From Nitrosopumilaceae archaeon (GTDB lineage Archaea; Thermoproteota; Nitrososphaeria; Nitrososphaerales; Nitrosopumilaceae), in NCBI GenBank assembly GCA_028279545.1, contig JANQNN010000026.1, positions 1 to 38,928 of the forward strand: 38,928 nt of DNA. The letters run 5' to 3'. Positions 1 to 38,928 of this stretch are shown here, piece by piece (position 1 is the stretch's first letter; each line of letters opens with the position of its first letter). The position numbers were made by a program, and so were the translations under genes. The notes under the pieces are model-generated. The model did not search any database. It saw only the letters and a program-made list of their open reading frames with translations, and was not told where the DNA came from.

Positions 1-7
1 AAATAAA

Positions 8-100
8 CGGGCTTGGAGGGCTTCGATCCCTCGACCTGTAACTTAGGAGGCTACCACGCTATCCATATTGCGCGTCAAATTGACTCTGCGCCACAAGCCC
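8..100 (-). tRNA. tRNA-Arg(CCT) with an intron in the D-loop
   Basis: Read on the minus strand, acceptor arms GGGCTTG/CAAGCCC pair over seven bases. The T-stem is GAGGG/CCCTC with loop ATCGAAG. The anticodon stem GTAGC/GTTAC (one G-U) encloses loop CTCCTAA, giving anticodon CCT, which reads AGG arginine codons. The D-arm fits only if 18 bases are removed; the mature D-loop is then AGTATGGATA between GCGC and GCGT. The mature molecule is 74 bases plus a G discriminator, with no encoded CCA, as is usual in archaea. It lies 24 bases downstream of bluB on the same strand. Confidence 0.93.
68..85 (-). other. Predicted 18-nt non-canonical tRNA intron
   Basis: The exonic D-stem strand GCGC can pair with a second GCGC inside the insertion. 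That gives a four-base-pair central helix flanked by two three-base bulges (AGA and AAU in RNA) and an inner hairpin GUCA-AUU-UGAC. This matches a relaxed bulge-helix-bulge, the substrate of archaeal tRNA splicing endonuclease. Cutting after the second base of each bulge removes exactly these 18 bases and restores a normal D-loop. The outer helix is weak, so the exact ends are inferred. Confidence 0.8.
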
Positions 101-124
101 AGCAAAAAAAATACTTGTAATTAT

Positions 125-832
125 TTAAGCGTAATCAGAATTACTTTCCATAAAATTCTGCAAGTTTTTCCAATTTGGATGTTCTTTTTCATTCCATTTT
201 TCAAAATAGACTACGTCATTTAGGTCAAGACGGGGAAGCCAACCTGAGGTTTCTAAATCTGGTTTGGATGCAAATTCGTCAACGTAGCCTAAACACAAGT
301 AGGCTACAGGAACCACTTGATCTGGTAAATCTAATACATTTTTTAAAACCTCATTTGATAGTATGCTTACCCATCCAACACCTACCCCTTCTGTTCTTGC
401 TGCAAGCCAAAGATTTTGAATAGCGCAGCAAACGCTATACAAACCTGCTTCTGGAATGCTTGATCTTCCAATCACAAATGGACCAAATTTTGAAGGGTCA
501 TATGTTACACAGAGATTAACTGGAGATTCTAAAATTCCTTCAAGTTTGAAGGAAAGGTATTTTGATCTTTTGGGATCTTCAATTAATTGTGCTGATCGGT
601 TTTTTTCCTCCTCAAAAGATTTTTTTATTCTTGATTTCGTTTGAGAATCTTTAATTAAAATAAAGTTCCATGGTTGTGAAAAACCCACCGAGGGAGCATG
701 ATGTGCAGCATTTAAAATTTTAGATAAAATCTCTTCTGGTATTAATTTAGAAGTAAAATGCTTTCTAACATCTCTTCTAGAATGTATTGCTTTGTAAAGT
801 CCATGTTTCTCTTCCTTGGTAAATTCTTCCAT
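125..832 (-). CDS. bluB: 5,6-dimethylbenzimidazole synthase (BluB-type flavin destructase)
   Basis: A 235-residue nitroreductase-fold protein. BluB enzymes split reduced FMN with oxygen to make 5,6-dimethylbenzimidazole, the lower ligand of cobalamin. The sequence shows the BluB signature RRDVRKHF (residues 19-26, with the family's key Asp at 21), APSVGFSQPW (46-55) and GVGWVS (151-156, with the Ser that aligns with the catalytic serine of bacterial BluB). The length is usual for BluB. It starts at ATG, with a TTAAC-type AT-box about 30 bases upstream, so the mRNA may be leaderless. It is divergent from tRNA-Val. A plain nitroreductase is the alternative, but the D and S residues favour BluB. 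Confidence 0.85.
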   Translation of the reverse strand: MEEFTKEEKHGLYKAIHSRRDVRKHFTSKLIPEEILSKILNAAHHAPSVGFSQPWNFILIKDSQTKSRIKKSFEEEKNRSAQLIEDPKRSKYLSFKLEGILESPVNLCVTYDPSKFGPFVIGRSSIPEAGLYSVCCAIQNLWLAARTEGVGVGWVSILSNEVLKNVLDLPDQVVPVAYLCLGYVDEFASKPDLETSGWLPRLDLNDVVYFEKWNEKEHPNWKNLQNFMESNSDYA

Positions 833-903
833 AATCTTTCTTTTTATTCGATATCTGGTTTGTTAAACGTTAATAATGTCTGAAGATGGTCTTGATTTTC
901 AAT

Positions 904-977
904 GGGCCGGTAGTCTAGCTGGTTAGGATACCGCCTCGACACGGCGGTGATCGTGAGTTCGAATCTCACTCGGCCCA
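904..977 (+). tRNA. tRNA-Val(GAC) with C33 instead of U33
   Basis: Acceptor GGGCCGG/TCGGCCC (one G-U), D-stem GTCT/GGAT, anticodon stem CCGCC/GGCGG, T-stem GTGAG/CTCAC with loop TTCGAAT, and discriminator A. The anticodon loop is TCGACAC, so positions 34-36 are GAC, for valine GUC/GUU codons. Position 33 is C where nearly all tRNAs have U. The molecule is 74 bases with no intron and no encoded CCA. An AT-box GTTAATAATG at 869-878 stands about 26 bases before the expected transcription start. Confidence 0.93.
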
Positions 978-983
978 TTTTTT

Positions 984-1496
984 TCATGTGGATCTGTCAA
1001 AATCCTTTTCAATTGTACTCCAAGCGCTTTCTGCAGTGATTATACCTTCAGCTCTGAAGCTATTGATTTTATTATCCAAAATGTTCTGATAAATTTCGTT
1101 ACTTACATCAGATCTTTTTAGTTCAAAAATATTTTTCAATGGAATTTCAGCTCCAGGGCTAAAAAGTGCCCTTCCCGGCATGGCAATATCTATTGTTGAA
1201 TATTGTCCAGAGCCCAATAATTCTCCATCAGCATATAATTGATAACCAATCAAAGAAACGGTAAATGTTGTATCGCTAGGATTTTTTACAAGAAAAGTTA
1301 CATCCAATTTTGCAATATTTTCTACTCTATTAACATTGGATACTTCTACCTCAAATAGATCAATCTCAACTTGTTCTAAATCTGGAACATCTAAGGTACC
1401 ATACCAAAGAATTGCTAACAATAAGGCTCCTAGCGCTGCAATAGCCGCATAAACTAAAAGTTTACTTTGAAGTGCCAAACCAATGATAGCACACAA
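984..1496 (-). CDS. Membrane-anchored LEA14-like (LEA_2 type) protein
   Basis: 170 residues from a TTG start. One hydrophobic segment near the N-terminus (about residues 10-32) is followed by a beta-rich domain with the pattern of water-stress/LEA14 folds: alternating hydrophobic strands, a VKNPSD element near residue 70 and a Y.LYADGELLGSG stretch. It probably faces the outside of the cell with an N-terminal anchor. The stop lies only six bases from the end of tRNA-Val on the opposite strand. A second protein of the same design is encoded at 35027-35578. The molecular role is unknown. Confidence 0.65.
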   Translation of the reverse strand: MCAIIGLALQSKLLVYAAIAALGALLLAILWYGTLDVPDLEQVEIDLFEVEVSNVNRVENIAKLDVTFLVKNPSDTTFTVSLIGYQLYADGELLGSGQYSTIDIAMPGRALFSPGAEIPLKNIFELKRSDVSNEIYQNILDNKINSFRAEGIITAESAWSTIEKDFDRST

Positions 1497-1542
1497 TATT
1501 CAACTAAAAAAGGTTGTCAAGATCCAAATACATAATATTTGA

Positions 1543-2055
1543 TTGACTTTTACAAAATTTGTGGTTATAGAACAAGCAATTATTACATGGATTCATCTTG
1601 TTGCAGCCGCGATTTGGGTTGGTGGTTCTCTTTTTATTGGAATAGTTTTTTCACCTCTTCTAAAAACAATTAGTACATCATTAGAAGAAAGAATCCAAAT
1701 AATGATTAAGGTTGGTAAAAGATTCAACAAAATTGCTGTTCCTTCCCTGATTATTTTAATGGCTACTGGATTATATAATTCACATTTACTTCTAAGTAAA
1801 CCGGATTTATTGTTTGCAACAAGCTATGGAACATTTCTTACAATTAAAATTATTTTAGTTATCGCATTAATTATTACCTATGTAGTACATGTAAGAATAA
1901 TTAGAAAGGACGTAGAAGATCAAATTATTTCTAACCAAATGCCACTTGAACAAATTCAAAAATTAAGAAAAAAAATAATTATTTTAGGAGAAGTTACTGT
2001 AGTTTTATCCGTAGCAATACTTTTCTTTGCAGCTTTACTTGATGCTGGCGTGTGA
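1543..2055 (+). CDS. CopD-like four-helix membrane protein
   Basis: 170 residues from a TTG start, with four strongly hydrophobic segments (about 10-37, 65-83, 96-118 and 148-167). The first carries WIHLVAAAIWVGG, the His-bearing motif typical of the CopD / DUF2214 family of integral membrane proteins, which is linked to copper uptake or haem-like redox functions in bacteria. Ammonia oxidisers of this lineage rely heavily on copper enzymes, so a copper role is attractive but only inferred. The 3' end overlaps the 3' end of rtcA by 21 bases in convergent orientation. Confidence 0.7.
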   Translation: MTFTKFVVIEQAIITWIHLVAAAIWVGGSLFIGIVFSPLLKTISTSLEERIQIMIKVGKRFNKIAVPSLIILMATGLYNSHLLLSKPDLLFATSYGTFLTIKIILVIALIITYVVHVRIIRKDVEDQIISNQMPLEQIQKLRKKIIILGEVTVVLSVAILFFAALLDAGV

Positions 2056-3063
2056 AATTCCCTCAATTCTTACCTCATAACCATCTTTTAATTTTCCAAT
2101 TCCGTATTTACAACCTGTAATTTTTGAGGCGACAAACAAATTTGTTTCCAAATGCTTCGAAATTTTTGAAATCTGAAAAATTGTTATCCCAGAAGCCAAG
2201 CTTGCAGGTAAGACAAGCATATCGGCAAGATGTTCATCTACACTAAACTTGTTTTGGATAAATTTTTCAAGATCAATATCGAAACTCTGAGTTTTGTTAT
2301 TAAACAAAGAATCTAATCCAATAATAGAACTATCATCAATACTACTGACTAATACTGAGGCACCTGAACTGATTGATGGTTCTTCTTTCACCAGAGTTTT
2401 TAGAGAAAAACCATTCTTAATCAATTTCCGTTTAAAGTCCTTTACCTGACCATTTATCAAATCAAAAGGTAATTTTGAATGAGTACCTATTATTTCTGCA
2501 GTTTTTATTTTTCGTTTTCCTAAAGTTATAGATTTTAATTTTTTAGAAGGAAAAACTTCTAATTCGATTATTCCTCCCCCTTTTGGATAATAGCCTCTTT
2601 TAATTATTTTAATTGAAAAAAAGATTCCCATTCTCGCATATGCTTCCTTTAAAATGATTTGAGTATAATCTATGGTTGGGCTCCAAGGAACATTTGTACC
2701 CCCTATAATTCTTAAGATTAATTTTTTCTTGCAAATTGCAACAACTGGAATTAAAACTTGAATTATTAATGAAATACTTCCTGCAGTTCCAACATTTTCT
2801 GAAAGATTCAAACTCTGAACATTATTTGGAATATACTCTAATTTCATGTCGCCAGTTTTTAAATTATTTTGTTTGGAATTACAAATTTTTTTTAGAATTT
2901 TTAGTGCAGTTAAATGTTGAGGCTTTAATCCTGGATTTTTTCTATTTTTTCTAATGTTTTCAATCTTTAGTGGTTGGTTCAAAATACATGATAATGCAAT
3001 AGCAGTTCGAACAATTTGCCCTCCTCCTTCTCCAAAAGAACCATCAATCTCAAGAAATTTCAT
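2035..3063 (-). CDS. rtcA: RNA 3'-terminal phosphate cyclase
   Basis: 342 residues, the usual RtcA length. The enzyme converts RNA 3'-phosphate ends to 2',3'-cyclic phosphates with ATP, through a covalent AMP-histidine intermediate. Visible features are the N-terminal DGSFGEGGGQIVRTA block (7-21), NPGLKPQH (43-50), the ENVGTAGS block (about 89-96) and VDEHLADML near residues 275-283, whose His278 is the expected adenylylated residue. The ATG start is followed at once by the conserved N-terminus. It is divergent from nadM over a 55-base spacer that must hold both promoters. Confidence 0.92.
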   Translation of the reverse strand: MKFLEIDGSFGEGGGQIVRTAIALSCILNQPLKIENIRKNRKNPGLKPQHLTALKILKKICNSKQNNLKTGDMKLEYIPNNVQSLNLSENVGTAGSISLIIQVLIPVVAICKKKLILRIIGGTNVPWSPTIDYTQIILKEAYARMGIFFSIKIIKRGYYPKGGGIIELEVFPSKKLKSITLGKRKIKTAEIIGTHSKLPFDLINGQVKDFKRKLIKNGFSLKTLVKEEPSISSGASVLVSSIDDSSIIGLDSLFNNKTQSFDIDLEKFIQNKFSVDEHLADMLVLPASLASGITIFQISKISKHLETNLFVASKITGCKYGIGKLKDGYEVRIEGISHASIK

Positions 3064-3118
3064 ATTTACCAGAGTAATTTATAATACTTTTTTAAAAACA
3101 ATTTTCTTATCTTTTATT

Positions 3119-3613
3119 ATGAATGGTCTTTTGATTGGTAGGTTTCAACCATTTCATTTTGGACATTTAGAAGCGTTACATTTTGCCTTATCCAAAGTTG
3201 AAAATTTATGGGTAGGTTTAGGAAGTTCCAATAAACCTATACAAAAAAACAATCCATTCTCTGCAGAAGAAAGACAAAAAATGATCATGTCTTCTATTGA
3301 CGATTCAAGTAAAGAAAAAATTAAAATTTATTTTATTCCTGACTTTGAAAATCACCAAAAGTGGGTAGAGCATATAGATAGCATTGTGCCAAAATTTGAT
3401 GTGGTCTTTTCTAATGATGAAATGACAAAATATCTTTATTCCAAACGTCAAAAGCAGGTACTCTCTATTCCTTTTACAAAAAGAGATATTTTATCAGGAA
3501 CAAATATTCGCGATCTGATAATCCAAGATCTCCCTTGGGAAAGTCTTGTTCCAGAAGGTACAAAACAATTTTTAAACAAAATTAATGTCAAACAACGATT
3601 AGAAAATCTCTAA
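3119..3613 (+). CDS. nadM: Nicotinamide-nucleotide adenylyltransferase (archaeal NadM type)
   Basis: 164 residues; makes NAD+ from NMN and ATP. The nucleotidyltransferase signatures are complete: GRFQPFHFGH (7-16) with the HxGH-like catalytic histidines 13 and 16, and SGTNIRD (126-132), the ISTxxR-like motif. I chose the ATG at 3119 because the conserved fold begins at once (MNGLLIGRFQ). The open frame continues upstream to 2954, but that part is antisense to rtcA and contains no family sequence. An AT-rich box TTTATAATAC near 3078-3087 is the likely promoter. The aminotransferase gene follows 41 bases downstream. Confidence 0.92.
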   Translation: MNGLLIGRFQPFHFGHLEALHFALSKVENLWVGLGSSNKPIQKNNPFSAEERQKMIMSSIDDSSKEKIKIYFIPDFENHQKWVEHIDSIVPKFDVVFSNDEMTKYLYSKRQKQVLSIPFTKRDILSGTNIRDLIIQDLPWESLVPEGTKQFLNKINVKQRLENL

Positions 3614-3654
3614 TTATAAATAAACCCCAAAAGGTGTTTCATTGGAGATAATAT

Positions 3655-4800
3655 TTGGAATATTTATCAATGCTTCCTGGCCCTACAAATGTACCCAACA
3701 GGGTTATGCGTGCTATGTTAGCACCAATCATAAACCATCGAAGCGACGATTTTGTAGAATTATACTCTGACGTAGTAGATAAAACTCAACAAGTTTTCCA
3801 AACTCAAAATGACATTGTAGCTCTTTCGGCATCTGGAACAGGAGCCGTGGAAGCTGGAGTAATTAATTTAATTAAAAAAGATGATAAAGTAATAATTCCA
3901 GTAAACGGAGAATTTAGTAATAGACTTTCACAGCTAATTGCAGGTCAAGGAGCAAATGTAATAAAACTTGAAACTCCACCAGGTCAAAATGCCACCTTTG
4001 ATCAAGTAAAAGAAGCTTTTGATAATAATAAAGACATTAAGGCATTCTATGTTGTTCACAACGAAACTTCTACTGGAACCATGGTTAATTATTTAGATAA
4101 GGTATCTGATTTAACATCTAGAAACGATTCATTTTACGTTGTAGATTCAGTTTCATTGTTGGGTGGTACCGAACTTCCCGTAGATAAATGGAATATCGAT
4201 GTTTGTATGACAGGAGCTCAAAAAGCAATTGCAGCTCCTCCTGGAATTTCTCCTATCTCTGTTAGTCCCAAAGCTAAAAAATACATGATAGAAAATCCGC
4301 CACCAACGATGTACTTTAACCTGGCAAGATATTTCCACTACTATGAAGAATCCAAGCATACTCCTTTCACTCCAGCGTTACCTTTACTTTATGCATATAG
4401 GGAAGCTCTGGAAATTATCTTAGAAGAAGGTTTAGAATCTGTTTTTAAACGCCACAAGACTTGTTCTGATGCTCTTTATTCTGGATTAAGTGCAATTGGT
4501 CTAACACCATTTGCTAAAGAAGAGGATCGTTCAATTTCAATAGTTGCTCTGAATTATTTGGAAGGTTTACAAGATAAAATATTTAGAGATACTTTGGCCA
4601 AAAAATTCAAAGTGTTAGTAGCAGGAGGATTTGGAGATCTAAAAGGTAAAGTATTCAGAGTTGGTTGTATGGGTGAGGTTAGTCCTTATCATGTCATGAG
4701 GACAATTTCTGCAATTTCCTCTACGTTAGCTATGATGGGTTATGATACAGATGCTCAAGCTGGTCTAAAAACAGCTGAAGAGAAATTAAAAGATCTTTAA
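3655..4800 (+). CDS. Class V pyridoxal-phosphate aminotransferase (alanine/serine-glyoxylate type)
   Basis: 381 residues. The N-terminus MLPGPTNVP and INHRSDDF are typical of the alanine-glyoxylate / serine-pyruvate branch of class V. Lys190 in TGAQKAIAAPPG is the expected Schiff-base lysine, and Asp164 in YVVDSVS contacts the PLP ring nitrogen. The reaction probably moves an amino group between alanine or serine and glyoxylate or pyruvate; the real substrates cannot be read from sequence. The TTG start at 3655 is supported by GGAG at 3644-3647 (seven bases away); the ATG at 3670 is a possible shorter start. Confidence 0.87.
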   Translation: MEYLSMLPGPTNVPNRVMRAMLAPIINHRSDDFVELYSDVVDKTQQVFQTQNDIVALSASGTGAVEAGVINLIKKDDKVIIPVNGEFSNRLSQLIAGQGANVIKLETPPGQNATFDQVKEAFDNNKDIKAFYVVHNETSTGTMVNYLDKVSDLTSRNDSFYVVDSVSLLGGTELPVDKWNIDVCMTGAQKAIAAPPGISPISVSPKAKKYMIENPPPTMYFNLARYFHYYEESKHTPFTPALPLLYAYREALEIILEEGLESVFKRHKTCSDALYSGLSAIGLTPFAKEEDRSISIVALNYLEGLQDKIFRDTLAKKFKVLVAGGFGDLKGKVFRVGCMGEVSPYHVMRTISAISSTLAMMGYDTDAQAGLKTAEEKLKDL

Positions 4801-4841
4801 TTCATGTTAACTTAATATAAGGAATTTCGCGATCGATCACA

Positions 4842-5591
4842 TTGACTTTCACCAAAGGTTCTTTATTACTAATTGATTATACTGCAAAAGTTAAAGACAC
4901 TGAAGAGATTTTTGACACAACTTTAGAAGAAGATGCAAAAAAATATTCAATTCATGAATCAGACATCAAATACCAACCAAAATTAGTCTCTATTGGTGAG
5001 GCATCCTATCCGGTCCTAAAAGGGCTTGATGAAGCCTTGACTAAAACTGCAGCAGGTGACAAATTAACTGTAGAGGTAACACCTGACAAAGGATTTGGGG
5101 AGAGAGACTCTACCAAAGTCCGAATGATTCCAATTAGAAAACTTGGAGAAGACGCAGAAAAGGTTTCTGTGGGAGATACCATTGAAGTTGATAACAAAAA
5201 AGGAATAATTCGTTTTATTGGTTCAGGTAGAGTCCAAGTTGACTACAATCATAGATACGCTGGAAAAACTATACTCTATGATGTAGATGTCAAAAAATCA
5301 TTAGATTCAGAAAATGATAAAATTTCTGGAATATTACAAAATAGATTACCTGTAGAAAATTCCAAAATAGAATTTACCGTTAAGGAAAAAGAGGCAAATA
5401 TTAACATCCCTGAAGAAATACTAAGAGCAGACGGCCTCCAAATAATGAAACATTTCATTCAACTTGATATTTTCAAATTTGTACCTTCATTAGAGAAAAT
5501 TAACTTTATTGAAACTCATAAAAATAAACAAGCTCAAACTAAAAAGCCCGAGACTAAAAAAGAAAAAGCCCCAGAACCTAAAGCCGCCTAA
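4842..5591 (+). CDS. FKBP-type peptidyl-prolyl isomerase, long archaeal form
   Basis: 249 residues. An FKBP domain (about 5-160) is split by an insert-in-flap chaperone domain: IDYTAKVKDTEEIFDTT opens the fold, GLDEAL marks the flap region and GFGERD precedes the insert. About 65 extra residues form an archaeal C-terminal domain, and the tail is rich in Lys, Pro and Glu. It is likely a cytoplasmic folding helper with prolyl isomerase activity. The start is TTG; an AT-box CTTAATATAAG (4811-4821) stands about 26 bases before it, so the mRNA is probably leaderless. The stop overlaps the egsA stop by four bases, convergent. Confidence 0.9.
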   Translation: MTFTKGSLLLIDYTAKVKDTEEIFDTTLEEDAKKYSIHESDIKYQPKLVSIGEASYPVLKGLDEALTKTAAGDKLTVEVTPDKGFGERDSTKVRMIPIRKLGEDAEKVSVGDTIEVDNKKGIIRFIGSGRVQVDYNHRYAGKTILYDVDVKKSLDSENDKISGILQNRLPVENSKIEFTVKEKEANINIPEEILRADGLQIMKHFIQLDIFKFVPSLEKINFIETHKNKQAQTKKPETKKEKAPEPKAA

Positions 5592-6652
5592 ATTACATTC
5601 GTACTTCTTGCTAAATTTGTAGCCTTCTGCTTTGTCATTTTAATTTCTTTTAAAATGGTATACCTTTCAGGTCTCAGCTCTTGGGCAATCATTAAAGCAT
5701 CTACTACTTCATTTTTTTTCAAACCAATTTGTCTTGCAGTTGTTGGTGCACCAACTTCTTTTAGGGTTCTCACAATTTTTTTCCAATCTTGACCATGCAG
5801 TTTTGACATCATTATAGAACCAATACCACATTTTTCTCCATGAAGTCCCTTACCTGGTGCAATTTTATCCAGTGCATGAGAGAAAAGATGTTCAGCTCCT
5901 GAACAAGGTCTACTACTTCCTGCGATACAAGATGCAACGCCCGCACTGATTAAAGCTTCAACAATAACTCTAGCATCTAATCCTTTACGGGAATACATAC
6001 TAGAATTGTCCATTACTATTTTTGCACTCATCATTGCCAAATCAGCAGAATACATTCCATAGTATTCTCCAGTTTTTTTATGACCTAATTGCCAATCTTT
6101 AACAGCTATAATATTTGCAATCAAATCACCACATCCACTAGCCAAAAGTTTTTTTGGTGCTTTTTTAATAATGTCTATATCAACAAAAACTCCCAAAGGA
6201 GCGCTTGCAACAATAGAATGAGGCATATCACTTTTTACGGAAACAAAAGGACTTGCCATTCCATCATGAGATGCAGCTGTGGGAACACTCACAAAGGGAA
6301 TGTCAAGATTGAAAGAAACCATTTTAGCTGTGTCCACGGAACGTCCTCCTCCTATTCCCGCTACAATATCACTATGGTCTTTTTTAACGTCTTTTTGGAT
6401 CTGGTTTAGGGTATTAATTTGATTATTTTTTGATGTGTGCCAAACAAATTTGATTTTATTTAATTTTAAGGATTTTTCAATTTTATTCTTAAGGATTTTT
6501 TTGACGTGAATTCCCGAAATTAAGGAAACTTTTCTAGGCTTATTTAGAGAAAAAAGAAATTCTCCAAACTTTTCGATGTTATTTTCTCCAACCATTATTA
6601 GCCGAGGTAATTCCATAGTGTGTGATGGCATTTTCTCTTTCTTTTTTGCCAA
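5588..6652 (-). CDS. egsA: sn-glycerol-1-phosphate dehydrogenase
   Basis: 354 residues. It reduces dihydroxyacetone phosphate to sn-glycerol-1-phosphate, the backbone with archaeal stereochemistry, and so is the first step of ether-lipid synthesis. It belongs to the iron/zinc alcohol dehydrogenase superfamily. GGGRSVD (101-107) binds the dinucleotide, and SHDGMASPF (129-137) is family-specific. Asp176 (SGCGD), His255 (GAEHLFSH) and His271 (GLHGEK) are the expected metal ligands. The ATG start sits at the edge of the spacer shared with psmB, which is transcribed away from it. Confidence 0.95.
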   Translation of the reverse strand: MAKKKEKMPSHTMELPRLIMVGENNIEKFGEFLFSLNKPRKVSLISGIHVKKILKNKIEKSLKLNKIKFVWHTSKNNQINTLNQIQKDVKKDHSDIVAGIGGGRSVDTAKMVSFNLDIPFVSVPTAASHDGMASPFVSVKSDMPHSIVASAPLGVFVDIDIIKKAPKKLLASGCGDLIANIIAVKDWQLGHKKTGEYYGMYSADLAMMSAKIVMDNSSMYSRKGLDARVIVEALISAGVASCIAGSSRPCSGAEHLFSHALDKIAPGKGLHGEKCGIGSIMMSKLHGQDWKKIVRTLKEVGAPTTARQIGLKKNEVVDALMIAQELRPERYTILKEIKMTKQKATNLARSTNVI

Positions 6653-6678
6653 ATTCGTTATTTGATGACATCAGAAGG

Positions 6679-6721
6679 TTATTTAAAAGGGTGAATAATA
6701 CATACATTATCTCTAAAGGTG
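6679..6721 (+). promoter_or_regulatory. psmB promoter and ribosome-binding site
   Basis: TTATTTAAAAG at 6679-6689 matches the archaeal TATA box and predicts transcription from about 6711. AAAGGTG at 6715-6721 then matches the anti-Shine-Dalgarno sequence of archaeal 16S rRNA and stands six bases before TTG 6728. This spacing is why I prefer TTG 6728 over the upstream in-frame GTG 6719, which would lie inside the ribosome-binding site. Confidence 0.6.
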
Positions 6722-6727
6722 TATTTT

Positions 6728-7360
6728 TTGTCAAATAATGTCCAAGAAAAAATTCTGCACGGAACAACCACTGTAGGTATCAAAGCCAAGGATGGTATAG
6801 TATTGTGTGCAGATATGAGAGCCAGTGCTGGCTATTTCATTGCAAATAACAATACTATGAAAATACAAAAAATTGATCTTCACGCAGGCTTGACTTTAGC
6901 AGGTGGAGTTGCTGATGCCCAAAACATTGTTGATATTTTACGTTATCATTCCAATCTTCATAGAGTAGAAAAACATGGACCAATCTCAATTCACTCTCTT
7001 AGTAGACTTTGTTCTCTCATATTCCATCAAAATCGTGGGTATCCATTCATTGCTGATATTCTCATTGGGGGTTATGATGCAAACGGACCAGCATTGTTCA
7101 ATGTTGATATGTTTGGTTCAGTAGAAGAAAAAAAATATGTGACGACTGGAAGTGGATCTCCTGTTGCATATGGTTTACTTGAGGACGAATATAGAGATGA
7201 TCTAACCGTTGAAGAAGCCAAGAAAATAGCTTTAAGAGCTGTTAAGGCTGCAATAGTTAGAAACATTGGGACTGGCGATGGAATTAACATTGCAATAATG
7301 GATAAAGATGGTTTCCGTCTTTTGACAGAAGACCAAAAGAAAGCAGTAATAGACCTTTAG
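6728..7360 (+). CDS. psmB: Proteasome beta subunit (catalytic)
   Basis: 210 residues from TTG 6728 (213 from GTG 6719). This is the threonine-protease subunit of the archaeal 20S proteasome. A short propeptide ends in HG, and autocleavage before TTTVG exposes Thr13 as mature Thr1. Counting from there, Asp17 (CADMRAS) and Lys33 (NTMK) fall at the expected catalytic positions. GSGSPVAYGLLE and the GDGINIAI strand are also typical. The whole catalytic set is present, so this is an active subunit rather than a silent one. fttA follows 43 bases downstream on the same strand. Confidence 0.95.
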   Translation: MSNNVQEKILHGTTTVGIKAKDGIVLCADMRASAGYFIANNNTMKIQKIDLHAGLTLAGGVADAQNIVDILRYHSNLHRVEKHGPISIHSLSRLCSLIFHQNRGYPFIADILIGGYDANGPALFNVDMFGSVEEKKYVTTGSGSPVAYGLLEDEYRDDLTVEEAKKIALRAVKAAIVRNIGTGDGINIAIMDKDGFRLLTEDQKKAVIDL

Positions 7361-7403
7361 AAATTTAACGAATTAAAAACTCTCATTATACTTTAGTGAT
7401 TTA

Positions 7404-9341
7404 ATGCAAAGGAAACTTCAAGAAAAAGAAATACCTGCTAGCCAAAATATAATGGCCACAATACTGAAAAGTATTCCCAAAGAAGCATGTTTAACAAAAA
7501 TAGAATACGAGGGACCCAGAATTGCCCTCTATACAAGTTCCCCACGGTATCTTTTAGAGCATAACGAAAAAATCTCAAGTTTGGTGAATATTATCAAAAA
7601 GCGAATTGTCATAAGAACTGACGAATCTATAAGAAAACCAGAAGCTGAAGCTAGGAAGATTATTACAGAATGTGTCCCAGAGGAGGCAAAACTTCAAGGG
7701 ACCCTTTTTGATACTGCATATGGCGAAATTTCCATTGAAGCCAAAAGACCATGGTTGCTTCAAAGAAATGCAAAAGAATTCAATCATGCAGATGTTACTG
7801 AAAAAACAGGCTGGAAAATTCGTATTAGAAAAGCCACTACGATTCCCTCACGAACCATTCAAACAATCAACTCAACTCTCAAACAATCCTCAGGTGATAG
7901 AAATAAACAACTAAAGGACATTGGAGATGAAATTTTCAGACCTAGATTAACTCAAAAATCAGAAGTTTCCTTGTTTACACTTGGAGGATTTGGTCAAGTA
8001 GGAAGATCTTCTATGTTGTTATCTACTCCGGAAAGTAAAATTTTAGTTGATTGTGGAATCAATCCTGGAGCAAAAACTCCAATGGATGCATATCCTAGAC
8101 TAGATTCTTTGAATATTACTTTGGATGATCTTGATGCTGTTGTAATTGGACATGCCCATTTGGACCATACTGGATTTCTTCCTGTATTATGCAAGTACGG
8201 CTACAAGGGACCGATTTATTGCACAGAGCCTACATTACCTATGATGAATCTCATACAATTAGATGCGATCAAAGTTGCTACTGCGCAGGGAAGGGCTCCA
8301 ATTTACTCAGAAAGAGATGTAAAACAAATAATGAAACAAGCTATAACTTTACCTTACGGAACTGTAACTGATATTTCTCCGGATATAAAATTAGTACTTG
8401 CAAACGCTGGACATATTCTCGGTTCTGCTTTATGTCATTTCCATATTGGAAATGGTGATCATAACTTTGTTTATTCAGGAGATCTTAAATTTGGAAAAAG
8501 TATTTTGTTTGAAGCTGCAAGTTGGAATTTCCCTAGAGTTGAAACCTTGTTAATTGAAAGTACATATGGATTGAAAGAAGATATTCAACCAAGCAGACAA
8601 GAAGTAGAATCTTCTTTCATTAACGCAGTAAACAATACTCTAGCAGATGGAGGAAAAGTACTAATTCCAATTCCCGCCGTGGGTCGTGCCCAAGAAATTA
8701 TGATGGTTATTGATCATTACATGAAATCTGGAGAAATGGTTGAAGCTCCAGTATTTACTGAAGGAATGATTTCAGAAGCTTCTGCAATACATGAATCTTT
8801 TCCTGAATATCTTGCAAAAGAACTAAAACAAAAAATCTTAGAAACAGATGACAATCCATTTGATTCGGAATATTTTACAAATATTGAACATGCTGATGCA
8901 AGAGAAGAACCACTAAGAGAAGATTCTCCTTGTATTATTCTTGCAACATCTGGAATGTTGGAGGGTGGACCTGTGTTAGAATATTTTAAAAACATCGCAC
9001 CTGACTCAAAGAACAAGGTTTTGTTTGTTTCCTACCAAGTAAATGGAACTTTAGGGAGAAGAGTCTTGGATGGATCAAAACAAGTTTCTATGCTTGGTAA
9101 AGAAGGAAAGGTTGAAGTTGTAACCATTAATTGTGGTGTAGAAAAATTAGATGGGTTTAGTGGGCATAGTGATTATAATCAATTAATGTCGTTTGTTCAA
9201 AGATTAAGACCCAAACTTCGAAGAGTTTTGGTAAATCATGGCGAAAGAAAGAAATCTGAAAATCTTGCAATGAATATTAGAAGGATGTACAGAGTACCTG
9301 CTCATTACCCCCAAGTTCAAGAAGCAATAAAATTATTTTAG
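7404..9341 (+). CDS. fttA: KH/beta-CASP ribonuclease, archaeal transcription termination factor aCPSF1/FttA
   Basis: 645 residues, the usual size of archaeal CPSF1. Two N-terminal KH domains (about 1-150) are followed by a metallo-beta-lactamase core with HAHLDHTG (250-257: His250, His252, Asp254, His255). A beta-CASP domain contains IPIPAVGRAQE and ILATSGMLEGGP. A second set of metal ligands follows in FSGHSDYNQL, and LVNHGE lies near the C-terminus. The family is the archaeal counterpart of CPSF73: it cleaves RNA and causes factor-dependent termination. The start is ATG. The 3' end overlaps sepF by nine bases. Confidence 0.95.
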   Translation: MQRKLQEKEIPASQNIMATILKSIPKEACLTKIEYEGPRIALYTSSPRYLLEHNEKISSLVNIIKKRIVIRTDESIRKPEAEARKIITECVPEEAKLQGTLFDTAYGEISIEAKRPWLLQRNAKEFNHADVTEKTGWKIRIRKATTIPSRTIQTINSTLKQSSGDRNKQLKDIGDEIFRPRLTQKSEVSLFTLGGFGQVGRSSMLLSTPESKILVDCGINPGAKTPMDAYPRLDSLNITLDDLDAVVIGHAHLDHTGFLPVLCKYGYKGPIYCTEPTLPMMNLIQLDAIKVATAQGRAPIYSERDVKQIMKQAITLPYGTVTDISPDIKLVLANAGHILGSALCHFHIGNGDHNFVYSGDLKFGKSILFEAASWNFPRVETLLIESTYGLKEDIQPSRQEVESSFINAVNNTLADGGKVLIPIPAVGRAQEIMMVIDHYMKSGEMVEAPVFTEGMISEASAIHESFPEYLAKELKQKILETDDNPFDSEYFTNIEHADAREEPLREDSPCIILATSGMLEGGPVLEYFKNIAPDSKNKVLFVSYQVNGTLGRRVLDGSKQVSMLGKEGKVEVVTINCGVEKLDGFSGHSDYNQLMSFVQRLRPKLRRVLVNHGERKKSENLAMNIRRMYRVPAHYPQVQEAIKLF

Positions 9342-9611
9342 ATCGTACTCAGGTTTCCAGATTTTAACACTAGAAGGAGCAACGATAATTCTTTCTTCTC
9401 CTAATCTTGCAATGTCTGCATCGGCAGTTTTTGCAATAGAATACAAATCCTCCACAACTTTTCGAAGTTGATCAACATCTTTTTGAGCTAATGGAGTAAC
9501 TCTCAAAATCAAAATCATACCCTTTTTGATATCCTCTTTTATAGAATGGACATCACTTGGGTCTCGAATAGTTATGGCCTTCAAATAGGTGGGATTTTCT
9601 TGTTTTTGCAT
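9333..9611 (-). CDS. sepF: Archaeal SepF-like cell-division protein
   Basis: 92 residues matching the compact SepF core. KAITIRDPSDVHSIKEDI forms the first strand and helix, GMILILRVTPL the central strand, and the IARLGEERIIVAPSSVKIW stretch the C-terminal half. In other archaea SepF binds membrane and anchors FtsZ. Here the usual N-terminal membrane-targeting helix is hardly present: only about ten residues precede the core. It is a single gene, converging on fttA with a nine-base overlap. SepF identity is likely; its division role in this organism is inferred. Confidence 0.8.
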   Translation of the reverse strand: MQKQENPTYLKAITIRDPSDVHSIKEDIKKGMILILRVTPLAQKDVDQLRKVVEDLYSIAKTADADIARLGEERIIVAPSSVKIWKPEYDLK

Positions 9612-9684
9612 CCTTGATAAAAATGCGATCTACTTCCTCAAAAACTCTTCTTTAGTTTTAACAAATAATGGTAAAAATTCACGC

Positions 9685-10692
9685 CTAGATTCTAAATTTT
9701 AGATAATCTTCCTCAGCGGCACCAATTGTAGTTACTTCTTTCTTTTCTTGGTCTTGAGAAATTACTACCAAACTCTTTTCCTCTTTCGGTGCATCTGAAT
9801 ATCTTAAGGTAACAGATGCTGCAAATTCAATAAATTTTTCTGAATTTTTTCCTCGCAAAATTGATACAGGACCCATATGATCACGCGATTCTAACAAAAT
9901 ATCTTTTGGTAAGGCAATTGCCTTTATCATTTCATTTTCATCTTTATTTCTTCCAACTACTAATTTTGTTGTATCATCTAATCTAAACTGTCTTCCTACT
10001 TTTAACAAATCAATATCGTTTATTGTTGGCGTCTCAATGTGTTCGAACAAATCTTTAGCTCGTAAACCAAAAGCAGGATCTGTTAAAAGACAACCTCCAC
10101 CAGCATTTGGTGGATTTTCTATCCCATATTTTTCTGCCATCTCTAACTGAGCTTTTCTAGTTCTTCCCTTAATCATTCCAAGATTTTCTCGTTTGATCAA
10201 TCCTTCTTTTTCAGGATCAGTTTCAGGAAGTAATGCAGCAGATAAAGGTCTTACAATTTTTCCTAAAAGTCCAGTTTCTTTTTCAATAGTTCTCAAGGCA
10301 GGAGCATGTTGACTCATTGGTCTTTGTCCTAAAACTTCTCCAGAAATAATAAATTCTGCACCAATTTCTTTCATATGTTTTTCTGCAGCTTTAAACATCA
10401 TTGATCTACAATCTACACATGGATTAAAGCCCGCACCCATTCCATATTTGGGATGCTTTAACATTTCAATATACTCATCACCAAGGTAAACAGTTTTTAG
10501 ATTGACATTTAGATCATCTGCTCTCTCTCTAATTTCAAATCCACATCCTCGACCACAATCAAAATCACAAAATGGAGTTTTTATTGCAACAGCCGAAACT
10601 TCAAAACCTTGTTCTTGCATCATTTTCACGGCAAGCTGACTGTCTAATCCTCCAGAAAGTAATGCCACTACCTTCTTTTTTTCATCAACCAT
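9685..10692 (-). CDS. PP-loop ATPase, predicted tRNA/sulfur-transfer enzyme with NFACT-R-like tail
   Basis: 335 residues from ATG 10692. SGGLDS (13-18) is the ATP-pyrophosphatase loop of thiouridylases and ThiI-like enzymes. A Cys cluster C42-x3-C46-x3-C50, the pair C92-x2-C95 (PCVDCR) and Cys201 (GGGCLLTDP) could bind a metal or cluster and carry sulfur. The C-terminal third (GRQFRLDDTTKLVVGRNKDEN onward) resembles the NFACT-R/DUF814 module. It probably adenylates a tRNA base or a sulfur-carrier substrate; the target is unknown. An upstream TTG at 10722 is rejected because it lies in the TATA-like sequence TATATACG. It is divergent from the M24 peptidase gene. Confidence 0.75.
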   Translation of the reverse strand: MVDEKKKVVALLSGGLDSQLAVKMMQEQGFEVSAVAIKTPFCDFDCGRGCGFEIRERADDLNVNLKTVYLGDEYIEMLKHPKYGMGAGFNPCVDCRSMMFKAAEKHMKEIGAEFIISGEVLGQRPMSQHAPALRTIEKETGLLGKIVRPLSAALLPETDPEKEGLIKRENLGMIKGRTRKAQLEMAEKYGIENPPNAGGGCLLTDPAFGLRAKDLFEHIETPTINDIDLLKVGRQFRLDDTTKLVVGRNKDENEMIKAIALPKDILLESRDHMGPVSILRGKNSEKFIEFAASVTLRYSDAPKEEKSLVVISQDQEKKEVTTIGAAEEDYLKFRI

Positions 10693-10764
10693 AATTTTCA
10701 GATCTTTAAATCGTATATACAAACTTTACATCATACATAAATTAAGAAACAACCGTAAAATTTT

Positions 10765-11829
10765 GTGAAGGAAAGAAGAAAAAAGCTCTTAAAATTTGCC
10801 AAAAAAATTGACTGTGACACCTTAGTGGCCTTTGAGCCTGAAAATCTATTTTATTTGACTGGATTTTGGGGAGAAGCAATTGGGGTTTTGGAAAAAGGAG
10901 GAAATACAACTATCATTGCTCCTGAACTTGAAGTTGGAAGAGCAAAAGAAGAATCTAAAGATTGCAAAGTTGTTACAGGGGAAAGGGGTGTTGGTTTAAT
11001 TTCCACACTCGTTTCACAAATCAAGAAAAACAAGGTGTGTACGGACTGTAATGATTTTTCAATTATGACCTCTTTGAAAAAATCAATACCTAAAATTAAA
11101 TCGACTACTGAGCCATTTTATAATTCCCGAATAATAAAGGATGAAGAGGAAATCAGAATTCTCAAAAAAGCCTCAAAAATTATCGATAATATGTTTGATA
11201 TTTGTTCAAAGAGGATGAAAATAGGGCAAAAAGAATCAGAGCTTCAAACAATTTTGATGTCATATGCGTTGGACCAACAGATGTTTGACACAGGTTACAA
11301 ATCCACTCTCAATCCCCTTATCATAGCTGGTGGTCCAAATGGAGCTTTACCCCATGCACAAGTTACTCAGAGAAAATTCAAGAAAGGCGATCTTGTAGTG
11401 GTTGATTTAACTCTAAGATACAAGGGATATGTATCTGATTCAACTCGAACCTTTGCCTTAGGGAAAATTTCTTCTTCAGAAAGGGAAGCCTATGAGATTG
11501 TTAAAGAATCGCAAAAACTAGGATTAAAAGCAGTAAAACCCAATGTAAAAACTAAAGATGTTGACTTGGCCTGCAGAAAATTTATTGAAGACAAGAATTA
11601 TGGAAAATATTTTATTCATTCTACCGGACATGGGATAGGATTGGAGGTACATGAGTTACCTAATATCTCATACAGAAGTGAGGCCAAACTTAAAGAAAAT
11701 ATGGCAATTACCGTAGAGCCAGGAATTTACATACCAAATAAGTTTGGGATTAGAATTGAAGATTCTTTAATTGTAAAGCAAAACCCCGTTATTATGCATA
11801 AATTTACAAAGGATTTGCTTATCATTTAG
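10765..11829 (+). CDS. pepQ: M24 family peptidase (Xaa-Pro dipeptidase/aminopeptidase P type)
   Basis: 354 residues: a creatinase-like N-terminal domain (about 1-120) and a pita-bread metallopeptidase domain. The five dimetal ligands are all present: Asp214 (VVVDLT), Asp225 (VSDSTR), His289 (STGHGIG), Glu318 (TVEPGIY) and Glu332 (RIEDS). It is likely cytoplasmic and cleaves X-Pro bonds of peptides, some perhaps released by the proteasome. The GTG start at 10765 is supported by ACATAAATTAAG near 10735, about 26 bases upstream, which suggests a leaderless mRNA. It converges on the next gene with a 13-base gap. Confidence 0.88.
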   Translation: MKERRKKLLKFAKKIDCDTLVAFEPENLFYLTGFWGEAIGVLEKGGNTTIIAPELEVGRAKEESKDCKVVTGERGVGLISTLVSQIKKNKVCTDCNDFSIMTSLKKSIPKIKSTTEPFYNSRIIKDEEEIRILKKASKIIDNMFDICSKRMKIGQKESELQTILMSYALDQQMFDTGYKSTLNPLIIAGGPNGALPHAQVTQRKFKKGDLVVVDLTLRYKGYVSDSTRTFALGKISSSEREAYEIVKESQKLGLKAVKPNVKTKDVDLACRKFIEDKNYGKYFIHSTGHGIGLEVHELPNISYRSEAKLKENMAITVEPGIYIPNKFGIRIEDSLIVKQNPVIMHKFTKDLLII

Positions 11830-11842
11830 GTCCAAATTTGTT

Positions 11843-12328
11843 TTAATCGTAAAAATCTACCAAGTCAATTATGTACTTTGATTCATCATCATTTCCTGAA
11901 ACATCTCCTGATACCATGTCAATGTTCCAATTATAATGAAGATTCTCTTTGTATGAATCAAATTTAAAGTCAACTTGATAGACCTCATTTTCAATATTAG
12001 AAATGCTTACATTGACACTAGTATCTTTATTTTGAAAAATTTTCTCGTTAGGATATTTTTCATTAATTTCTTCTGAAATAGCGTCCATAACGCGGTAACC
12101 TTCTTTGTTTGGTCCATTATAAGCCATCAAAGAATCTAAAACTAATTTTTCATTCTCGGGTAAATTAGAAGGAAGACTACTTTGTAAATCACCTTTGGTT
12201 AATTCAGGGATAATAAAAATAAGTAAAATTGCAATTGCTGCCAAATAAATTGGGGCACGTTTAATTAGAAATTTTTTAAATTGAGATTCTTTTGGCTTTT
12301 CCTCTTTCTTTTTTGAGTTTTTTACCAT
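11843..12328 (-). CDS. Membrane-anchored protein of unknown function
   Basis: 161 residues. A very basic N-terminus (many Lys) precedes one membrane segment (about 28-46), so by the positive-inside rule the rest should face the outside. The outer part is acidic and strand-rich with a central region around NGPNKEGYRVMDAIS. I recognise no family. It is the last gene of the minus-strand run that begins with pantoate kinase, 13 bases after the methyltransferase gene, and is probably co-transcribed with it. Confidence 0.7.
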   Translation of the reverse strand: MVKNSKKKEEKPKESQFKKFLIKRAPIYLAAIAILLIFIIPELTKGDLQSSLPSNLPENEKLVLDSLMAYNGPNKEGYRVMDAISEEINEKYPNEKIFQNKDTSVNVSISNIENEVYQVDFKFDSYKENLHYNWNIDMVSGDVSGNDDESKYIIDLVDFYD

Positions 12329-12341
12329 TCTTTCTTCATTC

Positions 12342-13184
12342 CTACTTTTTTGCAGTTAAAATTAAAACTTCCCAAGGAAATTCCATTGTTTTGTCATTCA
12401 AAATGTATGATTTCACGTTTTCTCTAACTGCATTTTTCAATTTTACTCTTTTTTGTCTATCTAAAGAATTCAACTTTTCTTTTAGTGGTTTTGCAACATA
12501 TCTGAGATAATTTTTCCAATAATTTTCAAATGTGCCTGGATTAAATTTAAAAACAAAATTTTTTACTTTAATTTTTTCAAAACCAGCTTTTTTTACTTCA
12601 TTCCTAAGGGCAGTTTTTGTTCCAAATCTATCTAGATTAGGAGAACCTGGAGGAATATAATCCGGAATAAATTCCGTTACCACATCTAAAATACTACTAA
12701 AAAAAGGAACTTTTTTTGAAACACCATGCACGGATATACCAAGTTTACCATTTTTGTTTAGATTTTTTCTTATATTTTTTAGCGCATTTTGAGCATTAGG
12801 GAAAAAGAAAAGGGCATATTGACAAGTAATTACATCAAAGGGTTTTGCAAAGTAACAATTTTCAGCATCCATAATTACAAAATCTAAATTTAATTTGGAT
12901 CCGATCCATTTTTTTGCAGTTTTTATTGCAGTAATTGATGTATCTGCGCCAATAACATATCCAGAATTACCCACTTTTTGATTAATTTTTTTTGTAACAA
13001 CACCTGTACCACAGGCAAGATCAAAAATCCGGTCTCCTTTTTTAATCTCTAAGAGGTGGATTAATTCTGATGTACTTTGAAAAGGTCCCCGACTAACACT
13101 TGCCCATCTTTTATGGTAACGGGGAGCAACTTCATTCCAAATCGCAATGTTTCTTAGTTTGTATTCATTAGGGTTGAATTTCAT
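12342..13184 (-). CDS. Class I SAM-dependent methyltransferase (UbiE/Methyltransf_11-like)
   Basis: 280 residues. The SAM-binding motif I is IFDLACGTGVV (53-63), followed by the acidic end of strand 2 in VIGADTS, motif II in FVIMDAENCYF, and FDVITCQYALFFF then LNKNGKLGISVHG as motifs post-II and III. This order is typical of small-molecule methyltransferases such as UbiE. The substrate is unknown. The start is ATG. The gene lies 22 bases downstream of the 55-residue gene in the CoA operon, so expression is likely linked to CoA synthesis, though a functional link is not shown. Confidence 0.82.
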   Translation of the reverse strand: MKFNPNEYKLRNIAIWNEVAPRYHKRWASVSRGPFQSTSELIHLLEIKKGDRIFDLACGTGVVTKKINQKVGNSGYVIGADTSITAIKTAKKWIGSKLNLDFVIMDAENCYFAKPFDVITCQYALFFFPNAQNALKNIRKNLNKNGKLGISVHGVSKKVPFFSSILDVVTEFIPDYIPPGSPNLDRFGTKTALRNEVKKAGFEKIKVKNFVFKFNPGTFENYWKNYLRYVAKPLKEKLNSLDRQKRVKLKNAVRENVKSYILNDKTMEFPWEVLILTAKK

Positions 13185-13206
13185 TTTTATAATTGATTTT
13201 TTTGTT

Positions 13207-13374
13207 TTATTTAACTTGTTTAAATTCCCATTCTATGCTTCTTCCCGTCTCATGAAAATACCTGTGTTCAATTTCTTTTAATTTTTTCATTAAATTATTT
13301 GATGGAGTTTTTTGAAATTTTATTTTTAATTCTTTATAAGAAGCAACAATTCTTCGCAGCTCTGATTTTTTCAT
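13207..13374 (-). CDS. Small basic helical protein overlapping coaBC
   Basis: A 55-residue reading frame starting MKKSELRRIV and ending EWEFKQVK. Its ATG overlaps the coaBC TGA in an ATGA arrangement, a classic sign of translational coupling. The protein is rich in Lys, Glu and Arg; it looks mainly helical in the first 40 residues, with an RYFHETGR stretch before the end. No signal peptide or membrane segment is seen. I do not recognise the family. The position inside a tight operon and the codon make-up, like its neighbours, argue that it is real. Confidence 0.68.
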   Translation of the reverse strand: MKKSELRRIVASYKELKIKFQKTPSNNLMKKLKEIEHRYFHETGRSIEWEFKQVK

Positions 13375-14627
13375 TTTAATTTATTTTCAATCTCATGTCT
13401 GATAAATTTAGCAATTTTTTGTTTTGTTTTCCATCCAGATGATTTTACTTTTTTTGAATCAATAATTAGTACTTCATTGTTTTCAGGATTTTTTTTATAT
13501 CTTAACGAACCAATGTCATTAGCAATAATCATATCTGCATTTGTTTCTTTTAATTTCTGTAAAGATGAGTTTATCAATTCTTTTTTGGAAATATTAACCT
13601 CCGCCTTGAAACCAACTAGAAAAACGTTTTTTTGATACTTTTTAATTTGATCAATAATTTTTGGCGCTTTTTTGAGGCTAATTTTGATTTTTTTTGCTGT
13701 ACTTTTAATTTTTTTCTTACTGGGTTTTTCAGGAGTATAATCAGCAATTGCTGCTCCCATGATTACAATATCAAATTTTTTTTCCATTTCCTTTTTTACA
13801 ACTTCGCTCATTTCTTTGCTAGTTGAAATTCTAATGACTTTGGCTCCTTTAGGAGGTTTTTCAGTTCCAGGGCCATACACTAAAGTTACTTTGGAACCTG
13901 CAGAAATTAATTCTGATGCAAGTAAAACTCCAGTTTTTCCGGAGCTTTGATTTGTAATTACTCGTACTGGATCAATATATTCAATTGTAGGTCCTGCAGT
14001 AATGAGAATTTTTTTATTTTTCAAAATAGACGAGTACCCAAATTTTTTTAGAACATATTCTAAAACATCCTCAGGTTCTGGAGCCTTGGCTTTACCTTCA
14101 ATCATTTGAGGACTTACAAAATCAATTTTATTTTTTAAAAATTCAATATTTTTCTTTATTGCAGCATTATCATACATTGCAGCATGCATTGCTGGACAAA
14201 TCACAATAGGAATTTTTGATCCAAAACCAACAGTTAGAACAGTGGATATTGGAGTATCATCAATTCCATTTGCTAATTTCCCTAAGGTATTTGCAGTAGC
14301 AGGATAAACGACAATTAAATCTGCTTGGTTATAGTCAGCTAATTTGATATGCTCGAGTTCTCCTGTAAGCTTTGTAATTACTTCATTTCCAGTTGCCCAT
14401 TTGAAATAGTCTGGTTGGATTAACTTTGTCACAGCACTACTTGCTACGCATTCTACTTCTGCCCCATGTCTCATAAACAAACGAGCAAGTTCTATTGATT
14501 TGTATGCAGCTACACTTCCTGCCACACATAATACAATTTTTTTTCCTGATAATTCAAATCCTGAGGAATTCACAATATCTAAAGAAGGATGATCTTTTTT
14601 CTTGTGAACTTTCTTTTTACCTACCAA
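13371..14627 (-). CDS. coaBC: Bifunctional phosphopantothenoylcysteine decarboxylase / phosphopantothenate-cysteine ligase
   Basis: 418 residues. The CoaC half (about 25-200) is a flavoprotein with GSVAAYKSIELAR, the catalytic-His region ELEHIKLA, PATANTLGKLANG and PAMHAAMY. The CoaB half begins at KILITAGPTIEYIDPVR and ITNQSSGKTG. Together they couple cysteine to 4'-phosphopantothenate and decarboxylate the product to 4'-phosphopantetheine. A Lys-rich 20-residue extension precedes the CoaC fold. The start overlaps panB by 11 bases and the stop overlaps the next small gene, so all are probably translated from one mRNA. Confidence 0.94.
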   Translation of the reverse strand: MVGKKKVHKKKDHPSLDIVNSSGFELSGKKIVLCVAGSVAAYKSIELARLFMRHGAEVECVASSAVTKLIQPDYFKWATGNEVITKLTGELEHIKLADYNQADLIVVYPATANTLGKLANGIDDTPISTVLTVGFGSKIPIVICPAMHAAMYDNAAIKKNIEFLKNKIDFVSPQMIEGKAKAPEPEDVLEYVLKKFGYSSILKNKKILITAGPTIEYIDPVRVITNQSSGKTGVLLASELISAGSKVTLVYGPGTEKPPKGAKVIRISTSKEMSEVVKKEMEKKFDIVIMGAAIADYTPEKPSKKKIKSTAKKIKISLKKAPKIIDQIKKYQKNVFLVGFKAEVNISKKELINSSLQKLKETNADMIIANDIGSLRYKKNPENNEVLIIDSKKVKSSGWKTKQKIAKFIRHEIENKLK

Positions 14628-15456
14628 TTTCTTCCCGTAATTTTTCCAATTCGTTTTCTTCCATTGAAAACCAGTTGTCCGGAGAAGGAAACGTTCCGGA
14701 TTCTACTTCGTTTTTATAATTTTCAAGTGCATTTACAATGTCGTTTGATAAATTCAAGTATCGTTTTGCAAATTTGGGTTTAATTTTGTCGTACATACCA
14801 AGTATATCTTGAATTACAAGAACTTGCCCATTGCATCCCATTCCTGACCCAATTCCAATTGTTGGAACTCTAATTGTTTCTGAAATTATTTCAGCTACTT
14901 CATGACTCACCATTTCTAAGGCAATACTAAATACACCAGCCTCTTCGAGTTCTTTTGCATCATCAATTAATTTTAAAGCTGTATCTTTGGTTTTTCCTTG
15001 AACCTTGTACCCTTGAGACAAAATTGTTGTTTGTGGTTGTAGGCCAATATGACCCATAACAGGAATTCCAACATCAACAATAGCACTAATAGTTTCAGCC
15101 ATTGATGCTCCGCCCTCAAGTTTTACTGCATCAGCTCCTGCTTTTATTAGTCTACCAGAATTTTTTATTGCATCATCAATATTTACCTGATATGACATGA
15201 AAGGTAAATCTGCCACTAAAAGCGAATTTTGTCTTGCACGACTTACAGCTTCCGTAAACATACACATTTGATCCATGGTTACAGGAATAGTGTTTTCATA
15301 ACCCAACATTACCATTCCCGCACTATCACCTACGAGAAGTATGTCGATTCCAGCTTTATCACATAATGATCCAAGTGTATAATCATAACTAGTTATAACG
15401 GAAATTTTTTTTCCATCTTTTTTCATTTTAATTATATCTTGTACAGACTTATGCAA
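14617..15456 (-). CDS. panB: 3-methyl-2-oxobutanoate hydroxymethyltransferase
   Basis: 279 residues, normal length. The enzyme adds a hydroxymethyl group from methylene-tetrahydrofolate (or the archaeal pterin) to 2-oxoisovalerate, giving ketopantoate. ISVITSYDYT and LVGDSAGMVMLGYENT (with a Mg-binding Asp) are clear, as are ADLPFMSYQ (second Mg-binding Asp), KLEGG and PVMGHIGLQPQ. The start overlaps the preceding pantothenate gene by eight bases and the end overlaps coaBC. The next enzyme, ketopantoate reductase, is not in this window. Confidence 0.95.
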   Translation of the reverse strand: MHKSVQDIIKMKKDGKKISVITSYDYTLGSLCDKAGIDILLVGDSAGMVMLGYENTIPVTMDQMCMFTEAVSRARQNSLLVADLPFMSYQVNIDDAIKNSGRLIKAGADAVKLEGGASMAETISAIVDVGIPVMGHIGLQPQTTILSQGYKVQGKTKDTALKLIDDAKELEEAGVFSIALEMVSHEVAEIISETIRVPTIGIGSGMGCNGQVLVIQDILGMYDKIKPKFAKRYLNLSNDIVNALENYKNEVESGTFPSPDNWFSMEENELEKLREEIGR

Positions 15457-16213
15457 TTCGTAACCTCTTTGTTAAATTATTTTTTATTTCGTTAATATTT
15501 TCAGAAAGATTTTTTCTATTATCAAAATTTTCCAAGATCTTTTCAAGTGACTTTTTATTTTTTTTTGATAATTTTTTACATTCTTTTATTAACAAATCCA
15601 TTCCACGAGTTACATTATCAACTATGGTAATATGGGCAGTTTGGGAAGTTCTAGAAAGCGGATTTAAATCAAAAGTTATTATCTTCTTTCCGGCCTTTCT
15701 TAATGCCAAGGTTCTATCGCCATCTTCTAGAGGCACCACAACTACGTCAGCAGCAAATATTCCATTTTTATCAACAATTCTTCTTGCCGAATCAATTCCC
15801 TTAAGAGTCGTTTTAGAGGCTGAATTTGTGCCTAAAACCTCTGAAAATCCATTTTTTTTGATAGTTTTTACAATGTTGTTTTTTCTTTTTTGATTTGAAT
15901 AAAAGAGATTAACCTCAACTTTTGCTCCAGTTAGTTTGGCAAGCTTTACTATTTCCTTTGGACACAAAGCAGCAACATTTCCATTTACTGAAATTACTGG
16001 TAATTTAGCCAATAGAATCTGTGCGGCAGCTGCTTTGATTGCAGATTTTGCTGCCTTACCAGTTTTTTCACCTAATAAATAATCAAACGCTTCACCTCTT
16101 CCTTGGGCCAAGAGACCCTCTTTTGCAACTAATCCGTTATCAAAACCCTCAACTAATTTTTCACGTATTAACAATGATTTTGCTCTCGGATGAGATTTTG
16201 GAATTAGAGACAT
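15449..16213 (-). CDS. 4-phosphopantoate-beta-alanine ligase (archaeal phosphopantothenate synthetase)
   Basis: 254 residues matching the archaea-specific DUF137 family. The N-terminus IPKSHPRAKSLLIREKLVEG, GLLAQGRGEAFDYLLGE, SVNGNVAALCP and VPLEDGDRTLALRKAGK are all family landmarks, the last two around the ATP and phosphopantoate sites. Together with pantoate kinase it replaces bacterial PanC and CoaA. A Lys-rich helical tail (about 210-254) is longer than the core needs. It lies ten bases downstream of pantoate kinase and overlaps panB, as expected for one pathway operon. Confidence 0.93.
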   Translation of the reverse strand: MSLIPKSHPRAKSLLIREKLVEGFDNGLVAKEGLLAQGRGEAFDYLLGEKTGKAAKSAIKAAAAQILLAKLPVISVNGNVAALCPKEIVKLAKLTGAKVEVNLFYSNQKRKNNIVKTIKKNGFSEVLGTNSASKTTLKGIDSARRIVDKNGIFAADVVVVPLEDGDRTLALRKAGKKIITFDLNPLSRTSQTAHITIVDNVTRGMDLLIKECKKLSKKNKKSLEKILENFDNRKNLSENINEIKNNLTKRLRIA

Positions 16214-16223
16214 TAAATTTCAT

Positions 16224-17135
16224 TTAGTTGTAAAGTAATCTTGCCCCTTGATTATCTAATTGTGAAGAAATTATTTTTCCTTCTGGGTAATTTTTAAAAA
16301 TTTCCAACACTTTATTTTCTAATTCCTTAGGTACTATTGAAAAAACTGTTTCTCCAAAAAGAGCAATGCCACTTTTAATTCCATTAATAGATAATTCTTG
16401 AATTAATTTTTCCATTCTTGGAGTCATTACATTAACATATTGTGCAAATTCTAGTGACATATCTTGAAAATGATTATAATCTTTGGACTCAATTAGTTTT
16501 TCCACCATTTTTCCTCCAAGTCCATTTATTTTGGAAAGTTGATGTTGCATAAATTTTTGTGTAGAAATCGGTGAAAAACAAATCATCAAAATTGAAACAT
16601 CATCAGCTTTAATTTGTTCAACTTTTCCAACACCAGGGGCACCTGGCTTAGTTCTTATTTCAAAACCACCATAATAGGATGCTAAAACATCACCCAAACC
16701 TGTTTTACAATTTACTTCTGCGTTATGTGCAATTGTAGCAATTTCCCATCCATTCAATTTTGTGTCAAGAACTTGATTTAGAGCATAGGAAAGGGATAAT
16801 GCAACTGCTCCGCTAGAACCTAAACCATACCCAACAGGAATTTCAATTTTATGTTCTATATCAAAGAAAAACTTTTCAAAATTTCCTAATTTTAAAAATT
16901 CATTTAAAACAAATTCAGAGACATCTGTCTTATCAGATTTGAATCCTTTTATTGAAATTTTAAAATTTGTTTTTTGATCAGTTAATTTAGAAACTATAAC
17001 TTTGGTCGTAACTCCTTGCTTAATTGAAAAACCCGCCCCCATAGAACCAAATTCTTCTGTGTCTTTTTGATTTCCCTCAACATGTGCCTTAAAGAATCCA
17101 GTAATATGTGCGGGACAAAACGCTATCGCCTCCAT
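16224..17135 (-). CDS. Pantoate kinase (archaeal GHMP family)
   Basis: 303 residues. The GHMP phosphate-binding loop is PVGYGLGSSGAVALSLS (100-116). N-terminal FCPAHITGFF and the internal SMGAGFSIKQGV match archaeal pantoate kinase rather than mevalonate or homoserine kinase. It phosphorylates pantoate, giving 4-phosphopantoate for the next gene's enzyme. In archaea this kinase, and not pantothenate kinase, can be the point of CoA feedback control; that cannot be judged here. First gene of the minus-strand operon; the ATG is about 25 bases from an AT-box at 17154-17165, so the message may be leaderless. Confidence 0.92.
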   Translation of the reverse strand: MEAIAFCPAHITGFFKAHVEGNQKDTEEFGSMGAGFSIKQGVTTKVIVSKLTDQKTNFKISIKGFKSDKTDVSEFVLNEFLKLGNFEKFFFDIEHKIEIPVGYGLGSSGAVALSLSYALNQVLDTKLNGWEIATIAHNAEVNCKTGLGDVLASYYGGFEIRTKPGAPGVGKVEQIKADDVSILMICFSPISTQKFMQHQLSKINGLGGKMVEKLIESKDYNHFQDMSLEFAQYVNVMTPRMEKLIQELSINGIKSGIALFGETVFSIVPKELENKVLEIFKNYPEGKIISSQLDNQGARLLYN

Positions 17136-17153
17136 GATCTAAATTTAAACTGG

Positions 17154-17165
17154 CCATAAAATATA
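17154..17165. promoter_or_regulatory. AT-box that could serve as TATA in both directions
   Basis: The sequence CCATAAAATATAAG at the middle of the 64-base spacer reads as a TATA box on both strands. Leftward it stands about 25 bases before the pantoate kinase ATG. Rightward it predicts a start about 13 bases before the TTG of the AbrB-PhoU gene. No other good box is seen in the spacer. Confidence 0.45.
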
Positions 17166-17175
17166 AGAATATGGC

Positions 17176-17210
17176 TTAAATTAACTAAATTAGTTTAAAT
17201 TGACTAAATT
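17176..17210. repeat. Tandem 16-bp repeat with a palindrome at the start of the AbrB-PhoU gene
   Basis: TTAAATTRACTAAATT occurs at 17176-17191 and 17195-17210 with one mismatch, a 19-base period. The junction forms a perfect 13-base palindrome AACTAA-A-TTAGTT (17183-17195). The second copy covers the TTG start codon at 17200. The predicted transcription start falls within the first copy. This geometry is what an autoregulatory operator would look like. Confidence 0.55.
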
Positions 17211-18180
17211 TGTTCGACGCCTACAAAAAATTGGAAGCAGCATTTTAGTTTCTCTTCCAAAAGAATGGATTGAATCTTCCAATTTAACAAAGGGGAGTCA
17301 AGTCGAGATTGAAACCGGTCAAGATAGTCTTTCTATTTCTGCAAATAAAGAAACACGGTCTACAAAGGAGCTTGTAATTTCTTATCCACTTTCTAAAGAA
17401 GAAAATATTGTGGCAAACATTACTGGAGCGTATCTTTTAGGTTATGATATTATTCAAATAAATTCAAAATCGATTATTCCCGGTGAAGATCGTGAAAAAA
17501 TTCGAAATTCAATGAGAGGATTAGTTGGAATGGAAATCATTGAAGAAGATGCTTCAAAAATAAACATGCAATTTCTTTTAGATACTGCAACATTAAACCC
17601 TGAAAAAATTCTCAAAAGAATGAGTTCCATTGCACTTGGAATGTATGACGATGTTTCTAATGGTTTAATTTCAGAGGATAAATCTAATTTACAAACATTA
17701 TCAAAACGAGATGTTGAAGTTAACCGACAATATTTTCTTCTAGTTCGCTTAATTCGAAGTACATTTGTTGATAAAAGGTTAGCAAATATTTTTCATTTAG
17801 AAAATATTGATATTTTAGATTACAGAGTAGCTGCAAATCTTTTAGAAAATGCAGGAGATACGATTGTAGAGCTTGCAGATTTTATTTATGATTCAACCTT
17901 ATCCAAAGATCTTTTAAAAAAAATTTATTCAGTTGTCCAAAATTTTGGAGGTTTGGCAGAAAAATCTATTGATGCCTTTACAAGACCGGATAGAAGTCTG
18001 GCTATAGAAGCAATAGCTTCCCATAAAGAATTCCAAGAAAAACTATCAAAACTTAGAATTTCAATAGGAAATAAAAAACAAATTCCAATTGATTTTTTGG
18101 ATCTAGTGTATATGTTTGAAAGAATTGCAAAGTCATGGGCTGATGTTGTGGATCTTATAAAACCAATTTACAATAAATAA
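17200..18180 (+). CDS. AbrB-PhoU fusion regulator (phosphate-uptake regulator type)
   Basis: 326 residues. A SpoVT/AbrB-like swapped-hairpin DNA-binding domain occupies about 1-50 (RRLQKIGSSILVSLPKEWIE, then KGSQVEIETGQDSLSIS). It is followed by a helical PhoU-like domain (about 110-326) with the repeated three-helix pattern, including LLENAGDTIVELADFIYD and MFERIAKSWADVVDLI. The fusion is common in archaea and is usually annotated as a phosphate-transport regulator. No pst genes are nearby, so the target is open. TTG start. The 3' end abuts the Nudix gene with no spacer. Confidence 0.85.
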   Translation: MTKFVRRLQKIGSSILVSLPKEWIESSNLTKGSQVEIETGQDSLSISANKETRSTKELVISYPLSKEENIVANITGAYLLGYDIIQINSKSIIPGEDREKIRNSMRGLVGMEIIEEDASKINMQFLLDTATLNPEKILKRMSSIALGMYDDVSNGLISEDKSNLQTLSKRDVEVNRQYFLLVRLIRSTFVDKRLANIFHLENIDILDYRVAANLLENAGDTIVELADFIYDSTLSKDLLKKIYSVVQNFGGLAEKSIDAFTRPDRSLAIEAIASHKEFQEKLSKLRISIGNKKQIPIDFLDLVYMFERIAKSWADVVDLIKPIYNK

Positions 18181-18696
18181 TTAAATTAATTTTTTCTTGG
18201 CAGCATAAGTTAGAACTGCACAAATAGTTTTTGAATCTTGAATTTTTCCAGTTTTAATCATCGAAAGTAATTTTTTAACATCAACTTTGACCACTGATAA
18301 AATTTCATCATAATCTAAATTCAAATCAGAATTTTTTTTCACCCCTGTAGCCACGAAACAATGGATTATTTCAGTATTGTAACCAATAGAAGGATAGTAG
18401 GAAATAATGGGAGTCATTTTTTTTGCCTTATATCCAGTTTCTTCCTCAAATTCTCTAAAAGCACATTTTATGGGTTTTTCACCATTTTCTAAGGTTCCAG
18501 CAGGTATTTCTAAAACATAACCGTGGGGATATCTATGTTGTTTAACTAAAATTACTTTTTTATTCTCATCAAACCCAAGTATTGCAGCAGCACCTCTATG
18601 TTCAATCATTTCTCGTTTGACTTTTCTACCTTCAATTTCTCCTTGGTAAACACTAAGACCTAAAACTTTTCCCTCAAAGATTTTTTTCTTTTTCAT
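18181..18696 (-). CDS. Nudix hydrolase, ADP-ribose pyrophosphatase type
   Basis: 171 residues from ATG 18696 (a TTG nine bases upstream is less likely). The Nudix box G67-x5-E73-x7-R81-E82-F83-x-E85-E86-x-G88 is complete, in [10 protein letters not shown]...[28 protein letters not shown] just before it is characteristic of ADP-ribose/sugar-nucleotide pyrophosphatases, which hydrolyse ADP-ribose to AMP and ribose-5-phosphate. Its stop abuts the stop of the AbrB-PhoU gene. The Lrp-like gene lies upstream on the same strand, 24 bases away, and may share its transcript. Confidence 0.88.
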
Positions 18697-18720
18697 ACTA
18701 ACCAAAAATTTTGATATTAT

Positions 18721-19623
18721 TTAATTTGTTTGATATGCAAGATGTAATGTAGGAGAAATTTTTGATTCATCAATAGCAGATTCGAGCCATTCATGAAGAA
18801 ATGTTATTTTTTTAGGAATAAACAAATCCGCAGATTTAACATTTTCCATATTTCTTACCATCTGAGTTAATTTGTCCATTTCGAAAATATCTTTACTGTA
18901 CATAAACAATACAATTTGGTTTTTGGCAATAAATGGTATTTGTAAAAAGGATTCTGAAAATTTATTTTCCATTTTTAGTAGAGTTTCTTTAAGGTCTCCA
19001 TCAATCCACGAAAGTATTGCATGTGGAATAAACCCTTTAATTTTTGTTGGATCATATGTCAAAGTAAATTGAATTCCTTCGTTTTCATTTAATTTTTCTA
19101 TACATCTAGTAATTGTTTTGGTTGAAAAATTTGTAATTTTTGAAATGTTTTCAATTTTTTCTCTTGGGTTTTTCATTAATTGTTCTAGAATCTCTAAATC
19201 GGTTTTGGTGAGATTTGAATTTATTTCTGGATTTTCTGATTCAAAAATTGACAAAACCCTTACATCTTTCATTAATTTTTTTGCCAGATCAATTTTTTCA
19301 TCTAGATTTCCTTTGGCAACAATACCACAAACAGTAATTCCACCAATACATGGAACAACAAAAAAGGGTTTACCTACTTGGCTTATTTGTTTTAAAATTT
19401 CCTTAATGTTTTGACCTGAAACAACGATGTACAATACACCTAATCCTAACACTGGAGGGTCTACCTTTACAGTAAAATTTTCAATAATGTTCATGTTTTC
19501 CATTTTTCGAATTCGAGCTCTAACTGAAGAACCAGAAATTCCCAAATTTTTTCCAATTTGGCGATCTGACTCTCTACAATTATTCAATAGCCTACTTAGT
19601 ATTTTGATATCTGAATTATCCAA
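18721..19623 (-). CDS. Tandem Lrp/AsnC-like transcriptional regulator (two HTH modules)
   Basis: 300 residues with two copies of an Lrp-like half. HTH 1 is about 1-50 (DIKILSRLLNNCRESDRQIG, SGSSVRARIRKMENMNII). HTH 2 is about 138-190 (TDLEILEQLMKNPREKIENI, STKTITRCIEKLNEN). Each is followed by a beta-alpha region like the usual ligand/dimer domain. A normal Lrp subunit is about 150 residues, so this looks like a fused duplication. TTG start; GGTGA (complement of 19633-19637) stands nine bases before it. It is divergent from the ABC operon and may regulate it. Confidence 0.8.
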   Translation of the reverse strand: MDNSDIKILSRLLNNCRESDRQIGKNLGISGSSVRARIRKMENMNIIENFTVKVDPPVLGLGVLYIVVSGQNIKEILKQISQVGKPFFVVPCIGGITVCGIVAKGNLDEKIDLAKKLMKDVRVLSIFESENPEINSNLTKTDLEILEQLMKNPREKIENISKITNFSTKTITRCIEKLNENEGIQFTLTYDPTKIKGFIPHAILSWIDGDLKETLLKMENKFSESFLQIPFIAKNQIVLFMYSKDIFEMDKLTQMVRNMENVKSADLFIPKKITFLHEWLESAIDESKISPTLHLAYQTN

Positions 19624-19737
19624 GATTGAATTTCACCATTCTTTTAAGATATGAGGCCCCTTTTCCTTATAAAATTGTCTGTTATGTTAGCACTATACAC
19701 CAAATACATTAAATATCAGACAAAAATTATGATATTC

Positions 19738-20922
19738 ATGTACCAAATGCGGTTAGCCAAAAGGATGCTTTTTAATAAAAAAGGAAGTCTGATTGGAGCC
19801 GTTTTGGCAGTAACAATTGGAATATTAGTGATTCATGTTAACTTTGTAATCTTTCAGGGTTTGTTTGATGCTATTGTTCGAGACATTAGCAATTATCGAA
19901 ATGGAGATATTCTTGTCACCGATGATGCAGACTATATTGACAAATCAGATTTAGCTTTGGTAAATTGGTTTGAACGGATTCCATATGTACAGGGGGCAAC
20001 CCCGAGGTTATCCTCGTCTGCTGAAATTAATATGACAAAAAATGGAAAGCTAATTGAAGAAACAAGAGTTCCTGTTGTGGGAGTAGATCCTCTACGTGAT
20101 GTAAAAGCTTCTACAGTCCATGAGACCGTAGCAGATGGAACTTATGTTCTTAATAGAAATTCAATTGTTTTAGGAAATAATGTAGCTGAAGATCTTGGAA
20201 ATGCACAAGTTGGTGATAATTTAAAATTGCTTGTAGTTGATAGAACTGGGGAAGATCAGATTAGAAGATTTAATGTTGCTGGAATTGTAAAATCTCCTGG
20301 AGGTCAGGGATTAGATTACAGTGTAGTAATGCACATAGATACTTTGCGAGACATGATGGGAAGAAATGGGGAATCTGGTTCTTTCATGGTAAAATTAAAC
20401 GACCCCAGTAAAGCATTTGAAGTTAAACAATTCTTTTTAGCTTCATTTCCCAATGAGGATTTCCTTGCTGAGACTATAGAAGAATCGGCTGAAGAACAGT
20501 TAGCTGGATTCAGATCCGGTATTGCAATGATAAACATGATAGGGTATTTTGGTATGATGTCATCAGCTTTTGCCATAGTGACAATTCAGATGATGTTAGT
20601 AAATGGAAAAACTAGGGAAATTGGAATTATGAGGTCTATTGGTGCCAAAAGGAAAGACATTCTAATTATTTTTATTTTCCAAGGAATGATTATTGGACTT
20701 ATTGGAGCTAGCGTTGGTACAGCTGCAGGTTTAGGATATACCTTTTATGCCAAGGAGACAAAAATGTCATTCAACAACAGTCTTCCCCTAGAAGTAAGTT
20801 ATAATTGGCCAAGAATTTTTGAAACTGCTTTGTTGTCATTTTCTTTAGCCATAATTGCTTCACTTTATCCGTCATACAGAGCGACAAAATTACTACCAGT
20901 GGAGGCCATGCGCAATGTCTAA
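19738..20922 (+). CDS. ABC transporter permease, MacB/FtsX family
   Basis: 394 residues from ATG 19738. The layout is classic MacB/FtsX: one N-terminal membrane helix (about 16-38), a large extracellular domain (about 40-255), then three helices ending with the PSYRATKLLPVEAMR motif. MINMIGYFGMMSSAFAIVTIQ opens the FtsX domain, and GKTREIGIMRSIGAKRKDI is the cytoplasmic coupling loop. The frame is open upstream to 19651, but TTAAATAT at 19709-19716 stands about 25 bases before 19738, favouring this start. It overlaps the ATPase gene by eight bases. The cargo is probably a lipid or peptide. Confidence 0.88.
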   Translation: MYQMRLAKRMLFNKKGSLIGAVLAVTIGILVIHVNFVIFQGLFDAIVRDISNYRNGDILVTDDADYIDKSDLALVNWFERIPYVQGATPRLSSSAEINMTKNGKLIEETRVPVVGVDPLRDVKASTVHETVADGTYVLNRNSIVLGNNVAEDLGNAQVGDNLKLLVVDRTGEDQIRRFNVAGIVKSPGGQGLDYSVVMHIDTLRDMMGRNGESGSFMVKLNDPSKAFEVKQFFLASFPNEDFLAETIEESAEEQLAGFRSGIAMINMIGYFGMMSSAFAIVTIQMMLVNGKTREIGIMRSIGAKRKDILIIFIFQGMIIGLIGASVGTAAGLGYTFYAKETKMSFNNSLPLEVSYNWPRIFETALLSFSLAIIASLYPSYRATKLLPVEAMRNV

Positions 20923-21619
20923 GGTACTTGAGATAAATAATTTAACCAAAATCTATGGTGAGGGTGAAAATAAAGTAAAAGCTCTTGATGATGTTTCATT
21001 TTCGATAGAAAAAGGGGAATTTGTTTTAGTAGTAGGAAGTTCAGGATCTGGAAAATCTACCTTACTAAACATGATTGGCCTTTTAGATAAACCCACCAAG
21101 GGTAAAGTGGCAATTGACGGCATCAATACTACAAAGTTAAGCGACAACAAAATATCTTCTTTTAGAAACACAAAATTAGGTTTTATTTTTCAATTTTCAA
21201 ATTTACTAGTCGATTTAACTGTAATGGAGAATGTTTTATTGCCTAGACAAATTGCTGGTACAAATGGTACAGCTGAAAAAGATGCTCGTGAATTATTAAA
21301 ATTAGTAGGATTAGAATCTCAAATCAATAAAAGGGCAAACAAGATTTCTGGAGGTCAAGCTCAAAGAGTTGCAATAGCTAGAGGGTTAGTTAACCATCCC
21401 TCAATTGTTTTAGCAGATGAACCAACTGGTAATTTGGATTCAGTTACGTCAGAAGTAATTGTTGAATTAATGAAGTCTATGGCAAAAAAACTTAATCAGA
21501 CTTTTATTATTGTAACACACGAACCCGAGCATTTTGGTGATGTAGATAGGGTAATTACCATTAAAGATGGAAAAGCCTTTGAAGGAAAAGAGCATTCTGC
21601 AATGGAGGTAGTAGCATGA
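20915..21619 (+). CDS. ABC transporter ATP-binding protein, MacB/LolD type
   Basis: 234 residues. Walker A GSSGSGKST (41-49), the Q-loop in GFIFQFSNLL, the signature ISGGQAQRVAIARGL, Walker B VLADEPTGNLD and the switch His in IVTHEPE are all present, so it should hydrolyse ATP. The start is ATG 20915, preceded by GGAGG at 20901-20905 inside the permease gene. The start lies eight bases before the permease stop, and the stop overlaps the next gene by four bases (ATGA). This is the motor of the transporter encoded by the three-gene operon. Confidence 0.93.
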   Translation: MSKVLEINNLTKIYGEGENKVKALDDVSFSIEKGEFVLVVGSSGSGKSTLLNMIGLLDKPTKGKVAIDGINTTKLSDNKISSFRNTKLGFIFQFSNLLVDLTVMENVLLPRQIAGTNGTAEKDARELLKLVGLESQINKRANKISGGQAQRVAIARGLVNHPSIVLADEPTGNLDSVTSEVIVELMKSMAKKLNQTFIIVTHEPEHFGDVDRVITIKDGKAFEGKEHSAMEVVA

Positions 21620-22920
21620 TTAATTCTAAATTTATTTTTTCAATAACTATTTTGTTGTTAGCTCCCTTTATTGTTGATAATTCATTTGCTCAAATTAATT
21701 CTGGAGGTTTTGGAAAATCACCATTTGAAAGAGATTACTCTGATGTAAAATTCCTTGATGCTTATTTTGGAACCATAAATCAAAAGATAGAAGTTGAACC
21801 TGGAGATTCCAATGTTCCATTTACAGTGGTTCTTGCAAATGTAGGCACACAAGATATCACAGGAATTAAAGGGCAATTGTCTCTTCCACTTGGTTTTTCA
21901 GGATCAAATGGTCCAGGTTCGGTAATTCTTGCTGATAGTGATTCTAATTCTCTTGCAGGAGATAATTTTCATTTAACTTTTTTTGTTAATCTAGAAACCA
22001 ATGTTCAAGTTCAACAATATCCTGGAACTGTTAAAGTTGATTACTCGCGATTAAGGGAATCGGGGGTAAGAACTTCCTTTTCTGAATTTAATTTTAAAGT
22101 AACAGGAGATAGTGTAATCAATGTAAAAGCCTTAGATCCATTCCTAACATCTCTAAAAACAAATAATGTTATAATTGAAATTTCCAACGATGGGTCGGCA
22201 CCAATCTCAAGTGTAGATATTGTTGCCTCAAATACCCAAACAGAAATGGCATCAACTACATCATCTACTACAAATATAGAAAATGTAGTAATTTTAGAAT
22301 CTAATTGGGATGTTGGAACTATTGAGCCAAATTCTTCTAGGCAATTAACTGCAACCGTATATGTTCCAGAGACCCTTAAAGGAGATACATTACGAATTCC
22401 CTTATCAATTTCTTACTATAATGCCCACGGTGACTCACATACTATAGCCAAAATCGTTGATTTCTATATCAAGGGACTAATTGATCTGACTGTTTATGGA
22501 GTTGGGGTAATAGAATTATCCGATACTCAAATGATAATTGGAGAGATTATTAATGAAGGAAATGAAGATGCGCTGTTTAGTTTTGTTTCTCTTGAACCAT
22601 TAGGAGAATCTAATATTAAAAAACAAACACAGTTTATCGATGAAATAGAGATTGACGCACCAGTCCCCTTTAACATACCATTAGAATTTGAAGGAGATCC
22701 CGAATATGGGGAACATGAGATAAAAATCACAGTAAGATACAAGGATAATGTAAGAGATGAAATTTTCCTTCCATATGAAACTACAATTTTTGTTGAAGAA
22801 CCATCAAATGATGAAGAGTCTCCCGATTATACAGGGCTAGTCCTCATTCCTATTGCCCTAGTAGCTGTAGGATATTTTATAATGCGCAGGCGTAAAAAAG
22901 AAGAAATTGCAGATAGTTAG
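21616..22920 (+). CDS. Secreted, C-terminally anchored surface protein of the ABC operon (COG1361-like)
   Basis: 434 residues. A signal peptide is seen at 1-26 (FIFSITILLLAPFIV, cleavage near SFA-QI). Then follow several beta-sandwich, CARDB/S-layer-like repeats, marked by VVLANVGTQDITGIKGQLSLP, IEISNDGSAPISSVDI and IGEIINEGNEDALFSFVSL. One membrane segment (about 406-422) is followed by a basic tail RRRKKEE. The protein should face outward and be held in the membrane. Its start overlaps the ATPase stop by four bases. It sits where a MacA-like adaptor would be in bacteria, but has no relation to one that I can see. Confidence 0.8.
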   Translation: MINSKFIFSITILLLAPFIVDNSFAQINSGGFGKSPFERDYSDVKFLDAYFGTINQKIEVEPGDSNVPFTVVLANVGTQDITGIKGQLSLPLGFSGSNGPGSVILADSDSNSLAGDNFHLTFFVNLETNVQVQQYPGTVKVDYSRLRESGVRTSFSEFNFKVTGDSVINVKALDPFLTSLKTNNVIIEISNDGSAPISSVDIVASNTQTEMASTTSSTTNIENVVILESNWDVGTIEPNSSRQLTATVYVPETLKGDTLRIPLSISYYNAHGDSHTIAKIVDFYIKGLIDLTVYGVGVIELSDTQMIIGEIINEGNEDALFSFVSLEPLGESNIKKQTQFIDEIEIDAPVPFNIPLEFEGDPEYGEHEIKITVRYKDNVRDEIFLPYETTIFVEEPSNDEESPDYTGLVLIPIALVAVGYFIMRRRKKEEIADS

Positions 22921-22961
22921 TTGCTAATTAATTACAATAAAAATCGATTTCATGTTTAGAT

Positions 22962-22979
22962 CACAAAAAAAATTTTGTG
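22962..22979 (+). terminator. Hairpin after the ABC operon, possible terminator
   Basis: CACAAAA and TTTTGTG form a perfect seven-base stem with an AAAA loop, 41 bases after the surface-protein stop. There is no long T run behind it, so this is only suggestive. Confidence 0.3.
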
Positions 22980-23065
22980 TGTAAAAATTTGATTTAAATT
23001 AAGTAAATTTAATTATTTATAAAAAAAATTTCTAAATTAATATACGTAACAATAAATCATGATAC

Positions 23066-23251
23066 GTGGAACTTCACCAAAAACTTACAATACTTGGAGT
23101 TATTTTGTTGGCTGTTACTTTAATTATTCATACAAATCATTCAGGTGATGGTTTTAACTATGCCTATGTAACGGGAATAATAATGCTAGTCGTTTTTTCT
23201 GCTGGATTTCTTTTATTTAATAAAGACAAACTTATGGATTCAAAAAAATAA
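23066..23251 (+). CDS. Small two-helix membrane protein
   Basis: 61 residues from GTG 23066. Two hydrophobic segments (about 7-23 and 34-51) are joined by a short polar loop, NHSGDGFNY. The C-terminus is Lys-rich (FNKDKLMDSKK) and probably cytoplasmic. ATTTATAAAA near 23014-23023 is a good TATA box about 50 bases upstream. No family is recognised. It stands alone after the ABC operon and before a convergent unknown gene. Confidence 0.6.
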   Translation: MELHQKLTILGVILLAVTLIIHTNHSGDGFNYAYVTGIIMLVVFSAGFLLFNKDKLMDSKK

Positions 23252-23285
23252 TCCAGAATTTTTTAAAAATAAATTTTAATAATCT

Positions 23286-23591
23286 TTAGGGATTTGTTTT
23301 GTCATTTTTTTTATACACATAAACAATTCTAAAACCATCATCTAGTTTTACCGGATTTCCATCTGTATTTTTATCAAGAAAATAACCCTCAACCTCTTTT
23401 GCAATTTCCTCAGTATCAGCTCCATATGAAGTCCAAATACCATTTTCCTCAACATTATGTGCCTCAAAAAGATCTTTGTCTAGGTCTTTGCCTATTCCAA
23501 TATACCAATCAGGATAATCTCCTTCAAACTTACTCATGTACATTCTAATTCGTTTAACTAATGTATTAAAATCCATAATATGATAATCCAT
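23286..23591 (-). CDS. Small acidic protein of unknown function (WYIGI...HNV type)
   Basis: 101 residues from ATG 23591; ATG 23576 is an alternative start that fits the family-like N-terminus MDFNTL better. It has DWYIGIGKDLDKDLF, then EAHNV, a Trp near residue 54, an EEIAKEVEGYFLDK helix and a VYVYKKNDKTNP tail. That pattern reminds me of small hypothetical proteins common in bacteria, with a distant look of GIY-YIG domains, but I cannot verify this. It is soluble, with no membrane segment. A TTTTAAAAATTTAA box lies about 35 bases upstream. Confidence 0.6.
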   Translation of the reverse strand: MDYHIMDFNTLVKRIRMYMSKFEGDYPDWYIGIGKDLDKDLFEAHNVEENGIWTSYGADTEEIAKEVEGYFLDKNTDGNPVKLDDGFRIVYVYKKNDKTNP

Positions 23592-23860
23592 AATTCACTA
23601 TGTCTACAAGAATTAAATTTTTAAAAGTTATGTGTATTTGATTTTTTTAAAGTAATTTTTTAAAAAATAAATTCATTTTTTATTTTGAGTAAGGATTTTT
23701 CAATGAAAAATAAACAAAAATTGCCATAATTTTCATAAACTAAAATTTTTCGGATAAACGAAAAAACTATTTTTTTTGAATCGATAAAAAATTGATAACT
23801 GAGGCTAAAACTTTTCAAGAATATAACTAAGATTATAAGCAAAAAGAAGATCTTGCGATC

Positions 23861-24247
23861 ATGCCTTGGGATGAAATTGAAGTTCCAAAAGAATTGAGAG
23901 AATTTATGCTAGACAAGGCTGAAGAAACCGTTTTAGGCCAAAAAAATGGTTCAACAAAGCAATATCGGTATGGAAATTTGCATATTAGAGAATACAAGGA
24001 TAAATTTTTAGTTCATACCGATAAAATTGATCCCAGAGAAGATCCTATAGGACATTTGATTTATGATGCTCCAGAAGTTTTAGTAGGTTTAGCTTGTGCG
24101 TTTTTTGGAGGATCACAATTATCCAATTTAATTTACTCTCAAGACAAATCAAAAAAGAATCAAATATCTACAAAAATACTATCGTCTCTAATTGCAGGCT
24201 ATCTTGGTTTTACTGCAACAAAGAAATTAAAAAATAATTTGGGTTAA
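23861..24247 (+). CDS. Unknown protein paired with the UbiB-type kinase
   Basis: 128 residues. The first 75 residues are soluble and charged (PWDEIEVPKELREFMLDKAEE at the start, HLIYDAPEVL near 72-81). The C-terminal part has two weakly hydrophobic segments (LVGLACAFFGGSQL and ISTKILSSLIAGYLGF), so membrane contact is possible. GATTATAAGC near 23831-23840 is about 26 bases before the ATG, suggesting a strong leaderless start. Four bases separate it from the kinase gene, so the two are likely one operon. No family is recognised. Confidence 0.7.
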   Translation: MPWDEIEVPKELREFMLDKAEETVLGQKNGSTKQYRYGNLHIREYKDKFLVHTDKIDPREDPIGHLIYDAPEVLVGLACAFFGGSQLSNLIYSQDKSKKNQISTKILSSLIAGYLGFTATKKLKNNLG

Positions 24248-24251
24248 TCTT

Positions 24252-25805
24252 ATGTCGACCAAACGAACCATCAAAGTTCTATTCAAACTACTTCCATCAG
24301 TATTAGCATTACGTAAAGATAGAAAAGCATGGGTCAACCAAGAAGGAAAAGATATTGATACAGAAAGATATCGTAAAAATGCACGTAAAGTCCTAAACAC
24401 TTTCATTAGTTTAGGTCCTGTATACATTAAACTTGGTCAATGGCTTTCCTCAAGAGCAGATATTTTACCTCAACCTTATTTGGAGGAATTAGCTAAACTA
24501 CAAGATAAAGTTCCTTCTGCCCCCTTTGAGCAAGTAAAACCAATAATTGAAAAAGACCTTGGACCAATTACGGAAAAATTTGATACCATTGATCCTAATC
24601 CAGTTTCTGGTGCATCCTTAGGCCAAGTTTACCGAGGATCAATTTCAGGTCAACAAATTGTTGTTAAGGTTAAGAGACCAGGAATTGAAAAAGTTGTGGA
24701 AGAAGATCTAAAAGTTTTAAAAAAAATCCTCCCTATTGCGTTAAGGTTTGTAGATTCAAATCTTCATTTTTCTGCAAAGGCAATGCTCTCTCAATTCATT
24801 GAAACAATCCATGAGGAAATGGATTATACTGTTGAGTCTTCAAATCTTAAAAAAATAAAGCAAGATATGAAAAAAAGCAAAAACGTTGTAATTCCTTCCG
24901 TATATGATGAGTATTCATCTGAAAATGTTTTAACTATGGAATATCTTCCAGGAATAAAGATTACTAACGTCGATGCGCTTGACCAAAAAGGTATAGACAG
25001 ACGACAACTGGTTATTGATGTACATAAAGTATTTTTTACCATGCTATTACGCCATTCCTTATTCCATGCAGATCCTCATCCAGGAAACATTTCTGTTACA
25101 GATAACGGAAAAATCATACTTTATGATTATGGAATGGTGGGAAGACTAGATGATGAAACAAGATTAAGATTAATTCGACTATATTTAGCCTTAGTTGAGA
25201 AGGATCCCCCTAGAACAGTAAATGCTATGAATGAGCTAGGGATGCTCACTCCTGATTTTAATCGGACGGTTATTGAAAAGGGAATTGAGCTTACGGTTAG
25301 GGCTATGCATGGAAAAAAACCTGACGAAATGGAAGTACAAAGTCTAATGGAACTTGCCAATAAAACAATGAGCAAATTTCCATTTGTTCTTCCCAAAAAC
25401 CTTGCCTTATACATGAGAATGGCATCAATAATTGAGGGAATTTACAAACAACATAAGGTTGATTTTAAATTTGTTAAAGTTTTACGAGAAATTTTAGAAG
25501 AAGAAAGCCTCATCAAAGATGCGTATATCGAGGAATTAAAATATTCATTTAAAAGATTTGCAAAATCAATTGATGCAACAATTTCGATTGCACCTGAGCT
25601 GAGAAAATTTCTAGATGACAATAGATCATTACAACTATTAAATTCAAAACCTAAATCAAATATTCTTTTATCTGGTAGTATTCTTTCTGCTGCCATTTTT
25701 TTGGGATCTGCAGTTTTATACTCTTCTAATGAAGCTATTGGTATTGGTGGAATGATAGGTTCATTAGTATTGATGAGCGTTTTTACTTTTTTTCGTAAAA
25801 AATAA
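24252..25805 (+). CDS. ABC1/UbiB-family atypical kinase
   Basis: 517 residues. The family-specific KxGQ motif is YIKLGQWLSSRADILP (58-73). The nucleotide loop GASLGQVYRG (120-129), Lys139, catalytic-loop HADPHPGN (272-279) and the metal-binding DYG (292-294) follow in order. Two membrane helices close the protein (about 473-493 and 496-513). In bacteria and mitochondria UbiB/COQ8 supports quinone synthesis; in archaea it may act on quinone or isoprenoid lipid metabolism. The kinase motifs look intact, so ATP binding is expected. It abuts hsp20 convergently with no spacer. Confidence 0.9.
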   Translation: MSTKRTIKVLFKLLPSVLALRKDRKAWVNQEGKDIDTERYRKNARKVLNTFISLGPVYIKLGQWLSSRADILPQPYLEELAKLQDKVPSAPFEQVKPIIEKDLGPITEKFDTIDPNPVSGASLGQVYRGSISGQQIVVKVKRPGIEKVVEEDLKVLKKILPIALRFVDSNLHFSAKAMLSQFIETIHEEMDYTVESSNLKKIKQDMKKSKNVVIPSVYDEYSSENVLTMEYLPGIKITNVDALDQKGIDRRQLVIDVHKVFFTMLLRHSLFHADPHPGNISVTDNGKIILYDYGMVGRLDDETRLRLIRLYLALVEKDPPRTVNAMNELGMLTPDFNRTVIEKGIELTVRAMHGKKPDEMEVQSLMELANKTMSKFPFVLPKNLALYMRMASIIEGIYKQHKVDFKFVKVLREILEEESLIKDAYIEELKYSFKRFAKSIDATISIAPELRKFLDDNRSLQLLNSKPKSNILLSGSILSAAIFLGSAVLYSSNEAIGIGGMIGSLVLMSVFTFFRKK

Positions 25806-26189
25806 TTATTCTATCTTGATGTCTCTTCCCTGTTTTTGAACAGGAATAGTAATTGTTAAAACTCCTTGATTATATTTTGCAGAACCCACAGTATTTTCAT
25901 CTTCTTTAATTTCAACAGGTAATCTTATTTTTTTATCAATAATATTTGGTCTTTGTTTGCAAATCATTTTGTGATTTTCTTCTTCAGAAACAGGTTTACA
26001 AGCTTGTATTGATAAAATATTTTCATCAAGTGATAATTTAATGTCTTTTTTTTCAAATCCAGGAATGTCAATCAATATTGTTAATTTATCTTCCTCTAAC
26101 TGCATATCAATTGGAGGTAAAACAAATTCATAGAATTCTCTTGATTTATTTCCAATCTCTTTCATCATTTCTTTTGCCATAGACTTCAT
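25806..26189 (-). CDS. Hsp20 / alpha-crystallin small heat-shock protein
   Basis: 127 residues from ATG 26189. The alpha-crystallin domain runs from about 32 to 120, with LTILIDIPGFEKKDIKLSLDEN as strands 2-4 and YNQGVLTITIPV as the conserved G-x-L end. A C-terminal I-x-I motif (RDIKIE) could bind a neighbouring subunit. The N-terminal arm is short and Met/Lys-rich. The frame stays open to TTG 26216, but that lies upstream of a likely TATA box, so I chose 26189; 26180 is also possible. Confidence 0.85.
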   Translation of the reverse strand: MKSMAKEMMKEIGNKSREFYEFVLPPIDMQLEEDKLTILIDIPGFEKKDIKLSLDENILSIQACKPVSEEENHKMICKQRPNIIDKKIRLPVEIKEDENTVGSAKYNQGVLTITIPVQKQGRDIKIE

Positions 26190-26284
26190 TAATCCCAATT
26201 TGAAATATATGCTCAATTTTTGGTTATAAACCTTGATAGATTTTCAAAAATTTTTTAGATATTTTTGAGGGTAAATCCATATTT

Positions 26285-27139
26285 TCAAAACGAACTTTTA
26301 ATTTCACTGACTAATTGTAACTGCTCAAAATATTCTTCTTTGGAATCTGCCCTAATATCACAAACTAAATGTTGTAAACCTATTTTTTCATATTCCTGGA
26401 TTTGAGAAATTATTTGATCTAATTTTCCTACAAGTCTAAGGCGTGCTCCACCATCCGTACCAGTGTATTTTGAACTGATTTTTTTATTAGCTGCAAAATT
26501 AATTCGCAATGACCATAGATAGTCTTTTTTGTTCATTTTTAGAATTTCTTTTATTCCTTTTTCATATTGTTCTGAAGAAATCCCAACTGGATGCCATCCA
26601 TTTCCTAAGAGTGCAACACGTTTTAGAGCTCCTTTGGATTGACCTCCAATTAATATTGGTGGACCAAAAGGGGAGACAGGCATTGGTTCACAAGAATATC
26701 CTTCTTCCGAGTATTTCCCGGCCCACATATTTTTCATAATTTCAATATTTTCAGAGAAAATTTTTGTTCTACTTTTAAAATCACTTCCAATCAACTCAAA
26801 TTCTTTTTTATTCCATCCTATTGCAGCTCCAATTATCACCCTTCCATTAGATAACGAGTCCAATGTTGCAATTTGTTTGGCCAAAACAAAAGGGTCTCTT
26901 AAAGGAATTATAATTATTGAAGAACCCAATTGAACAGAATTTGTAAGAGATGCCAAGAACCCCAAAGTTGTGATTACTTCAAAAACTCTGGTCCATGGTT
27001 TATCGTTTTTTGGTACGATAATATGATCTGATAACCAAATAGAATCAAGGTTTTTGTTTTCAATTTCTAAAGTTACATCTTTTAAGAAACTTTGGGATGG
27101 TAGTTGACCATAGTTTGAAAGGGATATACCAATTTTCAT
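26285..27139 (-). CDS. LLM-class oxidoreductase (luciferase-like, probably F420-dependent)
   Basis: 284 residues from ATG 27139 (GTG 27148 would add three residues). The TIM-barrel luciferase-like fold is marked by MKIGISLSNYG, LDSIWLSDHIIVP (about 33-45), LGSSIIIIPLRDPFVLAKQIATLD and the GRVIIGAAIGWNKKEF loop (about 104-119), then PILIGGQSKGALKRVA. This set is usual in archaeal and actinobacterial F420-dependent reductases or dehydrogenases, though FMN cannot be excluded. The substrate is unknown. It is a single gene with its own promoter region. Confidence 0.83.
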   Translation of the reverse strand: MKIGISLSNYGQLPSQSFLKDVTLEIENKNLDSIWLSDHIIVPKNDKPWTRVFEVITTLGFLASLTNSVQLGSSIIIIPLRDPFVLAKQIATLDSLSNGRVIIGAAIGWNKKEFELIGSDFKSRTKIFSENIEIMKNMWAGKYSEEGYSCEPMPVSPFGPPILIGGQSKGALKRVALLGNGWHPVGISSEQYEKGIKEILKMNKKDYLWSLRINFAANKKISSKYTGTDGGARLRLVGKLDQIISQIQEYEKIGLQHLVCDIRADSKEEYFEQLQLVSEIKSSF

Positions 27140-27260
27140 AAAATACACACAATTAACTAACCTTTACCTTTTCCTAATTTTAAGAATGGATAATTTTGAT
27201 TTAAAATCTAAAAAAAATTTTGATTTTTGTCTGAAAGGTCTTCTACTCACATGAGACTAA

Positions 27261-27392
27261 ATGTCTTTGTTTATTAGTTTGAAAATGAAAAAATTCCCTG
27301 AATGTCCAAATTGTGAAAAAGATCATCTTAGCATTCCGTTAAGATTTGAAGGAGATTCATGGGTTTGTCCATTTTGTACAAAGAAATTTTGA
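27261..27392 (+). CDS. Tiny zinc-ribbon protein
   Basis: 43 residues from ATG 27261, or 35 from the internal ATG 27285 (MKKFPECP). Two CxxC knuckles, CPNC and CPFC, are separated by about 20 residues with a Trp before the second, the layout of a single treble-clef or rubredoxin-like zinc ribbon. GATTTAAAATC near 27200 is a candidate TATA box. The frame is short, but the spacing of the four cysteines makes chance unlikely. It is probably a nucleic-acid- or protein-binding adaptor. Confidence 0.6.
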   Translation: MSLFISLKMKKFPECPNCEKDHLSIPLRFEGDSWVCPFCTKKF

Positions 27393-27429
27393 AAATTGTT
27401 TTTTAAAAATTCCGAATAAAAAACTTGAT

Positions 27430-27795
27430 TTATTTAAAAACCGTATTTTTTTGCAAATTTACAAGACTTTGAAGATTTGGAGGTTTATCTTCAACTGAAT
27501 GAATTCCAAGCCCTCTTAACTCGTTAATTTGCTCGTCATCAAATGCTAGAACACTAACTACTACCACTTTTCTCAATTCAGATGGTCTTTGTTTTTTTAA
27601 GTCGTGAATGAACGTCAATCCACTATATTTTGGCATCATCATATCTAGAAGAATTAGATCATAATCATTTTTGAGTACCAATTTTAGGCCTTCTTTCCCG
27701 TTATTTACGCTCTTGATGGTATGATTATCGATTGAGAACATATCGGAGTACAAATCACATATTTCTTTTGAATCATCAATATGCAATACTTTCAT
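27430..27795 (-). CDS. Single-domain response regulator (CheY-like receiver)
   Basis: 121 residues, receiver domain only. Asp7 and Asp8 (HIDDS), the phospho-acceptor Asp51 (LLDMMMP), Ser81 (VVSVLAF) and Lys104 (EDKPP) form the full active site. There is no output domain, so it must act through a partner protein. No histidine kinase is present in the window. It is divergent from the glycan cluster over a 203-base spacer. Confidence 0.9.
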   Translation of the reverse strand: MKVLHIDDSKEICDLYSDMFSIDNHTIKSVNNGKEGLKLVLKNDYDLILLDMMMPKYSGLTFIHDLKKQRPSELRKVVVVSVLAFDDEQINELRGLGIHSVEDKPPNLQSLVNLQKNTVFK

Positions 27796-27998
27796 AACTT
27801 TGATTCATGATACAAAATAATTATAACAATTGTGTGTTCAATTATACAAACTTTGAATCGGTTTTGATTGTAAAAAAAATTTCTAACAAATTCTTAAAAA
27901 GAAAACAAAAAATTTTTTGAAAAATAAACAAAATCAATGTCTGTTAAAAAAAATAACAACGATCGCTTAAGATTAAAAAATTTTCCATAAAAAATAGA

Positions 27999-28718
27999 AT
28001 GAATTTAATTCTTGGAGGAATAATTGCGACCTCCACGATTATTTTTCTTGGTGTTTTACTTGTTAGTCCTGTTTTCTTAATTGCTGAAAAACCTACCCCT
28101 GTAATGTTATCTTTTAGCCTATACGACCAATCAAACCTAGAGATTTGGTGCAAAGAATTATCAGAATGGGCATCTTCTAAAAATATTAAAGGTTCTATCT
28201 TTCTTTCGGGAGAAGTAGCTGAAAAATATCCGTCTTGTATAACTTTATTTCCAAAAAGTTTTGATGTTGGAAGTCAAACCTATAGCTATGTCCAGCTGAA
28301 CCAAATCAATGATTACTCTGTTCAGCTTGAAGAAGTACAAAAAGGGAGAGAATCAGTTAACAAAGTTGGAAATTTAGATTCAAAACTTTTCAAAGCTCCT
28401 TATGGAGAAACGGATGATAATATCTATTCAATCCTAAACAGGAATGAAATATTAGCAGACTTTTCCTATCAAAATCAATATAACAAATATCATAATAATC
28501 AATTTCTCAAATTTGATCTTGTAACATATGACTCTCATGATGTTTCAAATAAGATTAAAGATGATGTAGAATCAAGCGAATTACCGATCCAGATTGAATT
28601 TAATTCCTTTCAGTCGATTACTGAAATTAAAAAAATTGTAAATGAGATTCAATCTTGGGATATAGAATTTGAAAGTGCCTCTGATGTATCAAACCTAGAA
28701 TTAACCCGGAGAATTTAG
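27999..28718 (+). CDS. Degenerate polysaccharide deacetylase-like membrane protein
   Basis: 239 residues. One N-terminal membrane segment (about 5-29) anchors an outer domain that follows the NodB order. SFSLYD (38-43) stands where TFDDG is expected, SQTYSY (92-97) where the two metal-binding His (HxxxH) are expected, and FKAPYG (131-136) matches the RxPYG motif. The Asp and both His of the metal site are thus missing, so it is probably not an active deacetylase but may bind glycan. Its stop is two bases from the GT2 start, so the two are co-expressed. Confidence 0.6.
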   Translation: MNLILGGIIATSTIIFLGVLLVSPVFLIAEKPTPVMLSFSLYDQSNLEIWCKELSEWASSKNIKGSIFLSGEVAEKYPSCITLFPKSFDVGSQTYSYVQLNQINDYSVQLEEVQKGRESVNKVGNLDSKLFKAPYGETDDNIYSILNRNEILADFSYQNQYNKYHNNQFLKFDLVTYDSHDVSNKIKDDVESSELPIQIEFNSFQSITEIKKIVNEIQSWDIEFESASDVSNLELTRRI

Positions 28719-28720
28719 TC

Positions 28721-30124
28721 ATGTCTACAAATGATCTTCTTTTATCCACACAACAGAATCCCCAAAGAATTTCAAAAACTAATAGGATTTTGGTACCAAA
28801 GTGGGGTTGGGTTTTACGAGGTTTTTTCTTAGCTATAATTATTAGTATTATTGCATTTGTTATTACTCAAGCATGGAATATTGGAGATCCGTTTGCTTTG
28901 TATTCTACAATAGTTCCAATTCATTCAGTTATTGTTCTTTTTTGTGGTTGGTTTATTTACAAAAATCCTGCCAGAGGCGAAGCGGGCAATGAATTAGTAT
29001 CTGTGATAGTTCCAGTATACAACCAAGCATCTATGATTGAACTTGTAATTGAGTCAATTTTTTCATCAAGTTATAAAAATATAGAAGTAATAGCTGTAAA
29101 TGATGGCAGCACAGATGGTACAAAAGAGATACTTGATAAAATAAAAAGCAAATATAAAAAACTAAAAGTTATTCATAAAAAAAATAATGGGAAAAGAAAA
29201 GCTATTGGCAGTGGTTTTTCAGCCTCAAAAGGAAAAATTCTAACGTTTATTGATTCAGATAGTCTAATTGGTTCAAAATCAATTGAAGAATTCATGAAGG
29301 CGTTTAATTCTGATAAAAAAATTGGTGGCGTGGTGGCAAATGCAAAGGTTTTGAATAATAGAAATCTGTTATCAAAACTTCAAGATGTTTGGTATGATGG
29401 ACAATTTAATATTCATAAAACATGCGAAAGTGTTTTTGGACTAGTTATTTGCTGTTCTGGCTGTATGTCAGCATATAGGCGTTCAGCATTAGATGGATTT
29501 ATTCAAAATTGGGTGGAAGCAGATGTTGTTATTGGAGATGATAGAGAATTAACATCTTTTGTAACAGCAAAACCTTGGAGTAAATTTGACTTACTATCTG
29601 CATTTTCCAAAACCAAATTACATGCCCAAAAATATGATGATGCTGAGGATCGTGTTTTAACTGGTCAGACTTTAATTGAATGGAAAACTGTCTACGTTTC
29701 CTCTGCAGTAGTCTATACCGATGTTCCTGAAAGCTTTAAGGGATTTTTCAAACAACAAATAAGATGGAAAAAAGGTTACATACGTTCACAGTTTTTTGTT
29801 AGTTCTTTCTTTTGGGCAAAACCTCCTATTATGGCATTTATTTTCTACCTAGAGTTTATGGCATCTTTGACTTTACCACTTATTTTAGTAATAATTCTAA
29901 TCTATCTTCCATTAATTACGGGTGAATTGGTGTTTGCTCTTTATTTCCTAGCAGCTCAAGTTTTGGTAGGTTTTATCGAAGGAATAGATACAAAAATTAG
30001 AAATCCAAAGAATACCAATTGGCGACTAAAACCATTAATGCCAATGCTTTCGAATTTCATTATTTCTTGGGCCATATTTCCTGCAGTTTTTACTCTAAGA
30101 AAAAATGAATGGGGAACCAGATAA
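28721..30124 (+). CDS. Processive family 2 glycosyltransferase (hyaluronan/cellulose synthase-like)
   Basis: 467 residues. Two N-terminal membrane helices (about 31-50 and 62-80) precede a GT-A domain with VSVIVPVYNQ (93-102), VNDGSTDGT (127-135), DSD (178-180), GDDRE (272-276) and QQIRW (345-349). The last is the QxxRW motif of processive synthases. Three or more helices follow (about 365-460). It should build a polysaccharide from UDP-sugars and may thread it across the membrane. It is directly downstream of the deacetylase-like gene; the UDP-sulfoquinovose synthase-like gene follows after 189 bases. Confidence 0.92.
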   Translation: MSTNDLLLSTQQNPQRISKTNRILVPKWGWVLRGFFLAIIISIIAFVITQAWNIGDPFALYSTIVPIHSVIVLFCGWFIYKNPARGEAGNELVSVIVPVYNQASMIELVIESIFSSSYKNIEVIAVNDGSTDGTKEILDKIKSKYKKLKVIHKKNNGKRKAIGSGFSASKGKILTFIDSDSLIGSKSIEEFMKAFNSDKKIGGVVANAKVLNNRNLLSKLQDVWYDGQFNIHKTCESVFGLVICCSGCMSAYRRSALDGFIQNWVEADVVIGDDRELTSFVTAKPWSKFDLLSAFSKTKLHAQKYDDAEDRVLTGQTLIEWKTVYVSSAVVYTDVPESFKGFFKQQIRWKKGYIRSQFFVSSFFWAKPPIMAFIFYLEFMASLTLPLILVIILIYLPLITGELVFALYFLAAQVLVGFIEGIDTKIRNPKNTNWRLKPLMPMLSNFIISWAIFPAVFTLRKNEWGTR

Positions 30125-30160
30125 ACAAAAGACCTGCATTAATTTTATTAAAAAGAATCA

Positions 30161-30195
30161 AACGTTTGTTCTGAGCCTAACAAACATTGTTTTTT
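30161..30195 (+). terminator. Hairpin plus T-run after the glycosyltransferase gene
   Basis: AACGTTTGTT (30161-30170) pairs with AACAAACATT (30179-30188) at nine of ten positions around the loop CTGAGCCT, and TTTTTT follows at 30190-30195. This resembles an intrinsic terminator 36 bases after the GT2 stop. Confidence 0.45.
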
Positions 30196-30230
30196 AAATT
30201 AATCAGACAACAATTGTTTAAATGAAAATT

Positions 30231-30305
30231 GGGGGGGATACAAGACCAAAAACGGACAATTTTTTTTCTGTCCTACCTTTTTTTTATAAATTATTTTTTG
30301 AGGAG
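30231..30305 (+). promoter_or_regulatory. Leader region of the UDP-sulfoquinovose synthase-like gene
   Basis: Seven G bases in a row (30231-30237) stand out in this AT-rich DNA. GGACA (30254-30258) and TGTCC (30269-30273) can form a short hairpin. TTTATAAATTA near 30283-30293 is a strong TATA box, about 26 bases before the TTG start. AGGAG at 30301-30305 is a good ribosome-binding site eight bases before TTG 30314. The TATA box and ribosome-binding site cannot both serve the same short transcript, so a second, longer mRNA from upstream is possible. Confidence 0.45.
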
Positions 30306-30313
30306 AAAATCAT

Positions 30314-31513
30314 TTGAATATTCTAATCTTAGGAATAGATGGGTATATTGGTTGGGCATTAGCTCAAAAACAACTTTATCTAGGCAACAAGGTATTTGGA
30401 ATTGATAATTTTTCCAGACGTGAAACTGTAAAAGAAATGGGTTCAGATTCTGCAATTCCAATTGAGACCATGAATAAACGAATATCAAAAATTAAAGAGG
30501 TATATGGAAATAGGATTGAATTTTTTGAAGGTGATTTAACATATTCTACCTTTGCAAATGATATTGTAAAAAAATCGTGTCCAGATGCCATTGTTCATTT
30601 GGCAGAACAACCTTCAGCTCCTTATAGTATGATTGATCAAAAACATTGTATCTATACCCATCAAAATAACGTGATTGGAAATCTCAACATAATTTATGCA
30701 ATGAAAAATTTTTCTCCTAACTCTCATTTAATTAAATTAGGAACCATGGGAGAGTATGGATACGATCCTGGATTCGTAATTCCTGAAGGATTTTTTGAAA
30801 TTGAATATCTTGGGAGGAAAGCAACAGTTCCCTATCCAAAAATGGCAGGAAGTTGGTATCATTGGACCAAGGTACACGATAGCAATAACATAATGTTTGC
30901 CTGCAAAACATGGGGACTAAAATCCACTGATATTATGCAGGGAATTGTTTATGGAACACGACTAAAAGATATTCCATCGTACATTTACCAGCCAACAAGA
31001 TTTGATTTTGATGAGGCATTTGGAACGGTTCTAAATCGATTTTGTTCAGAAGCCGTAATTGGACATGACCTTACAGTTCATGGTGCAGGTGGCCAAACAA
31101 GGGGTTTTTTGGCTTTAGAGGATTCGATTCAATGTATTTCTCTATTAATTGAAAAACCTCCAGAAAATGAAAACTATAGAGTAGTTAATCAGTTTGATGA
31201 GCAGTATTCTGTAAAAGATTTAGCAAATAAAGTAAAAAGCATTGGAGACAAAAAAGGATTGGATGTAACCATAGCAAATACAGAAAATCCAAGAAAAGAA
31301 AAAGAATCTCATTACTACAAAGCAGATCATAAAAAATTGAGAGATCTTGGATTCAAAGCAACTAGAACAATAGAGGAAGAAATTGAATATGTCTTAGAAG
31401 ATCTTCATCCTCATAAAGATAGAATTCTAAAAAATAAACAAGCTATAATTAAAAAAATAAAATGGAATTCACAAGTTTCCTCTTTAATTAGTTTGAACCC
31501 ATCTACTCCTTAA
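30314..31513 (+). CDS. UDP-sulfoquinovose synthase-like epimerase (SQD1/Agl3 family)
   Basis: 399 residues. A Rossmann NAD-binding loop GIDGYIG (7-13) opens an extended SDR. SQD1 hallmarks are very clear: EQPSAPYSMID (98-108), the THQNNVIG block (115-122), LGTMGEYG (142-149), YPKMAGSWYHWTKVHDS (174-190) and MQGIVYGTR. The catalytic Thr144, Tyr182 and Lys186 are present. SQD1 makes UDP-sulfoquinovose from UDP-glucose and sulfite; in Sulfolobus Agl3 supplies it for N-glycans. A role in a sulfonated surface glycan is therefore likely. The TTG start has an AGGAG ribosome-binding site. Confidence 0.9.
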   Translation: MNILILGIDGYIGWALAQKQLYLGNKVFGIDNFSRRETVKEMGSDSAIPIETMNKRISKIKEVYGNRIEFFEGDLTYSTFANDIVKKSCPDAIVHLAEQPSAPYSMIDQKHCIYTHQNNVIGNLNIIYAMKNFSPNSHLIKLGTMGEYGYDPGFVIPEGFFEIEYLGRKATVPYPKMAGSWYHWTKVHDSNNIMFACKTWGLKSTDIMQGIVYGTRLKDIPSYIYQPTRFDFDEAFGTVLNRFCSEAVIGHDLTVHGAGGQTRGFLALEDSIQCISLLIEKPPENENYRVVNQFDEQYSVKDLANKVKSIGDKKGLDVTIANTENPRKEKESHYYKADHKKLRDLGFKATRTIEEEIEYVLEDLHPHKDRILKNKQAIIKKIKWNSQVSSLISLNPSTP

Positions 31514-31602
31514 TGAAAATTTTTTTAAAAAATTTTTTTGAATTATACAAAGGAAGAAATCTAGTTTCAGACTTTAACGAATCTCTCTTCTTGAACATCT
31601 GA
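31513..31602 (+). CDS. Possible 29-residue coupled peptide or gene remnant
   Basis: The ATG overlaps the stop of the SQD1-like gene (TAATG). The frame encodes MKIFLKNFFELYKG followed by 15 more residues and ends in TGA at 31600-31602. It could be a coupled micropeptide or the beginning of a decayed downstream gene. The base make-up changes to very AT-rich DNA just after it. Short length makes this a weak call. Confidence 0.25.
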   Translation: MKIFLKNFFELYKGRNLVSDFNESLFLNI

Positions 31603-32106
31603 AACTTTCTGAGATTAAAGCCATCAATTTTCATTGTTTGGTTTTAACTCGCGATTTTTCCCGTAAAAATTTTCTTGCAAAAATTCATTTAAGTGTAGTC
31701 CTTTGTAATAAAAAAATATTACAATTTAGCCTTTAATTTGAAAATCAAAAAAATATTTTTTTAAAATTTTATTATTTTTATTGTAGAATCTAAAAAATTC
31801 TTTAGATTTTTAATAATTTTTAATTTTAGAAAATTCAAAAAAAAATAGTAAGAATTGGGTTTCAAGAAATTAATGGTACTAGAAGTTTTAGAAAACAATT
31901 CTTTCAAATTCTTATTTGGCTTAATTCAAATTAAAATTTAATTTTTGGATTTAAAAAAGAAGAATTTAATTTGATAAATTTTTCGCAAAAATTCAAAAAT
32001 TTCTAAATATAGTAAAAATAGAAAATTTTATGCCTTTATACCATTATTAGAATTGTTAATTACTTGATAGATTTTTAATTAATTAAATTCTTGGAATTGT
32101 TAAGAA
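31603..32106. other. AT-rich spacer without a convincing gene
   Basis: Stop codons are frequent in all frames and no tRNA or known RNA is seen. An inverted repeat GTTTCAGA/TCTGAAAC (31564-31571 and 31598-31605) lies at its left edge. A hairpin AGAATCTAAA-AAATTC-TTTAGATTTT (31785-31810, one G-U) followed by T-rich DNA could be a terminator. A TTAATTAATTAAATTC stretch near 32077-32092 probably holds the tmk promoter. Confidence 0.5.
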
Positions 32107-32688
32107 ATGATAATTGTTATTGAAGGAGGAGATCAGGCAGGGAAAAAAACTCAAACTGAGTTACTATTCAAGGCTTTAAAGAGAATAAAAATCAAAACTG
32201 CCACATTTAGCTTTCCTGACTATACAACTCCAATTGGCAAAGAAATCGAAAAATATCTAAGTGGAAAAAGAAATTTCCCTCCACAAACAATACATTGTCT
32301 TTTAGCAGCAAATAGATGGGAAAAATTAAACGACATTTTGAAGGCTCAATCCAAAAATTCTGTTTTAATTATGAATCGATATTATCAATCAAATTTAGTA
32401 TATGGTCTTGCAAATGGATTAAAACAAAATTGGTTGGAAAATTTAGATGCTGGTCTACCAAAACCAGATATGATTATTTTACTTGACGTATCACAGAAAG
32501 AATCTTTTCATAGAAAGAAAACTAGACGAGATAAATTTGAAAAAAATAAACCGTTTTTAATGAAGATATCAAAAATTTATCGCCAAACTGCAAAGAAAAA
32601 AAAATGGAAAATAATTGATGCGTCCCAATCAAAAGAAATAATCCATCAAGAAATCATGAAAAGTTTTTCTAAAAAGATAGGATTATGA
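32107..32688 (+). CDS. tmk: Thymidylate kinase
   Basis: 193 residues. The P-loop GGDQAGKKTQ (7-16) is the TMK form of GxDxxGKxT. SFPDYTTPIGKEI (about 35-47) is the substrate-binding FP motif, and TRRDKFEKN is a lid region with basic residues. The usual DRY triad reads NRY (MNRYYQS), an Asp-to-Asn change at a residue that normally helps position Mg and dTMP. It phosphorylates dTMP to dTDP. The stop overlaps the HD gene start by four bases, and pyrH follows, forming a pyrimidine/dNTP operon. Confidence 0.88.
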   Translation: MIIVIEGGDQAGKKTQTELLFKALKRIKIKTATFSFPDYTTPIGKEIEKYLSGKRNFPPQTIHCLLAANRWEKLNDILKAQSKNSVLIMNRYYQSNLVYGLANGLKQNWLENLDAGLPKPDMIILLDVSQKESFHRKKTRRDKFEKNKPFLMKISKIYRQTAKKKKWKIIDASQSKEIIHQEIMKSFSKKIGL

Positions 32689-33920
32689 AAAAGAGTTACT
32701 TGGATATAATAGATCCAATTCATGATTTTATTCGGGTTTATGATCATGAGCTAGAAATTATTGATAATCCAATTTTTCAAAGATTACGGAGAATTAGACA
32801 ATTATCTGGAGCCCATCTAACATACCCTTCAGCTCAACATACCAGATTTGAACATTCTTTGGGAGTAATGCACATTGCAAACCAAGCTGGTAATGCGTTA
32901 AAAGAAAAAGGAGTTTTAAAATCTGATGATATTGAAATTCTTAGACTTGCAGGACTTTTGCACGATTTGGGACATGGTCCATTTTCCCACCTTTTTGAAG
33001 AAGTAATAAAACAAAAAAAATTCTCTCATGAGGATTTTGGAAAAAACCTTATTCTTCGATCAGAAATTGGCGATACGTTATCAAAAAATGGGTTTGATAA
33101 ATTATTAATTTCAAAAATTGCATTTGGCGAATCAAAATTTCAATACCTCAATGAAATTGTATCAGGATATCTAAGTGCTGATATGATGGATTATCTGTTA
33201 CGAGATGGATATTTTACGGGTGCAGAACACGCTAGGATTGACCACAAAAGATTGACCCAATCGTTGGATGTTCATAAAAAAAAACTTGCTTTAGAAAAAT
33301 CAGCCCTTTATTCGTTTGAATCAATGATGCATTCTAGATATCAAATGTTTAAGGCGGTTTATTTTCATAAAACAGTAAGATCTGCCGAAGTGATGTTATT
33401 AGAAGCTTTAAGACTATCGGATGATGAGTTTGGTTTTACTTCTTTTAACATAAAGGAATTTGTAAAACTGACAGATGAATATATTCTATCTTTGATTTTA
33501 TCATCAAGGTCTCCCAAGCTAAACCGAGCAAAAAAATTTGTTGAGGATTATCAGAATAGAAAATTATTAAAATGTGTTTATGAGAGAATTTTGACTAGTA
33601 AAATTCCATTAAAAAAAGCAAAAACAGATGAAATAAGATCATTAATTTCTAAAAAATCAAAAGTTGACGAAAAGGAAATTTTCATTGATAGTTCGGTTAC
33701 TCCTTCAATACCTCTAGCTCCATCTAAAAAAGAATCCAAACAAATTATTCTAGTCGCAGATGAAAATGGGAAAACACAAGCTCAAGAATTGGCCATATCA
33801 AAAATTCCTTTAGTTTCAGCAATATCTGGATTTATGAATATTTTGAGGGTGTATACACCCCAGGAAAGCAGAAAAAAAGTTGAAATTGCCGCAAAATCAA
33901 TCTTGAGTGAACTGAACTAA
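32685..33920 (+). CDS. HD-domain phosphohydrolase (dNTPase/SAMHD1-like)
   Basis: 411 residues. HTRFEHSLG (52-60, His57), [15 protein letters not shown] (91-105, His93-Asp94) and [11 protein letters not shown] (164-173, Asp166) are the complete H...HD...D metal set. [20 protein letters not shown] precedes them, as in archaeal and bacterial dGTPase/SAMHD1 relatives. The C-terminal 130 residues form a charged extra domain. It probably hydrolyses dNTPs or another nucleotide; sitting between tmk and pyrH, with a four-base overlap upstream and a one-base overlap downstream, it fits a role in balancing nucleotide pools. Confidence 0.87.
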
Positions 33921-34603
33921 TGAAGAAACGAATTGTAATCAAACTCTCTGGACGAATATTTGGAATGGATAATGTCAAAGTCCTAAAAGACTATGCTTCA
34001 TTCCTGGTTAAGATTAGTAAGATATGCCAACCAATTGTAGTAGCAGGTGGTGGAAATATTGCCCGCCATTATATTTCTCATGCAAGATCGTCTGGTGCCG
34101 ATGAATCTACATTGGATGAACTTGGAATAGAAATCTCTAGATTGAATGCAAAACTCTTGATTTATGCTTTAAAAAATAAGGCATATTCTCATCCCCCCAC
34201 CACCCTCCAAGAAGTTAAGCATGCCGTTGATGATGGTTTGATAGTGGTAACGGGAGGTTTACACCCTGGACAGAGTACTAATGGAACTGCTGCATTAATT
34301 GCTGAAAAAATAAAGGCAGAACAATTCATTAATGCCACGGACGTAGATGGAGTTTACGATAGGGATCCCAACAAGTACCAAAAATCAAAAAAGTTCAAAA
34401 GAATTGAAATAAAGAATTTAAAAAATATGTTAGTTCATGAGGATTCTATTGCCGGAGGATATGATTTGATGGATATTGTTGCTTTAAAAATTATTGAAAG
34501 ATCAAAAATTAAAACCAGAATAATAAAGGCAGACCTTAAAATTATTGAAAAGGCCATTAAGGGTTCGGATGTAGGAACAAAACTTGTTCTACCATCAGAA
34601 TAG
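33920..34603 (+). CDS. pyrH: Uridylate kinase (archaeal PyrH type)
   Basis: 227 residues of the amino-acid kinase fold. [12 protein letters not shown] (4-15) with Lys8, [42 protein letters not shown] and [13 protein letters not shown] match archaeal UMP kinases in order. It makes UDP from UMP with ATP. The ATG overlaps the stop of the HD gene (TAATG), so translation is probably coupled. The gene ends five bases from a convergent unknown gene. Confidence 0.93.
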
Positions 34604-34608
34604 GTGTT

Positions 34609-34968
34609 TCAATTATTTTGAATTGTAGGACGATCCTCTGTCCATATTTTTATTGCAGGTTTTGGATATTCTGAGACCCCAGATTCAATTAATTTTTTAA
34701 AAATTTGTATTGCCTCTTCTTTTTCCACAGCTTTTGATTGGGCTTTGGTATATCCATCTTTATCTACAATTACTGTAACAAAACCATCTTCTGATTGAAT
34801 AACTGCGGTAAAATCCTCATCACCAACAGGATAGAATTTACCATCAATTTTTTTTGTAGTTAAAGTTAACATACCAAATCCAGCTATTTCGAATAATTTC
34901 ATTTGAGATTTGCTTGCTCTAATTTTGCCTTGTTGTACTGCTTGAAAATATTGCACAAAGGCTTTCAT
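34609..34968 (-). CDS. Conserved-looking protein of unknown function
   Basis: 119 residues, soluble, mixed alpha/beta. The N-terminus is helical (AFVQYFQAVQQGKIRASKSQMK), followed by strands (FGMLTLTTKKIDGKFYPVGD, EDGFVTVIVDKDGYTKAQSK) and an amphipathic helix (EEAIQIFKKLIESG). No catalytic motif or metal ligands are visible. It is divergent from the LEA14-like gene over a 58-base spacer. Family unknown. Confidence 0.7.
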   Translation of the reverse strand: MKAFVQYFQAVQQGKIRASKSQMKLFEIAGFGMLTLTTKKIDGKFYPVGDEDFTAVIQSEDGFVTVIVDKDGYTKAQSKAVEKEEAIQIFKKLIESGVSEYPKPAIKIWTEDRPTIQNN

Positions 34969-35026
34969 GTTCTATGATATAATAACTATCTCAACATTTA
35001 AGAAATGAGAAAGATAAGTAATTTTA

Positions 35027-35578
35027 TTGAATCCAAAGATTTTTGTTGTAATAGCAATTGTTGTAATGGTAGGAATTTTAGGTTCTATATTTTTGACTAC
35101 CTCAACAGGTATTCCTACAGAGGAAGACTCTTCTCAACAGATCACAACAAATATTGATTCAATCAAAATTGATTTAGAAAGTGTTTCGATTCTCGAGGTT
35201 TCTGATAGATCTGCTGTCATTGAAATGCAATTAAAACTTGAAAATCCAAATCCTCGTGCGGTAATTGCCCAATATTTGCAATATTCCCTATATGCTTCTG
35301 ACAACGGAGAGGAAATGAAAATTTCTGCAGGTACAATTGGTAGCAGACCAGAAGGAATGGTGGATGCATCTAATTACTACACCTTACTTAGTAACGGATC
35401 TATCGTTTTGAAAGATAAAATTGTCCTGGAATATCCAGGAAATAATCCAGAACTAATTTCACTATTAAACAATAGTGAAACGGATTGGCGGGCTGAAGGT
35501 ATTGCCTTTTTTAATCTTAGTTCAATGACAAGCGGCCAAGAAAATGAAGTTCGATATAATTCCAAATTAAATCAATGA
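35027..35578 (+). CDS. Membrane-anchored LEA14-like protein, second copy
   Basis: 183 residues from a TTG start. One N-terminal membrane segment (about 5-24), a short Thr/Ser/Glu-rich linker, then a beta domain resembling that at 984-1496: VIEMQLKLENPNPRAVIAQYLQYSLYASD aligns with the VTFLVKNPSD...YQLYADG region, and WRAEGIAFF with FRAEGIITA near the end. An ACATTTAAG box near 34994 is about 26-30 bases before the start. It is probably extracytoplasmic; function unknown. Confidence 0.68.
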   Translation: MNPKIFVVIAIVVMVGILGSIFLTTSTGIPTEEDSSQQITTNIDSIKIDLESVSILEVSDRSAVIEMQLKLENPNPRAVIAQYLQYSLYASDNGEEMKISAGTIGSRPEGMVDASNYYTLLSNGSIVLKDKIVLEYPGNNPELISLLNNSETDWRAEGIAFFNLSSMTSGQENEVRYNSKLNQ

Positions 35579-35647
35579 AAAATGAAATAGTATCATAAAA
35601 TTAAGAAATTATGTTATATTGTTTTTAGAGTGAAATTATTGGCAAAG

Positions 35648-35656
35648 TTATAAAAG
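35648..35656 (+). promoter_or_regulatory. Strong TATA box of the 36-residue gene
   Basis: TTATAAAAG is close to the archaeal consensus and is preceded by a purine-rich BRE-like GGCAAAG. It is centred 28 bases before ATG 35680, so transcription would begin almost at the start codon. Confidence 0.6.
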
Positions 35657-35679
35657 CTCCTTTGATGGTTTTTTATTAA

Positions 35680-35790
35680 ATGGCAGAAGCAGGAATGGCA
35701 GCATATGGCGCAGCAGCAGGAGTTGCAATTGCATTAGCAGTTGTTTGCTTTGCATTACGTGGTAAAGGACATCCAGAGCCACTAGATTAA
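35680..35790 (+). CDS. 36-residue single-helix membrane peptide
   Basis: The frame begins MAEAGMAAYGAAAGVA and ends KGHPEPLD. One Ala/Val-rich membrane helix spans about 7-27 and is followed by a short polar tail with Arg, Lys, Gly, His and Pro. The GC-richer, Ala-rich codon use differs from the AT-rich flanks and suggests selection for protein. With the consensus TATA box and leaderless geometry it looks highly expressed. It could be a small subunit of a membrane complex. It lies between the LEA14-like gene and the Cas4-like gene, and I do not recognise the family. Confidence 0.7.
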   Translation: MAEAGMAAYGAAAGVAIALAVVCFALRGKGHPEPLD

Positions 35791-35818
35791 ACAAAGGAAA
35801 AATTCCTTTACAATATTT

Positions 35819-36466
35819 TTAATTTTCTTTTGATAAACCAAGTATTTCCGATAAAGACTTCTGTTTTGAGTTCTTTTTGCTAATAAAACATCTTTGATAA
35901 TATTGACATTCAAGGCAGTTTTGAGAGGGTTCAAGAATGGGGACCTTTTTTTGATTTAAAAGGTCACTTAGGACTCTTACTCGTCTAATTACTTCTTCGA
36001 ACATTTTTTTATTTCGAGTCAAGGAAAACGTGTACTCTTTCCTATCACTTGTAATGTAAATTATAATTCCATCAAATTTATCATAAATCCATAAACAGGC
36101 ATTCAAAAATAACAAATCCTCTGCCTGTGGTGCTTCAGGGATAGTCTGATTGGGCCTAAATATTATAACAACATCATCCACTATCATATCTGCCTGACCT
36201 TTTAGCTTTATATCATCAATCTGAAACTCTTTTGGCTCCGTCCCATAACCCAATTTTCGAAGTAATCCACTTAGTAGTTCATTAAATCCTTTAATTTCAA
36301 TTTCTTTTGAATCTATTCTATCATAATATGATCTTCGGAGGCATCGAACAACTTCTACTAAATTGATTGTTTTAAAATCATCTGGATCAATTTCTACCTT
36401 AAGTTCTTGACCAATTGAATCAATGGCACTCTTTATAGTTTCTCTGAAATTTGTATCTCCCATCAT
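35819..36466 (-). CDS. Cas4/RecB-like PD-(D/E)xK protein with a degenerate active site and Fe-S cysteines
   Basis: 215 residues. Cys42 (RCLRRSYYDR, 41-50) plus Cys184, Cys187 and Cys193 (NCLECQYYQRC) match the four-cysteine iron-sulfur pattern of Cas4 and Dna2-like nucleases. GQADMIV (90-96) supplies the expected Asp93, but the following E-x-K strand reads VVIIFRP (99-105): the acid is Ile or Phe and the Lys is Arg. The upstream catalytic His is also not visible. It is probably a structural or DNA-binding relative, not an active nuclease. It is downstream of atpC and a 78-residue gene on the same strand. Confidence 0.72.
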   Translation of the reverse strand: MMGDTNFRETIKSAIDSIGQELKVEIDPDDFKTINLVEVVRCLRRSYYDRIDSKEIEIKGFNELLSGLLRKLGYGTEPKEFQIDDIKLKGQADMIVDDVVIIFRPNQTIPEAPQAEDLLFLNACLWIYDKFDGIIIYITSDRKEYTFSLTRNKKMFEEVIRRVRVLSDLLNQKKVPILEPSQNCLECQYYQRCFISKKNSKQKSLSEILGLSKEN

Positions 36467-36500
36467 GATTATTCATCTAAACAATAACCATCTTTATAGG

Positions 36501-36737
36501 TTAACTCATTATTTTTGTGAGAAATTCTGATAATCTATTACTAAAAATCAAAGTCACCACATGAACACCAAATCCTAAAACTGCAGCTAGTATGAGATTT
36601 CCGGTCCCATAATAGATTCCAAGGAAAATGGCCAAGGAAGGAATTGTGAAAATCATTGCTAAAAACGTGCTTACCCAAATGGTCTTAAAAATAATTTCCG
36701 GAGGCAATTTCTTTTTTTTAGAGGGAAGCTTCACCAT
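36501..36737 (-). CDS. Small two-helix membrane protein after atpC
   Basis: 78 residues. A Lys-rich start (KLPSKKKKLPPE) precedes two membrane segments (about 19-41 and 46-66). It begins eight bases after the atpC stop on the same strand, so co-transcription is likely. A role with the ATP synthase is suggested only by position. No family is recognised. Confidence 0.68.
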   Translation of the reverse strand: MVKLPSKKKKLPPEIIFKTIWVSTFLAMIFTIPSLAIFLGIYYGTGNLILAAVLGFGVHVVTLIFSNRLSEFLTKIMS

Positions 36738-36745
36738 TTTCAGGC

Positions 36746-37777
36746 TTAATCTTCTTCGATAATTAATTTAGACATTGTAACTTCAGAGGGAATTTGTTGC
36801 TCTACTGCATATGCGATTGCCCCCAAATTCCTTACTTCAAATGCCGTCAACTTAGTTATTCCAATTATCGTTTCAAAGCTGAACATTTTGCTAAAGGATC
36901 TTAGTGCTGATTGATAAATTTCTAATTCAAAAGATCTCTCAAATTCAGCAATAGCATCTAATTCGTTTTCTGATTCGGGAGCTAGATTTCTGTATTTTGT
37001 ACTGGCTAATTCATTAAATGCATCTCTAACAGAACCAGCACTAATCATTCGTCCTAATAATTCCCTTGAAGCCCCAGGTGTTGGAGAAACAATCAAGTCA
37101 TCAATTTGGTCTTCTGCTAGTCCCCAAAATTTTCCTCGAATTACACTTAACAAATTATAAAAATCAATATCCATTCCAATTAATTTGCCACCCTCTGAAC
37201 TTTTCATTGCATGTGATAAATTTTGATACAAAATTTTATCAAAGTACAGGTCGAAAACTTGAATATTTTTTTTATCATTATACAAAGTGGCAGCTTTTGT
37301 TATTTCTTCGCCGAATGGCCCTGAGCTCAGACTTGCCACTGCCTCTTCCAAATCTTTGGATACAAGTGCTTTTACAACAATGTCTCTTTGTTTTATCAAT
37401 TCCTCTGCATGCAAATTGATGTGGGTTTCAATTTCTTCTTGAGGTTTTCCAAGAACTTTTCCCTTAAGAACTGATTTTAGATTTGAGATAATAAATTTCA
37501 TGTAATACGCATTAAAGATACTTTTATCACCGGAAGTTTTTGCTATGGAATAATGGACATCTGCTAAATGAGCTCTTAGAGCATTTTCAATTTTCAATGA
37601 TGTATATGGCTTTTGAATTTCCGAAATTGAATCTCCATAAACGGTATTTTTTATTCTAGTCATTAATTCTTCTAAATCTCGTGATTCTGACAAAGTTTGA
37701 AAATCAGCCTTTTTGAGTAATTGGCCTCTTTTGCTGTATGATTTGACAGATGCATATACATTATTGACGCCGCCCAT
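36746..37777 (-). CDS. atpC: A-type ATP synthase subunit C
   Basis: 343 residues, typical for the V/A-ATPase C/d subunit, an all-helical protein that joins the rotor axle to the membrane ring. YASVKSYSKRGQLLKKADFQ at the N-terminus, FNAYYMKFIISNLKSVLKG, the YFDKILYQNLSHAM helix and the FYNLLSVIRGKFWGL helix are family landmarks. VGN-type glycine at the very start is replaced by GGVNNVY. The other ATP synthase subunits are not in the window, so the gene is apparently apart from the main operon, and a small membrane gene follows it. Confidence 0.88.
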   Translation of the reverse strand: MGGVNNVYASVKSYSKRGQLLKKADFQTLSESRDLEELMTRIKNTVYGDSISEIQKPYTSLKIENALRAHLADVHYSIAKTSGDKSIFNAYYMKFIISNLKSVLKGKVLGKPQEEIETHINLHAEELIKQRDIVVKALVSKDLEEAVASLSSGPFGEEITKAATLYNDKKNIQVFDLYFDKILYQNLSHAMKSSEGGKLIGMDIDFYNLLSVIRGKFWGLAEDQIDDLIVSPTPGASRELLGRMISAGSVRDAFNELASTKYRNLAPESENELDAIAEFERSFELEIYQSALRSFSKMFSFETIIGITKLTAFEVRNLGAIAYAVEQQIPSEVTMSKLIIEED

Positions 37778-37843
37778 AGTAAAGAATCTCGTGGAGCAAC
37801 GGATTTTAATGTTTGGAGATTTTATCTGGAATCATTAGAATTG

Positions 37844-38512
37844 CTATGTAATTTCTTTGAGGAATGTTATAGTATCTTCCCTATCCCGTTTTGATAATAA
37901 TAAAAATGCCTCCAAAAGCTCCCTTTGAATTGACAAGGTTTCATCACGCAATTCTTTTAGTTTTGATAAATCAAATGGAAGGAGTTCCGTAATTTTATCC
38001 TCACAAAAGGCCCTTACATAATTTTGAAAAATCAAATAGATGAAATTAGGACTTGAATTGGAAAGGTTGGTAATAATTTTTTCAAATTTCTTTTCATTGG
38101 GATCTGAATTTGAAAAAAACTCTTCTAACAATCTTTTTTTGTTATCGATTTCTTTTATTGATAGGGCTATCAAAACACCCTTTCTTGTCAAATGGTAAAA
38201 AGGAATTCCTTTTTCTTGAAGTGCTTTGGGACCACGCTTTAAGGGTAATCTTCCCTCCTCCTCAGCAATATTCATAGGAAGAAAAATTTCATCAAGATCT
38301 CTAAAAATCCCTGAATAGATATTCTTCCAAATGTTACCCTGTCCTTTTGCTATTTTCTTTGATATTCCTGTCCTGGTTTTTTCTGCAGGGTTGGTTTTGC
38401 TTGATAAAATTCGAATGATTGACCTTTGTCGCATAGCCTCTCCAGTAAGATTTCCATCTTTGGTTTTGAAGGTGTCAAATATGGCTAGTTTGGAGTTTGA
38501 CTTTACTTTCAT
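37844..38512 (-). CDS. Unknown protein with a winged-helix-like segment, divergent from amt
   Basis: 222 residues from ATG 38512 with a clear ribosome-binding site AAGGAG (complement of 38520-38525) seven bases away. Basic N-terminus with GISKKIAKGQGNIWKNIYSG, then RGPKALQEKGIPFYHLTRKGVLIALSI (about 93-119), which has the turn-and-wing look of archaeal winged-helix proteins; the rest is helical. I do not recognise the family. The divergent position next to the ammonium transporter suggests, but does not prove, a regulatory link. Confidence 0.7.
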   Translation of the reverse strand: MKVKSNSKLAIFDTFKTKDGNLTGEAMRQRSIIRILSSKTNPAEKTRTGISKKIAKGQGNIWKNIYSGIFRDLDEIFLPMNIAEEEGRLPLKRGPKALQEKGIPFYHLTRKGVLIALSIKEIDNKKRLLEEFFSNSDPNEKKFEKIITNLSNSSPNFIYLIFQNYVRAFCEDKITELLPFDLSKLKELRDETLSIQRELLEAFLLLSKRDREDTITFLKEIT

Positions 38513-38528
38513 TTAGATTCTCCTTATC

Positions 38529-38628
38529 ATAATTTTCAATTTATATGATATTATCAGAAAATACTAAAATATAATAATTTACATTTCTATTGATTTTGTT
38601 GTCTCAACCCTTAAATAATTTTCAATTT
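38529..38628. repeat. 14-bp direct repeat in the amt intergenic region
   Basis: ATAATTTTCAATTT occurs identically at 38529-38542 and 38615-38628, 86 bases apart. The right copy covers the end of the amt TATA box. The left copy lies at the predicted transcription start of the divergent 222-residue gene (box at 38564-38575). An 11-base palindrome TGATA-T-TATCA (38546-38556) lies between them. Confidence 0.55.
38611..38619 (+). promoter_or_regulatory. amt TATA box
   Basis: TTAAATAAT is centred about 26 bases before ATG 38641, which predicts a leaderless mRNA. No ribosome-binding site is visible in between. Confidence 0.55.
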
Positions 38629-38640
38629 CGATTAAAAACA

Positions 38641-38928
38641 ATGAATTCTAGGAACCACAAGTATGCTCTATTACTTGTGGCCGCAGTAGCCATTACAGCA
38701 GCTGGGGCAATGTCAACAGCATATGCCCAAAGTGTTGAAGATGGAATGGACGGATATGTTAAAGGAACCAGTGGAATTTACACCGGTAACCCTAACGAAT
38801 GTTGGTATGAAGACGAAGACGGCATGTGGCCTTGTATGGTAGATACAGGTGACATGGCATTTATGCTAGTCGCAACGTCAATGGTACTCTTAATGTCTCC
38901 AGGAGTCGGATTCTTTTATGGCGGTTTA
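38641..38928 (+). CDS. amt: Ammonium transporter, N-terminal part (cut by window end)
   Basis: The first 96 residues are in the window; the frame runs off the right edge. A signal peptide (about 1-27, hydrophobic core ALLLVAAVAITAAGA, cleavage near AYA-QS) is followed by an outer segment with two Cys (ECWYED and WPCMVD). The first transporter helix is DTGDMAFMLVATSMVLLMS, then PGVGFFYGGL, a hallmark of Amt/Rh channels. The protein imports ammonium or ammonia and would serve both nitrogen supply and energy metabolism in an ammonia oxidiser. Confidence 0.93.
   Translation, partial: MNSRNHKYALLLVAAVAITAAGAMSTAYAQSVEDGMDGYVKGTSGIYTGNPNECWYEDEDGMWPCMVDTGDMAFMLVATSMVLLMSPGVGFFYGGL

Follow-up and report, generated by a model that had tools for sequence, protein, structure and literature searches.

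Three adjacent genes in the window, the whole 38,928-nucleotide stretch of Nitrosopumilaceae DNA analysed here, may form a variant of a cassette for an extruded acidic polysaccharide in which two lineages have replaced the C6-carboxylated donor with a C6-sulfonated one; we give this reading a probability of roughly 0.5, with donor and polymer as predicted identities. In the scheme proposed, SQD1 would convert UDP-glucose and sulfite into a C6-sulfonated donor, most likely UDP-sulfoquinovose, and a hyaluronan-synthase-like GT2 would use this donor, by itself or together with another UDP-sugar, and extrude the chain through a membrane channel of its own, while a NodB-fold protein, anchored outside and without binding a catalytic metal, would hold or guide the emerging chain or stabilise the synthase. 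In the usual form of the cassette, a nucleotide-sugar dehydrogenase would supply a uronic acid donor, which here and in one Nitrososphaera lineage would have been exchanged for the sulfonated donor. The narrower proposal, that an archaeal enzyme related to hyaluronan synthase (HAS) polymerises sulfoquinovose into a C6-sulfonated polysaccharide after a carboxylate-to-sulfonate swap in a cassette with a dead deacetylase, is possible and is put forward tentatively; we know of no earlier example of a synthase polymerising sulfoquinovose into such a product.

Few microbes rival ammonia-oxidising archaea in abundance, yet to our knowledge little has been learned about the enzymes that make their extracellular polysaccharides. 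In the literature search, the genes for these polysaccharides were found mentioned only in general terms, and no paper was found on the cassette, the donor swap or an archaeal sulfoquinovose polymer synthase, in agreement with the initial annotation, which had regarded the unit as undescribed. The locus would provide genes through which an acidic polymer of Nitrososphaera and Nitrosotalea relatives can be put to the test. It would also be a natural experiment in which a processive synthase changed its donor, from carboxylate to sulfonate at C6, and would make a candidate source of organosulfonate in ammonia oxidisers. In addition, it delimits a family of pseudo-deacetylases whose link to a synthase holds across archaea and extends to Chloroflexi.

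The pseudo-deacetylase and its synthase

The three open reading frames, read directly from the sequence, all lie on the plus strand, as the initial annotation had stated: a membrane-anchored NodB/CE4-fold pseudo-deacetylase of 239 amino acids (27999–28718), a processive, hyaluronan-synthase-like GT2 of 467 amino acids (28721–30124), separated from the first by the claimed 2 bp (28718/28721), and a UDP-sulfoquinovose synthase homologue of the SQD1/Agl3 type of 399 amino acids (30314–31513). The first protein, with a helix at residues 3–22, scores 34.7 bits against PF01522 in a profile search (cut-off 23.1), and the best PDB matches of its AlphaFold2 model (pLDDT 87.8) in Foldseek are without exception CE4/NodB-fold proteins (E 5e-10 against CE4 structures), the pseudoenzyme BA3943 among them, so that the structure prediction set beforehand as a test of the NodB fold came out in its favour. 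The fold of the CE4 family is present and its Asp-His-His metal triad (MT1/MT2) is absent; MT1 reads LSFSLYD, MT2 GSQTYSY and MT3 KAPYG, with S40-L41 at the MT1 metal positions and Q93 and Y97 at those of MT2. The replacement of the Asp and both His, first noticed in this protein alone, extends to the family, none of the 28 relatives having the DD pair of MT1 or a His at either of the two MT2 positions (93 is Q, E, S and others; 97 is Y, N or K), and the RxPYG-like motif said to remain is mostly retained among them as (K/R)APYG. D43, which phmmer pairs with the metal Asp of Bc1960, was discarded as a metal ligand; in relatives this position is N, D, E, H, G or Q, and the strand alignment places the DD pair at S40-L41 instead. 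The CE4 pseudoenzymes BA3943, Ba0150 and EcCDA similarly combine a NodB fold with the loss of catalytic or metal residues (PMC10967932), but here the loss is common to a whole family and the family is tied to a synthase.

The protein probably assists the synthase from outside the cytoplasm. The strongly conserved motifs that remain in the family (GSQTY, FKAPYG, TDxNIYS and ADFSY), together with the existence of metal-independent NodB-fold enzymes such as PuuE (PMC10967932) and the presence of 3cl6 among the Foldseek matches, would fit an enzyme that trims or modifies the polymer through a rearranged site; nevertheless, this is very improbable in view of the 28 sequences devoid of the MT2 His and of the DD pair, and of the second, downstream PF01522 protein found in many cassettes with RLDD and NHGWxHxD intact.

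The GT2 has two N-terminal transmembrane helices, DSD at 178–180, GDDRE, QQIRW at 345–349 and C-terminal transmembrane helices, which bears out the motifs on which a processive synthase had been proposed; D178, D180, D274, R275, Q345, R348 and W349 are invariant in the alignment, and alignment, AlphaFold2 model and fold search together give the DxD, (G)DDR and QxxRW motifs and the transmembrane channel helices of a processive GT2. Profile scores are 113 bits for PF00535 and 57 bits for Chitin_synth_2, and the 152.1 bits for PgaC_IcaA (TIGR03937) lie below the equivalog cut-off of 422.3, outside PNAG-synthase membership. Hyaluronan synthases fill the first 13 places among the PDB matches of the model, which is weak at residues 270–295, around and after GDDRE; one match is the Chlorella virus HAS with inserted UDP-GlcA (TM 0.70), and cellulose and chitin synthases are also matched. 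The modelled enzyme thus looks like a polymer-making, extruding synthase of the hyaluronan-synthase type. Hyaluronan synthases use an acidic donor. Class I HAS of GT2 (Chlorella virus, Xenopus) share the processive architecture with DSD, GDDR and QxxRW, and related archaeal cassettes carry a nucleotide-sugar dehydrogenase that may supply an acidic donor; the window enzyme differs in its identity of about 20%, its NodB-fold partner and the SQD1 in the dehydrogenase's place. The pairing of an extracytoplasmic NodB-fold protein with a processive GT2 recalls PgaBC/IcaAB (PNAG synthase and NodB deacetylase), although the archaeal NodB partner has no metal site and either SQD1 or a nucleotide-sugar dehydrogenase belongs to the cassette. 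Viral contigs yielded no relative of the synthase.

Dehydrogenase and SQD1 as alternative partners

The NodB–GT2 pair is a conserved cassette of ammonia-oxidising archaea, Bathyarchaeota and one Chloroflexi genome, with the pseudo-NodB gene directly 5′ of the GT2 gene in nearly all related loci, as in the window. Directly 5′ of nodB in the inspected pair loci, mostly across short gaps, is a UDPG_MGDP_dh-family protein of 282–348 amino acids, a rule to which the window locus, L094 and a small number of rearranged or contig-truncated loci are exceptions; the Chloroflexi dehydrogenase is full length (419 amino acids). Since the short dehydrogenase has no UDP-binding domain, a uronate donor is no more than putative even for the usual cassette. 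In Nitrosotalea cassettes, MBOAT and SGNH/DltD-like genes follow GT2, a likeness to the alginate/DltBD acetylation systems, from which the window differs in lacking these genes and in synthase and donor.

The dehydrogenase and SQD1 replace each other: among the 22 Nitrososphaeria genomes that carry the NodB gene, 19 have the dehydrogenase, two have SQD1 instead, and one is an orphan. The neighbourhood survey therefore upheld the NodB–GT2 order, and of the functional unit first suggested, the near-constant NodB–synthase pairing and the tie between synthase type and SQD1 stand, whereas SQD1 is not the usual partner. The intact SQD1-linked loci are only two, in the window genome (G000) and in one Nitrososphaera genome (G108). 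A genome-wide search of G000 gave no match to the short dehydrogenase, upstream of the pair or elsewhere; in G108, where the sole homologue is full length and distant (24% identical), the short form is missing and SQD1 occupies its slot, 33 bp upstream of nodB. The synthase type tracks the donor enzyme, the two SQD1-linked GT2s being 58% identical and forming a 100/100 clade that spans two families, and a topology uniting the window GT2 with synthases from the same genus (G290/G207b) is rejected (p-AU 1e-50). In the SQD1 tree, the window protein falls in a set of nine from its own family, f1 (support 97/95), and that of G108 in an own-family set of five (91/91), so the coupling of synthase and SQD1 was either kept over a long divergence or made twice. 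The nodB tree does not group the window protein with that of G108, and the NodB-fold part therefore does not track the donor. Residues unique to the synthase pair (A163G, N357Q, F383L, A/S228Q and others) were dismissed as marks of a donor switch; because the SQD1-linked synthases form a single clade, they are inseparable from ordinary descent. Two further observations speak for the tie between SQD1 and a synthase: in Nitrososphaera G143, a decayed 5′ piece of SQD1 abuts a decayed 3′ piece of a GT2, and at seven other SQD1 loci a large GT2 of a different kind is the neighbour of SQD1 or lies one gene away. The GT2 relic of G143, on the other side, is not of the SQD1-linked type, which counts against the swap.

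SQD1 could instead adjoin the pair without belonging to it and act in N-glycan synthesis, like Agl3 of Sulfolobus, or for a glycolipid, with the NodB–GT2 polymer made from UDP-GlcNAc- or UDP-Glc-like donors. The 189-bp gap between the synthase and SQD1 genes (30125–30313) holds a T run at about 30258–30269 and a TATA-like stretch, TTTTTTATAA, about 25–34 bp upstream of the TTG start of SQD1, which is preceded by GAGGAG; for this reason SQD1 may have its own promoter and transcript, apart from nodB–GT2, and co-transcription of the three genes is not assured. Independence is also favoured by the SQD1 genes that stand among ordinary glycan genes in three genomes (G061, G007 and G224) and by the sulfoquinovose in Sulfolobus N-glycans (PMC4388408, PMC9549778). 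It appears rather unlikely, nonetheless, given the second tight linkage in G108, the lack of the dehydrogenase in exactly the two SQD1-linked genomes and the synthase clade that follows the linkage across families; if one gene per kb is assumed, a rough hand estimate puts the chance that SQD1 would lie next to the pair in both genomes at less than 1e-6. Neither a sulfolipid-operon nor an N-glycan-cluster context was found around the genes in the window. Of the polysaccharide or N-glycan originally envisaged, the N-glycan is the less likely product, because the synthase model is of the hyaluronan/cellulose/chitin type and N-glycan genes are absent nearby.

The SQD1 homologue and its product

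Under the preferred donor exchange, sulfoquinovose is the likely product of the window SQD1, to judge from its sequence. The protein matches Arabidopsis SQD1 (1qrr) over its full length with 362 bits, exceeds the NF041015 equivalog cut-off only marginally (577.3 against 575) and has the Thr-Tyr-Lys catalytic triad at T144, Y182 and K186. These residues had been correctly identified, but the label of a near-textbook enzyme was overstated: residue 100 is Pro in place of the Arg of EQRSAP that is essential in Agl3, and the gene context is a polysaccharide synthase rather than sqdDC or N-glycan genes, no sqdD- or sqdC-type partner of the bacterial sulfolipid operon sqdBDC adjoining the window gene.

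EQPSAP or EMPSAP replaces EQRSAP in all 14 sequences of the window clade, and the Arg is retained in Agl3, plant, most bacterial (rhizobial, roseobacter, Pseudonocardia) and deep-branching archaeal enzymes, so the product could differ from sulfoquinovose. Agl3 R101A is inactive (PMC4388408), and SQD1/Agl3 yields UDP-Glc-5,6-ene when sulfite is absent (PMC4388408, PMC8987622); the clade might accordingly make another C6-modified UDP-sugar, such as the 5,6-ene or the adduct formed with some other nucleophile, for use by the synthase. This is distinctly unlikely, since the other Agl3-essential residues (His95, Met145, Tyr182 and Lys186) are all kept and the NF041015 cut-off is passed; Agl3 T144A, moreover, kept activity, which makes single-residue logic imperfect. 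In the comparison locus L208 of Marinovum, an sqdB-like gene is followed by glycogenin-like and UDP-glucose 4-epimerase genes. A gene of the PAPS-reductase family occurs as well, in keeping with a supply of sulfite.

The window locus and its NodB-fold protein

Three plus-strand genes, encoding a NodB-fold protein (27999-28718), a GT2 synthase (28721-30124) and a homologue of the UDP-sulfoquinovose synthase SQD1/Agl3 (30314-31513), lie together on contig C22 of a 1.92-Mb, 99% complete genome (G000), flanked by thymidylate kinase, response regulator, HSP20 and luciferase-like genes that bear no relation to the trio. SQD1 is downstream of the synthase gene, and the 189-bp gap between them allows its separate transcription.

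The NodB fold proposed in the initial annotation is borne out by an AlphaFold2 model that drew on 16 relatives (pLDDT 87.8, pTM 0.81, with a helix at the N-terminus), whose top PDB matches are without exception CE4/NodB-fold proteins, the pseudoenzyme BA3943 among them; PF01522 scores 34.7 bits on the protein. The replacement of its metal ligands, also claimed there, is true and family-wide: in a residue comparison of 28 relatives from archaea and Chloroflexi, neither the MT2 histidines (0/28) nor the MT1 DD pair was found, position 93 carrying Q, E or S in most of them and position 97 Y, N or K, and the metal site has therefore been lost by the whole family. Since the ligands are gone while FKAPYG, GSQTY and ADFSY are strongly conserved across the same relatives, the family is selected for something else. 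Dead as a deacetylase but nearly always adjoining the synthase, the protein most plausibly acts as an extracytoplasmic accessory.

The synthase and the usual dehydrogenase cassette

The window GT2 carries DSD, GDDRE and QQIRW, and its family alignment contains many invariant positions. The PgaC/IcaA profile gives 152 bits, far short of the equivalog cut-off of 422, and the 13 best PDB matches of the model (pLDDT 81.8) are hyaluronan synthases, with cellulose and chitin synthases ranking behind.

NodB-fold relatives occur in 14/250 Nitrosopumilaceae-type genomes, 7/70 Nitrososphaeraceae-type genomes and one f5 genome; the counts for the first two groups should be complete for the genomes searched. 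Bathyarchaeota and Chloroflexi loci were added through synthase patterns. The proposed NodB-GT2 pairing is kept in nearly all related loci, with the GT2 directly after nodB, but SQD1, proposed as the third member, is found at the cassette only in G000 and the Nitrososphaera genome G108 among the 22 genomes with nodB. In 19 of these 22 the cassette includes a dehydrogenase; in another, G402, nodB is an orphan. The gene usually preceding nodB encodes a short nucleotide-sugar dehydrogenase with NAD and central domains and with the catalytic Cys (in GGHCLPKD) and Lys conserved, the C-terminal UDP-binding domain being missing; in the Chloroflexi locus the enzyme is full-length (TIGR03026, 362 bits vs a cut-off of 190). 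Downstream, many cassettes encode a PF01522/DUF2334 protein in which the RLDD and NHGWxHxD motifs are intact.

A family of nucleotide-sugar dehydrogenases of about 285 aa lacking the UDP-binding C-terminal domain (L086:7050-7922, L090:708-1562 and 34 others) retains the catalytic Cys and shows PHR in place of PER. In five Nitrosotalea loci (L087, L088, L120, L122, L141), GT2 is followed by genes for an MBOAT protein (DltB/AlgI-like), for an SGNH/DltD-like protein to which long pentapeptide repeats are fused, and for a NodB/DUF2334 protein that keeps its ligands, a set resembling an alginate or teichoate acetylation tail, in archaea. Two or three dehydrogenase-(NodB)-GT2 copies, some in tandem, are present in G131 and G135 (L093, L095, L100).

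SQD1 in place of the dehydrogenase

In G108, SQD1 occupies the dehydrogenase slot, 33 bp 5' of nodB. The short dehydrogenase was not found in the G000 or G108 genomes, the sole relative in G108 being a distant full-length homologue. The synthases of both genomes form a 100/100 clade (internal branch 0.55-0.57), which persists after two long rows are taken out of the tree, while their SQD1s group with their own families (the window enzyme is one of nine Nitrosopumilaceae-type rows that form a starred 97/95 set, and that of G108 belongs to a 91/91 set of five); synthase type therefore tracks the donor enzyme. A constrained topology grouping the window synthase with those of its own genus (G290/G207b) was rejected.

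UDP-glucuronate and UDP-sulfoquinovose both derive from UDP-glucose by parallel chemistry and are both anionic at C6. Most simply, the locus can be read as a cassette that makes an extruded acidic polysaccharide and has exchanged its C6-carboxylated donor for a C6-sulfonated one, which would be formed from UDP-glucose for the cassette synthase. In the window SQD1 the Arg essential in Agl3, where R101A is inactive (PMC4388408), is Pro100 (Pro in 14/14 clade members), and the HMM score is only 2 bits over the cut-off; sulfoquinovose is therefore a likely, although unproven, product. Arg is present at that position in plant, rhizobial, roseobacter, Pseudonocardia and deep archaeal enzymes.

Exopolysaccharide genes of ammonia-oxidising archaea (AOA) have been mentioned in general terms (PMC7554672, PMC10064710, PMC11559005), and UDP-sulfoquinovose synthase in non-AOA Thaumarchaeota has been noted as a sulfolipid gene (PMC10640624); in the freely accessible literature, no description of the cassette, its pseudo-deacetylase family or the dehydrogenase-SQD1 exchange was found.

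Other SQD1-GT2 linkages

Besides the only two known intact SQD1-linked loci, a further linkage is seen in Nitrososphaera G143, where the 5' part of a decayed SQD1 runs into the 3' part of a GT2, with stops (L209:4900-5950), the GT2 fragment falling outside the G000-G108 synthase clade; in G048, a GT2 fragment comes after a decayed SQD1 3' end, both on one strand (L210:6858-7537). Other AOA SQD1 genes, in five Nitrosotalea-genus genomes (L106-L109, L112) and two Nitrososphaeraceae-type genomes (L110, L113), adjoin, or lie one gene from, a different large GT2 of 624-660 aa (PgaC-like, with about 135-140 bits for the two that were scored), mostly with a large secreted NEW3/CARDB-type protein between; SQD1 has thus been repeatedly tied to GT2 synthases in these archaea.

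On a Pseudonocardia autotrophica plasmid (L204), an SQD1-like gene (40% identity) adjoins a divergent GT2 gene, with cysteine-synthase-like and MFS genes close by. The SQD1-like proteins of Haladaptatus and Natrinema (L206, L207), with AQPSAPYSQI and TTTTGVYG and two more SDR genes following, are probably not UDP-sulfoquinovose synthases.
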